From: Thiomargarita sp.
GTDB taxonomy: Bacteria > Pseudomonadota > Gammaproteobacteria > Beggiatoales > Beggiatoaceae
Length of the DNA: 64,000 bases
Assembly: GCA_020721005.1 (NCBI GenBank)
Contig: DYNP01000006.1
Coordinates: 62,001-126,000, forward strand
Direction: 5' to 3'
The position numbers were made by a program, and so were the translations under genes. This document shows positions 1-64,000 of this stretch, piece by piece (within the stretch, counting starts at the first letter, position 1; every line of letters starts with the position of its first letter). Under the pieces are notes generated by a model. It did no database searches. It was given only the letters and a program-made list of their open reading frames with translations, and was not told the DNA's origin.

Positions 1-1
1 T

Positions 2-1147
2 CGTTTTACCACCACGGTAACCGCAGTCGATCGACAAGATCAAGAAATGCAAGGGAACAAAGAAGTGATCCTGATGAATCCCAGTCCCATTCCCCAAGTT
101 CGTTTTCACGCCACACCTTTATTTGGGGAAAGTCCCCTGCGGGTATTTTTCACCAATGAATCAATATCAACGGTTCCTGGCAATGAATTGACTATGATTT
201 GGCAATTTGGAGACGGTCAAGTTTCCACCGACACTCATCCCGCCCACAGTTTTACTGAAGAGGGAACTTATCCAGTGATCTTGGAAACCTATTCTAAATT
301 GAATCATCAAAGTGCTGCTTACACTGTGCCCATTGCCGTGATCAATCGCGCCAGCACTCAAATTCCAGTCACGGGACTGACTCGTTTTCGTCCCCAAGTA
401 TTAATGGCAGGCCTTGATCCCATGCTGATTGACCTGTTGGACACGCATACCAAAATTTTTGCTTTGGTGAGACCGGGGGCAGTGCCAGTACAAACGGTGC
501 GAGTGATGCAAAATGGCAGTGAATTCACCCTGGTTATGCAGCATGTGGCCACTTTTGGGAATGGAGATCAACGTTATGAAGTGGTTTTACCTTTGACCAG
601 GGGGATATTGTCAGTCAGCACTTATGCCAATTTATTTGGAGATAAGCCGGGACAATTTAGGATTCAAGCCATTGATCAAGCAGGACAGTTTCATGCTTTT
701 CCCAATTTAGAGATTGGGACTAATCCTCCAGCCCCCACAATTGCCACTTCTTTAGCCATTCAGCCGTTGCGACAAGTGGGAATTAAACGAGCAGCACCGC
801 AGGCTTTGGCAGCTGGTTTTGATCCCGCATTGGTTGATGTGGGGGATGCTGAATTTTTGGTAAAGGCTTTGGTGCGCGAGGGAATGTATCCCATTGCGGA
901 AGTAACTTTGCTACAAAATCAAGGAGAATGGAGTTTACCCTTGCGCTTACAAGAGGTGCTGCCCAATGGGGATAAGATGTATGTGCTTACTTATAGTTTT
1001 GCTGGAGGCAGTTTGTCGGTCGGCACTTTGGGTAGTTTGTTTGGTGACCAATCCAGTCCCAATCAGTTTAGAATTAAGGTAACTGATCAGAGTGGGGAAA
1101 GTCATTATTTTCCAGAATTGAAGGTGGGTAATTTTCCACGACTTTAA
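2..1147 (+). CDS. PKD-domain surface protein, 5' part outside window
   Basis: The reading frame is open from the first base and runs without a stop into the ATG at 47, so the gene starts outside the window and 47 is probably internal. The visible C-terminal part holds the tail of one domain, then a PKD domain (about residues 30-100 from the first visible Met) with the signatures WQFGDG and SFTEEGTYPV. Two tandem modules of about 110 residues follow; each begins near xAxGxDPxLxD and ends FRIxxxDQxGxxHxFPxLxxG. PKD domains are beta-sandwich spacers in secreted or surface proteins. The two modules match no family I can name. Function beyond an extracellular structural or adhesive role is unknown. 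No anchor or sorting signal is visible at the C-terminus. Confidence 0.7.
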   Translation, partial: RFTTTVTAVDRQDQEMQGNKEVILMNPSPIPQVRFHATPLFGESPLRVFFTNESISTVPGNELTMIWQFGDGQVSTDTHPAHSFTEEGTYPVILETYSKLNHQSAAYTVPIAVINRASTQIPVTGLTRFRPQVLMAGLDPMLIDLLDTHTKIFALVRPGAVPVQTVRVMQNGSEFTLVMQHVATFGNGDQRYEVVLPLTRGILSVSTYANLFGDKPGQFRIQAIDQAGQFHAFPNLEIGTNPPAPTIATSLAIQPLRQVGIKRAAPQALAAGFDPALVDVGDAEFLVKALVREGMYPIAEVTLLQNQGEWSLPLRLQEVLPNGDKMYVLTYSFAGGSLSVGTLGSLFGDQSSPNQFRIKVTDQSGESHYFPELKVGNFPRL

Positions 1148-1216
1148 AATGATGTAACTTGAGGATCTGAGTGATTTTTAAGATTTGTAAGGTCTGGGTG
1201 TGACAATAAATGGGCG

Positions 1217-1552
1217 GTGAAGCAATATCGTCAAGTTTGGTTATGGTTGCTGTTGTGGATGGTTTTTGTGCCGGGCGTGCAGGCTGAGGGGATTATTACT
1301 ACGGTGGCTGGGAGTGGCACCGTTGGCGATGGTGGTGTACCTGCTATCAATGCACAACTTTCTGCGCCTAATGGTATAACCTTAGATAACGGAGGGTGAT
1401 AAATCCACCGACGCACAACTTAATCTCCCTTATGGTGTGATCGTTGACAGTGGTGGATTTATATTGTTGATTATGATAACAATCGTATCCATAAAGTGGA
1501 TACCGCTGGCATCATTTCTACCGTGGCGGGAAGTGGTGCTACTGGTTTATAG
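1217..1552 (+). pseudogene. Decayed NHL-repeat secreted protein
   Basis: A GTG start at 1217 opens a clear signal peptide (WLWLLLWMVFVPGVQA, then EG) followed by the start of an NHL beta-propeller (IITTVAGSGTVGDGG, LSAPNGITLDNGG). The frame stops at 1397-1399, but NHL sequence continues in other frames: LNLPYGVIVDSGG at about 1420-1460, then YIVDYDNNRIHKVDTAG and IISTVAGSGATGL up to a TAG at 1550-1552. At least two frameshifts and a severe 3' truncation are needed to explain this. NHL propellers of this type normally have many repeats in an extracellular protein; this one retains about two. It is a pseudogene, perhaps a remnant of a surface protein family shared with the upstream PKD gene. 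Confidence 0.75.
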
Positions 1553-1651
1553 CAGGATAGCACTACCTATACTGAGACGTATGTGGATAGGGTGAAGCAG
1601 TAGTAACATCGATCAGTGATTCGTCAATACTTACGCTGACCAAATTGGAAC

Positions 1652-1687
1652 GGGCAAACAGGGAGTTTCGCCCTCTTTAATTTTACT
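1652..1687 (+). terminator. Hairpin plus T-rich tail
   Basis: gggcaaac pairs with gtttcgccc (one bulged C) across a 5-nt loop and is followed by ctctttaattttactt. It lies between the NHL remnant and the gene at 1704, so it is a plausible intrinsic terminator of the former gene. Confidence 0.45.
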
Positions 1688-1703
1688 TTAGGGGGACGCC
1701 TTT

Positions 1704-2336
1704 ATGCCCAAAAATATCTTCAAAGAAGGAAAAAAATATACCTTTAGTGACTATTTTGAAATGGGACACCCGACCGAAGAAATCGTCACGGCCCTTGGAT
1801 ATACCTTGGCCAGCCAACTTCTCTCATTGCCTCAAAATCATCACTTTGATCCTGCCGTGCTGGAGAACTTGAGAGATTCATATTATGCTCTGGTTCCCAA
1901 AATTTCTTTAAACTCGGAAATCGCTAAACGAGAACTGATGATTGCGCCTGTTCTTCATGCCATTATCAAAACTGTTGAGGCCAAATTAAATATCGAATAT
2001 TCGATAGAGGTAGATGAGAAACTAAGCGGTACGATAGATTATCTATTTTATTCCACTAAGGCGCTCATCGTGATCGAAGCCAAAAAAGGTGATTTGGAAA
2101 GAGGTTTTAACCAATTAGCCGCGGAAATGATTGCTATCGATAAGTACGAAGATGCCAATCTACCGGCGAGGTTATATGGTGCGATAACTATCGGCGAAGT
2201 TTGGCGGTTTGCGGTTTTAGAGAGAACCTCAAAACTCTTGCTGAAAGATCTTCATATCTTCCGATTTCCAGAAGATTTAACGGACCTGTTCTCAATCTTG
2301 AAAGGCATTTTAGATAGGGATGCCCATTCAGAGTAG
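1704..2336 (+). CDS. PD-(D/E)XK nuclease-fold protein, uncharacterised
   Basis: The product has 210 residues. The start is preceded by a strong GGGGGA ribosome site. The central part contains GTIDYLFYS followed by ALIVIEAKKGDLERG, the D-x(n)-ExK arrangement typical of PD-(D/E)XK nuclease-like folds, and then a helix with NQLAAEM that often follows this core. There is no signal peptide or membrane segment, so it is probably cytosolic. Such proteins are frequent and often uncharacterised in cyanobacteria and filamentous sulfur bacteria; some are remnants of restriction or transposon systems. No methylase or antitoxin partner lies next to it, so a defence role cannot be claimed. Confidence 0.6.
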   Translation: MPKNIFKEGKKYTFSDYFEMGHPTEEIVTALGYTLASQLLSLPQNHHFDPAVLENLRDSYYALVPKISLNSEIAKRELMIAPVLHAIIKTVEAKLNIEYSIEVDEKLSGTIDYLFYSTKALIVIEAKKGDLERGFNQLAAEMIAIDKYEDANLPARLYGAITIGEVWRFAVLERTSKLLLKDLHIFRFPEDLTDLFSILKGILDRDAHSE

Positions 2337-2493
2337 CATGTAAAATTGCGTGTCATCTGGCAGTTGCCAACTTTTGGTGGATGACGACTGTGCTTTATTC
2401 ACCCTATACGGGCTTAATTTTTCCAAGAAGATTTGATAAGTTTTGAAAAGTTGTGTTGCTCTTTTGTGTTTCTGACTTTCACTGTTTGAGAAA

Positions 2494-2526
2494 AGACCTG
2501 CCAGGTTTTAAAAATTGGGCAGGTCT
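2494..2526. repeat. Palindromic repeat, cctgccaggttt type
   Basis: A 9-bp perfect stem (agacctgcc with ggcaggtct) encloses ggttttaaaaattg-type sequence. It shares the word cctgccaggttt with the hairpin at 7756-7788, so both belong to one small dispersed family. It might also act as a weak terminator. Confidence 0.5.
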
Positions 2527-2535
2527 CTGTTGAGG

Positions 2536-2572
2536 TTAGGGCAATGACGGCACGAAAAGAGGCAGTTATCCA
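2536..2572 (-). repeat. 37-bp dispersed repeat, copy A
   Basis: Read on the minus strand this matches 47798-47834 on the plus strand at 36 of 37 positions (core gcctcttttcgtgccgtcat). The repeat has no coding content. Confidence 0.65.
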
Positions 2573-2793
2573 CTCTATGCGTATCACTATTGAGTATATG
2601 TCCTAATTTTCCAATTGTATGTACCCAGCTCATGATGTTCATCTAAAAGGCATTTATGTTACAACAGATTTCGAGTTGTGGGTAATTGGGTGAGTTGACG
2701 GTGGGTAGCCAGTATGGTGGATAAGTGTTGCGTCATCCGCCTCACAAGTTACCAGTTTGATTGATATAAATTGCCATATCCAGGAAATATCAC

Positions 2794-2958
2794 ATGAATA
2801 TGCTTTGTATTTACTGCCCAGACTCTATTCCTGCTTTGACAAACCAATCCACTGCGGATTTTGAACGGGAAACAGGTATGATGCTACTGGCGCTTAAACT
2901 GTTTAAAATAGAAAGCAGCGAGGAAGGTGTAAGGATGAGTGCAGCGCATGGAAACTAG
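2794..2958 (+). CDS. Possible 54-residue protein
   Basis: ATG at 2794 is preceded by AGGA about 9 nt upstream, and the frame runs 54 codons to TAG at 2956. The predicted peptide starts MNMLCIYCPDSIPA and ends SAAHGN; it has a CxxC pair near the N-terminus and no membrane segment. I do not recognise it. It could be a chance frame in an otherwise non-coding gap. Confidence 0.25.
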   Translation: MNMLCIYCPDSIPALTNQSTADFERETGMMLLALKLFKIESSEEGVRMSAAHGN

Positions 2959-3138
2959 AAAAAAGACGTGCTAAAATAGGTAGGTCGAGTTGTCGATAGC
3001 GTAACCTGATATTCCATTTCCTTTGATGTCGGATTACGTCATAAAAAGATGTGCTTAAGACGGACTATCTGAATAGAAGTCATGCTGAGTTTGTTTAATT
3101 TCTGTCCCTTAATTCATTGCAATCAAGGAGTACCTGAT

Positions 3139-4107
3139 ATGCTGATCGAATCCACCGCTACCCCGTTATTGTATCTGAGCTTCATAGTTTTGGTTATCGT
3201 TTTGCTGACTGTAGACTTCTTGGTACTGAAAACCCAGGGAGTCCATCGGGTCAGCGTCAAGGAGGCGGCAGCCTGGTCGGTGGTGTGGATCAGTATCGCT
3301 TTGCTGTTCTGCGTTTGGCTATGGTGGTATCTGGACGGGCGTTTCGGACGGGAAGTCGCCAACGAAAAGGCGCTGGAATACCTAACCGGCTATCTCATTG
3401 AAAAATCTCTGGCAGTGGACAACTTATTTGTCTGGATCACTTTGTTCAGTTTTTTTGCTGTACCTATCGAGTTCCAGAAACGGGTGTTGCTGTACGGCGT
3501 ATTGGGCGCAATTATTATGCGCGGCGTGCTAATTTATGTCGGTGCTTTGCTGCTGACGCAGTTCCACTGGATGCTCTACGTCTTTGGATTGTTTCTGCTG
3601 ATCACCGGCATCAAAATGTTGGTTTTTTCGGGGAAGGAACCTGATTTGAATCAAAACCCGTTGCTGCTTTGGATGCGCGGCCACATGCGCATTACCGACG
3701 GCTATCACGGCGAACGGTTTTTCGTGTTGCAAAACGGTATACGCTATGCTACGCCGATGTTTGTGGTGCTGATTTTGGTGGAAGTCACCGATCTGATTTT
3801 TGCAGTGGATTCAATTCCCGCGATTTTTGCCGTCACCAAAGATCCGTTCATCGTCTTCACTTCTAATATTTTCGCCATTTTGGGCTTGCGGGCAATGTAT
3901 TTTCTGCTCGCCGATATGGCGGATCGCTTTCATTTGCTGAAATATGGCTTAGCGGTTATCCTGATGTTTATCGGCGTGAAAATGCTGCTGCTCGATGTCT
4001 ACAAAATTCCGGTGGGGAGTGCGCTTGGTATTGTCGGTTTGATTTTAGTAGCCTCAGTGGCGGCCAGTTTGGTGACTTCTCGGCCAAGCAAACGGTCTTC
4101 TGTTTGA
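3139..4107 (+). CDS. alx: Alx/TerC-family membrane protein
   Basis: This is an inner-membrane protein of the TerC family, closest in pattern to E. coli Alx (manganese export, alkaline-pH response). I chose ATG 3139 (322 residues, the Alx length) because AAGGAG lies just upstream; an ATG at 3082 would add 19 non-conserved residues. About nine membrane segments can be seen. The family's acidic membrane motifs are present: EKSLAVDNLFVW and VEVTDLIFAVDSIPAIF, whose Asp and Glu residues are linked to metal transport. E. coli alx is controlled by a Mn-sensing leader; the 180 bp upstream here do not show that riboswitch's landmarks. Base and codon use (many CTG, GGC, GCG) look richer in GC than the neighbours, which may indicate acquisition. 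Confidence 0.88.
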   Translation: MLIESTATPLLYLSFIVLVIVLLTVDFLVLKTQGVHRVSVKEAAAWSVVWISIALLFCVWLWWYLDGRFGREVANEKALEYLTGYLIEKSLAVDNLFVWITLFSFFAVPIEFQKRVLLYGVLGAIIMRGVLIYVGALLLTQFHWMLYVFGLFLLITGIKMLVFSGKEPDLNQNPLLLWMRGHMRITDGYHGERFFVLQNGIRYATPMFVVLILVEVTDLIFAVDSIPAIFAVTKDPFIVFTSNIFAILGLRAMYFLLADMADRFHLLKYGLAVILMFIGVKMLLLDVYKIPVGSALGIVGLILVASVAASLVTSRPSKRSSV

Positions 4108-4132
4108 TGGATTAAACGGAAACTTAAGTAGG

Positions 4133-4162
4133 GTGGGTAAAACAAAAAGACGTTTTGCCCAC
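4133..4162 (+). terminator. Hairpin after alx
   Basis: gtgggtaaaac (4133-4143) pairs with gttttgcccac (4152-4162) with one G-T pair and an 8-nt loop, 26 bp after the alx stop. There is no T-run, so it could equally be a dispersed palindromic repeat; similar gtgggcaaaac...gttttgcccac repeats are common in filamentous bacteria. Confidence 0.45.
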
Positions 4163-4723
4163 TCTGAATTGTCCACTTTTAAGGAACGAACTTTTGAGGA
4201 ATGAAGGGCATCTGTCGCGATTGAGTAAATTCCGCCAAGAGATTCATGCCCGATAACGATATAACACCGCTTGTACAAACACTCGATTGTCCTTTGCCCA
4301 TCTTCCTACATTTCCCATTCTTCATTTCCCACTCTTCCTGGTAACAGGTCCTATTAATTTTTTTACTCTTCTCATCTATCTCTTTTTCACCCTTTTTGAT
4401 GGTATGCTTTAAGGTGAGTCAGTAATTTCCCATCACCTTTTAACCAATCCTGTGTTACAATAAAAGTAGGATAAAAGGATAATTCAGTTTAAAAATCCCA
4501 TTGACGCGGCGGTATACTGCTTTTTTGCGACTGTGATTTTCCTGCTTAAGAGGAGAATTGGCAATCCAACTCTGACCCAACCAGATGCACTTCCTGATAA
4601 AAAAACACAGGCAGGGAACTCAAGGCTGAAATTGCAAGCCAATTTTATTCTAAGGATACTTATTTACAGGAATAATAAATGTTTGGGCAACCCAAAATAG
4701 AAACTATTTGAGAGACTAAAACT
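4163..4723. other. Non-coding leader upstream of glgA
   Basis: There is no supported gene in this stretch. It is pyrimidine-rich around 4280-4390 and AT-rich near 4440-4500, and presumably carries the glgA promoter. I could not single out a convincing -35/-10 pair. Confidence 0.4.
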
Positions 4724-6196
4724 ATGTACATCGTCATGATTGCCTCTGAGTGTGCCCCCGTAGCTAAGGTGGGCGGATTAGGTGATGTCGTGTATGGACT
4801 GAGCAAGGAATTGGAAATTCGGGGTAATGCAGTGGAAATTATATTACCCAAGTATGATTGTATGCGCCATGACCAAGTTTACGGTCTGCATATTACTTAC
4901 CCTGATTTATGGGTACCCTGGTATGGAGGCGCCATCCGTTGTCACATCTGGTTTGGTTTTGTGCAAGGCCGAAAATGTTTCTTCATCGAACCCCAGTCCA
5001 ATGATAACTTCTTCAATCGGGGAGCGTTTTACGGCTTCCCTGATGAAGCCATGCGTTTTGCCTTCTTTAGCAAGGCAGCCTTAGAATTCCTGCTCAAGAG
5101 CAATAAACGACCCGATATACTCCACTGTCACGACTGGCAAGCGGGTCTGGTTCCTGTACTTCTATTTGAAATGTATCATAAACTTGGCATGGACCGTCAA
5201 AGAGTCTGTTATACCATTCATAATTTTAGGCACCAAGGGATTACTGGAGACAATGTTCTCTGGGCGACTGGTTTACAACGTCCTGAATATTTTAAACAAC
5301 CTGAACGTTTAAAGGATGACTTCAATCATACTGCCCTCAATTTCATGAAGGGCGGAATTGTTTACTCCAACTTTGTCACCACCGTATCCCCTCAACATGC
5401 CTGGGAAGTACGCTTTACTGATCAAGGTTATGGATTGGGGCACACCCTCTACACCCATCGAACCAAATTTGGAGGCGTGCTCAATGGTCTCGACTATGAA
5501 GTTTGGAATCCCGAAATCGATCCCCTAATTCCCCACCACTACAGTGCCCATTCCCTGGATCCTAAATACGGCAATAAGGAAATTTTGCGGGAACGCTTTT
5601 TACTGCGCAAAGACTATAAACCAGTCATTGCCTACGTTGGACGTCTTGACTCTCAAAAAGGAGTTCACCTCATTCGACACGGCATCTTTCACGCGATTCA
5701 GAATGGGGCCCAGTTCATACTCTTGGGCGCCGGGTCGGAGAAGGGCATTAATGACCACTTCTGGCAAATCAAACATCAACTGAATGACAACCCAGATTGT
5801 CACTTAGAAATCAGCTACAACGAGGAACTGGCGCACCTCATCTATGCCGGGGCTGACCTCATCATTGTTCCCAGTGTTTATGAACCCTGTGGACTGACCC
5901 AGGTCATTGCATTGCGCTATGGGACTGTGCCCATAGTCCGTGCTGTGGGGGGGTTGGTCAACACCGTTTTTGACCGGGACCATGACAGCAAACCCCTTCA
6001 AGAACGCAATGGCTACGTTTTCCATGAAGACAGTCACAGCGCTTTTGAATCCGCTTTGCAACGCGCTATTGGACTCTGGTACTCTGATCCCAAGGCATTT
6101 CGAGAACTGGTCATTAACGGCATGCAATATGACTTTTCTTGGAATTACCCCGGACAAGATTACTTAAACATCTACGAGTTTATCTGTTGCAAATAA
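4724..6196 (+). CDS. glgA: Glycogen synthase
   Basis: The product (490 residues) is a GT5-family ADP-glucose glycogen synthase, which extends alpha-1,4-glucan chains in the cytosol. The N-terminus has the ADP-glucose-binding motif KVGGLGDV (Lys15). The middle carries HDWQAGL and YTIHNFRHQG. The C-terminal Rossmann domain has the PSVYEPCGLTQ motif with the conserved Glu and the RYGTVPIVRAVGGLVNTV segment. Length matches the family. The gene is followed after 59 bp by a GH57 glycosidase on the same strand, so the two are probably co-transcribed and work on glycogen. No glgB, glgC or glgP is adjacent. Confidence 0.95.
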   Translation: MYIVMIASECAPVAKVGGLGDVVYGLSKELEIRGNAVEIILPKYDCMRHDQVYGLHITYPDLWVPWYGGAIRCHIWFGFVQGRKCFFIEPQSNDNFFNRGAFYGFPDEAMRFAFFSKAALEFLLKSNKRPDILHCHDWQAGLVPVLLFEMYHKLGMDRQRVCYTIHNFRHQGITGDNVLWATGLQRPEYFKQPERLKDDFNHTALNFMKGGIVYSNFVTTVSPQHAWEVRFTDQGYGLGHTLYTHRTKFGGVLNGLDYEVWNPEIDPLIPHHYSAHSLDPKYGNKEILRERFLLRKDYKPVIAYVGRLDSQKGVHLIRHGIFHAIQNGAQFILLGAGSEKGINDHFWQIKHQLNDNPDCHLEISYNEELAHLIYAGADLIIVPSVYEPCGLTQVIALRYGTVPIVRAVGGLVNTVFDRDHDSKPLQERNGYVFHEDSHSAFESALQRAIGLWYSDPKAFRELVINGMQYDFSWNYPGQDYLNIYEFICCK

Positions 6197-6255
6197 AGGA
6201 TGACTTGACTTCAATGAAGAACGAATTTTATTTAAAATAACTAGGAAGAAATGCT

Positions 6256-7719
6256 ATGAGTGAACTACCAGAATACATTGATGGAGTCGTTAACCTCTCC
6301 GGCTCTGATCGAGAAATAGAAAAGGCCCTTAAAGATCATCAATCCAAACCTGTATTTCTACCGGAAAGTGATCTGGATTTCAAACAAATTCGCAGCAGTT
6401 TTGCCATTGCCCTCCACATGCACCAACCCCTGATTCCTGCCGGTGGTCATGACCTGCAAACCGCAGAAATGATCAGCAATCTCAAATACATGATGGACAA
6501 CCAAGGATTTGGGGATAATCACAACGCGCCCGTTTTCCACTGGTGTTATAAACGCATGGGCGATTTCATTCCCCAATTGGTCGACGGTGGCAAACAACCC
6601 CGGGTCATGCTTGAATATTCAGGCACGCTGCTCCATGGACTGCGTCAAATGGGGTTGCATGATGTTCTCGATATTCTTAAAACCATTACCTGCAATTCCC
6701 ACTATCGTCGCTATGTAGAATGGCTGGGATGCCCATGGGGACATGCCGTTGCTCCCTCCACCCCCACTCAAGATTACCGTTTACAAGTCAAAGCCTGGCA
6801 ACACCATTTCGCCGCCCTATTTGGTCTCGAAGCCCTCACCCGTGTACGAGGATTTTCCCCCTCTGAAATGGCCCTGCCCAATCACCCCGATGTCGCCTAT
6901 GAATTCGTCAAAACCCTCAAAGATTGTGGCTATCAATGGGTATTGATTCAAGAGCACAGCGTTGAAGAGCCCGCAACCGGCCAAGGTCCCCAACTCAAAC
7001 ATTTTCCTCATCGTTTGGTCTGCACCAACTCTGCCGGTAAAACCATCAGCATCATTGCCATTCTCAAAACCCAAGGCAGTGACACCAAACTGGTGGCACA
7101 AATGCAACCCTACTATGAAGCCAAGGGATTGACACGCCTCAAAGTTGCAGGCAAAGAAGTTCCTCCCCTAGTCACACAAATTGCAGATGGTGAAAATGGA
7201 GGAGTGATGATGAATGAATTTCCCAGCAAATTCTTTGAAGTCATGAACGAATGCTCAGGCTCCCCCAGTCCCGCGATCAATGTCACTGAATACCTTGAAC
7301 ATTTATTTGCCAGCGGTATTACAGAAAAAGATCTACCCGCATTACAACCAATCTTGCAAAAACGGATTTGGGACCGTTTCAAACCGGGGGCGGGACCTGA
7401 GAAAATGGCCAAACTCATCGAAGAATTGAAAAAGGAAGATGGACGTTTTCATATGGAAGGCGGCAGCTGGACCAATGACATTTCCTGGGTAAAAGGCTAT
7501 GATGATGTGCTCAGTGCCATGGAAAAAACCAGTTCCCTATTCCATGAAAAAGTCATCAGCAAAAACATTCCCACCGATGAGCACCGTTACCGTAATGCCT
7601 TATTCCACCTCTTATCTTCCCAAACCAGCTGCTATCGTTACTGGGGACAAGGATTGTGGACCGACTATGGACAAGAAATTTGTCGCCGCACCCGAGACAT
7701 TTTGACCTATGATTTCTAA
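6256..7719 (+). CDS. GH57 family glycoside hydrolase / glucanotransferase
   Basis: The product has 487 residues and no signal peptide. AGGAAG precedes the ATG. The family's first conserved region appears as ALHMHQPLIPAGG, and LEYSGTLLHGL and GCPWGHAV follow as expected. GFSPSEMALPNH probably carries the catalytic nucleophile Glu, and the C-terminal half has EGGSWTNDISW. GH57 enzymes include alpha-amylases, 4-alpha-glucanotransferases and branching enzymes, all retaining, acting on alpha-glucans. Position directly after glgA suggests intracellular glycogen branching or remodelling. The sequence alone does not separate the activities. Confidence 0.88.
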   Translation: MSELPEYIDGVVNLSGSDREIEKALKDHQSKPVFLPESDLDFKQIRSSFAIALHMHQPLIPAGGHDLQTAEMISNLKYMMDNQGFGDNHNAPVFHWCYKRMGDFIPQLVDGGKQPRVMLEYSGTLLHGLRQMGLHDVLDILKTITCNSHYRRYVEWLGCPWGHAVAPSTPTQDYRLQVKAWQHHFAALFGLEALTRVRGFSPSEMALPNHPDVAYEFVKTLKDCGYQWVLIQEHSVEEPATGQGPQLKHFPHRLVCTNSAGKTISIIAILKTQGSDTKLVAQMQPYYEAKGLTRLKVAGKEVPPLVTQIADGENGGVMMNEFPSKFFEVMNECSGSPSPAINVTEYLEHLFASGITEKDLPALQPILQKRIWDRFKPGAGPEKMAKLIEELKKEDGRFHMEGGSWTNDISWVKGYDDVLSAMEKTSSLFHEKVISKNIPTDEHRYRNALFHLLSSQTSCYRYWGQGLWTDYGQEICRRTRDILTYDF

Positions 7720-7755
7720 ACCTGCCAAATTTAAGATCGTTCAATGAGCGCAAAA

Positions 7756-7788
7756 AAACCTGACAGGTTTTCAAAACCTGCCAGGTTT
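7756..7788. terminator. Bidirectional hairpin between convergent genes
   Basis: aaacctgacaggt (7756-7768) pairs with acctgccaggttt (7776-7788), one mismatch, with flanking A- and T-rich bases. It lies between the GH57 gene and the convergent SPFH gene and can serve both. The sequence belongs to the cctgccaggttt repeat family. Confidence 0.6.
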
Positions 7789-7835
7789 GCTTAGGTATAG
7801 TGGGCAAAGCAGTTGCCCTCTACCCTACTCAACTG

Positions 7836-8831
7836 TTATTCTGAACCTTCTGACTTAGATACAGTTTTCGACCCTGTTGAATCGGAACTGTTGGGCAAAG
7901 ACAATATCAGTCCTCCTTGGGAATTGCTGCCCATTAACGTTTGTGGATAGCGCCCATCCCACTGCTGCACCGCCAAATAATCAATCAATTCCCGAGTGAT
8001 CGATTGGGCCATCAATCGGTTAGCCTCGGATCTCGCCTTAGCCTCGGCAGTAATTTGATAAGCAGAAGCATCTGCTTCTATACGCTTTTTCTCCGCATCA
8101 GCTTTGGCTTGAGTGGTGACTTCGATCAAGCGAGTATTGGCCTCAATGGTCTTAATCTCCTGATTTTTCTTGGCTTGTTGTTCAATCATGCCCAAACGTT
8201 GCTCTTCCTGCTTGGCCAATTGCACCTCTTTGATTTTATCCAGAACAATCTGGGGCAATTCGATGTTTCTCAATCCGGCATTTTCCAAACGGAAAGGCTT
8301 TCCTTCAAATTCCCTGGTTAATTGCACCTCAATTTCCTGACCAATTTCCGCCCGTTTTTGGGCAATTTCTTCGGCCTGATACTTGCCAATCACATCCCTA
8401 ACCACATTCCGAATAACGGGATTGATAAACTTCATAAAATAGTTCTCTCCATACTGCTCTAGTAACTGACTCGCCAATTCAGGGATCGCTACATATTGCA
8501 CAGTCAAATCAATCCCAATGGGCAAACTCTTGTTATCCAAAATTTGAATTTGTGGATTATTTGAAACTCCATCAGAGTCCCTGGCATCCTCTTTACCCAC
8601 GTAGTTTGCGGTCTGTAACTTGGCATCAACCACTCTAATCTGTTGAATAAAAGGCACTTTGAAATGCAGGCCGGCAGGTTTCACTTGTTCGCTGAATTTC
8701 CCAAAACTCACCAGCACCCCAACCGTTCCACTTTCAATGGTATACATCCCTTTAAGTACTGCAGAGACTGCCAAGTACATTCCCAGTAAGAGAATTCCCA
8801 GCCAAATAACACTTTTCATTTGTTTCATCAT
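7836..8831 (-). CDS. SPFH/prohibitin-family membrane protein
   Basis: The product has about 331 residues from ATG 8831; the frame extends 3 codons further to a TTG. One N-terminal membrane anchor (SVIWLGILLLGMYLAVSAV) is followed by an SPFH domain (ESGTVGVLVSFGKF, KPAGLHFKVPFIQ) and a long charged helix with EEIAQKRAEIGQEIE and AEKKRIEADASAYQITAEA, which predicts coiled-coil oligomerisation. This resembles prohibitins and HflC/HflK. Members form large membrane rings and scaffold proteases or microdomains. It is a single gene without an HflK-like partner, so I do not name it hflC. The FmdB-type gene upstream is co-directional but separated by a hairpin. Confidence 0.85.
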   Translation of the reverse strand: MMKQMKSVIWLGILLLGMYLAVSAVLKGMYTIESGTVGVLVSFGKFSEQVKPAGLHFKVPFIQQIRVVDAKLQTANYVGKEDARDSDGVSNNPQIQILDNKSLPIGIDLTVQYVAIPELASQLLEQYGENYFMKFINPVIRNVVRDVIGKYQAEEIAQKRAEIGQEIEVQLTREFEGKPFRLENAGLRNIELPQIVLDKIKEVQLAKQEEQRLGMIEQQAKKNQEIKTIEANTRLIEVTTQAKADAEKKRIEADASAYQITAEAKARSEANRLMAQSITRELIDYLAVQQWDGRYPQTLMGSNSQGGLILSLPNSSDSTGSKTVSKSEGSE

Positions 8832-8915
8832 GGTTATCAATGGACCTTTGTCGTTTGATTATTGTTCAATTTTGGTTCTCATACCCTATATCGCTGCCAA
8901 TTTGGATGAGCCCAT

Positions 8916-8940
8916 CTGACAGATCTCAAAGATCTGTCAG
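8916..8940. repeat. Perfect 11-bp hairpin
   Basis: ctgacagatct and agatctgtcag are exact reverse complements with a 3-nt loop. It lies downstream of the FmdB-type gene and upstream of the SPFH gene. It could terminate the former; there is no clear T-run on the minus strand. It resembles dispersed agatctgtcag palindromes. Confidence 0.55.
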
Positions 8941-8991
8941 ATTTGGTTGGATATAAGATCAAGTAAACTAAAATTGTTGATTTACTTCAGT

Positions 8992-9306
8992 TTAATCACT
9001 GAGAGTTTTGGAAAAGTCAGGTAAGGTTTCTGGTTTACCACGCACCATATAACGACTTTCTCCCTCTCTTTGTGTCACATTCTCATAAACTCCATCGTCT
9101 CGTTTGACCAATTTGGTAAACCCAAGGTCCCGCAGTTCAGTCGACGTTTTGGGAATACTTAAACCAATGCGAGAGATTTTCTTCCGAACTGCACCTTGAC
9201 AATGGGGGCAGTGTTGCAAAGGTTCCTCTTCCAAAGATTGTTTTACTTCAAACACTTGACCGGCTGTACAACTTTGTGTCAGGTGTTCATATTCATAAAT
9301 GGGCAT
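8992..9306 (-). CDS. FmdB-type zinc-ribbon protein
   Basis: The product has 104 residues. ATG 9306 is chosen because GGAGAA precedes it and the protein then opens MPIYEYEH, the family hallmark; an upstream frame to 9447 would overlap pntB. The second metal knuckle is intact (CPHC). The usual first CxxC is replaced by EHLTQSC, giving a possible His/Cys pair. A C-terminal tail of about 50 residues is polar and probably disordered. FmdB proteins are small putative regulators, first noted near amide-utilisation genes. It lies 61 bp after the pntB stop, so it may be at the end of the pnt operon. Confidence 0.8.
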   Translation of the reverse strand: MPIYEYEHLTQSCTAGQVFEVKQSLEEEPLQHCPHCQGAVRKKISRIGLSIPKTSTELRDLGFTKLVKRDDGVYENVTQREGESRYMVRGKPETLPDFSKTLSD

Positions 9307-9367
9307 GATTTGTTCTCCAATTGGGTTGAGTGAATACGGGCAGCCTACTCTGGGTGAAAATGAGCGA

Positions 9368-11002
9368 TTACAATTCCTTAACCGCGTGTAACAGTTCGGC
9401 CACCATTTTTTGTCCATCTCCATAGAGCATGCGAGTATTGTCAGCATAAAATAGGTAGTTCTCTATTCCAGAGAAGCCAGTGCCACGTCCCCGTTTGATG
9501 ACAATCACGTTTTTGGCATAGTCGGCATTTAAAATGGGCATGCCATAAATGGGACTGCTTGGATCGGTGCGGGCGATTGGATTGACAACGTCATTGGCGC
9601 CAATGACTAAGGCAACATCGGTTTGAGAGAATTCAGCATTGATTTCGTCAAGGTCAAAAATCATGTCATAGGGCACTCCAGCTTCTGCCAGTAACACGTT
9701 CATATGTCCTGGCATTCTCCCAGCAACTGGATGAATGGCAAATTTGACGGTAACTTCTTTATCTGTAAGGGCTTTAGTCAATTCCCAAAGTTTATGTTGG
9801 GCTTGAGCCACGGCCATGCCATAGCCGGGAATGATGATGACTTGTTTTGCATAGGCCATCATGACTCCAGCATCAGAGGCATCAATGGGTTTTAGGCTGC
9901 CTTGTACAGAAGATTCATCAACGATTTGGCCGGCTGTGGCGCCAAAGCCACTGAATAGGACGTTCCCCAGGGATCGATTCATGGCTTTGGCCATGAGTTG
10001 CGTGAGCAAAGTGCCCGCAGAGCCCACCACGGTGCCGGCAATGATCATGGCGGCATTGCCCAATACAAATCCTTCAAAAGCAACTGCCAGACCGGTGAGG
10101 GCATTGTACAGGGAGATGACGACTGGCATGTCAGCACCGCCAATGGGCAGGGTCATGAGCACGCCAAATATTAGAGTCAAAAGGAAGAAGGCGATGAGCA
10201 GGGGAATGGGGGCTTGTCCCTGAATCACGATGATGATACCAAGTAAAACTGCGATTCCAAAAATTACCAGGTTGAGCAGTTTTTGGTGGGGGAAAATCCA
10301 GGATTTTTTCATGATACTCTGGAGTTTGGCAAAGGCGATGAGAGAGCCTGAAAAGGAAACGCTGCCAATGAGAGCACCCAAAACGGCCAGGGTTTGTACG
10401 GTTAGACCGTGATCAAATCCCTGCGAGGTGCTTCTAAACAGTTCCACCGCAGCAATGGCTGCAGCAGCACCCCCCCCCATGCCATTGTAAATGGCGATCA
10501 TTTGGGGCATGTCGGTCATGGCAACTCGTTTGGCAAACCACCAGGCAGGCAATGCTCCAATCACCAGTGCAATGAGAATGAGGGTATAGTTGTGCATGTT
10601 TGGATAGCCAAAGGTGACCAGAGTGGCAATCAGCATTCCAACTCCAGCCCAGATGATACCTTTTTTGGCAGTGAGAGGGGAACTCATTTTTTTGAGTCCC
10701 AATATGAATAGCACTGCGGCTAAAAAGTAGGAGATTTCGATCACCGGTGCGCCCCAATCTTTCAATATCTGTTGTAAGGGATGAGGGGGGGGAACGGTGG
10801 TGGTAGCCTGAGTGGAGGGAGTGGGTAAGTCGGTTACGAGGGGTTTATCCACGGGTATTGGGGTCTCCGTTTGAATAGTTGGACCGGTCTCTGCCAAATA
10901 TTGGGAACTGATTTGTTTGAGTTGGGTAAAGTCTTGTTGAGCCTGGTGTAAACTGGTTTCAGTTTTTTCCAAGGCGTGTTGCAATTCAACGGCAGTGCTC
11001 AC
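9368..11002 (-). CDS. pntB: NAD(P) transhydrogenase subunit beta with N-terminal extension
   Basis: PntB forms the rest of the proton channel and the NADP(H)-binding domain III of the inner-membrane transhydrogenase. At 544 residues it is about 80 longer than usual. GTG 11002 is supported by a near-perfect GAGGAGGT ribosome site and a 4-bp overlap with pntAB, so the extension should be translated. Residues 1-40 look helical (heptad-like, Gln/Leu-rich). Residues 40-75 are a Pro/Thr-rich linker. The normal protein begins around residue 87 (ISYFLAAVLFILGL). Nine or so membrane helices follow, then domain III with PGYGMAVAQAQ, HPVAGRMPGHMNVLLAEA and IGANDVVNP. Confidence 0.95.
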   Translation of the reverse strand: MSTAVELQHALEKTETSLHQAQQDFTQLKQISSQYLAETGPTIQTETPIPVDKPLVTDLPTPSTQATTTVPPPHPLQQILKDWGAPVIEISYFLAAVLFILGLKKMSSPLTAKKGIIWAGVGMLIATLVTFGYPNMHNYTLILIALVIGALPAWWFAKRVAMTDMPQMIAIYNGMGGGAAAAIAAVELFRSTSQGFDHGLTVQTLAVLGALIGSVSFSGSLIAFAKLQSIMKKSWIFPHQKLLNLVIFGIAVLLGIIIVIQGQAPIPLLIAFFLLTLIFGVLMTLPIGGADMPVVISLYNALTGLAVAFEGFVLGNAAMIIAGTVVGSAGTLLTQLMAKAMNRSLGNVLFSGFGATAGQIVDESSVQGSLKPIDASDAGVMMAYAKQVIIIPGYGMAVAQAQHKLWELTKALTDKEVTVKFAIHPVAGRMPGHMNVLLAEAGVPYDMIFDLDEINAEFSQTDVALVIGANDVVNPIARTDPSSPIYGMPILNADYAKNVIVIKRGRGTGFSGIENYLFYADNTRMLYGDGQKMVAELLHAVKEL

Positions 11003-11295
11003 TGTTGACCTCCTCGTTTGAACATGGCTAACATGCGTTCTGTGACAAAGTAGCCACCGACTGCATTGCCCACGGCCAATACTACACCAATAAAGCCAAT
11101 GGTTTGTTCAATGGGAGTAATGGCGTGACCGAGGGCGACCATGGCGCCAACCAATACAATGCCGTGGATAAAGTTGGAGCCGGACATGAGTGGGGTGTGT
11201 AAGATGACTGGGACTCGACTGATGACTTCGTATCCGGTAAACGCGGCTAACATGAAGATATAGATGGCAGTAAATCCACTGAATCCTGCGAGCAT
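10999..11295 (-). CDS. pntAB: NAD(P) transhydrogenase alpha subunit part 2
   Basis: The product (98 residues) has three membrane helices and is the membrane part of the alpha subunit, as in three-subunit transhydrogenases of the Rhodospirillum type. Typical sequence: FTGYEVISRVPVILHTPLMS followed by NFIHGIVLVGA. ATG 11295 has AAGGAGAA upstream. It overlaps the pntAA stop by 1 bp and pntB by 4 bp, which suggests translational coupling. Confidence 0.95.
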   Translation of the reverse strand: MLAGFSGFTAIYIFMLAAFTGYEVISRVPVILHTPLMSGSNFIHGIVLVGAMVALGHAITPIEQTIGFIGVVLAVGNAVGGYFVTERMLAMFKRGGQQ

Positions 11296-12425
11296 TATTG
11301 TTCTCCTTCTATCAATTTGCGAGTGGGGGCATGTTTGATTTCCCCTTGGTGAGTAAGTAAGCTGCTGGTGATGATTTCATCATTCCAATCCATGTTCAAT
11401 TCTCCTTCTTTCAACATGGGGGAGAGAAAGTTGAAGAGGTTGCGGGAATACATTTCACTGGCATGATAAGGGGTTTGACTGGGCACATTGAGGGGACCAT
11501 GGATGGTAACTCCTTGATATTCTATAGTTTTTCCAGGTTCGGTGAGTTCGCAATTCCCACCGCCTTCCGAGGCGATATCGACGATGACTGATCCTGGCAT
11601 CATGCCCTCTACCATAGTTTTGGGAATGATTTTGGGGGAGGGTCGACCGGGAATGGCAGCGGTGGTGATGACGATATGGGCTGCGGCAATGTGTTTAGCC
11701 AAGAGGGCTTGTTGTTGTTGTTTTTCTTCAGCGGTAAGTTCTCGAGCATAGCCTCCCTGTCCTTCAGCAGTGAAAGGCATGTCGATAAACTTGGCGCCTA
11801 AGGATTGGACTTGTTCCTTAGTGGCCGCCCGCACGTCGTAAGCTTCTACTGTGGCTCCCAATCGTTTGGCGGTGGCGATGGCTTGTAAACCGGCGACACC
11901 GACTCCAATAATTAATACTTTGGCTGGACGGATGGTCCCAGCGGCAGTGGTGAGCATGGGAAAAAATACGCTGGCTAGATGGGCGGCCATGATGACGGCT
12001 TTATAACCGGCAACTGAGGCTTGTGAGGACAGGGCGTCCATGGATTGGGCTCTGGAAATACGCGGTATCAATTCCATGGCGAAGCAGGTGATGGATTTGT
12101 CCCGCAGTTGTTTAATTTCTTCGAGGTGAAGGTGCGGGGTCATGAGTCCAATGACTATACTGCCGGTCTTCATTTGGGTAATTTCCGCCAAACTGGGAGC
12201 CTGAACTCGCAAGATGACGTCGGCTTTCCCATACAATTCATTGGCACTTTCCAAGCACTGGATCTGTTTATAGTCTGCATCAGAGCAATAGGCACTGTCT
12301 CCCATGGTCTTTTCGATGATCACGGTGGCGCCTAATTTGAGTAGACGACTGGCTATCTCAGGTACCAGGGCAATTCGCCGTTCCCCGGGTGTCAGTTCTT
12401 TAGGTACGGCTATACACACAGTCAT
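11295..12425 (-). CDS. pntAA: NAD(P) transhydrogenase alpha subunit part 1 (NAD-binding)
   Basis: The product (376 residues) is the cytosolic NAD(H)-binding domain I, related to alanine dehydrogenase. The N-terminus is IAVPKELTPGERRIALVPE. A Rossmann fold appears as VLIIGVGVAGLQAIATAKRLG with an acidic end to the second strand (VEAYDVR). AAGGAAG precedes ATG 12425. It heads the pntAA-pntAB-pntB operon, which uses the proton gradient to reduce NADP with NADH. The divergent 298-bp gap to the Roadblock gene should hold its promoter. Confidence 0.95.
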   Translation of the reverse strand: MTVCIAVPKELTPGERRIALVPEIASRLLKLGATVIIEKTMGDSAYCSDADYKQIQCLESANELYGKADVILRVQAPSLAEITQMKTGSIVIGLMTPHLHLEEIKQLRDKSITCFAMELIPRISRAQSMDALSSQASVAGYKAVIMAAHLASVFFPMLTTAAGTIRPAKVLIIGVGVAGLQAIATAKRLGATVEAYDVRAATKEQVQSLGAKFIDMPFTAEGQGGYARELTAEEKQQQQALLAKHIAAAHIVITTAAIPGRPSPKIIPKTMVEGMMPGSVIVDIASEGGGNCELTEPGKTIEYQGVTIHGPLNVPSQTPYHASEMYSRNLFNFLSPMLKEGELNMDWNDEIITSSLLTHQGEIKHAPTRKLIEGEQ

Positions 12426-12613
12426 GTGGCGCTTCCTTTTGAGTGAATAATAATAGGGGTTTTTTTAATTAATAGGGTTTTGTATCGAGTTGATGAGTCA
12501 TAGACTGTCAATAGATAGTGTGATTTTAATCGTAACTGCAGGTCTTAATCAACTCTTATAAATAATCCTCATGTTGTTTGAGTTTTTATTCAAACAGTGG
12601 CCAGTCAATTCAA

Positions 12614-12643
12614 TTGGCATTTCTTTTCAGTTTCAGGTATATT
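12614..12643 (+). promoter_or_regulatory. Possible sigma70 promoter for the Roadblock gene
   Basis: TTGGCA at 12614-12619 and TATATT at 12638-12643 are 18 bp apart, about 80 bp before the start at 12724. The 298-bp gap is AT-rich and sits between divergent genes (pntAA and this one). Confidence 0.4.
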
Positions 12644-12723
12644 ATGCTTAATTTGATAGGCTGGATACATTACTTAAATTGTTTTTAATTGTTCACTATA
12701 ACCTCCACTTAAAGGGGCATAAT

Positions 12724-13086
12724 ATGCGTGAAGAGATGCTCAAATCTATTTTAAATGAATTAAATGGTACTTCAGCTGATATACAAGCTTCTGCAGCCAT
12801 TTCTACCGACGGATTAGTGATGGCGGCTCTGTTGCCCAGTACTATGGATGAAGATCGTATTGGGGCGATGGCCGCAGCTATGCTTTCTCTAGGGGATCGC
12901 ACTTCCCATGAACTGGGTCGTGGTGATCTGGAACAGGTACTAATCAAGGGTAACGACGGTTACGTGATGATGACCCACGCCGGTCCGGATACTGTGGTAA
13001 TTGTAGTGGCCAAAACCAGTGCCAAATTGGGGCTCATTTTTCTGGATGTTAAAAGAGCCGCCGAAGCCATCAGTAAAATCATGTGA
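12724..13086 (+). CDS. Roadblock/LC7-domain protein
   Basis: The product has 120 residues from ATG 12724, preceded by AAAGGGG; the frame extends 15 codons upstream without conservation. The single domain shows the typical pattern: AAISTDGLVMAALLP, a central helix GAMAAAMLSLGDRTSHELG, strands EQVLIKGNDGYVMMTHAG and VVIVVA, and a C-terminal helix. Roadblock proteins of bacteria (MglB type) dimerise and act on small Ras-like GTPases such as MglA in polarity and motility. No GTPase gene is in the window. It is followed after 78 bp by a CZB protein on the same strand. Confidence 0.85.
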   Translation: MREEMLKSILNELNGTSADIQASAAISTDGLVMAALLPSTMDEDRIGAMAAAMLSLGDRTSHELGRGDLEQVLIKGNDGYVMMTHAGPDTVVIVVAKTSAKLGLIFLDVKRAAEAISKIM

Positions 13087-13128
13087 GTGTTCGAGAAATC
13101 TTTTTTTACCTAACTCAACGGTTCATTT

Positions 13129-13142
13129 AAACCGATCGGTTT
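13129..13142. promoter_or_regulatory. 14-bp perfect palindrome before the CZB gene
   Basis: aaaccgatcggttt is a perfect palindrome 22 bp upstream of the CZB start, embedded in a longer imperfect one (ttcattt...aaatga). It has the form of a repressor operator or a small hairpin in the leader. No regulator gene is nearby. Confidence 0.35.
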
Positions 13143-13164
13143 GAACAAATGAGGTACTATTTTC

Positions 13165-13524
13165 ATGGCCAGCAAGGCATTTTTTATCATGCGACTGAAT
13201 GATCATGTTCAATACTTGAAGAGGATCGATGCTGCTCTCAAAGGTCAAAATGACTTTCAAGGCACGGATCATTATCAGTGTAAGTTAGGAAAGTGGTTGT
13301 ATGGAGAAGGTCTCCAAGAAATTGCTCGAATGAAAAATCCGCGGGCCAAAGACGTTTTTCAAAGTATGTTAGAGCCTCATGAACGCTTTCACACTTTGGG
13401 CAAACAAGCCTTGGCTAAGCAACAAATAGGAGATATGGAAGGGGCAAAACAGGCTTTGACAGAATTGCATACCTATTCCACCTTGTTGAGCAATAAATTA
13501 CTTGAATTGGATATGATGGAATAG
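13165..13524 (+). CDS. Stand-alone CZB (chemoreceptor zinc-binding) domain protein
   Basis: The product (119 residues) is little more than one CZB domain. Candidate zinc ligands are His14 in the first helix (RLNDHVQYL), His36-x-x-Cys39 in HYQCKLGKWLYG, and His72/His76 in EPHERFHTLG. GAGGT precedes the ATG. CZB domains sense zinc or hypochlorite through the Cys, usually at the end of chemoreceptors or diguanylate cyclases. A free-standing form would need a partner. The upstream Roadblock gene may be that partner (inference from adjacency), or it may act with one of the chemoreceptors encoded at 20-25 kb. Confidence 0.8.
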   Translation: MASKAFFIMRLNDHVQYLKRIDAALKGQNDFQGTDHYQCKLGKWLYGEGLQEIARMKNPRAKDVFQSMLEPHERFHTLGKQALAKQQIGDMEGAKQALTELHTYSTLLSNKLLELDMME

Positions 13525-13561
13525 TTTAAAAAAAGGAAGTCCCTGGGGAAATCAATTCTAT

Positions 13562-13597
13562 GGAGAGGTTACCGTAAAAACAAAGTAACCAATCTCC
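13562..13597. terminator. Hairpin between convergent genes
   Basis: ggagaggttac (13562-13572) pairs with gtaaccaatctcc (13585-13597) with a 2-nt bulge, between the CZB gene and the convergent binding-protein gene. Confidence 0.5.
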
Positions 13598-13608
13598 ATT
13601 GCTTTAAA

Positions 13609-14505
13609 TTACTGAATGTTGCAAACGGAACCTTTTTGAGAATATCGATTCATATACGACTGAATAATTGTTTCATATTCTTGATTCTCATGCAATTTCT
13701 TCAATCCTTGATTAAACTGATTGCGCATTTGTTCATCCCGACACAACATTCGGTAAGGTTGGGAATTGAGCCAATTGCGCATTTCACACTTGGGACTGGT
13801 ATCGACAACCAAATTGGCCCGGTAACGAGCGAAGTAAAATGAATATTTATCCATGACCAAGGCCTTCACTTTTCGGCGATACAGCAAAATGACCTGACTG
13901 ATTTTACTGCGATGCTCATGATAGTAAAGAGGATTTTTAGATAACTCTATCAGTTCGGGATGATATTTGGACGCCTGATAAAAAGTCTCCATCGGTTGCC
14001 CAATCAAATCGTCAAGAGTGGTGATGGGAGGATTTGTATCTGTCAAAAATATTACAGTATCCCTATAATCGATCACAGGATCAGAATAATACCCTGACAA
14101 ATTTTCCCCTTCAGTGACACTGCTGATACAGTCTACAGTTGAATTTGCTTTTTGAAAATCTTGGTGACGAGTTTTCAAATAACTGAATTCAGGCTGATAA
14201 CCTGCATTCTCAAAAGCCAATTGTATAATATTTTGCTCTATGCCATCATCCTGTCGTGCTTCTTCCCCTCGTCCTGGAGTAAAACGTCCCGCATAAAAAA
14301 AGTAAGGAGGCAACTCTGAATCCGGCACTCCCACGTTCACAGTCGGTATTTTACTAGAAATTTGAGCAGGAGAAACAATTGGCATTGGATCGGTCCCAGC
14401 CATCAGCGAACTGCAATTGAGATAGAAACTGCCCACCACAGCTATTCCCAACAGTTTTAATAGGGAACTGCTTTGAAAAATCAAGTTTAAGGAATAGGAT
14501 TGCAT
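13609..14505 (-). CDS. Periplasmic substrate-binding protein, family 3-like
   Basis: The product has 298 residues with an N-terminal hydrophobic segment (LLKLLGIAVVGSFYLNC), either a signal peptide or an atypical lipoprotein signal. The mature part opens VNVGVPDSELPPYFF and contains GIEQNIIQLAFENAG, DYRDTVIFLTDTNPP, TLDDLIGQPMETFY and a C-terminal NQFNQGLKKLHENQEYETII, which is the layout of family 3 amino-acid-type binding proteins. There is no transporter permease or ATPase next to it, so it may be a sensor-type binding protein. It starts 8 bp after the methionine-rich membrane protein gene, so the two form an operon. Confidence 0.75.
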   Translation of the reverse strand: MQSYSLNLIFQSSSLLKLLGIAVVGSFYLNCSSLMAGTDPMPIVSPAQISSKIPTVNVGVPDSELPPYFFYAGRFTPGRGEEARQDDGIEQNIIQLAFENAGYQPEFSYLKTRHQDFQKANSTVDCISSVTEGENLSGYYSDPVIDYRDTVIFLTDTNPPITTLDDLIGQPMETFYQASKYHPELIELSKNPLYYHEHRSKISQVILLYRRKVKALVMDKYSFYFARYRANLVVDTSPKCEMRNWLNSQPYRMLCRDEQMRNQFNQGLKKLHENQEYETIIQSYMNRYSQKGSVCNIQ

Positions 14506-14513
14506 AAATTATT

Positions 14514-15047
14514 TTAAGGTCGATTGGGCGCCATGAAGTTGCGGAAATAATTGATGGGAGAAGTGAAAGAAGTTTGACCCCGGTGAATATCATGGACCAT
14601 TTGGCCCATTTGAGAATTCATACCCATCACATTGCTCGTTAAAGCATCCACATTGTCTGCCATCCACTGAACATTTTGATTGATTCCCTTCATATCTTTA
14701 GCCATATCTTCTTGAATATTCTTAATATTTCCCTGCATCAAGGTCATATTATTATCCATACTGATGACACTGGCATTCATATCCACAATATTGATCGTCA
14801 ACTCCTTAAATAGAAAATGCATATTTTTGACGTGAACTGTCATATCCACAAATTGTTCCCGCATTTCACCCATATCTCTGGACATCCGATCAACATTCTC
14901 ACTCATTTTAACCACTGCACCGGTCATAGTGCTCATATGAGTGACCATCCGGTACATAAAAATCCCCATCCCACCCCCAGCCACCAAACCCAAAATCAAG
15001 GCGGGCACTACAAATTTGAGACTGCTGAACAAAGAAGATGTGCTCAT
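14514..15047 (-). CDS. Membrane-anchored methionine-periodic helical protein
   Basis: The product has 177 residues from ATG 15047; a TTG at 15170 would extend it. One N-terminal membrane helix (FVVPALILGLVAGGGMGIFM) is followed by about 120 residues of predicted continuous helix in which methionine recurs every 3, 4, 7 or 11 residues, for example VKMSENVDRMSRDMGEMREQ. In total 24 of 177 residues are Met, far above normal. The pattern predicts a coiled coil with a Met-lined core. The orientation is probably helical part in the periplasm, next to the binding protein encoded 8 bp downstream. I do not recognise a named family; similar proteins are annotated as hypothetical in filamentous sulfur bacteria (memory, not checked). 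Confidence 0.7.
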   Translation of the reverse strand: MSTSSLFSSLKFVVPALILGLVAGGGMGIFMYRMVTHMSTMTGAVVKMSENVDRMSRDMGEMREQFVDMTVHVKNMHFLFKELTINIVDMNASVISMDNNMTLMQGNIKNIQEDMAKDMKGINQNVQWMADNVDALTSNVMGMNSQMGQMVHDIHRGQTSFTSPINYFRNFMAPNRP

Positions 15048-15487
15048 AATATTTGACTTAATATTATCTGGTTGGATAAAAAAACCATAGTATAAAGTTT
15101 TTTCACCCCATTGGCTAGGCGCATTTTGCAGTAATTTTTGCCGTTTAATTGACTGGATCAGAATTTTCAATTGATTTCTGAATCAGAATTCACAAAAATT
15201 ACAGAATTTTCAGGATAGGTAGGAAGTATTCTGTTAATCTTGGAAATTTTGATTCAGACAACCCAACGCCTGATAATGCTTGTCAGGTTACGGCGTAATG
15301 AAGACACCTCACGCACAACCCACTGACCATTGCTACTGAGTGATACTAAGAAATTTGACCGTTTAAGTCAGTAGCCAGTTAATATCTATACTCCCTTTAA
15401 AAGAGAAAATAACTAAGCATATCTCCCTTTAATAGCGGATAAAACCATCTAATTAACACTGATTGACAAATTTTTAAACATCATACG
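15048..15487. other. Non-coding stretch upstream of rpmH
   Basis: There is no supported gene. In many gammaproteobacteria dnaA or oriC lies here; I see neither dnaA nor a cluster of ttatncaca boxes. Confidence 0.5.
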
Positions 15488-15517
15488 TTGACAGCATCAC
15501 CCCCATTTTTCTAAAAT
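15488..15517 (+). promoter_or_regulatory. sigma70-type promoter of rpmH
   Basis: TTGACA (15488-15493) and TAAAAT (15512-15517) are separated by 18 bp and lie 37 bp before the rpmH start. A second TTGACA at 15463 lacks a well-spaced -10. Confidence 0.6.
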
Positions 15518-15553
15518 GATCGGTTTATGATAACTAACCCAAAATGAGAGATT

Positions 15554-15688
15554 ATGAAAAGAACTTTTCAACCCAGTAATTTAGTACGTAAACGTCGACA
15601 TGGTTTTCGGGCCCGGATGGAAACTAAAGGCGGACGAGATGTGATCAAAGCCCGACGCGCTAAGGGACGTAAGCGCTTAACCGCCTAA
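15554..15688 (+). CDS. rpmH: Ribosomal protein bL34
   Basis: The product (44 residues) opens [20 protein letters not shown] and ends [11 protein letters not shown], the canonical bL34 sequence. It is a very basic protein of the large ribosomal subunit. A GAGA ribosome site precedes ATG 15554. It heads the rpmH-rnpA-yidD-yidC order found in most bacteria; rnpA starts 8 bp after its stop. Confidence 0.98.
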
Positions 15689-15696
15689 CCTTTGGC

Positions 15697-16065
15697 ATGA
15701 ACTCCTCTTGCCAATTCACGCGTAACCAGCGTCTACTTACGGCAACTCATTACCAACAAGTTTTTGCTCACCCTTGTAAAAAGTCCAGCCAATACTTCTC
15801 GGTGTTGGCTAGGCCCAACTGTTTGACGTATGCTAGGTTGGGACTGATATGCGCACGTAAACACATCAACACTGCGACTGCTCGCAACCGAATTAAACGC
15901 CTTATTCGCGAGAGCTTTCGCCATCACCAACAGGAATTGACCGGTTGGGACTGTGTGGTATTGGCAAAAAGTGGACTGGAAAAAATCAGCAATCAACACT
16001 TATTCAATACCTTACATCAACATTGGCAATTCATTCCCCGGCGATGCAAAAAATTCTTCTCTTAA
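15697..16065 (+). CDS. rnpA: Ribonuclease P protein component
   Basis: The product (122 residues) is the protein subunit of RNase P, which matures tRNA 5' ends. The signature RNR region is seen as [20 protein letters not shown], and the N-terminus has the [16 protein letters not shown] pattern. It lies 8 bp after rpmH and overlaps the start of yidD by 22 bp. The N-terminus [20 protein letters not shown] fits the family pattern. Confidence 0.97.
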
Positions 16066-16280
16066 TCATACAACTTTACCGGCTACTGATCAGTCCTTGG
16101 CTTGGTGCGCATTGTCGATTCTACCCCAGTTGTTCGGAGTATGCTTATACTGCGATTGCCGAACATGGTACCCTACGTGGTTTACTATTAGCCATCAAGA
16201 GACTTCTTCGATGTCATCCATGGCATCCTGGAGGATATGATCCAGTGCCGGAGCGAAGGAACCCTAAGCAACATGGATAA
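16044..16280 (+). CDS. yidD: Membrane protein insertion efficiency factor YidD
   Basis: The product has 78 residues from ATG 16044. It opens [20 protein letters not shown] and carries the diagnostic [15 protein letters not shown] and [14 protein letters not shown]. YidD is a small amphipathic protein assisting YidC-dependent membrane insertion. It overlaps the 3' end of rnpA by 22 bp and the 5' end of yidC by 8 bp, in different frames, as is common in this operon. Confidence 0.95.
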
Positions 16281-17925
16281 TTTCAGACTCATTCTGATCA
16301 TGGCCTTATTGTTCATCTCCCTGATGATCTATCAAGCCTGGCAACAAGACTATGCTCAAAAACCCGATCAACACCCCCCGGTCACTTCCTCCCCTCCGGC
16401 TTCTCAAACTTTGGAACTGCCAGAAACCAGTCCCACCACTGTCCAAGCGGCGCCCGAATTGCCCGGACCCCAAGTTGGGCGCTTGCTCGAATCTCAAGCC
16501 CGTATTCAGGTCGAAACTGATATGCTCAAACTGGAAATTGACACTTTAGGAGGAGATATTCGACAAGTCGATCTCCTTGAATACTCAACCAGTATTGAGA
16601 CCATGGACGAACCTTTCCGTCTTTTGGATGACAGTGCACGCAATCTCTTCGTTCTACAATCTGGTATTTTGCCCGCTGAAGCAGCGCCCACTCACCAATC
16701 CGTTTACCACGCGTCCCAAACCACTTACCAAATGTCACCCAATGCAGATAAATTGCAAGTCGATTTGCGTTGGCAAGGGCCCACGGGTCTGACCGTGACC
16801 AAAACTTACCTGTTCACCCGCGGCAGCTATATCGTTGACCTACACTATCACATTGACAACCAAAGTTCGCACCCTTGGCAGGGTCAAATGTATGGACAAT
16901 TTCAACGCTCTACCAGTCAAGCCGCCTCTTCTCCCTTCATCTACACCTATTTGGGCGGTGCTATTTCCAAACCCACCCAACGCTATGAAAAAATTGATTT
17001 TGATGAAATTACCGCTGGCCAATTTGCCTTAGAAAATCCCACCGGTTGGGCAGGAGGCTGGGCAGCCATGTTACAACATTATTTTGTCTCTGCTTTAGTC
17101 CCAGAACCTTCTCAAACCTTTAACTACTATACCAAATTCCTACCTGAAGGTCCCCGTTATGTATTGGGACTCTATGGTCCCCTAGAAACTGTAGCCCCCC
17201 ATAGCCAACACCGTTTTACCCTAAAAATTTACATGGGTCCCAAACTGCAACACACCTTGGCTGCCTTAGCCCCAGGTCTTGACCTCACTGTAGATTACGG
17301 CTGGCTCTGGTTTATTGCCCAACCCCTATTCTGGCTCCTTGAACTCGTCAACACCTGGGTTAGCAATTGGGGACTCTCTATCATCATCATTACCATTCTC
17401 ATTAAACTCGCCTTCTTTCACCTCTCAGCCACCAGCTACAAATCCATGGCCAACATGCGTCGCCTCCAACCTCAATTACTCAATCTTAAAGAACGTTATG
17501 GAGACGATCGAGCCCGCCTTAACCAAGCCATGATGGATTTGTATCGAAGAGAAAAAATTAACCCACTTGGTGGCTGCCTTCCCATTCTCATTCAAATCCC
17601 GGTATTTATTGCCCTCTATTGGGTACTGTTGGAAAGTGTAGAACTCCGCCAAGCTCCCTTTATGTTGTGGATTCAAGACCTTTCCACCCCCGATCCCTAC
17701 TTCGTTCTCCCCTTGGTCATGGGCGTCACCATGCTCCTGCAACACCATCTTAACCCAGCCCCACTTGACCCGGTCCAACAAAAAGTCATGATGATCCTAC
17801 CCATTGTCTTCACGGTCTTCTTTGCCTTCTTTCCTTCGGGACTGGTATTGTACTGGGTTGTCAACAACATTCTCTCCATTGCCCAACAATGGGTCATCAC
17901 TAAAAAAATTGCAGGTCACGTTTAA
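16273..17925 (+). CDS. yidC: Membrane protein insertase YidC
   Basis: The product (550 residues from ATG 16273) is the inner-membrane insertase that acts alone or with SecYEG. The N-terminal anchor ([18 protein letters not shown]) is followed by a Pro/Gln-rich linker, the large periplasmic beta-sandwich (about residues 75-340) and the conserved five-helix core starting near [19 protein letters not shown]. The core includes [21 protein letters not shown]-like sequence and [18 protein letters not shown]. Length and layout match gram-negative YidC. The next gene is not mnmE, which usually follows; a repeat array and an unrelated secreted protein are found instead. Confidence 0.97.
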
Positions 17926-17958
17926 CCTCACTATCCGCTAATTCATGACTAAAGGTCA

Positions 17959-17991
17959 GGGACTGGCAACCCTTAAAGAACTGTCAGTCCC
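17959..17991 (+). terminator. Hairpin after yidC
   Basis: gggactggca (17959-17968) pairs with tgtcagtccc (17982-17991), one G-T pair, 33 bp after the yidC stop and followed by cttt. It probably ends the rpmH-yidC transcript. Confidence 0.5.
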
Positions 17992-17997
17992 CTTTGG

Positions 17998-18325
17998 ACT
18001 GGAGGCTTTAGCCGGTCAGCCGTTTTGGAGTGGAGGCTTTAGCCGGTCAGCCGTTTTGGAGTGGAGGCTTTAAGCCGGTCAGCCGTTTTGGACTGGAGGC
18101 TTTAGCCGGTCAGCCGTTTTGGAGTGGAGGCTTTAAGCCGGTCAGCTGTTTTGGAGTGGAGGCTTTAAGCCGGTCAGCTGTTTTGGAGTGGAGGCTTTAG
18201 CCGGTCAGCCGTAAGCATCACCTGATACACACAAATTGCAAGGCGCCGACTCCAATCCGGCTAAAGCCTCCACTCCAAAGTCTACTCCAAAGTCTACCGC
18301 CGGCCGGCTAAAGCCTCCATTCCAA
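17998..18325. repeat. Hairpin-element array 1
   Basis: Seven direct units of 31-32 bp (consensus ggaggctttagccggtcag plus ccgttttggagt) run from 18001 to about 18212. A core follows in reverse orientation (caaattgcaaggcgccgac), then two reverse-oriented half units with ccggctaaagcctccactcc (18256) and a copy near 18302. Units differ by single-base changes (agcc/aagcc, agccg/agctg). This is one locus of the dispersed hairpin family described in the findings. It has no spacers, so it is not a CRISPR array. Confidence 0.85.
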
Positions 18326-18375
18326 GGTACTTTAATCTCTCATACACCTCTTGAAAAACAAAGAAGTCCACTGAT

Positions 18376-20448
18376 ATGTATCGTCTCCACTTCTTTATCC
18401 TCTGCGTCCTGTTTCCCCATCTCAGTTTTCCCACCACCTGTTTAGAAGGCACTGTGGAACTCAATGACTACTGTGTCAAGACCCAAAATATTCACTATGT
18501 GCAACCGGGAAAACCCGATTTATTACAAACCACTATTCAGCAAGCAAAATCAGGTGATTACATCATTCTCCAAACTGGAGATTATGAACTCAATTCTGTG
18601 AATGAGCACACTGCTGTGCTGATTGAAGGTAAAAAATCTCTGCACCTTATCGGTCAAGAAAATACCTGGTTGCGGACCAAGGAAGGTTGGGTGGCTGTTT
18701 TGACGATTCATGATTCCGAGAATATCACTATTAGGAATTTGGGACTGGTTCACGATGTTCGAAAAGGCTATTGTGAGGGCGTGGTTATTCGCTTGTTGGA
18801 TGTCAAAGATGTCAAAATTATTGACAGCATTCTCAATGGTTCCGGGACCAAAGCTCTGCAAATGGACAATGCCCAACAAGTCAGTATCGTGGGGGGAGAA
18901 GCCATCAATAATACAGAAGGTGTTTTTGAAATCAGAAATTCGCAAGAGATCACTGTCAAGGAAATGCTAATTGCTGACAATGACAATTCTGGATATTACA
19001 AAAGAGGTATTTTGGATGTGCAAAATTCCAGCAAGATTCTCATGAATTATAATTTGGTCAAAAATAATCAGAATGCCTATTTTAAAAAAATCTATCGTTC
19101 CCAAGATTTGGTCATTGATGGCAATGATTTTATGGACAATACATTTGTGGTTTATGATGCCAGTGAACTCAACTCTTCCAGCCCGACTTTTTTGGGCAAT
19201 GTGCTTGCCACGGAAACCGTGTTTGTACACTCCGACAATCCTCCTTTTGAGATGGAAATCTATGGTTACCTGCTGGGACAATTTGCACGAATTAAAGGCA
19301 TTAAGATCTATCAAACCCAGCCTGCAGAAGAGGGGGTTGCTGGAAAAACTTTTACTCGCGAAGCCAATCCCATTCAACTTCTTACCGAACTTAATACCCA
19401 AACTTTGGTGCAAGAAGCCAAGCGTTATATTAAATTTATCGATGTCAATTTTGATGGCTATTTAGATATTCACCTGATGGAAAAAGCCGATGGCGACAAT
19501 TCCACTTATCTATTTTTTCTATTTGATCCGCAAAGACGTCAATTCGTCAAAAATGCGATACTCAGCGGTCTTGCTTCTCCCAGCATTGATTCTGAACAAC
19601 AATTTGTAATTTCCTCTTGGAAAAACAGTGACACTCACTATGGCAAGGATTTTTACCAATTTGAACAAGGTAAGCCCCAGCTCATTCGCCAAGAAATTAA
19701 AAATTATTCAAATTTAAACAGTTATGAGTTGACAGTTAAACAAAAGGTGGGGGATGAAATGCAAGTGATCACCCAAACCACAGTGCAAGAAAATCAAAAG
19801 GCAACCAAGGACCCATCGAAAACACCACCATCAACTGAACCTGTGGCCGAGCCTATCACTCAATCTGCCACGATCAAGGACAAAGTTGTTGCCCCTCAAC
19901 CTGTTGAAATTGTAAAATCTATTGAAAATGCAGCTATTTTACTTCATTCTCCATTTGAGCAAGTTTCTAATTTATCCAAAGCACAACTGCAAAATCTTGA
20001 ACAATTGGCCAATCACCAAGATATTCTCGCCCAACTGTTACTTGGATTTTATTGGTATCAGACCGATAACCGCGCCGCTTTTACTTGGTTTGAAAAGGCG
20101 GCTCTATTGGGGAACAGTCGGGCTCAAAATCAACTCGGTTGGCTCTATTTTCAAGGACAAGGCGTTCGGCAAGACGATACACAAGCTGCAATTTGGTTTC
20201 GTAAAGCTGCTGGACAAGGACATGCCAGTGCCCAAAACAGTTTGGCAGGCTTGTATTATGAGGGACGTGGACTGCCACAAAATTTTGCACAAGCCGCCTA
20301 TTGGGTATTAAAATCTGCTCAACAGGGGAACGTAAAAGCCCAATACAATTTGGCTCGTTTGTATCAAGAAGGGAACGGAGTGCCATTGGATTTATATCAG
20401 GCCTTATGCTGGCTAAAACGAGCAATTCAAACAGAGCAGTCTCCCTAA
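18376..20448 (+). CDS. Secreted beta-helix protein with C-terminal Sel1 repeats
   Basis: The product has 690 residues with a signal peptide ([19 protein letters not shown]). Residues about 30-300 form a right-handed parallel beta-helix (repeats such as [40 protein letters not shown]), as in NosD or pectate-lyase-like folds. About residues 350-450 contain [14 protein letters not shown], a DxNxDGxxD calcium-type loop seen in XAC2610-like domains. A Pro/Thr/Glu-rich linker follows. Residues about 550-685 hold four Sel1-like helical repeats ([43 protein letters not shown]). Beta-helix plus Sel1 in one chain is unusual. It is probably a periplasmic or outer-surface binding scaffold; enzyme activity is not evident. 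Confidence 0.8.
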
Positions 20449-20500
20449 TTCACCCTATTTGAAAGGAGACTCTCCACAACATCCTAGGGAACCCAAAATT

Positions 20501-22474
20501 ATGAAGTTTATCATCACCAATATGACGTTGAGAAAACGGTTATGGCTCAGTTTTGGGCTGTTTATTTTACTGTTGCTCAGTCTGGCCAGTTTTGCAGTGT
20601 GGCAAATGAGAGAATTAGCCCTCACCACTTATAAACTTCATCATCATCCCTATACAGTGGGAATCTCAATTCGAGAACTGTTTGTTAATGTCAATCAAGT
20701 CCGTATTCTCATGTTGCTGAATGTGCTGAATGGTGATCCCAACCAAGTGGAGGCGAGCAAAAATAAAATTCAAGAATTGCTTGAAATTAACCGACAAAAA
20801 ATGATCTTAATGAGAGAACGTTTTCTGGGTGATCTTAAGGATTTTGATTTACTGGAAGCTGAAATCAACCACTGGATTAAACTTCAGAATGAAGTATTTA
20901 AATTGCTGAAGGAAAATAATAGGGAACAAGCCACTCAACTTACCTTATTTGGGAATCTGGGCGCTCAATTTGAAGAAGTGCAGAGAATTGTCCAAGGCAT
21001 TCAGGAATTTGGTGTCAAAAAAGCCGGATCATATGTACAAGATGCTCAATTACAAATCCGACACACCTATTTAGTCATGTTGATTGTCACTGTGACCAGC
21101 GCCCTATTGATGATGTGGATAGCCTGGCGACTGTATCATATTGTGACTCATCCCTTAAATTATGCTTTGCAAATCACTGATAACATTGCCAAAGGCGATT
21201 TGGATGCCCCCATTGAAATTCATATCCAAGATGAAATAGGACAACTGCTGGCGGGGCTCACTTGTTTACAAACTCAATTGAGAACCCGTTTTGAAGAAGA
21301 CAATCGCATCATCGAAGACATCAACTCAGTCATTCAGATTGCTTCCAAGGGAGATTTCAGTCAACGCATTGATTTAGAGAATAAAAGTGAAGTTTTCAAA
21401 GTCATTGCTGAGGGAGTTAATCAAGTGTTGAATTTTAACCAATCTGCAATTAAGGATTTGATGCGCATGTTTTCTGCCGTTACTCGGGGCGATTTGACTG
21501 AAACCATCACTAATGAGTATGTTGGGGAACTGGCTCAACTCAAACACGATGCCAATGCCACCGTCAGCAAACTCATGGAAATTTTAACCATTATCCGACA
21601 ATCTTCCGAAGTGGTCAGTAATGCCGCTGAAGAAATTTCCCAAGCCAATAGCAATCTCAGCCAGAGAGCCACTCAACAAGCCTCTTCTTTGGAACAAACG
21701 GCTGCCAGCATGCAACAAATGACCAGCACTGTCCAACAAAATGCGGACAATGCCAAGCAGGCCAACCAACTCGCCAGCACCGCCAGGGAACATGCAGAGT
21801 TGGGTAATCAAGTGGTCAGTTCCACTATTTCTGCCATTAATGAAATCAGTCAAAGTGGCAAAAAAATCAGTGAAATCATCACCGTGATTGACGAAATTGC
21901 CTTTCAAACCAATCTGTTGGCTCTCAATGCAGCGGTGGAAGCGGCCCGAGCTGGAGAACATGGACGTGGTTTTGCCGTGGTTGCCTCAGAAGTACGTACT
22001 TTGGCTCAAAGAAGTGCCCTGGCTGCCAAAGAAATCAAGGCCCTCATTAAGGACAGTACTGAGAAAATGGAAGAAGGCACGCGTTTAGTCAATCAATCTG
22101 GTCAAACTTTGGCAGAAATTGTGGTGGCTGTGAAAAAAGTCGGTGACATCATTGGGGAAATTGCCATGGCTTCAGTTGAACAGTCCCAAGGTATTGAGCA
22201 AGTCAACAAGGCCGTTGTGCAAATGGATGAAATGGTTGAACAAAATTCTGCCCTGGTTGAAGAGACTGCCTCAGCCAGTGAATCGATGAAGGATCAAGCC
22301 AAAAGACTCAAACAACAGGTGGCTTTTTTCAAAATGGGGGAAATTATTATAGAGGAGGAAACTGCATCTACCAACCACTATGCACCTTCTCTTAGAATAA
22401 ATCAACTCTCACCCAATCGTCGCAAACCGAGAACAAATCCCAATTATAAAACTGAGGAGTGGCAAGATTTTTAG
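20501..22474 (+). CDS. Methyl-accepting chemotaxis protein, copy 1
   Basis: The product has 657 residues from ATG 20501 ([18 protein letters not shown]); the frame extends 14 codons upstream, but the paralogue at 22661 starts at the equivalent ATG. TM1 is [20 protein letters not shown] helical periplasmic ligand domain of the four-helix-bundle type spans about residues 35-185. TM2 is [24 protein letters not shown] and a second HAMP-like segment follow, then a signalling domain with [20 protein letters not shown]. The C-terminus ends EEWQDF, which resembles the CheR/CheB-tethering NWETF pentapeptide. No che genes adjoin it. It is a tandem paralogue of the next gene with a 614-bp identical core. 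Confidence 0.93.
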
Positions 22475-22660
22475 CCTTTTTACATTTTCAACCTCTTCTA
22501 TCGAGGAAAAATGAAATTTTTCCCTTGAAAAGAAGAGGGAAATATGATATTACTTCCCCTAGAAAAAATAGAAGGGGTCAAATACTCTTTTTTCCCCTTT
22601 TAAAGTATAAAGCAGAACATTGACTGCATCCCTCCAAAATATCCTAAGGAACCCAAAATC

Positions 22661-24637
22661 ATGAAATTTATCATTACCAACATGACGTTGAAAAAACGAT
22701 TATGGCTCAGTTTTGGGCTGTTCATTTTACTGTTGCTCAGTCTGTCCAGTTTTGCAGTGTGGCAGATGAGAGGCTTAGCCGTCACCACCCATAAACTTCA
22801 TTATCATCCTTACACAGTGAGTACTTCGATTCGCGAAGCATTTACCAGTATTAACCAAATTCGTATTCTCATGCTGCTGAGTGTACTGGACGGTGACCTG
22901 GGCCGATTGGAAGTGAATAGAAGTAAAATTCAGGAATTGCTCGATCTTAACCAACAAAAATTGGCTTTGGTGAAAGAGCGCTTTTTGGGTGACACTCAAG
23001 ATGTTGATTTATTAAAACTTGAGATTAACAAATGGATTGAACTTCAAAATGAAGTGCTCAATTTACTGAAAGAAAACAACAAAGAGCAAGCCACCCAACT
23101 TGCTCTGTTTGGAGGTTTGGGCGCTCAATTCGAAAAGGTTCAAAAAGTTGTGCAAACTATTCAGGATTTTTCCGCCCAAAGAGCCGAATTGTTTGTCGAA
23201 GAGACTCGATTACAAACCCAACGCACCTATTTGATCATGTTAATCGCCACTGTAACCAGCACCCTATTGATGATGTGGATAGCCTGGCGACTGTATCATG
23301 TTGTGACTCGTTCTCTAAATTATGCTTTGCAAATCACTGATAACATTGCCAAAGGCGATTTAGATACCCCCATTGAAATCCATGTTCGGGATGAGATAGG
23401 ACAACTGCTTACGGGGCTCACTTGTTTACAAACTCAGTTGAGAACCCGTTTTGAAGAAGACAATCGCATCATCGAAGACATCAACTCAGTCATTCAGATT
23501 GCTTCCAAGGGAGATTTCAGTCAACGCATTGATTTAGAGAATAAAAGTGAAGTTTTCAAAGTCATTGCTGAGGGAGTTAATCAAGTGTTGAATTTTAACC
23601 AATCTGCAATTAAGGATTTGATGCGCATGTTTTCTGCCGTTACTCGGGGCGATTTGACTGAAACCATCACTAATGAGTATGTTGGGGAACTGGCTCAACT
23701 CAAACACGATGCCAATGCCACCGTCAGCAAACTCATGGAAATTTTAACCATTATCCGACAATCTTCCGAAGTGGTCAGTAATGCCGCTGAAGAAATTTCC
23801 CAAGCCAATAGCAATCTCAGCCAGAGAGCCACTCAACAAGCCTCTTCTTTGGAACAAACGGCTGCCAGCATGCAACAAATGACCAGCACTGTCCAACAAA
23901 ATGCGGACAATGCCAAGCAGGCCAACCAACTCGCCAGCACCGCCAGGGAACATGCAGAGTTGGGTAATCAAGTGGTCAGTTCCACTATTTCTGCCATTAA
24001 TGAAATCAGTCAAAGTGGCAAAAAAATCAGTGAAATCATCACCGTGATTGATGAAATTGCCTTTCAAACCAATCTCTTAGCTCTCAATGCAGCGGTGGAA
24101 GCAGCCCGAGCTGGAGAACATGGACGTGGTTTTGCCGTGGTTGCCTCAGAGGTGCGTACTTTGGCCCAAAGAAGTGCCCTGGCTGCCAAAGAAATTAAAG
24201 CCCTCATTAAGGACAGTACTGAGAAAATGGAAGAAGGCACGCGTTTGGTCAATCAATCTGGACAAACTTTAGCAGAAATTGTGGTGGCTGTGAAAAAAGT
24301 CAGCGACATCATTGGAGAAATTGCCATGGCTTCAGTCGAACAATCCCAAGGCATCGAACAAGTCAACAAGGCCGTTGTGCAAATGGATGAAATGGTTGAA
24401 CAAAATTCTGCCTTGGTTGAAGAGACTGCCTCAGCCAGTGAATCGATGAAGGATCAAGCCAAGAGACTTAAACAACAGGTGGCTTTTTTCAAAATGGGGG
24501 AAATTATAGAAGAAGAAGCGCCTGCCAGCCACTATGCAATGCAACCTCCTCCTATTAGAACTGGCCAGTTCTCATCCAATCGTCCCAGACCGAGAACAAA
24601 TCCCAATTATAAAAGTGAGGAATGGCAAGATTTTTAA
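22661..24637 (+). CDS. Methyl-accepting chemotaxis protein, copy 2
   Basis: The product (658 residues) has the same architecture as the preceding gene. The leader is also duplicated: taaggaacccaaaat precedes ATG here and tagggaacccaaaatt precedes the other. The periplasmic domain (about residues 35-190) has diverged, which suggests a different ligand. Bases 23438-24051 are identical to 21278-21891, covering the HAMP-to-signalling region. The hairpin-tip sequence [20 protein letters not shown] and the C-terminal EEWQDF are retained. It probably signals to the same flagellar-type or Pil-type kinase arrays as its twin. Confidence 0.93.
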
Positions 24638-24685
24638 ATCTCTCACGTTCCCAGTTTATATCAAGGAAAAATAAACTATCCCTTC

Positions 24686-24780
24686 CCATTCCTTACTAAG
24701 GAAGAAGCCGCTCTTCACTCCTCCTTTGAAAGGAGAAAACCGCTCTTCACCCTTCCTTTAAAAGGAGGGGAAGGGGGTGG
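24686..24780. repeat. Small palindromic repeats of the ccttactaagg type
   Basis: attccttactaaggaa, ctcctttgaaaggag and ccttcctttaaaaggagggg lie in a row between the convergent chemoreceptor and rlmE genes. Related hairpins occur at 28745-28854, 29290-29355 and 47135-47155. They may also serve as terminators. Confidence 0.55.
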
Positions 24781-24784
24781 TTAT

Positions 24785-25390
24785 TCAGCCCTTAAAAAAT
24801 TTTGCCACTCCATACATTTCCCTGGAATGAGCCCGAGAAGCGGCTGGTTTACGAATAGACACCTGTTTAAAATGCCCTCGTAGCCATTTAAAATAAGCAT
24901 CCACTCCTTCTCCCTGAAACAGTTTAACCACAAAATGCCCTTGGGGCGCCAAAGCAGCCATAGCCAAGTCTCCAGCTGCTTCAGCCAAGGATAGAGAACG
25001 AGCTTGATCAACTGTCCGGATTCCCGATAAATTCGGCGCCATATCTGAAAGTACTACATTCGCCCGTTCTTCCCCCAACACAGTCAATACTTGTTTAAAG
25101 ATTGTTTCTTCCTGAAAATCCCCCTGTATAAAAGTGACTCCGGAAATCAGTGCCATCGGCAATATATCCACTGCCAACAATCGTACTTGACCTCGTAAAT
25201 ATTCCCCAATCCATTGACACCATCCTCCTGGAGCAGACCCCAAATCGATCACCGTCATATTTGGGGAAAACAAGTGATCCCGTTCTTGAAGTTGGGCCAA
25301 TTTATACACTGCTCGAGAACGATAACCATCTTGGCGAGCCTGTTGTACATAATGATCCTGCTCATGCTCTTGTACCCAACGTCGACTCAT
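24785..25390 (-). CDS. rlmE: 23S rRNA 2'-O-ribose U2552 methyltransferase
   Basis: The product has 201 residues; GGAGGAAAAGG precedes ATG 25390. RlmE (FtsJ/RrmJ) methylates U2552 in the A-loop of 23S rRNA. The S-adenosylmethionine motif is VIDLGSAPGGWCQW. The catalytic K-D-K-E set can be placed in SRAVYKLAQL, VVLSDMAPNLSG, HFVVKLFQGEG and HSREMYGVAK. Length matches the family. ftsH, which often follows rlmE, is not downstream here. Confidence 0.96.
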   Translation of the reverse strand: MSRRWVQEHEQDHYVQQARQDGYRSRAVYKLAQLQERDHLFSPNMTVIDLGSAPGGWCQWIGEYLRGQVRLLAVDILPMALISGVTFIQGDFQEETIFKQVLTVLGEERANVVLSDMAPNLSGIRTVDQARSLSLAEAAGDLAMAALAPQGHFVVKLFQGEGVDAYFKWLRGHFKQVSIRKPAASRAHSREMYGVAKFFKG

Positions 25391-25496
25391 TCCTTTTCCT
25401 CCGTTATTTGTCCAAGTCAGAATTAACCCTATTCCAGCAAGTTTCCCTTATCTTGCGTAGAAACGAAAAATTGCGGGCGGGCAAGTTATTTTGAAT

Positions 25497-26060
25497 AGAG
25501 TTCTTGTAAAAGTATGTGATCATGAAAAAATGAAAGTTGTCCCTCAGTTAAGATACATTGGAATAGAGGCTTTAGCCGGTCAGCGGCAGCTCCTTGGAGT
25601 ATATGCTTTAGCCGGTTAGCGGTAATCCTTTGGAGTGGAGGCTTTAGCCGGTTAGCGGTAATCCTTTGGAGTGGAGGCTTCAGCCGGTTAGCGGTAATCC
25701 TTTGGAGTGGAGGCTTTAGCCGGTTAGCGGTAGTTCCTTGGAGTGGAGGCTTTAGCCGGTTAGCGGTAATCCCCTGGAATAGAGGCTTTAGCCAGTTAGC
25801 GGTAATCCTTTGGAGTGGAGGCTTTAGCCGGTTAGCGGTAGGCTCTTGCAATTTATGTATATGAGGTGATGCCTACGGCTGACCGGCTAAAGCCTCTATT
25901 CCAATATACCTTGTAGACCCTCCACTCCGGCTAAAGCCTCTACTCCAATATACCTCGTAGACCCTCCACTCCGGCTAAAGCCTCTATTCTAATGTACCTT
26001 GTAGACCCTCTACTCCGGCTAAAGCCTCTATTCCAATATACCTTGTAGATCCAATCACTC
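25497..26060. repeat. Hairpin-element array 2, expanded on both arms
   Basis: A degenerate terminal repeat (agagttcttgtaaaagt, 25497-25513) and the internal segment gatcatgaaaaaatgaaagt open the locus. Eight forward units of about 36 bp follow (25560 to about 25845; gaggctttagccggttagcg), then the core (ctcttgcaatttatgtatatg, cut here to under 20 in each half: ctcttgcaattt and atgtatatg). Four reverse units with a 44-bp period come next (ccggctaaagcctctattcc at 25883, 25927, 25971, 26014). The right terminal repeat is missing. Because 36 bp is 12 codons, long spurious reading frames cross the array. Confidence 0.85.
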
Positions 26061-26287
26061 CGACTAAGTCTTCCACTCATTTCACTTCCTTTAAGTATTC
26101 TCTATCGGCAGATTCAGCTCATCATAAAAATATCTTATTAAACAATAACTTAAAAAAAGTTAAAAAAATTTTCATCCAAATATTAACAATTTCAACTCCA
26201 GCTTTTCCTATAGCGCTAGAAATGACAAATAATATCCCGTCATTTTATACTTAGTATCTTCAACTCATCACAATGAGGACCTTACTT
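26061..26287. other. AT-rich leader of the LamG protein gene
   Basis: The stretch is AT-rich without a gene and presumably contains the promoter. A tatact box lies at about 26246, but I found no convincing -35 partner. Confidence 0.35.
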
Positions 26288-28729
26288 ATGTTACAACTTT
26301 CAACCTATCGACGAGCCGCGCTGCTCCTGATCGGACTGGCATGCGGAGTGTTAAATACTCTTTATGCCGAAGAATCTGACTCGCCTCCTGAGCATAGTGG
26401 AGTCACCCACACTGTGCAGGTTATCGTGCAATTGGCCATGGACTGGCAACCTGAGGGACTTCTGCAAGATGCGGATGCGGTGGTATTACAACGGACAACC
26501 ATTGCTCAACAACAACAGGCTCTCTTGGAGTCTCTGCAATTTCAACAAGGCACCGCAGTGCGACTTGAAACGGTGCCCCTGCTCATCGTGCAAATTGAGG
26601 CAACGGAATTGGAACAACTTGAAAAGAGTCCATTAGTGCTCACCGTACAAGTGGACAGTGCTGATCAACATTTGGGCGGCCAAACCGTCAGCGAGCAATT
26701 GCAAGAGTTGGAGCGGGTCTACCAGTCCTCCCACAGTTATGCCACAGTCAATGCCGTTACGATCAGCCCTGACAGTACTCAAAATCAAGATGTTCGTGGA
26801 TTGATGGCAGATAACTTTCGATCTGTGGGTATTGAAGTGCAATTGCCTGCAGAGCCTCAATCTGCTGGACAAGTGCGGGCAGCCGAGACCAAAAATTGTA
26901 CTCTGTGGAGTCTTGGAAAGGACTATTTGAATTATCCCAATCAAAAAAATCCCAATCCAGATTCTTGTGGCAATCAAGACGTGTGGCATTTTATGCAAAC
27001 AACTCCCTCTACTGCCTCTAACCATGATCCAAAAACTTATGTACTGATGAAAAATTTCACAACCTCTGCGTACAGACAGCCATTCAATGATCCTTACTTT
27101 TTTCATTGGGCAGGGCCAGAATGGGCTTCAGTCGGTGGCATGCCGTTTTTTGGTCGCACCAGTGGGGTCAATCGAAGTTTTGCCTGCAGCCCTCGTTACA
27201 TGCCCGCAAATACTATGGTAGCCCATCCTGCTCCTGTTAGCCCATTGATTATAGGCTGGAAAAGCCCAGTAACAGGCACGGTTTCCGTAACGGGGGCCAC
27301 AACCAGTTTGGATGGAGGAACGATTGTGTGGTATGTTGATAAAAACTCAACCAATTTAGCTTATGGTTGGACGGCTAATGGGTCAACACAGTATTTTAGC
27401 TCAGGAACAAACGGCAGCAATCTCACCTATGTAAAAGTAGAGCAAGGTGACTTTATCTACTTGGGAATAGATCCATACGGTAATGTTTCTTGTGACACAA
27501 CAGCATTAAGTATTTCCATTCAGTTATTACCTATACCTGTTTGCAGAGGAATTACAGATGGACTGGTCGCCTGCTACCCATTTGATGGCAATGCTTTTGA
27601 TGGAAGTGGGAATGGGAATCATGGTATTTGCAGCAGTGGAACTTCATTTGTTGACGGTAAATCTGGAAAAGGACTTTACTTCAATGGCAGTAGTGGATAT
27701 TGCTATATGAAGAATCCCGCTCAAAAATTCACTGACCAATACACCATTGACGCGGATGTATTGCCCAAAGGAATGAGTGGCGCGATTGCCAGCAAATATT
27801 CGTGGAACGGATACACAACTGGTGCGAAGGGGTTCTTTTTGACGAGTGGTACGGACAAGGCCGTAGACAGCACGTTAAGAACTTGCGCAATTACTACCAG
27901 CAGTTCAAGTTGCGCAGACGGCTATACTATTCCTATGAATAGCTTTAGCCACGCCACAGCGGTTTATAATGCGGGCAAAGTGCAACTCTATATTAACGGT
28001 CAGTTAACTAGCGAGAAAGTTTTTCCGCATAACCAGACGTTAGACAACCCGTATAATATCTTGCTGGGAACATACTATGTTGGTAATGCCACAGAACTTG
28101 CTAGCAAGTATCACGGCGCATTCAACGGCGTTCTTGATGACGTGCGCATTTACAACCGTGCCCTTACCAAAGCTGAAATCAAGCAACTGGCAGGCGCTGT
28201 TGAACCTGCCCAAGTCTCTTTGTCCATAGCCAAGGTGGGCAATGGTCAAGTCACAGCTCAAGGCATCACTTGTGGCACTGATTGCAACGAAGACCTCGAA
28301 CTGAATGCTTCTGTGACTCTCACAGCCACTGCAGATGCTGGGTACTTGTTTAAGGAATGGACCGGTGACTGCACGGGCACTTCTGCTATTCTCAAACTCA
28401 CCATGGATAAGGCTAAAACTTGCACTGCCCAATTTATTCCCGCCGAGGTCACTTCGTACACTCTGAACGTTGCCAAAACGGGCACTGGCAAAGGGACTGT
28501 CCGCGGACAAATCCAAGGTCAAGCGGTCAGTTTGATCTGCAAAGCCACTTGCACCACGGCCGGCCAAAACTATCTTTCAACTGCCACGGTCAATCTGACT
28601 GCAGCAGCTGACAAGGGCTCGGTTTTCAAAGGCTGGACTTGCGATGGGACTTTCCGGCAAACTAGCACGCCAACTCTGATTAAAGTTCCGATGGACAAGG
28701 TCAAAACTTGCACCGCTCAGTTCCAATAA
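26288..28729 (+). CDS. Secreted LamG-domain protein with C-terminal B-repeats
   Basis: The product has 813 residues from ATG 26288, which has GAGG about 10 nt upstream; an ATG at 26273 would add 5 residues. A signal peptide (ALLLIGLACGVLNTLYA) precedes EES. The N-terminal 160 residues are a leucine/glutamine-rich region that resembles a protease propeptide (VIVQLAMDWQP). The middle has a beta-rich unnamed region with paired cysteines. Residues about 423-635 are a LamG/concanavalin-like domain (GLVACYPFDGNAFDGSGNGN to LDDVRIYNRALTKAEI). Two repeats of about 80 residues follow (TATADAGYLFKEWTGDC, TAAADKGSVFKGWTCDG), of the InlB-B-like type with cysteine pairs. It is probably a carbohydrate-binding or adhesive surface protein. 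Confidence 0.8.
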   Translation: MLQLSTYRRAALLLIGLACGVLNTLYAEESDSPPEHSGVTHTVQVIVQLAMDWQPEGLLQDADAVVLQRTTIAQQQQALLESLQFQQGTAVRLETVPLLIVQIEATELEQLEKSPLVLTVQVDSADQHLGGQTVSEQLQELERVYQSSHSYATVNAVTISPDSTQNQDVRGLMADNFRSVGIEVQLPAEPQSAGQVRAAETKNCTLWSLGKDYLNYPNQKNPNPDSCGNQDVWHFMQTTPSTASNHDPKTYVLMKNFTTSAYRQPFNDPYFFHWAGPEWASVGGMPFFGRTSGVNRSFACSPRYMPANTMVAHPAPVSPLIIGWKSPVTGTVSVTGATTSLDGGTIVWYVDKNSTNLAYGWTANGSTQYFSSGTNGSNLTYVKVEQGDFIYLGIDPYGNVSCDTTALSISIQLLPIPVCRGITDGLVACYPFDGNAFDGSGNGNHGICSSGTSFVDGKSGKGLYFNGSSGYCYMKNPAQKFTDQYTIDADVLPKGMSGAIASKYSWNGYTTGAKGFFLTSGTDKAVDSTLRTCAITTSSSSCADGYTIPMNSFSHATAVYNAGKVQLYINGQLTSEKVFPHNQTLDNPYNILLGTYYVGNATELASKYHGAFNGVLDDVRIYNRALTKAEIKQLAGAVEPAQVSLSIAKVGNGQVTAQGITCGTDCNEDLELNASVTLTATADAGYLFKEWTGDCTGTSAILKLTMDKAKTCTAQFIPAEVTSYTLNVAKTGTGKGTVRGQIQGQAVSLICKATCTTAGQNYLSTATVNLTAAADKGSVFKGWTCDGTFRQTSTPTLIKVPMDKVKTCTAQFQ

Positions 28730-28744
28730 TCTTTGAACTTTTCC

Positions 28745-28854
28745 CCTTTTTAAGGAAGGGTTAGCGGTGGTTAATTACCCAGCTGTGAACCACCCCCTGC
28801 CCCTCCTTACTAAGGAGGGGAGTGAAATAAGTTCCCTTCCTTTTCAAGGAGGGG
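28745..28854. repeat. Palindromic cctccttactaaggagg repeats
   Basis: cccctcctt-act-aaggagggg forms a perfect 9-bp stem at 28800-28820, flanked by related pieces (cccctttttaaggaaggg; ccttccttttcaaggagggg). It lies just after the LamG gene and may double as a terminator. Confidence 0.6.
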
Positions 28855-28857
28855 AAT

Positions 28858-29276
28858 AGACCTCTTGCAAAAGTATATGATCATGAAAAAATGAGAGTTG
28901 CGCCTCAGTCAAGATACATTGGAGTAGAGGCTTTAGCCGGTCAGCGGTAGATCCTTGGAGTGGAGGCTTTAGCCGGTCAGCGGTAGATCCTTGGAGTGGA
29001 GGCTTTAGCCGGCCAGCCGTAAGTCCCTTGGAGTGGAGGCTTTAGCCGGTTAGCGGTAGATCCTTGGAGTGGAGGCTTTAGCCGGTTAGCGGTAGATCCT
29101 TGGAGTGGAGGCTTTAGCCGGCCAGCGGTAATCCCTTGGAGTGGAGGCTTTAGCCGGTTAGCGGTAGGCTCTTGCAATTTATGTATATGGTGATGCCTAC
29201 GGCTGACCGGCTAAAGCCTCTATTCCAATGTACCTTGTAGACCCTCCACTCCGGCTAATATTTTTGCAAGAGGTCT
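28858..29276. mobile_element. MITE-like element carrying hairpin array 3
   Basis: Terminal inverted repeats are agacctcttgcaaaagt (28858-28874) and atttttgcaagaggtct (29260-29276), 16 of 17 matching, flanked on both sides by AAT (28855-28857, 29277-29279). The interior has gatcatgaaaaaatgagagt, then seven forward units of 36 bp (28921 to about 29165), the core (cttgcaatttatgtat...tgatgcctacggctgacc) and one and a half reverse units. It encodes no protein; mobility would need a transposase acting in trans. The terminal sequence resembles IS5-group ends, by memory only. Confidence 0.75.
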
Positions 29277-29289
29277 AATGAAATAAGCT

Positions 29290-29355
29290 CTCCTCCTTAG
29301 TAAGGAGGAGAGTGAAATAAGTTCCCCTCCTTTTCAAGGGGGGGTTAGGGGGGGG
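29290..29355. repeat. Palindromic tcctccttagtaaggagga repeats
   Basis: Another copy of the small palindrome family lies between the MITE-like element and the ftnA stop, with aagttcccctccttttcaagg next to it. Confidence 0.5.
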
Positions 29356-29892
29356 TTAACTGCCACCACTCGTTGGAGTGGACAAAGCAGTTTTGGCCAA
29401 AGCCGCAGCCTTTTGCCCCAACTGATTGTCTATCATAAATAAACCATCTCCCCGATCCCCAATCAATTTCACCTTATTGATCACTTCAGAGACCGTCGCT
29501 TCTTCCTCAATCTGCTCCGTTACAAACCATTGCAGGAAAATATGAGTGGCATGATCTTTTTCAGACACAGCCATATCCACCAATTCATTAATACGTCGAG
29601 TCACCGATTGCTCATGTCGCAAAGTCTCTTCCAACATGGCTAAGGGACTGGCAAAATCACTGGGTGGCTGAGCAACAGCTAACAAACGCACCGCAGCCCC
29701 CTGATCCAAAATATATTTGTAAATCTTCATGGCATGAGTGGTCTCCTCATGATACTTGGCCATAAACCAACTGGCAAATCCCTTAAGCCCAATAAAATCA
29801 CTGTGGGCAGACATGGACAAGTAAAAATAAGCCGAATAACTTTCATTATTAAACTGTTGATTAAGCTGTTGTGCAATATGCTGACTGATCAT
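29356..29892 (-). CDS. ftnA: Bacterial non-heme ferritin
   Basis: The product has 178 residues from ATG 29892 (GGGAG upstream); the frame also includes a TTG one codon earlier. With this start the ferroxidase residues fall at Glu17, Glu49/Glu50 and His53 (KYHEETTH), matching E. coli FtnA numbering closely, and QIEEEATV carries further ligands. It stores iron as a 24-subunit shell in the cytosol. The C-terminus (TALSTPTSGGS) is a little longer than usual. It lies 49 bp after dnaE on the same strand; co-transcription is possible. Confidence 0.95.
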   Translation of the reverse strand: MISQHIAQQLNQQFNNESYSAYFYLSMSAHSDFIGLKGFASWFMAKYHEETTHAMKIYKYILDQGAAVRLLAVAQPPSDFASPLAMLEETLRHEQSVTRRINELVDMAVSEKDHATHIFLQWFVTEQIEEEATVSEVINKVKLIGDRGDGLFMIDNQLGQKAAALAKTALSTPTSGGS

Positions 29893-29941
29893 CAAAAACT
29901 CCCTAAATTAATTGGACCTAAAAAACCAGTGTAACCCCAAT

Positions 29942-32900
29942 TCACCCCACTGTCAAGCGCACCTTATCCTCTCCCAATAACTCTTGCAATTGATCAAGCA
30001 AGGCCTGATCAGGCCGCACTCTCCAATTTTCTCCCAACACCAATTCCACCAACGCTCCAGCATATTGATACTGACACACCACCACACAACGCCCGGAACA
30101 ATAAGGTTTTAAAATAGCCATCATGGTTTGTGCAGAAATTTGCCCCGCCTTGATCTTAATTTCCAAACATCTGGCCCGCTTTTCCCGTTCCTGATCCAAA
30201 GTCGTGACCTGACTGGCACTCATGACATACCCTCCACTGTAGTCATCATCGTACACTTCCCCTTCCACCAGCAACACCGTATCCTTACTCAAACGATCTC
30301 GAAATTGCCCATATTCCTCAGAAAATACAGTCACTTCCAAATGACCAGTCAAATCTTCCAAAACCAAAGACGCCATGCGTCCTCGCTTACTGTTACCATG
30401 ACGCAATTCTGTAACCCAACCGGCCACCTTAACCTTCTGCTTGGGACCTGTGGGCCGCACTTCTCCCAATCGAATGCGCACCCATTGCTGCAACTCAGCC
30501 TGATAACGACTGATGGGATGGCCACTGAGATAAAATCCTAAAGATTCTTTTTCACCCCGCAATTGCTCTGCCAAGGACCAAGGTGCAGCGTTCACAAAAG
30601 GCGGCAGCTTTTTCTGCGATTTTTCAACTGCTTGTAAACTAAATATATCATTTTGCCCAGTCGCCTGATCGGTAGACTGTCGCTCAGCCAACTTAATCGC
30701 ACTGTCCAAACTGGCCAACAAACTGGCTCGATGGGGACCCAACTCATCCAAAGCGCCCGATTTGATCAAAGCTTCCAAAACTCGACGATTGGCTTTGCGC
30801 AAATCAATGCGCTCGCAAAAACTAAACAAGTCACTGAAGGGACCTCGTTGCTGCCGTTCCTCAAGAATGCCCAACGTGGCTGCTTCTCCCACCCCTTTGA
30901 TCGCCCCCAACCCATAACGAATGGCCTGAGATTTTGTAGATTCTGTCACTTTAAACTGATAGGCACTGTGATTGATGGCCGCTGGCAAAATACTCAGTCC
31001 CATCACTCGACATTCTTCCAATAAAGTGACAATTTTGTCCTGATTGTCCAAATCTGCTGACAACACCGCAGCCATAAATGCTGCAGGATAATGGGCTTTC
31101 AACCAAGCCGTTTGATAAGAAACCAAAGCATAAGCTGCGGAATGACTTTTATTAAACCCATAAGCGGCAAACTTCTCCATCAAATCAAAAATAGCGGTGG
31201 CCGTTGCCTCTGGGACTTGACGAGCCCGAGCCCCTTCCACAAATAAACTGCGTTGCTTCGCCATCTCCTCAGGCTTCTTTTTGCCCATGGCTCGTCTCAA
31301 CAAATCGGCATTGCCCAAAGTGTAACCGGACAATACCTGAGCAATTTGCATAACCTGCTCCTGATAAACGATGACCCCATAAGTCGGCTTTAAAATATGA
31401 GCCAAAGTTGGATGCGGATATTCAATTTTAGCCCGTCCCTGCTTACGATCGATAAAATCGTCGACCATTCCAGACTGCAAGGGACCAGGACGATAAAGAG
31501 CCACCAACGCAATAATATCTTCAAAACAATCGGGCTGCAAACGCTTAATCAACTTCTTAAGCCCGGTAGATTCCAACTGAAACACCGCTGTGGTTTTGGC
31601 TCTCTTTAACAACTCAAAAGTTTTTGGATCATCCAAGGGAATATTTAAAATATCCAAACTGCCCGGCTGCAACTGATTGATACTGTCCACTGCCCATTTA
31701 ATAATAGTCAACGTGCGCAAACCCAAAAAATCGAACTTCACTAAACCGATGCGCTCTATATCATCCTTATCAAATTGGGTCACCAAATTGCTGCCATCTT
31801 CTTCACAATACAAGGGGGCAAAATCAGTCAATTCCGAAGGTGCAATCACCACTCCCCCGGCATGTTTTCCAGGATTTCGAGTCAGTCCCTCCAACTTGCG
31901 CGCCATGTCAATCAGCAACCGAACTTCTTCCTGCTGCTCATACAAAGTTCGTAAAGATTCCTCATCTTTCAATGCCTTATCCAAAGTGATACCCAACTCA
32001 AAGGGAATCAACTTGGCAATTTTATCCACAAAACCATGAGGATGACCTTGCACCCGCCCCACATCTCTAACCACTGCTTTGGCCGCCATCGTGCCATAAG
32101 TGATAATCTGCGAAACTCGGTCTCGACCGTAGCGTTTAGCAACATAATCAATAACTTCGTCGCGTCGTTCCATGCAAAAATCAATATCAAAATCGGGCAT
32201 GGAAACGCGTTCGGGATTGAGGAAACGTTCAAACAATAAATCATATCTTAGCGGATCCAAATCAGTAATTCCCAAAGCATAAGCAACCAAAGATCCAGCC
32301 CCCGAACCACGTCCGGGACCCACTGGAATTTCTTGGGATTTGGCCCATTGGATAAAATCTGCCACGATGAGAAAATAGCCGGGGAAGCCCATTTGCATGA
32401 TGACATTCAATTCCAATTCCAAACGTTCCCAATATACAGTCTGTTCATGAGAAACAATAAAGGTTGCCAAGCGTTTTTGCAGTCCCAATCGTGCTTGTTC
32501 CCTAAAATAATCGCTGAGCGTCAAGTCTTGGGGAATGGGAAAGTCAGGCAAAAAATTCTTGCCCAAACTCAATTCAAGATTGCACCGTTGGGCGATTAAT
32601 CCGGTATTTTCTAAGGCTTCGGGAAGATCAGCAAATAACCGGCTCATTTCCTCAGGACTGCGTAAATATTGCTGAGGAGTGTAGTGACGAGGTCGGTTAG
32701 GATCATCTAGAGTGTAACCTTCATGAATACTGACTCGCACTTCATGGGCTTCAAAGTCTTCTGCATTGACAAAACAAACCGCATTGCTGGCAACCACTGG
32801 GGTGGCAGTGGCCAAGGCCAATTCCACAGCTGCTTGCAGATATTCTTCTTCTTGAGGGCGCCCAATACGTTGTAATTGTAGATAAAATCGTTGGGGGAAC

Positions 32901-33370
32901 AAAGAGTGCCAAAAGGTCAATTGTTGTTTTGCCTGCCCCCAATTTCCAGCCAATAAACTGGGTCCCAATTCTCCTTCTTGCCCTCCAGATAAGGCAATGA
33001 GACCTTGTGTATTGTGAGAAGTCAACCATTCTTTGAGCAGGTAAGGTTTGCCCAAAGTTTGGCCTTGGGTATAGGTGCGAGAGACCAAGCGAGTTAAATT
33101 GCGATAGCCAATATCATTTTGACAAAGCAAAACTAACCGACTGATTTGAGAGTCATTTTTGAGACGCAAATCCACACCTATAATAGGTTTGATGCCAGCT
33201 GATTGGGCAGCCTGATAAAATTTGACCAAAGCAAATAAATTGCCTTGATCGGTAATGGCACAGGCTGGCATGCGCTTATCGTGAACCGATTTGATCAGAG
33301 TTTTAATGGGAATCAGTCCATCGACAATAGAATAGTCGGTGTGACAATGGAGGTGTACAAAATGGTTCAT
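29942..33370 (-). CDS. dnaE: DNA polymerase III alpha subunit
   Basis: The product (1142 residues) is the replicative polymerase subunit. The N-terminal PHP domain opens VHLHCHTDYSIVDG. The catalytic aspartates are in MPDFDIDFCMERRDEV near residue 395, comparable to Asp401/Asp403 of E. coli. The palm also has GPGRGSGAGSLVAYALGITD. A helix-hairpin-helix region and the OB fold (VKVAGWVTELRHG) follow near residues 970-1050. Length is near the 1160 of E. coli DnaE. rnhB and lpxB, frequent neighbours in gammaproteobacteria, are not adjacent. Confidence 0.97.
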   Translation of the reverse strand: MNHFVHLHCHTDYSIVDGLIPIKTLIKSVHDKRMPACAITDQGNLFALVKFYQAAQSAGIKPIIGVDLRLKNDSQISRLVLLCQNDIGYRNLTRLVSRTYTQGQTLGKPYLLKEWLTSHNTQGLIALSGGQEGELGPSLLAGNWGQAKQQLTFWHSLFPQRFYLQLQRIGRPQEEEYLQAAVELALATATPVVASNAVCFVNAEDFEAHEVRVSIHEGYTLDDPNRPRHYTPQQYLRSPEEMSRLFADLPEALENTGLIAQRCNLELSLGKNFLPDFPIPQDLTLSDYFREQARLGLQKRLATFIVSHEQTVYWERLELELNVIMQMGFPGYFLIVADFIQWAKSQEIPVGPGRGSGAGSLVAYALGITDLDPLRYDLLFERFLNPERVSMPDFDIDFCMERRDEVIDYVAKRYGRDRVSQIITYGTMAAKAVVRDVGRVQGHPHGFVDKIAKLIPFELGITLDKALKDEESLRTLYEQQEEVRLLIDMARKLEGLTRNPGKHAGGVVIAPSELTDFAPLYCEEDGSNLVTQFDKDDIERIGLVKFDFLGLRTLTIIKWAVDSINQLQPGSLDILNIPLDDPKTFELLKRAKTTAVFQLESTGLKKLIKRLQPDCFEDIIALVALYRPGPLQSGMVDDFIDRKQGRAKIEYPHPTLAHILKPTYGVIVYQEQVMQIAQVLSGYTLGNADLLRRAMGKKKPEEMAKQRSLFVEGARARQVPEATATAIFDLMEKFAAYGFNKSHSAAYALVSYQTAWLKAHYPAAFMAAVLSADLDNQDKIVTLLEECRVMGLSILPAAINHSAYQFKVTESTKSQAIRYGLGAIKGVGEAATLGILEERQQRGPFSDLFSFCERIDLRKANRRVLEALIKSGALDELGPHRASLLASLDSAIKLAERQSTDQATGQNDIFSLQAVEKSQKKLPPFVNAAPWSLAEQLRGEKESLGFYLSGHPISRYQAELQQWVRIRLGEVRPTGPKQKVKVAGWVTELRHGNSKRGRMASLVLEDLTGHLEVTVFSEEYGQFRDRLSKDTVLLVEGEVYDDDYSGGYVMSASQVTTLDQEREKRARCLEIKIKAGQISAQTMMAILKPYCSGRCVVVCQYQYAGALVELVLGENWRVRPDQALLDQLQELLGEDKVRLTVG

Positions 33371-33517
33371 GAGTCAATCTTAAGTGTGTTGGCGTTTTGT
33401 TTACGGTTTGTCAACCCCAATAAAACAAGCATACCCTAAAATAATTGATTATTTAAATTGCGGTGAAATTATTCAACCATTATTTGTTATGGAGAAGGGA
33501 TAACATCCCTTGGATCA

Positions 33518-34276
33518 TTATTTGGAAAGTAAACGTTGCGCAAGTTGACGAAAAATCAGTTCGATATCCCAACTTTCCAAATGAGTTCGTCGGTTTAAAT
33601 AGAGGGCAAAGCCGGCTGCCACGTAAATGGATTCAATGAGAATCATGGCTAAGATTTCAAAAAACAGTTTGCCTATGTCCAGCCACCAGATGGGATCGTT
33701 TTGAAATGGAGATAGCCAATCTAAATCGGTTTGGTGGGCTTCTGGGAGCAATAGGTAGATGATTCCAAGTAGAGAAAAGTAGGTAACCCATTGAAAAGCA
33801 AAACAAGATACGGTTAAGTATTGAGCAATATTCATGTTGCCTTTCAGTAAAATTTGCACTCGTTTTCCCTGCATTGAAAATTTCAGATCTTCTAGTTGAT
33901 AGACTGGCAGGCAAAAGGAACGGGTTAAACTGAAGCGTTCCAGGGTCAGTCCTAAAATAAGCCGAGTTTTAAAAATAAGGGTTGGTAAGGCGGCTAGCAT
34001 GTGGGATAAGCGAGGCAATTCTCCAAATAGGGCTCGACTTAGAAAGTGGAGAATAATTCGGTCAAATAACGGTTTTAACCACCAAATGATCAAAAATGGA
34101 TAGTTCATGTCATAAATGTTGGTTATTAGGATGGTTACCAAAATTATAGGCATTATCAAGGTAAGCCAAATTATGGACAGAGGCTTCCACCAATGACGCA
34201 CCATGGTAATTCCCAAATCTATTGATTCCCAGGCATTTCTGGGACGCACTGTGACTTGGATGCGATCAAGTTGCAC
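33518..34276 (-). CDS. Uncharacterised membrane protein of an RDD/SpoIIM cluster
   Basis: The product has 252 residues from GTG 34276, overlapping the SpoIIM-like stop by 11 bp. Four to five membrane segments can be seen, including SIIWLTLIMPIILVTILI, TVSCFAFQWVTYFSLLGIIY and KLFFEILAMILIESIYVAAG. The N-terminus VRPRNAWESIDLGITMVRHWW recurs in proteins found next to SpoIIM and RDD genes in gammaproteobacteria. The cluster may serve membrane organisation or export; no function is established that I know. Confidence 0.65.
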   Translation of the reverse strand: MQLDRIQVTVRPRNAWESIDLGITMVRHWWKPLSIIWLTLIMPIILVTILITNIYDMNYPFLIIWWLKPLFDRIILHFLSRALFGELPRLSHMLAALPTLIFKTRLILGLTLERFSLTRSFCLPVYQLEDLKFSMQGKRVQILLKGNMNIAQYLTVSCFAFQWVTYFSLLGIIYLLLPEAHQTDLDWLSPFQNDPIWWLDIGKLFFEILAMILIESIYVAAGFALYLNRRTHLESWDIELIFRQLAQRLLSK

Positions 34277-35228
34277 GGTGGGGTCTCAGCAGGAGAACGT
34301 AAGTTAGGCAGATCATCCACAAAGCCGTGCCCACTGTGTATTTAATTTCGGGTGAGATCAAGTGGTTGGCTGACCAAAATGCTTCTATCAAGGCGGCGAG
34401 TAGGAACAGGAAGATGGCACCATACATTAGATAAATGGCCTCGCTGGCAGCTTGACGCAGGGCTTGTAGCCGGTAGAGTCGACCGGGGTTTAATAGGGCA
34501 TAGCCCAGTTTGAGTCCGGCTGCACCGGACAGAACAATTGCCAAGAGTTCCAAGGAGCTGTGTCCAATAACAAAGGGGTAAAAGGTGTTAGAATAGCCAA
34601 TTTGAGTGAGATGACCGGCAATTGCTCCAATGATTAAGCCATTGAAGATGAGGAAAAAAGTGCTGCCTAAGCCCCATAGTAATCCACCGGCAAAGGTTTG
34701 GAAGCCAATGCTGATATTATTTTTGATATAGTGACCGAACATGAGGAAGTCTTCTTGGGTATGCCTTGCGAAGGTTGATTGAGGGGAATATAGGGTTCGC
34801 AGGTCTTCAAGTTGTTTTTCGGTCATCAGGAAATGTAGCCATTCTTCATGAGTTTGAGTGGCCCAAAAGGAGAGTAACAGGGGGGCAAAAAATAGTAGAC
34901 AGGAGAGTCCTATCAGTGAGTTATGACGATGAATCCAATAGGGAAAGTCAGTGAGAATGAATTGTACAATTTGATAAATTAGGTTGGGACGAGTGGCATA
35001 AAGGTGTTGGTGACCTCGCAATACCAGTTGGTTGAGATGAGCAACCAGATGGGGGGTATAGTGACGGTCTCTGGCTAGGGCTAAATGTTGGCAAGTTTGT
35101 CGATATAACTTGGGAAATTTGGCTAATTCGGTTGGATTTTTGAAATAATGATGGTCCAAGTGATTTAGCCAGGTTTCGAGTTGTTCCCAATTATTTTGGT
35201 ACAAATTCTCAAACGTGCTTTGTTTCAT
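34266..35228 (-). CDS. SpoIIM (DUF95)-family membrane protein
   Basis: The product (320 residues) has a cytosolic helical N-terminal 90 residues followed by about six membrane helices. Typical family sequence: LFFAPLLLSFWATQ, GHYIKNNISIGFQTFAGG, FYPFVIGHSSLELLAIVLSGAAGLKLG. The family includes SpoIIM of Bacillus but is widespread in non-sporulating gram-negatives, where it sits with RDD, MoxR, DUF58 and DUF4129 genes. Only the RDD gene and one further membrane protein are present here. Confidence 0.82.
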   Translation of the reverse strand: MKQSTFENLYQNNWEQLETWLNHLDHHYFKNPTELAKFPKLYRQTCQHLALARDRHYTPHLVAHLNQLVLRGHQHLYATRPNLIYQIVQFILTDFPYWIHRHNSLIGLSCLLFFAPLLLSFWATQTHEEWLHFLMTEKQLEDLRTLYSPQSTFARHTQEDFLMFGHYIKNNISIGFQTFAGGLLWGLGSTFFLIFNGLIIGAIAGHLTQIGYSNTFYPFVIGHSSLELLAIVLSGAAGLKLGYALLNPGRLYRLQALRQAASEAIYLMYGAIFLFLLAALIEAFWSANHLISPEIKYTVGTALWMICLTYVLLLRPHRAT

Positions 35229-35501
35229 GAGCGATTGAGTTGGGTGAGCGATTGGATTGAGAAAGGGTGGCTTGGTGTGCTTCTACAGAAGGGATTCACT
35301 TTTTTCCTTCAGAGTGATACTCGTAAGGGTGGGGTAATCAAGGGTGGAGCGGTAAGTTAGCATCATTACGTATTCCCACATAGAGCATGGGAACGAGAGA
35401 TTGATGGGCTTCCTGTTGGTCAGCGCATCCTACCAGGCTCAGATTAGGGTAATGTTTTGTATTTTCAGATAATTATGGGGATTTTATATCGAATTGGAGT
35501 G
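35229..35501. other. Gap with two dispersed palindromic repeats
   Basis: There is no gene. 35369-35398 resembles the cgttcccac...gtgggaacg palindrome seen at 57818-57848. 35401-35434 (ttgatgggcttcctgttgg...catcctacc) is a 34-bp near-copy of 47847-47879. Confidence 0.6.
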
Positions 35502-36197
35502 TTATTCTATAGGAGGATTTTTTCCAAGGAGTCCTTGAGCAAATTGGTAAAGGGTGACAATGGCAGTGTGATCGGTTTGATGAGTTAAGGGGGTTAAGAG
35601 GTTTGCCAATTCAATTTTTCTGTCCATGGTCAGGGTGAAGGTGCGTTCGGCAAAGTCGAGCAGGGCTTGTTGTTCCCCAAAGGTGAGTGGGACTGGTAGG
35701 TGTTGAGAGGTGGTTGTATCGGGTAGAGAGGGGCGTTGAATGGTGTTTTCTTGGTAGGCAACAATGGTCCCAGCAGCCAGGTCACCGATGCGTTTGAAGG
35801 TGGGGTTGCTAAGCATGGTCAGGAGTCCAAATCCATAGCCAATGGGTAGAAAGTCTATAGTTCTCAATAGATTGCGAATGAGAGAATTGTTCCAGTTGAC
35901 AGGAGTTCCCAGTTCATTTAATACTCTAATTTTGAGTAATTTTTTGCCCGGGGTAGCGCCTTGGGAATAGACTTCAAATAAGACTGGGTAAAACCATTCT
36001 AAGAGGAAGATGGAGATGAGTAGTAAACCGGTGCCAAAGTCGTTGAGCAGGGATAAGTAGTAGGTTAGGGCTGAGTATATGATTGCTCTGATGATAAAGT
36101 CGATCAACCAGGCGCAGCTTCTGACTACGGGTCCAGCCGGATGTAATTCTAAAGTAGAACCTTCTGGAGTTTCTATAAGGTAGGTTGTATCCAGCAT
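35502..36197 (-). CDS. RDD-family membrane protein
   Basis: The product (231 residues) has the family layout: PVVRSCAWLIDFIIRAIIY with the Arg and Asp of the RDD motif, a middle membrane segment, QGATPGKKLLKIRVLNE, and IGDLAAGTIVAYQE. A C-terminal cytosolic tail of about 80 residues is helical. RDD proteins are small membrane proteins, some linked to ion exchange. It is upstream of the SpoIIM-like gene and probably in one unit, although a 273-bp gap with repeats lies between. Confidence 0.82.
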   Translation of the reverse strand: MLDTTYLIETPEGSTLELHPAGPVVRSCAWLIDFIIRAIIYSALTYYLSLLNDFGTGLLLISIFLLEWFYPVLFEVYSQGATPGKKLLKIRVLNELGTPVNWNNSLIRNLLRTIDFLPIGYGFGLLTMLSNPTFKRIGDLAAGTIVAYQENTIQRPSLPDTTTSQHLPVPLTFGEQQALLDFAERTFTLTMDRKIELANLLTPLTHQTDHTAIVTLYQFAQGLLGKNPPIE

Positions 36198-36238
36198 GGG
36201 ATTAGGGAATGGGGGAGATAAGGGCCAGTATTGGATTG

Positions 36239-36700
36239 TCAGTGGTTTGTGGGATAGTGTTTACGGATGGCATTTTCTATGTAGGTCAGGTCGGGTAGCC
36301 AAACGGTTTCTTTACCCAATAGGTTGACTTTGAAAGCCAGCCCGGATTGGTTTTCAATAATGGGTTGAGTTAGGTCTTTTTCGTTTAAATTCAAGACTCT
36401 GGGAACTTCTAAAATGGGAAATCCATAAAAGGGTAGGCTGTGACTTGCTTCAAGTCCATATAGGATCAGTAGATGGCTTTTGGAGGAAAGTATGTACTCT
36501 TTACCGGTGATCAAAGTTTCTAGGGCAATCATGGGAAGTTGTTGATGGCGCCAGTCTAGGGTGCCCAATAGCCAGTTGGGACCGTGATCGGTTGTTTTGC
36601 GCGGTTTAAGATAATGGGTAATTTCGGCCACTACTGAAATGGGGAGCAGCAAGGGTTGGTCTTGGGTAGAAATCAGTAAACTGCGTACGATTTGGGACAT
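36239..36700 (-). CDS. chpC: ChpC-like CheW-domain protein
   Basis: The product has 153 residues from ATG 36700; a TTG 6 codons earlier is less likely. It is a compact CheW-like domain: SLLISTQDQPLLLPISVVAE, GTLDWRHQQLPMIALE, FPILEVPRVLNLNE. ChpC in Pseudomonas is the auxiliary adaptor of the Pil-Chp system, connecting inputs to the ChpA kinase. It sits 38 bp after the chpA stop on the same strand, which supports the name. I am less sure of ChpC than of the CheW fold. Confidence 0.78.
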   Translation of the reverse strand: MSQIVRSLLISTQDQPLLLPISVVAEITHYLKPRKTTDHGPNWLLGTLDWRHQQLPMIALETLITGKEYILSSKSHLLILYGLEASHSLPFYGFPILEVPRVLNLNEKDLTQPIIENQSGLAFKVNLLGKETVWLPDLTYIENAIRKHYPTNH

Positions 36701-36738
36701 GGGTTTTAACAGGGGCAAGAGGGTTAAATGAGGAAGGG

Positions 36739-39700
36739 TTAGTGATTCTGGAGATTTTGCGATTTGGCAGCTCGTTCAGCCAATAACGCATTGATATTTT
36801 CCAGCAGTTCAGTTTCATTAAAGGGTTTGCCCAGGTAACGATCGATCCCAATCTTTTCAGCCCGGTCCCGATGCTTAGTTCCTGTTCTCGAGGTGATCAT
36901 GATGATGGGAATTTCTTTGAGTTCGGGACTGTTTCTAATTTGGGTGGCGAGTTCATAGCCGTCCATGCGGGGCATCTCGACATCGAGTAACATCAGGTCG
37001 GGAATGTGTTCTTGTAGTTGGGCAACGGCGTCAACTCCATCCTTGGCTGTGAGCACTTCCATGCCTTGTCGTTTCAGGAGGCGCGCGGTGACTTTACGAA
37101 CTGTGATCGAGTCGTCGACGACCATGATCGTTTTGGCTTGTGGTTTTTCTTCTTGTTCCACGGAGATAGAGGGGGCCACATAGGTTTGGGTTTTGTCAGC
37201 ACTGCGTACTAAGGTGGGGACGTCTAAGATGAGGACGACTCGTCCATCTCCTAAAATAGTGGCTCCGGCGATCCAGCGAATGCTGCCGATTTGAGGACCG
37301 ACTGATTTGACTACAATTTCTTTGCTGCCTTCGATGCTGTCGACCAATAGGGCAACACGGCGGTCCCCAGTGCGCACCAATAAGACGGGAATTAATGGGG
37401 TATCGATGGTGGCTTTGCCAAAGCCCAACAGTTCTCCGAGGTGAAAGATGCGGTACTGGTATTCCATGTATTTGTGGTAACGAACTTCTTCAGTGGACAT
37501 GACTTCTGCGCGAGGAGCTCTCATAACTGCGTCTACATTGTTCATGGGTAGGGCAAGGGTGTCTTCGCCGACGTGAACTAATAGGGCTTGATTAACGGTT
37601 AAAGAGATGGGCAGGCGAATTTCAAAGGAGGTCCCAAATCCCGTTTGGGAGTGGATTTGGAGGCTGCCGCTGAGTTGTTTAATTTCACTGTTGACAACGT
37701 CCATCCCGACTCCTCTACCAGATATTTGAGTCACTACTTTAGCGGTACTGAAGGAGGGTTCAAGAATGAATTGCATAAGGTCGTGGTCGCTGATCACGGT
37801 GTCAGGTTTGATCAGACGTCGCTCCTCAGCTTTTTTGCGAATGGCAGTGAGGTTGAGTCCGGCGCCATCATCGCTGAGTTTGATGACCAGTTCTGCGCCT
37901 TCTTTGGCTAGATCTATACTGATTTTAGCGATGGGCGGTTTGCCGGATTGTTGCCGGATTGCCGTTTCCTCTATGCCATGACCGATGGCGTTTCTCAACA
38001 TATGTTCCAAAGGAGCTACGATGCGATTAAGGACGGTTCGTTCAAATTCAATATTTTCTCCATTGATGACAAAGTCTACTTGTTTACGTATTTCCCTGGC
38101 GGTTAAGCGAGCAATTCGTTGCAATCTTGGGGAGATTCTGGCAAAAGGAATCATTCGAGTGCGCATAATTGCGTCCTGCAATTCTGCCCCAATCCGCGTT
38201 TGTTGAATCAGCAAGGTATCTGTTTGACGAGTGAGTACTTTCAAACTGTCTTGAATGTTGACCAAGTCGTTGATACTTTCCATCAAGCTTCTGGACAGTT
38301 GTTGCATGACGGAGAAACGGTCAAGTTCTAAGGGGTCAAATTCTTCTTGATCGGCTTGCTTTAAAAGAGGATTTCCCCTGTATTCATTGAAGTGAGAGAG
38401 GATTTGGGCTTCGGTTTCTATTTCCAATCTACGCAATTGATCGCGTAATCGACTGACAGTTTGTTCCATTTCTCCCAAATTCCCCTTCACCAAGGCTTGT
38501 TGTTGTTCCATGTGGGCTCGAGAAATCGTCAATTCCCCCGCCAATCCTGTCAATCTTTCAATCAAGGCAACTCTGACTCGAATACGGTCTTCTCCTCCCT
38601 CCTGATCAGTTTCTTTATCTACCTTTTCCATGGGTTGGCTGATGTCCAATGGTTCCTTTTCTAAAGGAGGAGGATTCTCTTTTAGGGGAAGAGGTGTCAC
38701 AGAATCTGTGAACTTTTCGCCTTCCGGCGTTAAGGCTTGATTGATCTGGTTGATGAGGTCATTGGGCATTTCCAAGGGTACACCCGAACGGATTGCCTCT
38801 AACATGGCAGCCAATTCGTCTACGCTGTTTTGAATGACTTCCTGCAATTTTGGATTGGTATGCGCCCCGCCTTCAACAATTTTGGTCAGTACGGATTCCA
38901 GATTGTGGCTTAAATCCCCCATGGGGGCAATACCAACCATTCGAGAACCACCTTTTAAGGTATGAAGTTCGCGCTGTAATTCTTTCATCAACCCCATATT
39001 ATTAGGCGTATTCTGCCAACGTTCCAAAAGCGACTGCGTATTTTCGAGGATTTCATCCGCCTCATCCAAGAAAATCATCATAAACTCATCTGAAGCATCT
39101 GGAAAAGACTCCTCAGAAGGATCTTCAGTTTCTTTTGCGTGAACTACCTTAGCTGCAGGAAGGGCTTCAAGTGCCAACTGTATATTATCTAGTAGAGATT
39201 GTAAGGATATTTCTGACACGGCTGAACCGGATAAAAGTTGGGCCATGAGGGCTACTGCTTGTTCAAGCAGACTCTTTTTATCCGTAGGCAGTGAGACTCC
39301 TCGTTCCATCAAGGTTCGAGTATATGCTTCAAGGGGAGAAGCCACTTTGGAAATGGCGGTGAATCCTACGCTTCTTGAGCTACCATTCAGCGAATGGAAG
39401 GCTCGCATCATTTGTTGTTCCAATTCTGGAGAACTTAAATTATGGGGAGGTGCATTCAATAATGCAGTCAAATCAGCCAGATGTTGCCGCGTTTCTTTCT
39501 CAAAAATAGCCAGCAATGTGGGATCTATTCCCTCTTGAATAGGAGTAGACTCTATTCCTGATAGCTCAATAGATGAGTCAAGGGGAGATAATTCAATGGG
39601 GGTTATATCCTCAGATAGGGATAAAGAGTCCAAGTCATCTAACGAGAGCTCAGGATCGGTTTGTGCTAAATTGAAGGAATTTTCCTGTTCGGAATTTCCC

Positions 39701-40554
39701 TCAGTTCCCTCTTGATCGAGAAAGTTGATTTGTTCCAATGTATCCGTCTCAAAGAGGGTAGATTCTGCACCAAATTCTTCCTCAAGTCCCGAAATTCCTT
39801 CCTCAAGATTGGAAAGGTTATTTCGATCTTCTGCTAATGACTGCTCATTTTCTGCCTCAAGAGTAGTAAGAGAGTTCTGATCCTCATCCAATGAGTCATA
39901 AATTTCATCTTCAAGAGTAGAAAAAGCGTCTTGATCCTCCTGCAGTGACTTCTCTGCCACGAGATCAAGTGCTTTTTTATCAGGCAAAGCAGGGGCATTT
40001 GTGTTTTTAAGGGGAGACGCCAGTTCTACTTCCGGTTTTTTCACTTTTTTGGGCACAGAGGAAGTAGTCTCTTTATTGACGACGGAAGATAATTGATCTT
40101 CCGGGGGAAATTGTCCCTTACTTGTTCCCTTGGATTGCACCAAGCAATAAGCTTCTGAGATGAGTACTCTAATACTGTAAGGAGTTGCTCGCTGAGTCGT
40201 GAAATCCTCAACTAAATTAGGGAGGGAGTGTAAGGCTTTGGCAACCAGTTCAAGGGTTATCGGCGAATTGGGAATGCTGCTGTCTAAAGTCTTATTCAAC
40301 AAATTTTCAAATTGCCAACCCAATTCCCCAATAACCATAGCACCCACCAAGCGACCACTGCCTTTTAGAGTATGAAAATTTCGTCTTAACGTCCGCAGGG
40401 CTTCCACGTCTTCTGGATTATCCCGCCAACGTTGGAAGTGATCCCGCATTTCTTCCAGTACCTCACCCACTTCCTCCCTGAAAATATCTAAAATTTCCTC
40501 ATCCACTTCTGTTGAGGAAGTCTGTTCGGCTGGAATATCTAACAATTTATCCAT
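36739..40554 (-). CDS. chpA: ChpA C-terminal part: hybrid chemotaxis kinase of twitching motility
   Basis: The product has 1271 residues from ATG 40554 (GGGA upstream). Three Hpt domains carry FHTLKGSGRLVGA (His61), FHSLNGSSRSVGF (about 388) and ELHTLKGGSRMVG (about 531). An acidic low-complexity linker lies at about 190-330. Dimerisation and HATPase domains follow (HMLRNAIGHGIEE, about 855; GRGVGMDVV), then a CheW domain (about 1000-1110) and a receiver (IMVVDDSITVRK, LLDVEMPRMDGYE, about 1138-1260). This is the kinase core of the Pil-Chp system controlling type IV pili. Pseudomonas ChpA has about 2470 residues; the missing N-terminal region is the separate gene at 40831, and a hairpin element lies between them. 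Confidence 0.92.
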   Translation of the reverse strand: MDKLLDIPAEQTSSTEVDEEILDIFREEVGEVLEEMRDHFQRWRDNPEDVEALRTLRRNFHTLKGSGRLVGAMVIGELGWQFENLLNKTLDSSIPNSPITLELVAKALHSLPNLVEDFTTQRATPYSIRVLISEAYCLVQSKGTSKGQFPPEDQLSSVVNKETTSSVPKKVKKPEVELASPLKNTNAPALPDKKALDLVAEKSLQEDQDAFSTLEDEIYDSLDEDQNSLTTLEAENEQSLAEDRNNLSNLEEGISGLEEEFGAESTLFETDTLEQINFLDQEGTEGNSEQENSFNLAQTDPELSLDDLDSLSLSEDITPIELSPLDSSIELSGIESTPIQEGIDPTLLAIFEKETRQHLADLTALLNAPPHNLSSPELEQQMMRAFHSLNGSSRSVGFTAISKVASPLEAYTRTLMERGVSLPTDKKSLLEQAVALMAQLLSGSAVSEISLQSLLDNIQLALEALPAAKVVHAKETEDPSEESFPDASDEFMMIFLDEADEILENTQSLLERWQNTPNNMGLMKELQRELHTLKGGSRMVGIAPMGDLSHNLESVLTKIVEGGAHTNPKLQEVIQNSVDELAAMLEAIRSGVPLEMPNDLINQINQALTPEGEKFTDSVTPLPLKENPPPLEKEPLDISQPMEKVDKETDQEGGEDRIRVRVALIERLTGLAGELTISRAHMEQQQALVKGNLGEMEQTVSRLRDQLRRLEIETEAQILSHFNEYRGNPLLKQADQEEFDPLELDRFSVMQQLSRSLMESINDLVNIQDSLKVLTRQTDTLLIQQTRIGAELQDAIMRTRMIPFARISPRLQRIARLTAREIRKQVDFVINGENIEFERTVLNRIVAPLEHMLRNAIGHGIEETAIRQQSGKPPIAKISIDLAKEGAELVIKLSDDGAGLNLTAIRKKAEERRLIKPDTVISDHDLMQFILEPSFSTAKVVTQISGRGVGMDVVNSEIKQLSGSLQIHSQTGFGTSFEIRLPISLTVNQALLVHVGEDTLALPMNNVDAVMRAPRAEVMSTEEVRYHKYMEYQYRIFHLGELLGFGKATIDTPLIPVLLVRTGDRRVALLVDSIEGSKEIVVKSVGPQIGSIRWIAGATILGDGRVVLILDVPTLVRSADKTQTYVAPSISVEQEEKPQAKTIMVVDDSITVRKVTARLLKRQGMEVLTAKDGVDAVAQLQEHIPDLMLLDVEMPRMDGYELATQIRNSPELKEIPIIMITSRTGTKHRDRAEKIGIDRYLGKPFNETELLENINALLAERAAKSQNLQNH

Positions 40555-40604
40555 AAAGTTTCCCAATAGTGGGTAGGGCGTATTAATCAGTCTTTAATTA
40601 TCCC

Positions 40605-40695
40605 GGAGTGGAAGCTTTAGCCGAAAAACCGTTGGCGTCCCCCTCACTCCCTCAAATTGAAGGCGCTTACCGCCGACCGGCTAAAGCCTCTACTC
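40605..40695. repeat. Hairpin element 4 (diverged), inside the chpA gap
   Basis: The left arm ggagtggaagctttagccg and the right arm cgaccggctaaagcctctac enclose a core in reverse orientation (cccctcactccctcaaattg). It lies between the two halves of chpA. Confidence 0.7.
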
Positions 40696-40718
40696 CACGT
40701 ATCTCAACTGATTTGCAA

Positions 40719-40746
40719 GTAGAGACGCGATTAATCGCGTCTCTAC
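40719..40746. repeat. 28-bp perfect palindrome
   Basis: gtagagacgcgatt is followed directly by its exact reverse complement. A third half-copy (atcgcgtctctagg) lies 13 bp further on. This type of agagacgcgattaatcgcgtctct palindrome is, from memory, widespread in filamentous cyanobacteria and sulfur bacteria. Confidence 0.7.
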
Positions 40747-40830
40747 CATCATTAATCATCGCGTCTCTAGGTTTAACGCAAAAAATCGTATCTCTGCTAC
40801 AAGGACCTGTTTAGCTTTTGATGATACACC

Positions 40831-42507
40831 CTAAGCTGCGAGTAAAAATTTCAGGCGCCTCTCCATATTGTCCAGGATATCCGCCGCATCCATTGGATTG
40901 CCTGCTAAAGTATCTAAGTACAGTTCCAAACTGATGAGGGCATCCGCCAAAGCCTTTTGTTTATCTTCTGGCGGGATATGCGATTCTTTGATGAAGATTT
41001 TTTGAATATAACGAGTACAATGGGCGAGGAGTTTAGCTGCACGTTGATGGTCGGTAGACAGTAAAAATCCTTCAATTTGTTTTAGGTGTTGAGGTATTTC
41101 TAAGAAGGTTTCATCAGGGTTTTTGGTGTCAATGAAAGTAACGAGAGGGGTTATAATTTGCGTGAGTTCTTGTTTAGCCTCGTCAACGGCTATACCAATG
41201 ACTTGCTTAAATTGAGGGGTATCCCAGAATTGAGTTAAATTTTCATCCTGTAAACGGAGTCTGGCATGAACGCCTTGAACGCGCATGATATCGAGGGCCC
41301 CGGTAACCTTTAACAAAGACTCCGCGATATTCAGTAGAATTGTAATATCTGGAGGGGTCTTACCTTGGATAATCTCTGCAATGAGCTTCCTCTGTTGTAA
41401 GATTAATTTGCGTTGAACGGAGAGCCCCAACAGTCCTAGAGTATTTGCAATATCACTGAGTTGTTGGACCAAAGGCGTTAAATCCGTAACTGAGGCATTA
41501 TCCGCTCGGTTATAGATGTCTAAAGTCTCTTCAACGCGGGCAAAATCATCTTTCAATAAGGTGACAACAATTTTAATCAATTCGATATCGGGCCCCGAAA
41601 GTACATCTAACAACTGAGAACTGGGACCATCTTTAGCCGTACCTTCACCCAAATGATAGACATTTTTGACTTCAGACAGTCGTTTACCCTTGGAAGAAAC
41701 AGTAGTTGCAGTATAAAGAAGGGCATTTAAGAGCGCCTTGGGAGGAATGGCTTTGATCCCGGCATTCCCTTGCTCAGCCCCTTTTTTAAGTTCATTGTCC
41801 ACTTGTTTTAGCAAATTCAGTACAGTATTATTGAGGACCAGCCCCTTATCCAGTAATCCTTCTATGACAGCTTCAGTTATCCACCAAACTTGTGTGATTG
41901 GGGTTTGCCCGGTGGTCTGCTCAAGTCGCTGCAACACAGTTTGTAAGTATTTAAGTCCTTCTTCAGGTTGTTTAGGCGTCTTGACAATCGCAGTCAGACC
42001 CTTTTGGTAAGCCAATCGCATCTTTTGGAAAAGTTCTTTTAGTTTAGGATCAGGAATCGGAGGGGCTTTGGTGAAAATATGAGTGATAGTCAGATCTGGA
42101 TTAAATAAATGGGCTGCAGATAAGGGCTTATCCCCAATTAAGGAGAGTAACTTATTTAAGAGAGGTAATACGGCTAATGGAGTATCTTGCTCATTGATCC
42201 ATAGATGATCTAAGTAGTTTGGCAGGTAAATTAACGTGCTCATGAGCGTGTCATAAACGGAATCAGTACTTTGTAGCCCGGATGAACTGAGACTGGATAT
42301 AACCTTTTCAGTGGTTTGAACGATGAGCGCAGGGGTGGGCATCTCCATAATAGTGAGTGCGCCTTGAACCTCATGGAGCCAGATCAAACTTTGCTGTAAG
42401 GGGGCTACCTCCGTGGGATTTTCAACATACTGTTCCAGAGCTTGACGAATTTGTTTGAGGTTTTCGTCAATGATGGTTTTGGTCCAGGTGAGAGCGGAGT
42501 ATTTCAT
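40831..42507 (-). CDS. ChpA N-terminal part (pseudo-Hpt region)
   Basis: The product has 558 residues, all helical, without kinase, CheW or receiver domains. The N-terminus (SALTWTKTIIDENLKQIRQA, LEQYVENP, then LIWLHEVQGALTIMEMP) matches the start of Pseudomonas ChpA in layout: a degenerate Hpt domain with HExQG in place of HTLKG. It precedes the chpA kinase gene on the same strand in the right operon position. I read it as the N-terminal third of ChpA encoded separately. It could help organise the kinase in the polar array; phosphotransfer is doubtful since the usual HTLKGSG motif is not kept. Confidence 0.8.
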   Translation of the reverse strand: MKYSALTWTKTIIDENLKQIRQALEQYVENPTEVAPLQQSLIWLHEVQGALTIMEMPTPALIVQTTEKVISSLSSSGLQSTDSVYDTLMSTLIYLPNYLDHLWINEQDTPLAVLPLLNKLLSLIGDKPLSAAHLFNPDLTITHIFTKAPPIPDPKLKELFQKMRLAYQKGLTAIVKTPKQPEEGLKYLQTVLQRLEQTTGQTPITQVWWITEAVIEGLLDKGLVLNNTVLNLLKQVDNELKKGAEQGNAGIKAIPPKALLNALLYTATTVSSKGKRLSEVKNVYHLGEGTAKDGPSSQLLDVLSGPDIELIKIVVTLLKDDFARVEETLDIYNRADNASVTDLTPLVQQLSDIANTLGLLGLSVQRKLILQQRKLIAEIIQGKTPPDITILLNIAESLLKVTGALDIMRVQGVHARLRLQDENLTQFWDTPQFKQVIGIAVDEAKQELTQIITPLVTFIDTKNPDETFLEIPQHLKQIEGFLLSTDHQRAAKLLAHCTRYIQKIFIKESHIPPEDKQKALADALISLELYLDTLAGNPMDAADILDNMERRLKFLLAA

Positions 42508-42720
42508 AAGTTACTTTGTCAGGAGAGTTTTGTTCTTTGGCTGGTAAGTATTAAAAAAAATGTTTAAGGTCCAGGTAGGGCGAACAATACCGAGGAGTTA
42601 TCTACGACTTGTCGACATACTGTTTGAATCAGTTTTCCTACAGAACTTCAGAATTTACAGACAGAATGGATGAACTGGAGAGCATACCGAGGATTTTCCT
42701 TTTTTGCGCCGTAACTCAAT
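42508..42720. other. Gap between the hairpin element and chpA N-terminal gene
   Basis: There is no gene. ttttttgcgccgtaactcaat at its right end resembles ttctttgtgccgtaactg near 46610. Confidence 0.4.
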
Positions 42721-42873
42721 AGACCTCTTGCAAAAGTATGCGATCATGAAAAAATGAGAGTTGCCCCTCAATTAAGATACCCTGGAGTGGAGGCTTTAGC
42801 CGGTCAGCCGTAGGCATCCCCCACATAGTGAGATGGCAAGGGCCGACCGCTGACCGGCTAAAGCCTCTACTCC
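42721..42873. repeat. One-ended MITE-like element with hairpin 5
   Basis: The terminal repeat agacctcttgcaaaagt (42721-42737, preceded by AAT) and the internal segment gatcatgaaaaaatgagagt are present. A hairpin follows with arms 42784-42808 and 42849-42873 (25 bp, one G-T pair) and a 40-nt loop in reverse orientation (ccgtaggcatcccccaca). The opposite terminal repeat is absent. It sits between pilJ and the chpA N-terminal gene. Confidence 0.8.
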
Positions 42874-42908
42874 AATTGACTCCCCTTTTTAGGAGGAAGA
42901 GGTTCACA

Positions 42909-45014
42909 CTAAGATGATTCGGAGGAAGAGTCGGCTAAACTGTCGATATTTTGCTGTATCTCAAGAGGTAATTTGAATCCGGCCACCGATTTTTTGAGGT
43001 CATTGGCGAGTTTGGCCAAGCGTTCAATAGAGGCTGCGGTTTCATTTGTACCACTGGAAGTTTGCATGGTGATTTCTTGAATAATTGTCATAGTGCCGGA
43101 TATATTCGAGGCAACGGCGGCTTGTGTGCGCGAAGTTTGGGATATGTTTTCAATTTGTGTGGCAAGTTGGACTGAAACGCGCTCAATTTCAGTGAGTGCC
43201 TCCCCTGCCCGTTCGGTGATTTTGGCACCTGATACCACCCCAGTCGTACTTTGTTCCATGGAATTGACGGCTTCATTGGTATCCCCTTGAATGGTTTTGA
43301 CCAGGGCGTCGATCTGTTTGGTGGCATTACTGGAGCGTTCAGCCAGGCGTTGAATTTCATCGGCAACGACGGCAAAGCCCCGTCCAGCTTCACCAGCCAT
43401 GGCGGCTTGAATCGCGGCATTAAGGGCTAAAATATTAGTTTGGTCGGCGATGTCGTCAATCAGTCCTACAATTTCGCCAATTTCTTGAGAACTTTCTCCG
43501 AGTCGTTTAATCCGTTTAGAGGTTTCTTGAATTTGTTCCCGAATGGCGTCCATCCCAGCGATAGTATCCTGCACTGCCTTGGCACCGCGACTGGCAATTT
43601 CAACGGATCGTTTGGCGACTTCGGCAGATTCCACTGCATTGGCAGAAACCTTTTTGACTGAATTGGCCATGCCAATGATGGCTTGTCCGGCTTTGGCGAT
43701 TTGTTGGGCTTGACGTTCACTGGCTTGAGAGAGGGTTGCAGCGGTGTTACGGGTTTTTTGAGCTGCTGTGGTTACTTGCATGGCTGTGCCGTTGATGTTG
43801 ATGACGAGTTCTCGTAATGCCTCAATTGAATAGTTGATGGCATCGGCAATGGCGCCCGTAAAATCCTCTGTAACGGTTGCATTTACGGTCAAATCTCCGT
43901 CTGCAAGGTCAGCAATTTCACTGAGTAGCCGCAAAATGGCTTCCTGATTACGTTGGTTCATGTGCTGACTTTCCTCCAAACGCCGCTTAGTTTCTTGGGT
44001 TCGTGCTTGGTTGGAGCGGATAATATTGATTCCAAGGAGGATGAGAAAGGTGAAAACGAGTAGGGCTAGGACATAGCCAAGCGTGGGTGAGATAATTCGG
44101 CTTTTGGCGTGAGTGTGGTAGACATTTTGTAAATCTTCAATAATATCCAAGAGTTTGGGGGTGTGTTGTGTGAGACTTTGCCAGGCGTCTTTGGCGATAA
44201 AGAGTTGTTCTGCTTTGTCCAAAAAGTAGTCAATGCGCTCAATCCGTTCCTCAAACAGGGTGGATAAATTGTGCAGTTCTTGTAAAACTGCAGGATCAGT
44301 GACGGGAGTTATGGTTATTTCCCCAGGTTCAGGGTTACCTTCTTGTAGTAAGGTGAGGGTGTCACTGAATTGGCTGATGGCTTCGTCGAGTTGGGCTTCT
44401 GCATCGACTGCATCTGCGGAAAATCCTCGACTGAAAGATGATTTTATGCCGTTGTTGATTCGTTCTAATAGGAGTAATTGACGGGTGGACAGGAGCATTT
44501 GAGCGGGAGAAGCCCCCCCCTCATTCAATTTCTTGAGCAAGGTATTGGTTTGTACGGTAACCTCAGTCATGATGCCGTCTAAACTGGAATAGTCCGCGTA
44601 GAGTTTGGTCACCGCTTCTTCTGTATTCATAAGCTGCACAAGGATAGAGTCGATGGGTTGCCAGGCGGTCAATAGGTTAGAAAGTGCGGGCAGTGCATTG
44701 TCAGGGGTTTTAGGAAGGTTTAAATTGGGGTCTCCTTGGGAGAGAGCTTCCAAGATGGTTTGGTAATCTTTCCTGGTTTGTGTGAGACGAACAAAGCCAG
44801 TTTCCTCACCTCGAGAGGCTTGAGCGGCGTGTTGTGTCAATTGTTGAGACAACAGTCGTAAGCGGGTAATATAGTTGAGGTAAACCTCGTCCTTTTGTGT
44901 GTTAATTGCAACGAGGGTAAAGGTGGCCACCATGGCTATAAAGAGGATAAATAATAAAAATATGAGGGTAAATAACCATGAATTGGAGGTTGACAGAGTT
45001 TTAAAGGTTATCAT
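42909..45014 (-). CDS. pilJ: Twitching motility chemoreceptor PilJ
   Basis: The product (701 residues) is the chemoreceptor of the Pil-Chp system. TM1 is [22 protein letters not shown] periplasmic helical region with PilJ-type sequence ([20 protein letters not shown]) spans about residues 40-305. TM2 is [23 protein letters not shown] follows, then the signalling domain with [20 protein letters not shown] and [18 protein letters not shown]. The tip differs from classical receptors (DDIADQTN in place of DEIAFQTN), as in PilJ. It lies 26 bp after pilI. Confidence 0.95.
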
Positions 45015-45040
45015 AGGGAGACCTTATGTTCTTTGATAGA

Positions 45041-45583
45041 TTAAATGGCCACTTTGAGAAAGGTATCACTTTGAGTTAGGGTATGGATGTCTAAAACTGT
45101 CCAAGTTTTGCCCTCGATCTTAAAAAATCCTTTGGCAAAAGGGGCTAACCACTGTTCCTTGCAAGGGGTATCAGTATCTAAGGCATGCTCTGGGAAGTGT
45201 TTGAGTCCAATGACTTCTTCAACGAGTATTCCAGCGTGGATCCCCGTTTGATTGATGATTAATAATCGATTGCGCTTATGTGGTATTAGAGGTTTGGCTT
45301 GCAGGCAGGCTTGCACGTCGATAACCGGAACTAATTGTCCACGGAGATTGGCTATCCCCTTGATCCAGGTTTTAGCTCCTGGTACGCGAGCCATGGGAGA
45401 TGGACAATAGAGGACTTCTCGGATGTCAGTGAGTGTGGTGACGAGTAGAGCATCTCCCAAACGGTAGGCCAATCCCCGCCATAAAGTTAATACCTTGTCT
45501 TGCCGGGGTAAGCCCTTAGGTTTTTGAGTCGCTCGTTTGTCGAGAGTCGTGAGCCATTGGTAAGGGGTTAAAGGTGTCGGCAT
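45041..45583 (-). CDS. pilI: CheW-like adaptor PilI
   Basis: The product (180 residues) is a single CheW domain, seen in WRGLAYRLGDALLVTTLTDI, KGIANLRGQLVPVIDVQACL and LIINQTGIHAGILVEEVIGL. It links PilJ to the ChpA kinase in the twitching array. It starts 9 bp after the pilH stop and ends 26 bp before pilJ. Confidence 0.93.
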   Translation of the reverse strand: MPTPLTPYQWLTTLDKRATQKPKGLPRQDKVLTLWRGLAYRLGDALLVTTLTDIREVLYCPSPMARVPGAKTWIKGIANLRGQLVPVIDVQACLQAKPLIPHKRNRLLIINQTGIHAGILVEEVIGLKHFPEHALDTDTPCKEQWLAPFAKGFFKIEGKTWTVLDIHTLTQSDTFLKVAI

Positions 45584-45592
45584 AGGGGTTGT

Positions 45593-45955
45593 TTAACTGA
45601 GGAGTTTTTTAACAACATCAAGGAGTTGCTTTTGCTCGACGGGTTTAACCAAAAAGTCCTTAGCCCCTTGCATGATACCCCAAGCTTTATCACTTTCCAT
45701 ATTTTTAGAGGAGACAATAACGACTGGGATATGACTGGTTTCCGGACTTTTGGTAATTTTACGGGTTGCTTGAAAGCCATTGAGTCCGGGCATAACCACA
45801 TCCATAATGATCAAATTTGGTTTAATATCCTTAGCCTTTTGAATACCTTCTTCCCCATTAGAGGCTTCCGTAGTTTGATAGCCTTGACTTTCCAACATAT
45901 TTTTGACCAAATAAGCGTCAGTTGGGGAATCGTCAATTATCAGTATATGTGCCAT
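45593..45955 (-). CDS. pilH: Response regulator PilH
   Basis: The product (120 residues) is a receiver domain only: ILIIDDSPTDAYLVKNML with paired acidic residues, phospho-acceptor Asp in IIMDVVMPGLNG, and the Lys in KDFLVKPVEQ. In Pseudomonas PilH opposes PilG in controlling pilus retraction and cAMP. The gene follows pilG after 32 bp. Confidence 0.93.
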   Translation of the reverse strand: MAHILIIDDSPTDAYLVKNMLESQGYQTTEASNGEEGIQKAKDIKPNLIIMDVVMPGLNGFQATRKITKSPETSHIPVVIVSSKNMESDKAWGIMQGAKDFLVKPVEQKQLLDVVKKLLS

Positions 45956-45987
45956 AATGCGCTACTTTTTTTGAGTTAATTTGAGGA

Positions 45988-46386
45988 TCAAGAACCCTTG
46001 GTTAAGACATAGGTCTTTATCGTGTTCAACAACTCCTCACGAGTAAAAGGCTTAGTCATATAGTGCTCAGCACCGACAATCCGACTGCGAGCCCGTTCAA
46101 ACAATCCGTCTTTACTGGAGAGCATCACGACTGGGGTCTTCTTAAAAGCGGGATTGTTTTTGATGAGCGCGCAGGTTTGATAACCGTCCAAGCGAGGCAT
46201 CATAATATCCACAAAGATAATATTGGGTTGATGTTCCATGACTTTTGACAGTGATTCAAAGCCGTCCGTTGCAGTAATAACTTCACATCCCGCCTTTTTC
46301 AGTAAGGTTTCGGCAGTCCGCCTAATCGTTTTACTGTCGTCAATCACAACGACTTTTATCCCCTCAAAACTGGCTTCACTACTCAT
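45988..46386 (-). CDS. pilG: Response regulator PilG
   Basis: The product (132 residues) is a receiver domain: VVVIDDSKTIRRTAETLLKK, phospho-acceptor Asp in IIFVDIMMPRLDGYQ, and Lys in HYMTKPFTREE. PilG is the output regulator of Pil-Chp that promotes pilus extension. It is the first gene of the operon pilG-pilH-pilI-pilJ-chpA-chpC; the promoter should lie in the 46387-46800 gap. Confidence 0.94.
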   Translation of the reverse strand: MSSEASFEGIKVVVIDDSKTIRRTAETLLKKAGCEVITATDGFESLSKVMEHQPNIIFVDIMMPRLDGYQTCALIKNNPAFKKTPVVMLSSKDGLFERARSRIVGAEHYMTKPFTREELLNTIKTYVLTKGS

Positions 46387-46805
46387 AATTGTGTTGTTTC
46401 CTTGAATTATTCTAAAGCGTATTAGTTCAGTTAAAAAAAACCATTTCCGGAAGAAAATACGCCCAATTGAGAAATTGCGGTGTCTATTTAAAGAGGTTTT
46501 GTACAGTCATTGGGTTATTACCATACTCTGGTATAAGTTATCAAATTCTAGGATATGATTTTAACACAATAAAGTATTAACGTCTCTTCAATTTTAACTT
46601 GACAACTGATTTTCTTTGTGCCGTAACTGTATCTAATGTTAAAATCCAACATGTACCTTAGGGTGATAACCAAGCTCGCGATTGTTCGGATAATATAGTA
46701 TATGAACGCGCGTAATATTTTGTTACTGCCTTGGCAGATTTATCCGACCCATTTCTGGTGGCAGTTACTCAAACTTGGGTTTGGCAGGTTTTGGTAAAAG
46801 AAAAC
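46387..46805. other. Leader region of the pil-chp operon
   Basis: The stretch is AT-rich with no gene. It should hold the pilG promoter on the minus strand, but I cannot pin it. ttctttgtgccgtaactg near 46612 echoes sequences at 42702 and 47811. Confidence 0.4.
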
Positions 46806-46808
46806 AAT

Positions 46809-47013
46809 AGACCTCTTGCAAAAGTAAATGATGCGATAAAGATGAGATACGAAAAAATAAAAGGGAAATCCCCGTTAGAGTGGAAGCTTTAACCGGAGTG
46901 GAGGCTTTAGCCGGTCAGCGGTCGGCCCTTACAATTTGTCTATGTGGGGGGATGCCTACGGCTGACCGGCTAAAGCCTCCACTCCAACGTATCTTAACTT
47001 TTGCAAGAGGTCT
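46809..47013. mobile_element. 205-bp MITE-like element with hairpin 6
   Basis: Perfect 17-bp terminal inverted repeats (agacctcttgcaaaagt at 46809-46825; its complement at 46997-47013) are flanked by AAT on both sides (46806-46808, 47014-47016). Inside is the best hairpin of the family: arms 46895-46919 and 46961-46985 are exact 25-bp complements around a 41-nt loop (core cttacaatttgtctatg). It encodes no protein. Confidence 0.82.
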
Positions 47014-47121
47014 AATAGATGACAGATACGATAAGCTCATTCAGGTAATGGAGTAAAATGATAAATGATCAAGCCGTTTTTGTCTAAAGTTTAATATAAA
47101 AACTATTCGGAATATTATTGG

Positions 47122-47155
47122 CAAAAAAATAGCCCCCTTCCTTACTAAGGAAGGG
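47122..47155 (-). terminator. Intrinsic terminator after pilE
   Basis: On the minus strand cccttcctt-agt-aaggaaggg is followed by ggctattttttt, a proper hairpin plus T-run 123 bp after the pilE stop. The hairpin is also a member of the ccttactaagg repeat family. Confidence 0.65.
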
Positions 47156-47277
47156 AGGCCAGGTCACCCGCCTACCCTATCCTAGACAGTGGTAGCCTAC
47201 CCCAAGTTAAATAACTGGCGGAGAGGCACTTAGCCACTTGACTGGATGAAAGAGGTCGGAGAGTTCTTATTCTAATT

Positions 47278-47670
47278 TTACCAGCAATCTGCAGGAAGTT
47301 TTTTATTTCGATGATCCAGACTCAATTCAGTACAGCCTTCATCACTGGTTTGGGACTTCCCCTCCACCGCCTTAGCATGCAATGTATACTCCCGAGGTTT
47401 GGTTGCGTCAAAATCTATACTCAACTTGTAAAGTCCATTTTCAGTATTTTCGGAGGCACTGAGATCAGATAAGGATCCGCTAAATCGGTTATTATCCGCT
47501 CTGTAGGTTTCTTGAAATTGCGACAATTCGAGTAATGCCGTTTTGGCTTCTGCACGTTTGGATTTTATCACATATCTGGTATACATTGGATAACTGATGG
47601 CACCCAATAGGGCGATTACTGATACGACAATCATTAATTCAATCAGGGTAAACCCATAATTTTTACGCAT
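47278..47670 (-). CDS. pilE: Type IV pilin PilE-type
   Basis: The product has 130 residues from ATG 47670 (AAGGAA upstream); the frame extends 37 codons further without pilin features. The prepilin leader is MRKNYG, with cleavage before FTLIELMIVVSVIALLGAIS (Glu5 present). The mature protein has SKRAEAKTALLELSQFQETY, typical of PilE minor pilins, and a C-terminal disulfide loop (GCTEL...ADCW). It is the last gene of the fimT-pilV-pilW-pilX-pilY1-pilE order and has its own terminator. Confidence 0.93.
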   Translation of the reverse strand: MRKNYGFTLIELMIVVSVIALLGAISYPMYTRYVIKSKRAEAKTALLELSQFQETYRADNNRFSGSLSDLSASENTENGLYKLSIDFDATKPREYTLHAKAVEGKSQTSDEGCTELSLDHRNKKLPADCW

Positions 47671-47797
47671 AAATTCTTTCCTTTTGATGTTATAACTTAG
47701 TGTGACAGTGCTCAATTTGGCTGAGACCTTTGTACGACTCCCTTTAATATCAAGATTTGAGGGATAATATCCCTTGTCCAATCAAGTCCGCGTAGGA

Positions 47798-47879
47798 TGG
47801 ATAACTGCCTCTTTTCGTGCCGTCATCGCCCTAATCCCAAATGGGGTTGATGGGCTTCCTGTTGTCAGCCCATCCTACC
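47798..47879. repeat. Two dispersed repeats between pilY1 and pilE
   Basis: 47798-47834 is the inverted copy of 2536-2572 (36 of 37 identical). 47847-47879 (ttgatgggcttcctgttg, then tcagcccatcctacc) is a near-copy of 35401-35434 and can fold with gatgggct/agcccatc. Confidence 0.65.
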
Positions 47880-47882
47880 CAA

Positions 47883-50800
47883 CTACTTTTGCATCCAGAA
47901 GAAGCGTTCAATTTCTCGATCTCCCCGCGGATTGCCGGGTTGATCGTTGACATTGTTATGCAAGTCAACATTGACAGCAGGATCTTTGCCATCCTCAGTG
48001 TAATAGGAATAAGGCGTGCTGGCAATTCCGGATCGGGTTTCAATATGTCGATCGGCCTCAGTTTTCTCACCATCCTCATCCACATCGAAAGCAGCCCCGG
48101 CAGACAGCAATTCTAACATATAAACCTTGCTGATCCCTTCTGAAAAGTCACATTCATCTTCATTCTGAGAAGGAGGGGTGTAAGTGGTGAAGTAGACTTT
48201 ACCATCCAGTATTAATGGGGAAGCCAAGCCTTTTTCTCCCACCCAGGCTTTTTTGTCGCCTTTCTCGTCACCTTGCAAATTGATGTACCACCCTTTCTTT
48301 TGACGAAGGTCCGTGGTTGCCTTGATCACGGATTGCTCATCTCCCTGTTGTATCACGTTTTCGGTGGCATCATAGAGATCATTTAAGGTGATACTTTCAA
48401 CATTGTTGCCAGCCAAAGTACTCAATTCCAGATCCCGCAGGGCATAAAAGTGATTTTGGACGGTGGTTTCCAAAGGCTCTGGTCGAGTTCCGGAGGTGAT
48501 CGCCAACAGATCATAATCTGTTTCTACAGAGTAGATACTGTCGCTGATTCTGATCATGGCTGGAGGATAGAAGAATCGACGTCGCTCATTGGTGCCCATA
48601 TCCCCCAACACAGCCATCCGCTTATATAGAGCAGGTTGATCTTCGCCTAACGGTGTCAGATCAATGCGCCAGATCTGTCCTCCAAGGTCACCCACATAAA
48701 TACGATCTGCAGTACCGTTGGCGTCAATATCCTTGACCAATAAATCGGAGGGAATTGGATATTTCATTTCTGGGATGGTAAGGTCTCCTCCAGAACTGCT
48801 GGCCCACCATAACCGTTGGCCAGTTTCAGCATCGACCATATAAATAGCATTTCCACCCCCATCCGTTTGACCGTCGGTAGGACCATATCCCTCATCCTGA
48901 CTTAGGTGATATCCACCTCCAAACAGCAGCACGACTTTGTTTTCTCCCTTGAACTTAATTCTATTCGGCAAAGCCCGGGACCAAGTTTGTCCCAGTTGCG
49001 CAAAGTCACCTTGGCCCCCTTGAATAACCCACATGAGTTTGGGTTGTTCGCCAGGAGCGCTGATATCTCCTGTAATATCCAAAGCATACAAGTTCTGTCC
49101 ACCACGACGCATGCCGATATAGAGTTTCACAAAATCTCCATTATCAGGTTCTATCTGGCTATTCCCATTCTTGTCTCGTACCCAGAATGACGGCGTGCCA
49201 TCCATACCATAAATGCGGCCCACTCCTTGAGCATTCTCCATCAAAGCGGGTTGTCGACTCAACATTTCCTTGGGAAGAAAGGCCCATTTCTCCATACCAG
49301 TTTCGGTATCAATCATGCGCACCAGACCTTCATTGGTCCCTACAAACAGTCGTGACATCGGCGCAGAATCACTGCCACCGTAAATCACAATGCCTGGGCT
49401 GCTGTGTAACGGATCTGCCATCATCCAACGATCTTCTTCGCGGTCTCCATCGGCATCCTCATCATAAATATCTCGACCCCGAATCCAATTGACCACATCT
49501 TCCACATTTTGATCTTCACCTTCTGGCATATCCTTGAAAATCTCGGTCTGCAACTCAGCCGTGTTTTCATCGGTCAAGTACAATTCGTGTTCTGGGCTGT
49601 CTAATATGATTCTGTGATTGCGACCTGCTGCGGCATCTCCCAAATAGGTGAACAACTTGCGAGTCGCAGAACTGGGTACTCGTTCTCCAGCTCCTCCCAT
49701 ATCGACATTACTGCCGTCTGCCACTGTACTCCAATAACTTTGGGCATCTGGGGCAATGTACATATTGATAGTTGCCAAATTTCCTTTGGCATCCAGCACA
49801 TCTCCCGAGCGACAAGTGCCTTCAGTACCTTGGCAAATATGGTATTTCTTCACATTCCCATCCCAACGGGCAAAACGATCGGGTTTGAACAGGGCATAAT
49901 AAACTTCCCGACTGTGGAATAAATTATTAAACCGATTCACAGACACACTGGGAGCCGCAAAAGTAGTACTTTCTGTCATCGCCTGCGCCACGATTGATTT
50001 GAAGGCAGCAGTCAATTCCTCCACCGATTCTGCAGCATAGAATCCTCCACCGCCTCGGTTAGCAATTTCCTTCAACAACTTGACTGCCTCGCCGTTGGAT
50101 TTGGTAATTCTCGGATCTTCTCTATACCCTTTAATATCAATAAACGTTCCGGCTGGTACCTCTTCTTTTGTGTCTTCATAGTAATAAATACCATCTTCAC
50201 GTAGAATCGTGGTGCCTTGTAAATCCTTATATAAAGTGATCCAACCCTTGCCCAATTGGAAACCGATGGTATGAGTCGTCACCGTCTGATCCCCCTTAAT
50301 ACTGCCACTGTTGTCAGTATTTCGGATATACTCTGCTAAATCGAGGGCACACGCTTCATTCTTACTCACCTTGATCAAGGATTCTTCCTCGACCTTATCC
50401 GGATCTTTGAAGGTGGTATCACAATCTTCCCCAATCAACTGCTTGATCTTATCGGTTGATGAATTTTCTGTCGCAATACCGTCTGTAAGTAGGACAATAT
50501 GATTGGATTGACAAGGAGAAATAATTGGGGAAGTATAGGTCGCTCCTCCAGTAATTTCCTCTTCAGCGCAGACATCTTCAAAGGGTTTGCTCAAGGTGCA
50601 GTCCTTTGGACGTTTCAGGGTGCCTCCTTCGTAGGTTCCGGGGTGACTCACTAAGTATAAAACCTTGCCATGGCGAGTCTTGCCATAATCAACATCTCCA
50701 CTTCTATAGTATTGAGCCGATTCATAAAGACCATCCACTAAGGGAGTTTGGCTGGGCGGTATGTCAATGGCATTGGCCACTTTCTTGAGACGTCGACGCA

Positions 50801-53800
50801 CAGTTACGACATTGCCTTCTCCCTCATCACCCAGGTAACCTTCGACTTGAATGCGCAAAATGGCAGCTCCAGACGGACCCGCTTTAAATGACATGGCATC
50901 CCGCCGACCAGAGCCGGTGATGACAAAGGACATGTCATTGTAAGTCTCCCAGTCTGAATGAGTGATGATTTCTTGAACTATCTCCTTTAAATCCGGAGAT
51001 TCATAAGAATAATTGTTGGTCCATTCTTCAGGTTCCCAATTGACTGTGGCTGCAGTTTTGGCCCGTTTGCTGATATTCCCAGAGCTGTTGCCAAATGCCA
51101 GAGAATTGCCTGACTTCTCCCCTTGAATGCGTAACTTGGTGGGGGGTTCATTTTTACGATCACCTCTATTCCCTTTGGCAGTGAAAATGAGATGGGCATT
51201 TAACACCTTAGCTTGTGAACTGACCGGAACTTCTCGGAATCGAAAGCCCACTGATCGGGCTTCCCCACTTCTGGTCCCCAATTCTAAGAGGTCACTGGCG
51301 AGGTACATATCTCCCGCTTCCGATCCAAAAATTTTTTCCTCAGCGTCATCACTTTCATAAGCCACTTGTCCAGAGTAATTTTGCCAGATACACGTTTTCT
51401 TAGGAACTGAATCAAAATCATATTCGACTGTCAAGGTGGGGGCTAAATAAGCTCCGCTGTCAAATGAACTGGCCATGCGGAATGGCTCTCCCCCTCCATT
51501 GCTAACAACAAAAGCGATACCGCCCTTGCCTCCGCACCAACCGGAACGGTTGACCACGGTCTGCACCAAACTGCTCAAATCTGGAGTGGTATAAGTCGCC
51601 CCCTTCTGCCAAGCGGGAACATCCCAGGAAACGCCTCCAGTCAATTTGCGAGAAGTAATATCCAGAGCCTGTTCATTGAAAGTGAGGGCATCATCAGTAT
51701 CTTCCACTCGAATCAATAATTTTGCAGATTCCGCAGCATTCTCATCACTTCTAAAATCAATGGTGGCATTGGTCACTGTAGCGCCCTGGGGAATGTCCAC
51801 ATTTTCAAAACGCAGCCCTACGATCTGTTGAGTGTTGTTGCCCAGATTTTCCCCAATGTCCACGCCCGCAGAATATTTAACAACCAATCGAGGCATATTG
51901 GTAAATCCCTGGAGATCGGGTTCTACGGGGGTAGTGTCTTCCTCGGTTTTCAGGGTGATGCCATCCCTGTTATAAGGAGTATCTCGAGTCCCCACAAATC
52001 GCCGATAACCCCCAATGCTGGGGAAAATACCTTCTGAGAACTCTACGGTGTTTTCAAAAAAGAACGCAATGCTGTTGCGACTCTTCCAGTCATCCTGATT
52101 GACAATTTCTTGAATCACCTTGGACAGATCGGGAGTCGTTTCCGATCTCATGGGAGTTCTAAAATTGGCATTGTTGGCGGTAAATGGATCGACCGACCAT
52201 TCGACAGAAACGGAGGTTCGCGAACGTTGAGAAATGGGGGGATTGGTGGTATTAAACTCCAAAGCAGCCGGCGATTTTTCACCAAAAACCTGCAATTTCA
52301 ATTCCGAAGCTCGAGCCATATCAAATCGTTCCCAATCTCCTTGGAAATTAAACAAAATATAAGCTTCTAAAATATCAGCTCCTCTGGGAATGGGCAGCCC
52401 CTCAAAACGCACCCCCGCGGAACTCTTCTCGCCCTTGATAGCCTCCACCTTTTTACCCGCAGCAAGTTGTGCTTTAGCCACTTTGAGTGCTTCCATTGCG
52501 GCATCACTGGCGGCCTTCTTCTCATCACTGATGATTTTGGCAGCATCACGGTCAGCAAAAGTGCGTTCTTTTTCTGCCAACGCGGCGTTTTTGGCGGCAA
52601 TCAGCTCAGGTTTGGTTTTACCATCCCTGCAATTGTTGTCAGCTTCACAAGCCGCAAGGGCAGTTTGGTAGTTTGTGTTGGCGATGTCGTAAATCGCTTT
52701 GGCAGCGTCATAGGCCCCCTTAGCTGCATCGTATTCTGCTTTTTTGGCGTCATAGAATGCCTGGGCGTCATTGACTACTTTCTGCAGGTCAGTCAGGTCT
52801 TGAATGCCCACGGAAGGGACATAACCCAAATAATAGCCCTGAGTGCCGGTTTGTTTACCTCCGGATTCCACAACATGATCAAAGTTATTCTCTCGATAGG
52901 TGCCTGTCTTAGTAGACCAAGCCCCACGACCTGAGATGATTTCGGTTCGAGTTTCTTCAATGGTCCAACTGAGATGCAGAATTGGCGCGGGGTATAACCC
53001 CCCTGGTTTGCCATAAGCCCCGCGGCTACCTGGAGGGGAATCTCCAGCAGTCCTAAAGAACAGTACTAAACTATTGCCTTCTAACCATCCCGGCTTCACA
53101 TTCCCATTTTCATCTTTGACCTGTTGACGACCAGTAATTTCCTGAATGATACTGGCAATATCTTCACTGAAAAAGGATTGTCCCGCTTGAACTGGGTCAG
53201 TAATACTCCAAGTCACCTTGGCTTGAGTGGGGGGAAAATTATCAGCACTGGAAAGGTAATTAGTCACTCGTTCAAAACCAACCCCAGACTTATCGGGCGC
53301 GATGCCATCATTGGCGGCTCCAAAAATTTCCAATTTAAGGGTGTCCTTTCCCACTTCACCGGCATACTCCTTTTCACTGGAAAATTCAACCAAGGCTTTC
53401 TCGATCTTAGAACCTGGGGGAATTTGCAAATTACTGAATCGCAATCCAATCAAGGTATCTCCCTGATTACGAGCGACATTGGTTTCCGGATCTGACCCTA
53501 AGAGTAAAACTTCAGAGCTGGTGCGCACAGACCCCTGATCTTTACTTCCCAAGGTCTCCAATTCTCGGACATTGCCCAAGAATTCCATGGCCACATCGCC
53601 CCCTTTTTCGATACTGGACTCTACCTTAACGCCCTTAAAATCTTCGGCTTTTTTGAGCTCTGTCATCTGCAATTGTTTACGATGAAGATTCATGGCCCCA
53701 GAGCCGGTATTTTCTTCAGCATCATCCGCCCCATTAGATATCCGAGTAATAATTTCAATGGTGCTGTCCTGATCCTCACCGGGAACTTCTTTTAAATCGG

Positions 53801-54155
53801 CATCAATGTAGAACACGGGAAACATGATGGGGGCATTGACTGGAGGCTTACCCTCCTTAATCAACTTGGCAAAACGAGCCAACCCCACGTTGACATTGTG
53901 CACTTCATTGAGCATTTGAACGAGGGCTTGTTTAAGTACATCAATGCGCATTTCTGAGGTCGGAGTGCCATTGGCTAAACGTATGTTGTTGCGCATACTT
54001 CCTGAATTATCAAGCATAAATAAGACATTGGGACGGGCTGATTCACCCAAGCCCACAGCTTGTCGTATGTAAATATCGGTATCATCTGCCCAGACGGGTA
54101 GTACAACAACCCAGCTAACGAGCAGTGAAACGAGTATTTGTCTTAATCGTTTCAT
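47883..54155 (-). CDS. pilY1: Giant PilY1-type pilus-tip adhesin
   Basis: At 2090 residues it is far above the 1000-1400 usual for PilY1. The signal peptide is ILVSLLVSWVVVLPVWA. The von Willebrand A fold starts with VLFMLDNSGSM (MIDAS DxSGS, about residue 45-55), but its second half (NHIVLLTDGIATENS) appears only near residue 1218. The insert holds four related beta-rich modules beginning near 235, 585, 780 and 968 (LRFSNLQIPPGSKI, VRFEGLPIPRGADI, LRFENVDIPQGATV, FRFREVPVSSQAKV) and an Ala/Lys-rich helix at about 458-571. The C-terminal PilY beta-propeller has the calcium loop DIDANGTAD near 1810. PilY1 sits at the pilus tip and outer membrane and controls extension, adhesion and surface sensing. 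Confidence 0.93.
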   Translation of the reverse strand: MKRLRQILVSLLVSWVVVLPVWADDTDIYIRQAVGLGESARPNVLFMLDNSGSMRNNIRLANGTPTSEMRIDVLKQALVQMLNEVHNVNVGLARFAKLIKEGKPPVNAPIMFPVFYIDADLKEVPGEDQDSTIEIITRISNGADDAEENTGSGAMNLHRKQLQMTELKKAEDFKGVKVESSIEKGGDVAMEFLGNVRELETLGSKDQGSVRTSSEVLLLGSDPETNVARNQGDTLIGLRFSNLQIPPGSKIEKALVEFSSEKEYAGEVGKDTLKLEIFGAANDGIAPDKSGVGFERVTNYLSSADNFPPTQAKVTWSITDPVQAGQSFFSEDIASIIQEITGRQQVKDENGNVKPGWLEGNSLVLFFRTAGDSPPGSRGAYGKPGGLYPAPILHLSWTIEETRTEIISGRGAWSTKTGTYRENNFDHVVESGGKQTGTQGYYLGYVPSVGIQDLTDLQKVVNDAQAFYDAKKAEYDAAKGAYDAAKAIYDIANTNYQTALAACEADNNCRDGKTKPELIAAKNAALAEKERTFADRDAAKIISDEKKAASDAAMEALKVAKAQLAAGKKVEAIKGEKSSAGVRFEGLPIPRGADILEAYILFNFQGDWERFDMARASELKLQVFGEKSPAALEFNTTNPPISQRSRTSVSVEWSVDPFTANNANFRTPMRSETTPDLSKVIQEIVNQDDWKSRNSIAFFFENTVEFSEGIFPSIGGYRRFVGTRDTPYNRDGITLKTEEDTTPVEPDLQGFTNMPRLVVKYSAGVDIGENLGNNTQQIVGLRFENVDIPQGATVTNATIDFRSDENAAESAKLLIRVEDTDDALTFNEQALDITSRKLTGGVSWDVPAWQKGATYTTPDLSSLVQTVVNRSGWCGGKGGIAFVVSNGGGEPFRMASSFDSGAYLAPTLTVEYDFDSVPKKTCIWQNYSGQVAYESDDAEEKIFGSEAGDMYLASDLLELGTRSGEARSVGFRFREVPVSSQAKVLNAHLIFTAKGNRGDRKNEPPTKLRIQGEKSGNSLAFGNSSGNISKRAKTAATVNWEPEEWTNNYSYESPDLKEIVQEIITHSDWETYNDMSFVITGSGRRDAMSFKAGPSGAAILRIQVEGYLGDEGEGNVVTVRRRLKKVANAIDIPPSQTPLVDGLYESAQYYRSGDVDYGKTRHGKVLYLVSHPGTYEGGTLKRPKDCTLSKPFEDVCAEEEITGGATYTSPIISPCQSNHIVLLTDGIATENSSTDKIKQLIGEDCDTTFKDPDKVEEESLIKVSKNEACALDLAEYIRNTDNSGSIKGDQTVTTHTIGFQLGKGWITLYKDLQGTTILREDGIYYYEDTKEEVPAGTFIDIKGYREDPRITKSNGEAVKLLKEIANRGGGGFYAAESVEELTAAFKSIVAQAMTESTTFAAPSVSVNRFNNLFHSREVYYALFKPDRFARWDGNVKKYHICQGTEGTCRSGDVLDAKGNLATINMYIAPDAQSYWSTVADGSNVDMGGAGERVPSSATRKLFTYLGDAAAGRNHRIILDSPEHELYLTDENTAELQTEIFKDMPEGEDQNVEDVVNWIRGRDIYDEDADGDREEDRWMMADPLHSSPGIVIYGGSDSAPMSRLFVGTNEGLVRMIDTETGMEKWAFLPKEMLSRQPALMENAQGVGRIYGMDGTPSFWVRDKNGNSQIEPDNGDFVKLYIGMRRGGQNLYALDITGDISAPGEQPKLMWVIQGGQGDFAQLGQTWSRALPNRIKFKGENKVVLLFGGGYHLSQDEGYGPTDGQTDGGGNAIYMVDAETGQRLWWASSSGGDLTIPEMKYPIPSDLLVKDIDANGTADRIYVGDLGGQIWRIDLTPLGEDQPALYKRMAVLGDMGTNERRRFFYPPAMIRISDSIYSVETDYDLLAITSGTRPEPLETTVQNHFYALRDLELSTLAGNNVESITLNDLYDATENVIQQGDEQSVIKATTDLRQKKGWYINLQGDEKGDKKAWVGEKGLASPLILDGKVYFTTYTPPSQNEDECDFSEGISKVYMLELLSAGAAFDVDEDGEKTEADRHIETRSGIASTPYSYYTEDGKDPAVNVDLHNNVNDQPGNPRGDREIERFFWMQK

Positions 54156-54204
54156 AATTTTAAGTCCTTTGAAATGTGGAAATGTAGTAAAAACGTAATT
54201 GGAA

Positions 54205-54600
54205 TGCAGCTTTAGTCGGTCGGTTGGAGTAGAGGCTTTAGCCGGTAACGTAGCAGACCGCTGCGCGATGAATTTAGCCGGGGTCGAGGCATTAGCCGAC
54301 CAGCAGTCGGCCCTTGCGGTTTGTGTATGTGGGGTGATGCCTACGGCTGACCGGCTAAAGCCTCTACTCCAATTTACCGACTAAAGCCTCTACTCCAATC
54401 GACCGGCTAAACTTCGAGTCCAACCTGCCGGCTAAACCTCGAGTCCAACCTTGGAGTAGAGGCTTTAGCCGGTAACGTAGCAGACCGCTGCGCGATGAAT
54501 TTAGCCGGGGTCGAGGCATTAGCCGACCAGCAGTCGGCCCTTGCGGTTTGTGTATGTGGGGTGATGCCTACGGCTGACCGGCTAAAGCCTCTACTCCGAT
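54205..54600. repeat. Hairpin elements 7 and 8 as a 147-bp direct repeat
   Basis: 54224-54370 and 54451-54597 are identical over 147 bp. Each contains an arm ggagtagaggctttagccgg, the segment cggtaacgtagcagaccg, a partial internal unit (ggtcgaggcattagccgacc), the forward core (cccttgcggtttgtgtatg) and the closing arm ccggctaaagcctctactcc. Further degenerate half units lie in between. The locus separates pilX from pilY1. Confidence 0.85.
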
Positions 54601-54616
54601 TTAGGTAATGTTTGGG

Positions 54617-55294
54617 TTATTCTTCACCAGTGTCTCGAAATACACCGTCATCTTCAGAAGCGATCTCTAACAACACTCCAGACTGAAGCCTGACTGGTAT
54701 GCCGCTTTTGGATTCCCCTTCACTCTCAATTAGGTATAAATTGACTCCGGTAGCTCGATCCAAACGATCATTCTCAGTACCAGCAATCAACACGCGATAT
54801 TTGCTAAATCCTTCAGTCTTCCCTTCAGTATTCACGATCTTAATGGTCTCTGCGGATCCAAATTCTCGTTTGGGAGTTTCTTCTCCAATTTCCTCCTTGG
54901 GTAAATCATTGATCTTAGCCCCTCGATATTGTTGAGCAGCCGCGGCAATGCCCACTTCGGCATTTTGAAACGCCTGATTGTAATCCTTGGTATTGGCAGC
55001 CATGCGGGTCTCCATTTTAGTGGATTCAATGGCGCTGATACCCAACATAGTGAGTACAACCAGCAGTATCAGTGAAACTATCAACACGGCCCCGGTTTGG
55101 GAATGGATTTTGACAGTTTTCAGTTCTCCAGTCCCAAGTTGCGAAGAACGGAGCGGAGAATTTGTAGCGTTCCCTAATTCTTTTTGCCCAAAGGGGAAAG
55201 GAAAGGTTAAATCTTGCTTTCCCATCACCAATATCTGGGACTGAGTTAGAAATTGTTGTTGAATGAATGACATAATGAATAATATGGTGTACAT
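54617..55294 (-). CDS. pilX: Minor pilin-operon protein PilX
   Basis: The product has 225 residues from ATG 55294, 17 bp after pilW. The conserved PilX N-terminal block is GAVLIVSLILLVVLTMLGIS, then ESTKMETRMAAN and AFQNAEVGIAAA. It is preceded by an unusually long leader of about 65 residues; normal PilX leaders are under 15. An internal ATG at residue 24 does not solve this. Either the leader is real or the start lies closer to TVKIHSQTG at a non-ATG codon. PilX is a minor pilin that helps prime pilus assembly with PilV, PilW and PilY1. Confidence 0.85.
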   Translation of the reverse strand: MYTILFIMSFIQQQFLTQSQILVMGKQDLTFPFPFGQKELGNATNSPLRSSQLGTGELKTVKIHSQTGAVLIVSLILLVVLTMLGISAIESTKMETRMAANTKDYNQAFQNAEVGIAAAAQQYRGAKINDLPKEEIGEETPKREFGSAETIKIVNTEGKTEGFSKYRVLIAGTENDRLDRATGVNLYLIESEGESKSGIPVRLQSGVLLEIASEDDGVFRDTGEE

Positions 55295-55311
55295 GGCTCT
55301 ACCCCCGAATG

Positions 55312-56340
55312 TTATAAAAATTCTGCATTGCGGATTGCAATGGTGCTGCTGAACAAGCGGTGCCGATATCCCCTCTCCAAACCTGTTTTCTTGCTGGCAT
55401 CATAGTTTTCAGTGTAAGGATTATAGGTAAAATTGGGATCGAGTTTAAATTCCCGATTGGTGGTGTCATCCAAATCAAAACGTTGTTTGGCGGTTCGCAT
55501 CAGTAAGGTGACCCGGACTCCCACAACTTGATCACTCAGTTGATTGGGCAAAGTATCCACATAAGTGATTCCCGCCCCCGCCTTAACTGCATAACGGATT
55601 TGTAGACTTTCAACACCTTCCACAAACGGATATTTTTCGGATTCCTCATTTTTCTCCTCTATGCGATAGAGAGCAAAACCACTGCTGGGATCAGGTTTAA
55701 CTTGATAAGTGATACTGGACAAACTGCCGTCCTCAGATACAGGGTATAAATCGATGGGACGCTCATAGGACCGATTGAGACTGGAAAGTTTGATGAATAA
55801 AGTGCCCAAGGGAACTCCTCCAGTTTGGGTGCTGGTGGAGGCGCTGCTTTGCGTAACTTTGGCACTTTCCCAACCGTGACAATCACTGATCAGTACTTGT
55901 TCCCCCACCGAGGGCACATAACTGTCTCGATCAAGGTAAAGCGTATCTCCAGTCCTGGCCAATTGTCGCGGACTGTAATGTTCTTTCTCATACCAGACCA
56001 ATGGATCACTTAAATAACGGACTGTTATTTTATCCGAGGGGGGAGTATTATTGGCTACGGTCTCATCATTTTCGCCTTCAATGTAAGGTTTATTGCCAAG
56101 CGGGGTGGTGCCATTTTTAGAACATCCCTGAAATCCCGCCATGCGCAGAGTAAAAGTAAGGTCTTCGACAATAAAACGAGCATTGTCTTGCAATTTGGCC
56201 AATTCATCTTGTAAACCATAAGTTTTACGGCTGCTGCCCATGATGCTCAATACGCCATATAACAAAATGGAACTGATGACCAGAGCGATCATGATTTCAG
56301 TGAGACTGAAACCGGTTACTGAAAAAGGTTGCGTTTTCAT
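55312..56340 (-). CDS. pilW: Minor pilin PilW
   Basis: The product has 342 residues from ATG 56340, which overlaps the pilV stop in ATGA. The leader is MKTQPFSVTG, and the mature protein begins FSLTEIMIALVISSILLYGV. PilW-type sequence follows: LAKLQDNARFIVEDLTFTLR, MAGFQGC, later VEGVESLQIRYAV and VVGVRVTLLMRT. Length is normal for PilW. It is part of the priming complex for type IV pili. Confidence 0.93.
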   Translation of the reverse strand: MKTQPFSVTGFSLTEIMIALVISSILLYGVLSIMGSSRKTYGLQDELAKLQDNARFIVEDLTFTLRMAGFQGCSKNGTTPLGNKPYIEGENDETVANNTPPSDKITVRYLSDPLVWYEKEHYSPRQLARTGDTLYLDRDSYVPSVGEQVLISDCHGWESAKVTQSSASTSTQTGGVPLGTLFIKLSSLNRSYERPIDLYPVSEDGSLSSITYQVKPDPSSGFALYRIEEKNEESEKYPFVEGVESLQIRYAVKAGAGITYVDTLPNQLSDQVVGVRVTLLMRTAKQRFDLDDTTNREFKLDPNFTYNPYTENYDASKKTGLERGYRHRLFSSTIAIRNAEFL

Positions 56341-56795
56341 AATCTGAGAATCCAAGTTTGATTTTTAAGATCCTTCTCCTCATCCCGCTCCCGCCAGTAA
56401 ATAGTGATATTATACTGAATTTCGCTACTGTCAAATGTGATTTCTGGATCTTTGTCTGCGGGAAGGATATCCAAAACTTGCTGGTACCAACTGTACAAAT
56501 CATACTCTACCAAATCGGCATAGCTGCACTTCTGCGCGCCTGGCACTCCATTGCAATCTTTACTGGAAGACGTGGGCATGGGTTGGGCATAACTGCCCTT
56601 TCTTGCTTCCTCCAAATTAATACGCATTCTATCCATGAGATCATAAGCAAGAAAAGTGCTTTGAGTGCGCATATACGCGAAATAATTAAACTGCTGGCCA
56701 CGAGTCTGTAAAGTGGCAACTCCCAACAAACCAATTGAAATTACTAACAAAGCGACCAACATCTCTAACAAATTATATCCCTTACAATTTTTCAT
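56337..56795 (-). CDS. pilV: Minor pilin PilV
   Basis: The product (152 residues) has the leader MKNCKG before YNLLEMLVALLVISIGLLGV, the PilV class N-terminus, followed by TLQTRGQQFNYFAYMRTQST and LMDRMRIN. It overlaps pilW by 4 bp. Its 5' 130 bp were copied into the 266-bp tandem duplication just upstream. Confidence 0.93.
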   Translation of the reverse strand: MKNCKGYNLLEMLVALLVISIGLLGVATLQTRGQQFNYFAYMRTQSTFLAYDLMDRMRINLEEARKGSYAQPMPTSSSKDCNGVPGAQKCSYADLVEYDLYSWYQQVLDILPADKDPEITFDSSEIQYNITIYWRERDEEKDLKNQTWILRL

Positions 56796-57197
56796 CTAAG
56801 TACTCCTTATTTTTACAAAGTGCACTGATAGTCAACACTGCGTTCCACCGAAACACTGCCAGTTGACTTGACAACGATCTTGCGACCTTCCAAACGCAAT
56901 TCCTTATCTCGATTGCAAACCACAAATTCAATGCGCATATACGCGAAATAATTAAACTGCTGGCCACGAGTCTGTAAAGTAGCAACTCCCAACAAACCAA
57001 TTGAAATCACTAACAAAGCGACCAACATCTCTAACAAATTATATCCCTTACAACTTTTCATCTAAGTACTCCTTATTTTTACAAAGTGCACTGATAGTCA
57101 ACACTGCGTTCCACCGAAACACTGCCAGTTGACTTGACAACGATCTTGCGACCTTCCAAACGCAATTCCTTATCTCGATTGCAAACCACAAATTCAA
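56666..57197. repeat. 266-bp tandem duplication across the fimT-pilV junction
   Basis: 56666-56931 and 56932-57197 are tandem copies offset by exactly 266 bp. Each holds the 5' part of pilV, the intergenic gap and the 3' end of fimT. Only three differences can be seen, all in the pilV part (gtggcaac/gtagcaac, gaaattac/gaaatcac, acaattttt/acaactttt). Confidence 0.92.
56813..57061 (-). CDS. Chimeric PilV-FimT prepilin-like protein
   Basis: The product has 82 residues. Residues 1-42 equal the PilV N-terminus (MKSCKG leader, YNLLEMLVALLVISIGLLGV), with Asn3 changed to Ser. Residues from IEFVVCNRDKELRLEGRK to SVERSVDYQCTL equal the FimT C-terminus. It was made by the tandem duplication. Its ribosome site and start are those of pilV, so translation is likely. 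The product would keep a processable prepilin signal and the membrane helix but only a short, rearranged head. It may be inert, or it may compete in minor pilin assembly. Confidence 0.7.
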   Translation of the reverse strand: MKSCKGYNLLEMLVALLVISIGLLGVATLQTRGQQFNYFAYMRIEFVVCNRDKELRLEGRKIVVKSTGSVSVERSVDYQCTL

Positions 57198-57564
57198 ACG
57201 GCTGAGACTTGGCTTGAGGAACTCGACCACGGTAATTGTAACGCACTGTTTCTTGTTCACCCACCGGTTGAATATCAATCTGATCCTCATAAGTGACCTC
57301 TCCTAACACTTCATTGCCTTGCACAACCTGCCACCCATTTCCCCATTTGGAAGTTTCAAAAGGCTCGATAACGATTGTAGCGCCTTGGGTAATAGCCTCG
57401 TTGCGAGCATGATTAAGAGTTCTTATAAAATGGTTAGTCTTAGAAGTCATCTGTCCGTTAAGTATCATATACTTCATACTTGGTAATGCAGAAACAGCCA
57501 AAATGCCGGCTACTGCAACAGTGATCATCACTTCTATCAATGAGAAAGCCGCTTGCGTTTTCAT
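57079..57564 (-). CDS. fimT: Minor pseudopilin FimT/GspH type
   Basis: The product has 161 residues from ATG 57564 (GGGG upstream); the frame extends 20 codons further. The N-terminus is MKTQAAFSLIEVMITVAVAG, so the residue before the cleavage point is Ala instead of the usual Gly. The GspH-like head has TRTLNHARNEAI-like sequence (RTLNHARNEAITQGATIVI) and a C-terminal Cys pair (VVCNRDKELRLEG, DYQCTL). It heads the minor pilin operon; some FimT proteins bind DNA for uptake. Its 3' 135 bp are duplicated downstream. Confidence 0.9.
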   Translation of the reverse strand: MKTQAAFSLIEVMITVAVAGILAVSALPSMKYMILNGQMTSKTNHFIRTLNHARNEAITQGATIVIEPFETSKWGNGWQVVQGNEVLGEVTYEDQIDIQPVGEQETVRYNYRGRVPQAKSQPFEFVVCNRDKELRLEGRKIVVKSTGSVSVERSVDYQCTL

Positions 57565-57908
57565 ACTTTTATCCCCACTATTGTTAAAATCAAAACTGGG
57601 TCCAAAGAGAATTTTGAACTTCATGTTATTAGATTACTGCAAACCAAGTATGACAGTTTCTCAACTCAATGTCTCTCAATTATGCAGTCAGTGGCTATTT
57701 TTCCCTGATTAATGGAATGGATTAAATCGGCAACTCCCTTTCTCACCCTTCAGAAACAGCAAAGGGATAACACCCTTTGAAGGGATGCCATCCCTGAATT
57801 ATCCCTAAAACTTCACTTCTCGTTCCCACATTCTGCATGGGAACGAGAGAACCCTGAAACTTCGATTCCCTTTTTTGGCAACAAAGTAACCCCCCGGCAT
57901 TTCACAAA
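57565..57908. other. Gap with a cgttccca palindrome
   Basis: There is no gene. 57818-57848 is a perfect 11-bp hairpin (tctcgttccca/tgggaacgaga, 9-nt loop) of the same family as 35369-35398. agggataacaccctttgaaggg and gggatgccatccc just before it are further small palindromes. The fimT operon promoter should be near 57570-57700. Confidence 0.55.
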
Positions 57909-60014
57909 CTAAATTTTTACCCGCGGTGGCCAAGCCAATGCAAAATCCTCATATTCCTGAGTTAAATTAGGATTATAGTAAGGATCACTCAACAACTTAT
58001 CTCCCCAGTAGGATTGCATATAACTGATTTCATGACGCAACCGAAAATATTTGCGAATGGTATTATCTAACCCTCTAGTTGCAGACTCCAAATGATACAA
58101 TTCCGCATAAGGCGTCCAAATAATTTGATAACCCAACTCGCGGAGCCGTAAACACAAATCAACATCATTAAATGCCACCTTTAACTGTTTGGCATTCAAT
58201 CCCTTCACCTCTTGGAATACCTCGCGTCGCATGATCATACAAGCCCCAGTGACCGCAGAATAACTCTGTACCAAAAACGGTCTCCACTGATATCCCGACG
58301 ACTCCTTGGCCAAACATCGAAAACCATGCCCAGCCAATCCCCCTAAACCAATGATAACTCCCGCATGCTGTAAAGTGTCATTTGGATAATACAACTTAGC
58401 CCCCACTGCTCCAATATAGGGACGAAAAACCTGACTCACCATCTCCCTCAACCAATCGGCATGAATCACCAACAAATCATTATTCAACAAACCGATCACT
58501 TCTCCAGTAGCTCGTTCCACTCCAAAATTATTCAATTGCGAATAATTGAAAGCCCCCGACTGATCCAAAATAACCACCCTAGAATCCCTCTCCAACTCCT
58601 TGAAATATGAAAAAGTTTCCTTCTCACGACTGTCATTATTCACAATGATCAATTCCAAACGAGGATAATCTGTTTTCTGCAATATACCCTCCACAATATT
58701 CCTCAACAACTCGATCTGATCTCGACTGGGAATAATGAGACTGACCAAGGGAACTGGATCTGGCAAGGGATAAATCACTCGCGGATAATCTGCAAGCCCT
58801 GGCACCACCCTGATCGCCGGTTGATGCAAACGCCGAAAATACTCTTGAAGGATCTGACTACGCCCCTGAACTCTCAACTGCTGTTGGGCACGACTCCCCG
58901 GATAATCCCGCCCATGATAAAGTATATGGGGAACATGTTGAAACTGCTGCTGACTCAAATGCTCCACACAACGCAAAGTCAACTCATAATCTTCCAATCC
59001 AGGACAATTTGAGCAAAATCCACCCAATTGCTGAACAATGGTCCTACGATAAAAACACAAATGTTGCGTAAAATGTTGAGCATAAAACAAATCCAAATTC
59101 CAATCACTTTTAAAATAAGGATCACAACGTTGACCCTGCTGATCCAACTTATCTTCATCCGTGTAAATCAAAGCAATTTTGAATGGTAAACTTTCCAAAT
59201 GCGCAACCATTTTATACAGAGAATAAGGCGACAACCGATCATACAACTCCAACAACCCAATCCATTCACTGTGAGCACTTTCCAACAAACGATTGAGCAC
59301 AACAGCTATAGGACTGTCCTCCTCCCTAACCCAATGGAAACGAACCTCTGACTGCCATTCTGCAGGCAACGCTGTTTTCAAATGATCCAAATTGATCAAA
59401 TAAAGTTCCCAATTCGGATAAATTTGCCGCATCACCGAATCCACACTTTCCTGAAACCATTGACTTGCCAACCTCGGTTCAACCGTGGTAAAATCAGTCG
59501 AGTACATAAACAAACTGATCAACGGCCGATAAGACCAATTCGCCTGCTCATTGCCTCGTATCTGCTGCTCCTGCTCAGTCAACGACTCATACTGCTGAAT
59601 CCACATACTGTATTCTCGACGATCATGCCAAGGCCGTTGCACACCCGTAACATTAAACTGCACACCTTGCAAATAATCAACCTTCCAACTCTCAAATGCC
59701 GCCAAAACCTTATAAATATGATCGCGGGCTGTGGGACCGGGAGCACGTCCCAATATTTTCAATGCCAATTGAGTAATCTTATTCCCCATTTGCCAAGTCA
59801 TAGAATGATAAACCGCAGTGATATCCTGCTGCAAACTCTGCAACCACCGAGTCAACTGCTGAATATCTTGAGTACGCTCATCCAATGCATTCTGTAAACG
59901 AGCAATTTCTGCCTGATAATGGGCAATTTCCGCCTCAGGATCAGGAAAAGAAATGCTGACCGGAACATCTGTTGGGAATTTAGAAGAAGATTTTTCAGAA
60001 AGAAATTTTGTCAT
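57909..60014 (-). CDS. Two-domain family 2 glycosyltransferase
   Basis: The product has 701 residues. Residues 25-75 form a coiled coil (YQAEIARLQNALDERTQDIQ). A first GT-A-like domain spans about 155-400 (YPNWELYLIN, ALIYTDEDKLDQQG with DED as metal site). A second GT2 domain starts near 425 (VSLIIPSRDQIELLRNIVEG, GEVIGLLNNDLLVIHADWL with the NND site, VTGACMIMRREVF, AFNDVDLCLRLRELGY). There are no membrane helices. Such proteins build O-antigen or capsule chains or glycosylate surface proteins. It stands next to the minor pilin operon and near LPS genes; the acceptor cannot be told. It diverges from the cupin gene 26 bp away. Confidence 0.88.
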   Translation of the reverse strand: MTKFLSEKSSSKFPTDVPVSISFPDPEAEIAHYQAEIARLQNALDERTQDIQQLTRWLQSLQQDITAVYHSMTWQMGNKITQLALKILGRAPGPTARDHIYKVLAAFESWKVDYLQGVQFNVTGVQRPWHDRREYSMWIQQYESLTEQEQQIRGNEQANWSYRPLISLFMYSTDFTTVEPRLASQWFQESVDSVMRQIYPNWELYLINLDHLKTALPAEWQSEVRFHWVREEDSPIAVVLNRLLESAHSEWIGLLELYDRLSPYSLYKMVAHLESLPFKIALIYTDEDKLDQQGQRCDPYFKSDWNLDLFYAQHFTQHLCFYRRTIVQQLGGFCSNCPGLEDYELTLRCVEHLSQQQFQHVPHILYHGRDYPGSRAQQQLRVQGRSQILQEYFRRLHQPAIRVVPGLADYPRVIYPLPDPVPLVSLIIPSRDQIELLRNIVEGILQKTDYPRLELIIVNNDSREKETFSYFKELERDSRVVILDQSGAFNYSQLNNFGVERATGEVIGLLNNDLLVIHADWLREMVSQVFRPYIGAVGAKLYYPNDTLQHAGVIIGLGGLAGHGFRCLAKESSGYQWRPFLVQSYSAVTGACMIMRREVFQEVKGLNAKQLKVAFNDVDLCLRLRELGYQIIWTPYAELYHLESATRGLDNTIRKYFRLRHEISYMQSYWGDKLLSDPYYNPNLTQEYEDFALAWPPRVKI

Positions 60015-60040
60015 AACATTTTACCAGAGGACAACACATC

Positions 60041-60316
60041 ATGGATACAATCACAATTGAACACAACCCCTCCACAGCCAAATTAGAAGTGATGGGAATA
60101 TATGATTGGCCCATTTGGCAGAAAGCAGTCTCTGTTTTTCCTTGGCACTATGACAATCAAGAAACTTGTTACTTATTAGAAGGGGAAGTGACGATAATTA
60201 CAGAAACTGGGAATACTGTGAAGTTGACCGAAGGTGACCTGGTCAACTTCCCCAAAGGCCTCTCATGTACTTGGGAAATTCATAAAACAGTCAAAAAACA
60301 CTATCGTTTTTCCTAA
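60041..60316 (+). CDS. Small cupin-domain protein
   Basis: The product (91 residues) is a single cupin barrel of the DUF861/EutQ-like type: FPWHYDNQETCYLLEGEVTI, VKLTEGDLVNFPKGLSCTWE, and KKHYRF at the end. GAGGAC precedes the ATG. The metal-site His and Glu residues are in part present (HYDNQETCYLLEGE). The substrate is unknown. It is divergent from the glycosyltransferase and convergent with metW. Confidence 0.85.
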   Translation: MDTITIEHNPSTAKLEVMGIYDWPIWQKAVSVFPWHYDNQETCYLLEGEVTIITETGNTVKLTEGDLVNFPKGLSCTWEIHKTVKKHYRFS

Positions 60317-60340
60317 ACCCTAAACATAACCCCCAGTGAC

Positions 60341-60361
60341 AACACCCTGTAAAAGGGTGTT
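60341..60361. terminator. Hairpin between cupin gene and metW
   Basis: aacaccc (60341-60347) pairs with gggtgtt (60355-60361) across tgtaaaa, between convergent genes. It can serve both directions. Confidence 0.55.
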
Positions 60362-60377
60362 ACCCTTTAAACTACAA

Positions 60378-60983
60378 CTATCGGCGCCGCAACAAGCGAT
60401 AAAGAGCGATTTCCCCAAACAAATTAGGCATCAAGCGCATAGACGAACTGGTTTGATGACTCACATCAACCACTGCCCGCTGAATGATCTCAATCCCCTT
60501 TTTCGTACACAACCGCTCAAAATCATGAAGCGTGCACAAATGGATATTTTGGGTATTATACCATTCACTGGGCAGAGCCCGAGACATTGGCATCATCCCA
60601 TTGAAAAATAAAGAAAAACGCGCCTTCCAATGACCAAAATTTGGAAACGTGACAATACCCTCTCGACCCACCCGTAACATCTCCATCAACAACAAATCAG
60701 GGCGCCGAATCGTCTGAATAGCCTGAGTCATCACCACATAATCGAAACTATGGTCCCCAAAATCTGCCAATCCCTCATTTAAATCAGCATGAATCACATT
60801 TACCCTATTCCTGATTGCCAAACTGATATTCCCATCATCAATTTCCAATCCATAACCACTCACCTGGCGAGTCTCTCGCAAATGAGCCAACAAAGTCCCA
60901 TCTCCACACCCCAAATCAAGGACATGAGACTCCTCTTCAATCCAGTTAGTCAGGTATTCCAAATCAGTACGTAATTTTTTCAT
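60378..60983 (-). CDS. metW: Methionine biosynthesis protein MetW
   Basis: The product (201 residues) is a methyltransferase-fold protein with [15 protein letters not shown], then [10 protein letters not shown] and [14 protein letters not shown]. MetW partners with MetX in proteobacterial methionine synthesis, and some forms are needed for MetX activity. Its ATG overlaps the metX stop by 4 bp, so the two are translationally coupled. Confidence 0.96.
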
Positions 60984-62131
60984 GATTTTTCCCCTGGAAT
61001 TTCAATTTGTTGCATATAAGCCTGAAAAATTTGTAGATAATGAGGAATCGGCATCAAAAAAGCATCATGTCCATCCTGAGCCTTAATTTGGGCATAAGCC
61101 ACCCGTTTACGATTATTCAACAACGCCTTCACAATCTCTCGAGAACGACTGGGAGGAAAACGCCAATCACTGGTGAACGAAAGCACCAAAAATTGAGCCT
61201 GCACATTGGCCAAAGCGGCAGTCAAATCATCACCATGTTGACTGGCAGGATCAAAATAATCCAGCGCCTTAGTCATCAACAAATAGGTATTCGCATCAAA
61301 ACGATTGACAAAAGATCGCCCTTGATAACGCAAATAACTTTCCACCTGAAACTCCACATCAAACCCAAAATTAATTTTACCCTCTTGCAATTCTCGTCCA
61401 AACTTTTTACGCATAGAATCCTCGGACAAATAAGTAATGTGCCCCAACATTCTAGCCAACATAAGTCCTTGTCTAGGCACCACTTTATGCTGATAATAAT
61501 GGCCATCATGAAACTCAGGATCATTTAAAATAGCTTGCCGCGCCACCTCGTTAAATGCAATATTCTGGGCAGACAACTTGGGAGCTGCGGCGATAGCTAT
61601 ACAATGGCGCAAATGCTTAGGATAATCAATGGTCCACTGCAAAGCCTGCATGCCCCCCAAACTCCCTCCAATCACAGCTGCCCACTGCGTAATTCCCAAC
61701 ACATCTCCCAACCGAGCCTGACTTTTCACCCAATCTTTCACCGTCACAATCGGAAAATCAGGCCCAAAAGGATTGCCAGTCTCCGGGTTGATGCTATTGG
61801 GACCAGTAGAACCCTTACACCCTCCTAAATTATTCAGAGAGACTACAAAAAATCGATTAGTATCAATCGGTTTGCCAGGACCAATACAAGTCTCCCACCA
61901 CCCCGGTTTTTTATCGTGCATGGTGTAATAACCGGCAGCATGATGATCTCCACTGAGGGCATGACAAATAAGAATAGCATTTGTGCGTCTCTCATTGAGG
62001 CTACCATAAGTTTCATAAACCAATTCATAACTGGGCAAAGTACGCCCACATTCCAATGAAAGCGGATTTGTAAATTGATGAGTTTGTGGAGTTACCAGCC
62101 CCACACTGTCTGGGGATAAGATATCAGGCAT
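60980..62131 (-). CDS. metX: Homoserine O-acyltransferase MetX
   Basis: The product (383 residues) is an alpha/beta-hydrolase-fold enzyme that acylates L-homoserine as the first committed step of methionine synthesis. The nucleophile Ser is in [12 protein letters not shown], the Asp in [12 protein letters not shown] and the His in [24 protein letters not shown] is also conserved. MetX proteins paired with MetW in gammaproteobacteria often use succinyl-CoA and not acetyl-CoA (published family studies); I do not decide this from the sequence. AGGAT precedes ATG 62131. Confidence 0.96.
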
Positions 62132-62241
62132 AACAAGAAGATCCTAAAAAATCAACATGAGAATGGTCATCTCATCTGGCAACATTCCCTAGCCTAAGCA
62201 GATGAAATAACCGTTTTTTTTAAAATTATAACCAAACATAG

Positions 62242-63003
62242 TTAACAAACCATAGAAAGAGACTGAGCATACAGCATTCGCACCTGCTCCAAATCTGCTG
62301 GCACATCCACAGAAATCGGTGGCAACTCAGTGACCACAGTGAGAATGCGTTTGCCAGCCTGTAAAAAACGCAATTGTTCCAACTTTTCAGCCTGTTCCAA
62401 TGGACTGTTGGGCAAATTGGAATAATGTTCTAATACCTCTCTACGGTAACCGTAAATACCAATATGCCCCCAAAATTGAACCGCATTAGACCAATGTGTT
62501 GGGGGCAATTCTCGCACATAGGGAATGGGATGACGAGAAAAATACAACGCTTCTCCCCCATGTCCCAACACCACCTTGACTAAGTTAGGATTGAAAATCG
62601 ATGCTTCATCATGGAGTGGAAAAATAGGCGTGATGATATCCGGTTGTGGATGTAAATTGGCGAACGCACTGATCAACTGATCGACCAATTTGGGACTTAA
62701 CAAAGGTTGATCGCCTTGCACATTGAGAATCAGATCAGCGTTTAAATGAGGCAAAATGGCCACAATTCTTTCCGTTCCTGAGCCACAATGAGGATCACTC
62801 ATCCACACCGTAGCCCCCCAACTGTTGGCTTGTTCCGCAATCGGCTCTGCATCGGTAACAATATGAACTTCCTGAGCCTGAGTCACCTGGAGACAACGTT
62901 GATAAACATGCCATAACATAGGATGTCCACCGATATCTGCCAACATTTTTTGAGGCAATCGGGAAGAAGCCAAACGAGCGGGAATAACGATCAGTGTCTT
63001 CAT
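62242..63003 (-). CDS. kdsB: 3-deoxy-manno-octulosonate cytidylyltransferase
   Basis: The product (253 residues) is CMP-Kdo synthetase, which activates Kdo with CTP for LPS inner core. Motifs: IPARLASSRLPQKMLADIGG, LILNVQGDQPLLSP (metal-binding Asp) and YFSRHPIPYVRE, and a C-terminal DVPADLEQVR. Length is as expected. It lies 55 bp after the heptosyltransferase stop on the same strand, forming an LPS-core pair. Confidence 0.97.
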   Translation of the reverse strand: MKTLIVIPARLASSRLPQKMLADIGGHPMLWHVYQRCLQVTQAQEVHIVTDAEPIAEQANSWGATVWMSDPHCGSGTERIVAILPHLNADLILNVQGDQPLLSPKLVDQLISAFANLHPQPDIITPIFPLHDEASIFNPNLVKVVLGHGGEALYFSRHPIPYVRELPPTHWSNAVQFWGHIGIYGYRREVLEHYSNLPNSPLEQAEKLEQLRFLQAGKRILTVVTELPPISVDVPADLEQVRMLYAQSLSMVC

Positions 63004-63058
63004 AAAATAAGTAATTGAGTCATTCGATCAGAATTTTTTCTGATTCTGTAACTAATTG

Positions 63059-64000
63059 TTAAATCATCTGTTTTAATTGGTTGAGCACCTGTTCAGGTTT
63101 AATATCGCGCAAACAGGATAATTTTTTTAAGGGACATTCCCTTTTAAAACAAGGGCTGCAGGCCAATTGTAACCAGATAACGTGAGCCTGTGAACTGAGA
63201 GGGGGAGTTTTTTGGGGACTGGAAGCACCATAAAGCGCAATTAAGGGCTTTTCCAAAGCAGCCGCTATGTGCATGAGACCGGAATCATTGCTGATCACTA
63301 CTTCGGCTTGAGACATCAAATCAATGGCTTCAGATAAAGAAGTCTGTCCACAAAGATTGCTACAGTCATCACCCGCTAATGCATTGATTTTCATGCCCAA
63401 TATTGCTTCTTTTTCCGATCCTAAAATCCACACCTGCCAACCTTCAGCAAGTTGTTTCTTAGCCACAATGGCATAATATTCGGCTGGCCATCGTTTGGCC
63501 CCGCCAAATTCTGCACCCGGGCATAAGATCAACAGGGGTTGCGAAGATTTTTTCAAGTGCAAACGCCGCAATGGCAAATCGGCATTGCCAGGGGAAAGCT
63601 TAGGATAAAGGGGAATTAAATTAGGGAGACCGCCGGTATTGAGCATGGACTTAGGTAAACCAAGAGCGATAAATTGCAACACGGTGGTGGGCAGTTGAAA
63701 GAGATCGAGAATGCGCAAATCATTGAGCAATCCATAGCGCATTTCTCCACGATATCCAGTGCGTTGCAGAATGTCAGCCCAAAAGGGAATCAAGGCCGAT
63801 TTCCAAGAATTGGGCAATACAATTGCTTGTTGATAATTACGATTGCACAATTGCTGTCCCAGACGGTACCGTTCTCTCCATCCCAATTGACCATGCTTTA
63901 AGGTATGGGGAATGATATCTCGCACCTCGGGCATTCTTTTGAAGAGACCTTCTGCCCAAGCGGGGACTATCACATCAATTTGGGTGCTAAATTGCTCCCG
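63059..64000 (-). CDS. waaF: ADP-heptose:LPS heptosyltransferase II, 5' end outside window
   Basis: The frame is open to the last base of the window, and the extra codons give STQIDVIVPAWAEGLF, which fits WaaF; about 25-30 N-terminal residues are missing. The GT9 fold shows IVLPNSWKSALIPFWADI, RTGYRGEMRYGLLNDLR, LLILCPGAEFGGAKRWPAEY, and the C-terminal DSGLMHIAAALEKPLIALYG. A late Cys cluster (SPCFKRECPLKKLSCL) is typical. It transfers the second heptose to the LPS inner core. Confidence 0.93.
   Translation of the reverse strand, partial: REQFSTQIDVIVPAWAEGLFKRMPEVRDIIPHTLKHGQLGWRERYRLGQQLCNRNYQQAIVLPNSWKSALIPFWADILQRTGYRGEMRYGLLNDLRILDLFQLPTTVLQFIALGLPKSMLNTGGLPNLIPLYPKLSPGNADLPLRRLHLKKSSQPLLILCPGAEFGGAKRWPAEYYAIVAKKQLAEGWQVWILGSEKEAILGMKINALAGDDCSNLCGQTSLSEAIDLMSQAEVVISNDSGLMHIAAALEKPLIALYGASSPQKTPPLSSQAHVIWLQLACSPCFKRECPLKKLSCLRDIKPEQVLNQLKQMI

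Follow-up and report, generated by a model that had tools for sequence, protein, structure and literature searches.

Intergenic hairpins of a Thiomargarita genome resemble dimers of a REP-type repeat, and many lie within miniature transposons

Hairpins between the genes of a 64-kb window

The window is the whole stretch of DNA that was analysed, 64,000 nucleotides from Thiomargarita sp. (contig DYNP01000006.1, positions 62,001 to 126,000). It encodes type IV pilus genes together with a ComP-like minor pilin. At 46.9 kb it contains a long hairpin with arms at 46895-46919 and 46961-46985; these are perfect 25-bp complements around a 41-nt loop, and longer arms of 32 nt pair at 94%. The original prediction described a family of such hairpins with a conserved loop, and the further copies that it listed, at 18.0, 25.6, 28.9, 40.6 and 42.8 kb and twice at 54.2-54.6 kb, are all present. 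The loop orientation that it gave for each copy agrees with the aligned rows. Its quoted loop core was less exact, the actual sequence at 46.9 kb being cttacaatttgtctatg, two changes from the quoted form.

The hairpins each consist of two copies of the unit GGAGTGGAGGCTTTAGCCGG placed head to head, and they are often lengthened by tandem arrays in which single arms repeat on one side. These arm arrays, the miniature transposon (MITE) enclosing them and a link to RAYT genes had been overlooked, and the phenomenon is larger than first described. The features of the window are as follows.

46809..47013, no strand: miniature transposon carrying the hairpin, 205 bp, probably IS5-like, with ends AGACCTCTTGCAAAA / TTTTGCAAGAGGTCT
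46806..46808 (left) and 47014-47016 (right), no strand: target duplication AAT
46877..46896, + strand: additional degenerate left arm, beginning of a one-sided tandem array
46895..46914, + strand: probable REP unit, left arm GGAGTGGAGGCTTTAGCCGG, GGAG end facing outward
46920..46960, + strand: 41-nt spacer or loop of the head-to-head dimer, both ends prolonging the stem imperfectly
46966..46985, - strand: probable REP unit, right arm
17996..18323, loop on the - strand: cluster with seven left arms every 31-32 nt, the last of them part of the central dimer, and two right arms
25560..26034: cluster with eight left arms every 36 nt and four right arms every 44 nt, counting the central dimer, with MITE flank sequence on the left side
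28858..29276: MITE with both ends present, holding seven left arms every 36 nt and one right arm, counting the central dimer
40605..40696, loop on the - strand: diverged single dimer
42784..42873, loop on the - strand: single dimer, with a left MITE end at 42721
54226..54597: direct duplication giving two dimers that lie 227 bp from each other, with additional arms

Flank alignment found no MITE flank at the clusters 17996..18323 and 54226..54597. The direct duplication of a dimer-containing segment at 54226-54597 falls between PilY1-like and PilX-like genes. Another duplication lies nearby at 56666-57197, where two tandem copies of a 266-bp unit, 98% alike, extend across the end of a prepilin-like ORF (56337-56795) and the start of the next ORF.

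The unit, its arrays and the miniature transposon in the host genome

The arm core GAGGCTTTAGCCGG occurs as 535 + 502 = 1037 exact 14-mers in the host genome (G000; 4.05 Mb, 133 contigs), and the reversed control gave 0 + 0 matches. Within the window there are 40 matches with up to two mismatches, against a mean of 0.24 and a largest value of 2 in shuffles. The organization of the copies was studied in 854 kb of G000, comprising 790 kb from three contigs and the window, in which 245 arms (up to four mismatches in 20) group into 41 clusters. The order of arms is (+)n(-)m in 26 of the clusters; ten are runs of several such groups, and five have a single orientation. Arms face a central head-to-head dimer and multiply outward from it on one side or both. 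In 37 of 48 central +- pairs the spacing is 71 or 72 bases.

The copies had been predicted to lie between genes, and by a crude gene set (ORFs of at least 90 aa, picked greedily, across the 854 kb) none of the 41 clusters is inside a convincing gene. Cores overlap ORFs in 27 of 245 cases (20 seen directly and 7 inferred from order), all within four short ORFs (90-141 aa) that run across repeats and that we take to be spurious.

The repeat of an array consists of one arm, usually with TT before it, and a spacer. Spacers are different between arrays; within an array they are near-identical rather than unique, on which ground a CRISPR was rejected. Periods include 26, 28, 31, 36, 44 and 51 on the left and 26, 29, 34, 36, 38, 42 and 44 on the right, and up to 13 like-oriented arms are found in one array. 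We read several of the spacers (at 28.9 kb, for example, ..TCAGCGGTAGATCCTT) as inner stem apparently fused to outer flank, the outcome expected if one arm had been duplicated in tandem. The whole hairpin folds strongly (z -10). Taken singly, an arm gives only a poor fold in single-stranded form (-1.6 kcal/mol, z -0.69), the palindrome inside the unit being weak, and this counts against the REP-type reading given later in the text.

A few arrays have a different character. At G000:C20:113040-113647 five -/+ arm pairs with a 99-bp period are followed by - arms every 33 bp, unlike the one-sided arrays. The array at G000:C67:252965-253321 (L043) contains 13 units GGA[AGC]TC[GA]AGGCTTCAGCCGG with a 28-bp period and has no central dimer; its TCG variant matches a variant in the flank of the Chloroflexia RAYT gene described later in the text. 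The densest array observed, with ~20 arms and an 18-bp period, is in a second genome (G007:C11:64276-64640, L074). The sequence TTAACTGA, the TAACTGA heptamer of Beggiatoaceae, recurs immediately outside the arms of several dimers, e.g. at L042:16006-16030.

The enclosing miniature transposon was traced by pairs of the end AGACCTCTTGCAAAA, with up to three mismatches and 150-1500 bp apart, in the G000 DNA examined, a non-random sample because part of it was chosen for holding such ends. Cores are present inside all 31 pairs; a 32nd, only 60 bp apart and devoid of cores, was left out by its length. The 3-bp flanks are identical at 22 of the 31 (AAT 12, ATT 9, AGT 1), whereas 2000 rounds of shuffling gave 10.4 agreements on average and never more than 18. 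The terminal inverted repeats and target duplication expected of an IS5-type MITE are thus both found. Lengths range from 205 bp, for the copy at 46809-47013, to 788 bp, unexpanded elements being 205-300 bp. As the longest are those holding arrays, expansion took place within the transposon ends. Of the 41 clusters, 25 have an end (up to two mismatches) no more than 300 bp away, 11 of them on both sides. Flank alignment, with a cut-off that 1% of random windows pass, detects MITE flank on at least one side of 30, on both sides of 18 and on neither side of 11.

In the host a PF01609 search gave one match, which lacks these ends, and no autonomous element carrying them came to light. The 15-base end is present in three of 56 relatives, often close to contig ends. 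It adjoins an IS5-like frame in one of these (G021; NF033581 E 3.5e-23, PF13359 8e-16) and a weakly IS5-like frame in another (G033; 6e-5). In G019 one copy of the end, at L270 (1-370), adjoins an IS1-like frame (1.5e-13), unlike G021 and G033, and two further G019 pieces gave no match. The frames in these three genomes score under the NCBIfam cut-offs because only pieces were read. An IS5-like family is the best guess from these sequences, the one G019 end beside an IS1-like frame making the assignment uncertain.

Related hairpins and RAYT genes in other genomes

A search with a covariance model, proposed in the original prediction and built here from 43 hairpins, gave at least 150 matches each for G000 and for G007, which is from the same family. 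At E <= 1e-5 there were at least 38 matches in Lamprocystis, at least 31 in a Thiodictyon MAG, at least 14 in a groundwater Chloroflexi MAG and at least 4 in a Chloroflexia MAG. All of these counts are lower bounds, at most 150 candidates per genome having been scored. Among the matches listed for the hairpin pattern are the Thiotrichaceae MAG S06.Bin195 (G007), Lamprocystis purpurea DSM 4197, Thiodictyon MAGs, a Chromatiaceae MAG, Thiomargarita SulCav and four Chloroflexi MAGs. Contigs carrying the hairpin in MAGs may be misbinned; Lamprocystis is an isolate. The exact hairpin is present in one of 400 sampled Chloroflexota, the centre genome of the sample itself. The set of viral contigs gave 0 matches to the hairpin and hence no sign of viral spread. 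A literature search found no description of this unit, although its GGAG query was a weak test that matched word starts only. The decamer falls within a Haemophilus GTAG REP, according to the part of PMC2817692 consulted.

Genes for Y1 transposases were sought in six genomes (the host, G007, Lamprocystis, one Thiodictyon and two Chloroflexi), and 25 Y1_Tnp matches were obtained. The sole match in the Chloroflexia MAG (G060) is flanked on both sides, in inverted orientation, by GGAGTCGAGGCTTTAGCCGG, which differs from the window arm by one mismatch in 20. In Lamprocystis (G057), GGAGGCCGAGGCTTTAGCCGG flanks one of 14 matches, again inverted. Since AGGCTTTAGCCGG has only 109 copies in the 3.5 Mb of G060 and 82 in the 6.9 Mb of G057, bracketing by chance in the two is very unlikely, with a rough estimate below 1e-3. 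At a Thiodictyon locus (L176) cores lie ~900 bp from the Y1 gene, and it was not scored as bracketing. The two bracketed proteins are 49% identical. The host has a single homologue, an intact protein of 179 aa (G000:C67:44625-45161, L177) that is 33% identical to the Lamprocystis protein and matches TnpArep of PDB 4er8 (E 3.4e-14). The three cluster in a FastTree run with support 0.825, and all pass the cut-off of NCBIfam NF047646, REP-associated tyrosine transposase. The Chloroflexia RAYT (L174:1426-1986) has HYPL in place of HYHL at the HUH motif, so it may be inactive, and its frame extends into the downstream repeat.

The unit is not at the flanks of the host's own RAYT, nor does it bracket the two RAYTs examined in G007. 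Upstream of the host gene, ACGGCTAAAGCCGT and palindromes of the ACGGCTTCAGCCGT type lie close to the start, and the GGAGT repeat is absent from the flanks; the gene end preceding it resembles, by eye, a restriction-modification specificity gene. G007 has only distant RAYTs (best E 1e-13) despite 1420 exact cores. Relatives within the family have RAYTs that are 52-65% identical and lie near repeats such as GGAGTCCAAAGCTTTAGCTTTGG, GGAGTCCAAGATTTATCTTGG and GGAGTGCCAAGCCGTAGCTTGGC.

The repeats around the wider RAYT clade share a start. GGAGT upstream with ACTCC downstream, within ~330 bases, occurs at nine of 12 clade loci (host excluded, three of the 12 being fragments), and at none of 23 other RAYT loci, five of which have one side only. 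The three clade loci without the pair are G003, where the repeat is direct and not inverted, a G019 fragment, and Lamprocystis, where the unit begins GGAGGCC. The other RAYT loci have GTAG in an inverted repeat in 11 of 23 cases. A sister unit, GGAGTYCAAAGC..GCTTTG, is present in 15 of 57 genomes with up to 490 copies (reversed control 0). It occurs in six of eight genomes with a clade RAYT and in nine of 49 without (p 0.003, with the genomes related and the clade-RAYT holders defined after the matches were seen).

The window arm has GGAG-T followed by a stem around TTTA. GGAG stands at the outer end of 136 of 202 host units, three bases farther out than the positions next to the palindrome, where GTGG (110/202) or GTAG (23/202; 133/202 together) is found. 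The G007 units have GGAC (48/98) or GGAG (35/98) at the outer end and CTAG (41/98), GTAG (24/98) or GTGG (17/98) next to the palindrome. In the flanks of the clade RAYT genes, GTCG, GTCC and GTTC follow GGA. On these sequences the tag in the host is ambiguous, GGAG or GTGG; the reading as GGAG comes from the RAYT gene flanks. The GTAG super-family is marked by a terminal unpaired GTAG or by forms like GTGG (PMC3733652), and these units may or may not belong to it.

How the hairpins may have spread

Two of the properties that define REP and BIME systems are present in this family, namely a short palindromic, high-copy intergenic unit and inverted pairs with a regular spacer. The third, a RAYT gene bracketed by the inverted unit, is found in G060 and G057 and is missing from the host and from the two G007 RAYTs. 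The head-to-head pairs, the bracketed RAYTs and the clade with GGAGT-starting repeats together point to a system of this type, and it is well supported that the hairpin family works like one. The hairpin is probably a BIME, in which two units of a REP-type element stand head to head, one per arm; it was probably spread by a RAYT and became the cargo of a MITE, with no host function needed.

The rival closest to this explanation holds that the hairpin is merely the interior of a MITE spread by its DDE transposase alone, the resemblance to RAYT repeats being historical or accidental. The presence of cores in all 31 end pairs, the significant target duplications, the MITE flank at 30 of 41 clusters and the absence of the unit from the flanks of the host RAYT are all as this rival would have them, and it may be largely right for spread within the host genome. 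It does not accommodate G007, which lacks the exact 15-base end altogether and has MITE flank at two of 37 clusters, close to what the 1% threshold would let through by error, while holding its 1420 exact cores. The hairpin also occurs in Lamprocystis, Thiodictyon and Chloroflexi MAGs, with a RAYT between copies in two genomes, and 11 of the 41 host clusters are without detectable MITE flank. These copies show that the unit exists independently of the MITE, and as a full account the rival is improbable. Still less likely, and hard to credit, is that the arrays are binding sites maintained by the host for a nucleoid protein, DNA uptake or gyrase. The number of like-oriented arms in an array and the pilus and ComP-like genes of the window would suit such a role, but the copies are clustered and outside genes by the crude gene set, and the exact core is missing from 54 of 56 relatives. 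Uptake sequences are dispersed, in contrast to these clustered copies, and this form of the proposal was rejected on the clustering.

A regulatory RNA, terminator or protein-binding family, acting in transcripts or by a partner bound at the loop, is closer to the original prediction, which took conservation of the loop to suggest a function. The strong fold and intergenic location would fit, and the loop is indeed conserved above chance. The alignment has 43 rows, as four of the 48 central pairs had identical centres and were removed and one (L054:6186-6277), with an unrelated loop, was omitted, which tilts the alignment toward loop similarity. Consensus identity over the 48 pairs is 0.805 in the loop, 0.81 / 0.83 in the inner stem and 0.97 in the arms, the last value being inflated because copies were selected by arm. 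With the loop no better conserved than the inner stem, the argument from the loop to a function is weak; of the functions suggested, a transposition signal is well supported. Nor is the loop generally kept where arms have changed, as had been claimed. A loop-first search gave 21 matches, of which 17 have both arms (0-4 mismatches), two the right arm only and two neither (7 errors); only two were counted as keeping the loop without a left arm, and intact arms with a changed loop are commoner. The compensatory changes expected of a structured RNA did not appear, with both-side changes at 3 against 6.6 in shuffles and paired cells at 89.8% against 90.3%. Doubt had already been expressed about a strand-specific RNA, and it is borne out by loops that are sense to the genes in 11 cases and antisense in nine (one dimer per cluster, rows with more than eight loop errors omitted). 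Gene context does not differ from that of intergenic space (40 clusters: 23 tandem, 11 convergent, 6 divergent; p 0.12), and no Rfam match reached the gathering score. Taken together, these four results led to rejection of an RNA role, and the rival as a whole is very unlikely.

Loops in G007 bear on the same point. Only one of 25 sampled dimers exceeds the 95% shuffled level (16), the best score being 20 against a shuffled maximum of 22, so that most have other loops; in 20 of the 25 the arm starts are less than 64 apart. Among the best-scoring model matches listed, 17 of 17 keep a related loop, CGCAATTT.AGTG..GGGGTGAT, a likeness inflated by their being chosen by similarity. Their interiors, of 48-52 nt with ..GCAATTT.AGTG..GGGGT.AT, resemble a G000 variant at C96:11333. 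Judged by sequence, several spacer classes coexist, one of which either arose before the two genera diverged or passed between them. A constraint on the loop would also yield a class common to another genus, and loop function is for that reason called unlikely and not more. Conserved spacers are a rule of thumb for head-to-head REP dimers, and differing spacer types occur side by side, in the consulted part of PMC3733652. Shared ancestry accounts for the conserved loop better than a function does, the dimer being passed on together with its spacer.

For a RAYT-spread REP dimer the course of events may be pictured as follows. A RAYT, an HUH single-strand DNA transposase, would have recognized the unit and spread dimers along with their spacer, the loop being retained by descent with the dimer. 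In G000 a dimer forms the interior of a MITE that has terminal repeats and duplicates 3 bp of its target. After insertion, single arms would have multiplied in place by tandem duplication, through slippage or a switch of strands at the hairpin, possibly with help from the RAYT, to leave one-sided arrays whose period differs by locus. The flanks of the host RAYT, which are without the unit, and G007, with the most copies yet distant RAYTs, count against the host RAYT as the mover of these copies. Loss of the cognate gene after REP spread is described in the consulted part of PMC3733652, and such a loss is assumed here. A more elaborate version, to be held only tentatively, has a GGAG-reading RAYT clade, not set apart in the literature searched, with REPs in at least two sulfur-bacterial families and Chloroflexi; in one lineage the dimer would have been captured by the MITE of a DDE transposon, two unrelated transposition chemistries then serving one element, and the RAYT or strand switching would copy single arms outward into the one-sided arrays.

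The system shares much with REPtrons, as far as the consulted parts of PMC2817692 and PMC3733652 describe them: hundreds of short intergenic units, inverted pairs, a conserved spacer, tandem clusters, a RAYT gene between two inverted units and an abundance that differs sharply among relatives. Unlike those systems, the repeats at the RAYT clade begin GGAGT and not GTAG, base pairing between the two arms of a dimer is far stronger than inside one unit, arms are repeated singly in arrays on one side, and the dimer is MITE cargo in this genome. TIRtrons, in the same part of PMC3733652, likewise have a RAYT-like gene between inverted repeats without GTAG, some of them self-complementary and in dimers or clusters. 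The motif common to some TIRtron repeats is GGGGWSAS, whereas the unit here has GGAGT and a palindrome and exceeds 1000 copies. The terminal inverted repeats and 3-bp target duplications (AAT, ATT, AGT) are those of IS5-family MITEs, from which the elements here differ in that their interior is a REP dimer grown up to 788 bp. The TAACTGA repeats of marine Beggiatoaceae (PMC4679880) are also intergenic and from related bacteria, and TTAACTGA occurs in the outer flanks of dimers. They are, however, direct repeats of a heptamer upstream of starts, and the abstract describes no hairpin or transposase.

Conserved loops in repeated hairpins, then, need not imply function. In contrast to GTAG-reading RAYTs, two RAYT sets with different bracketing repeats are found in one host family, so that recognition of the tag could be tested by swapping. 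A REP dimer that grows arm by arm as the cargo of a MITE bears on how REP clusters form, and the elements of this genome provide a frozen series of steps, from a single dimer through few arms to many, within the same transposon ends.
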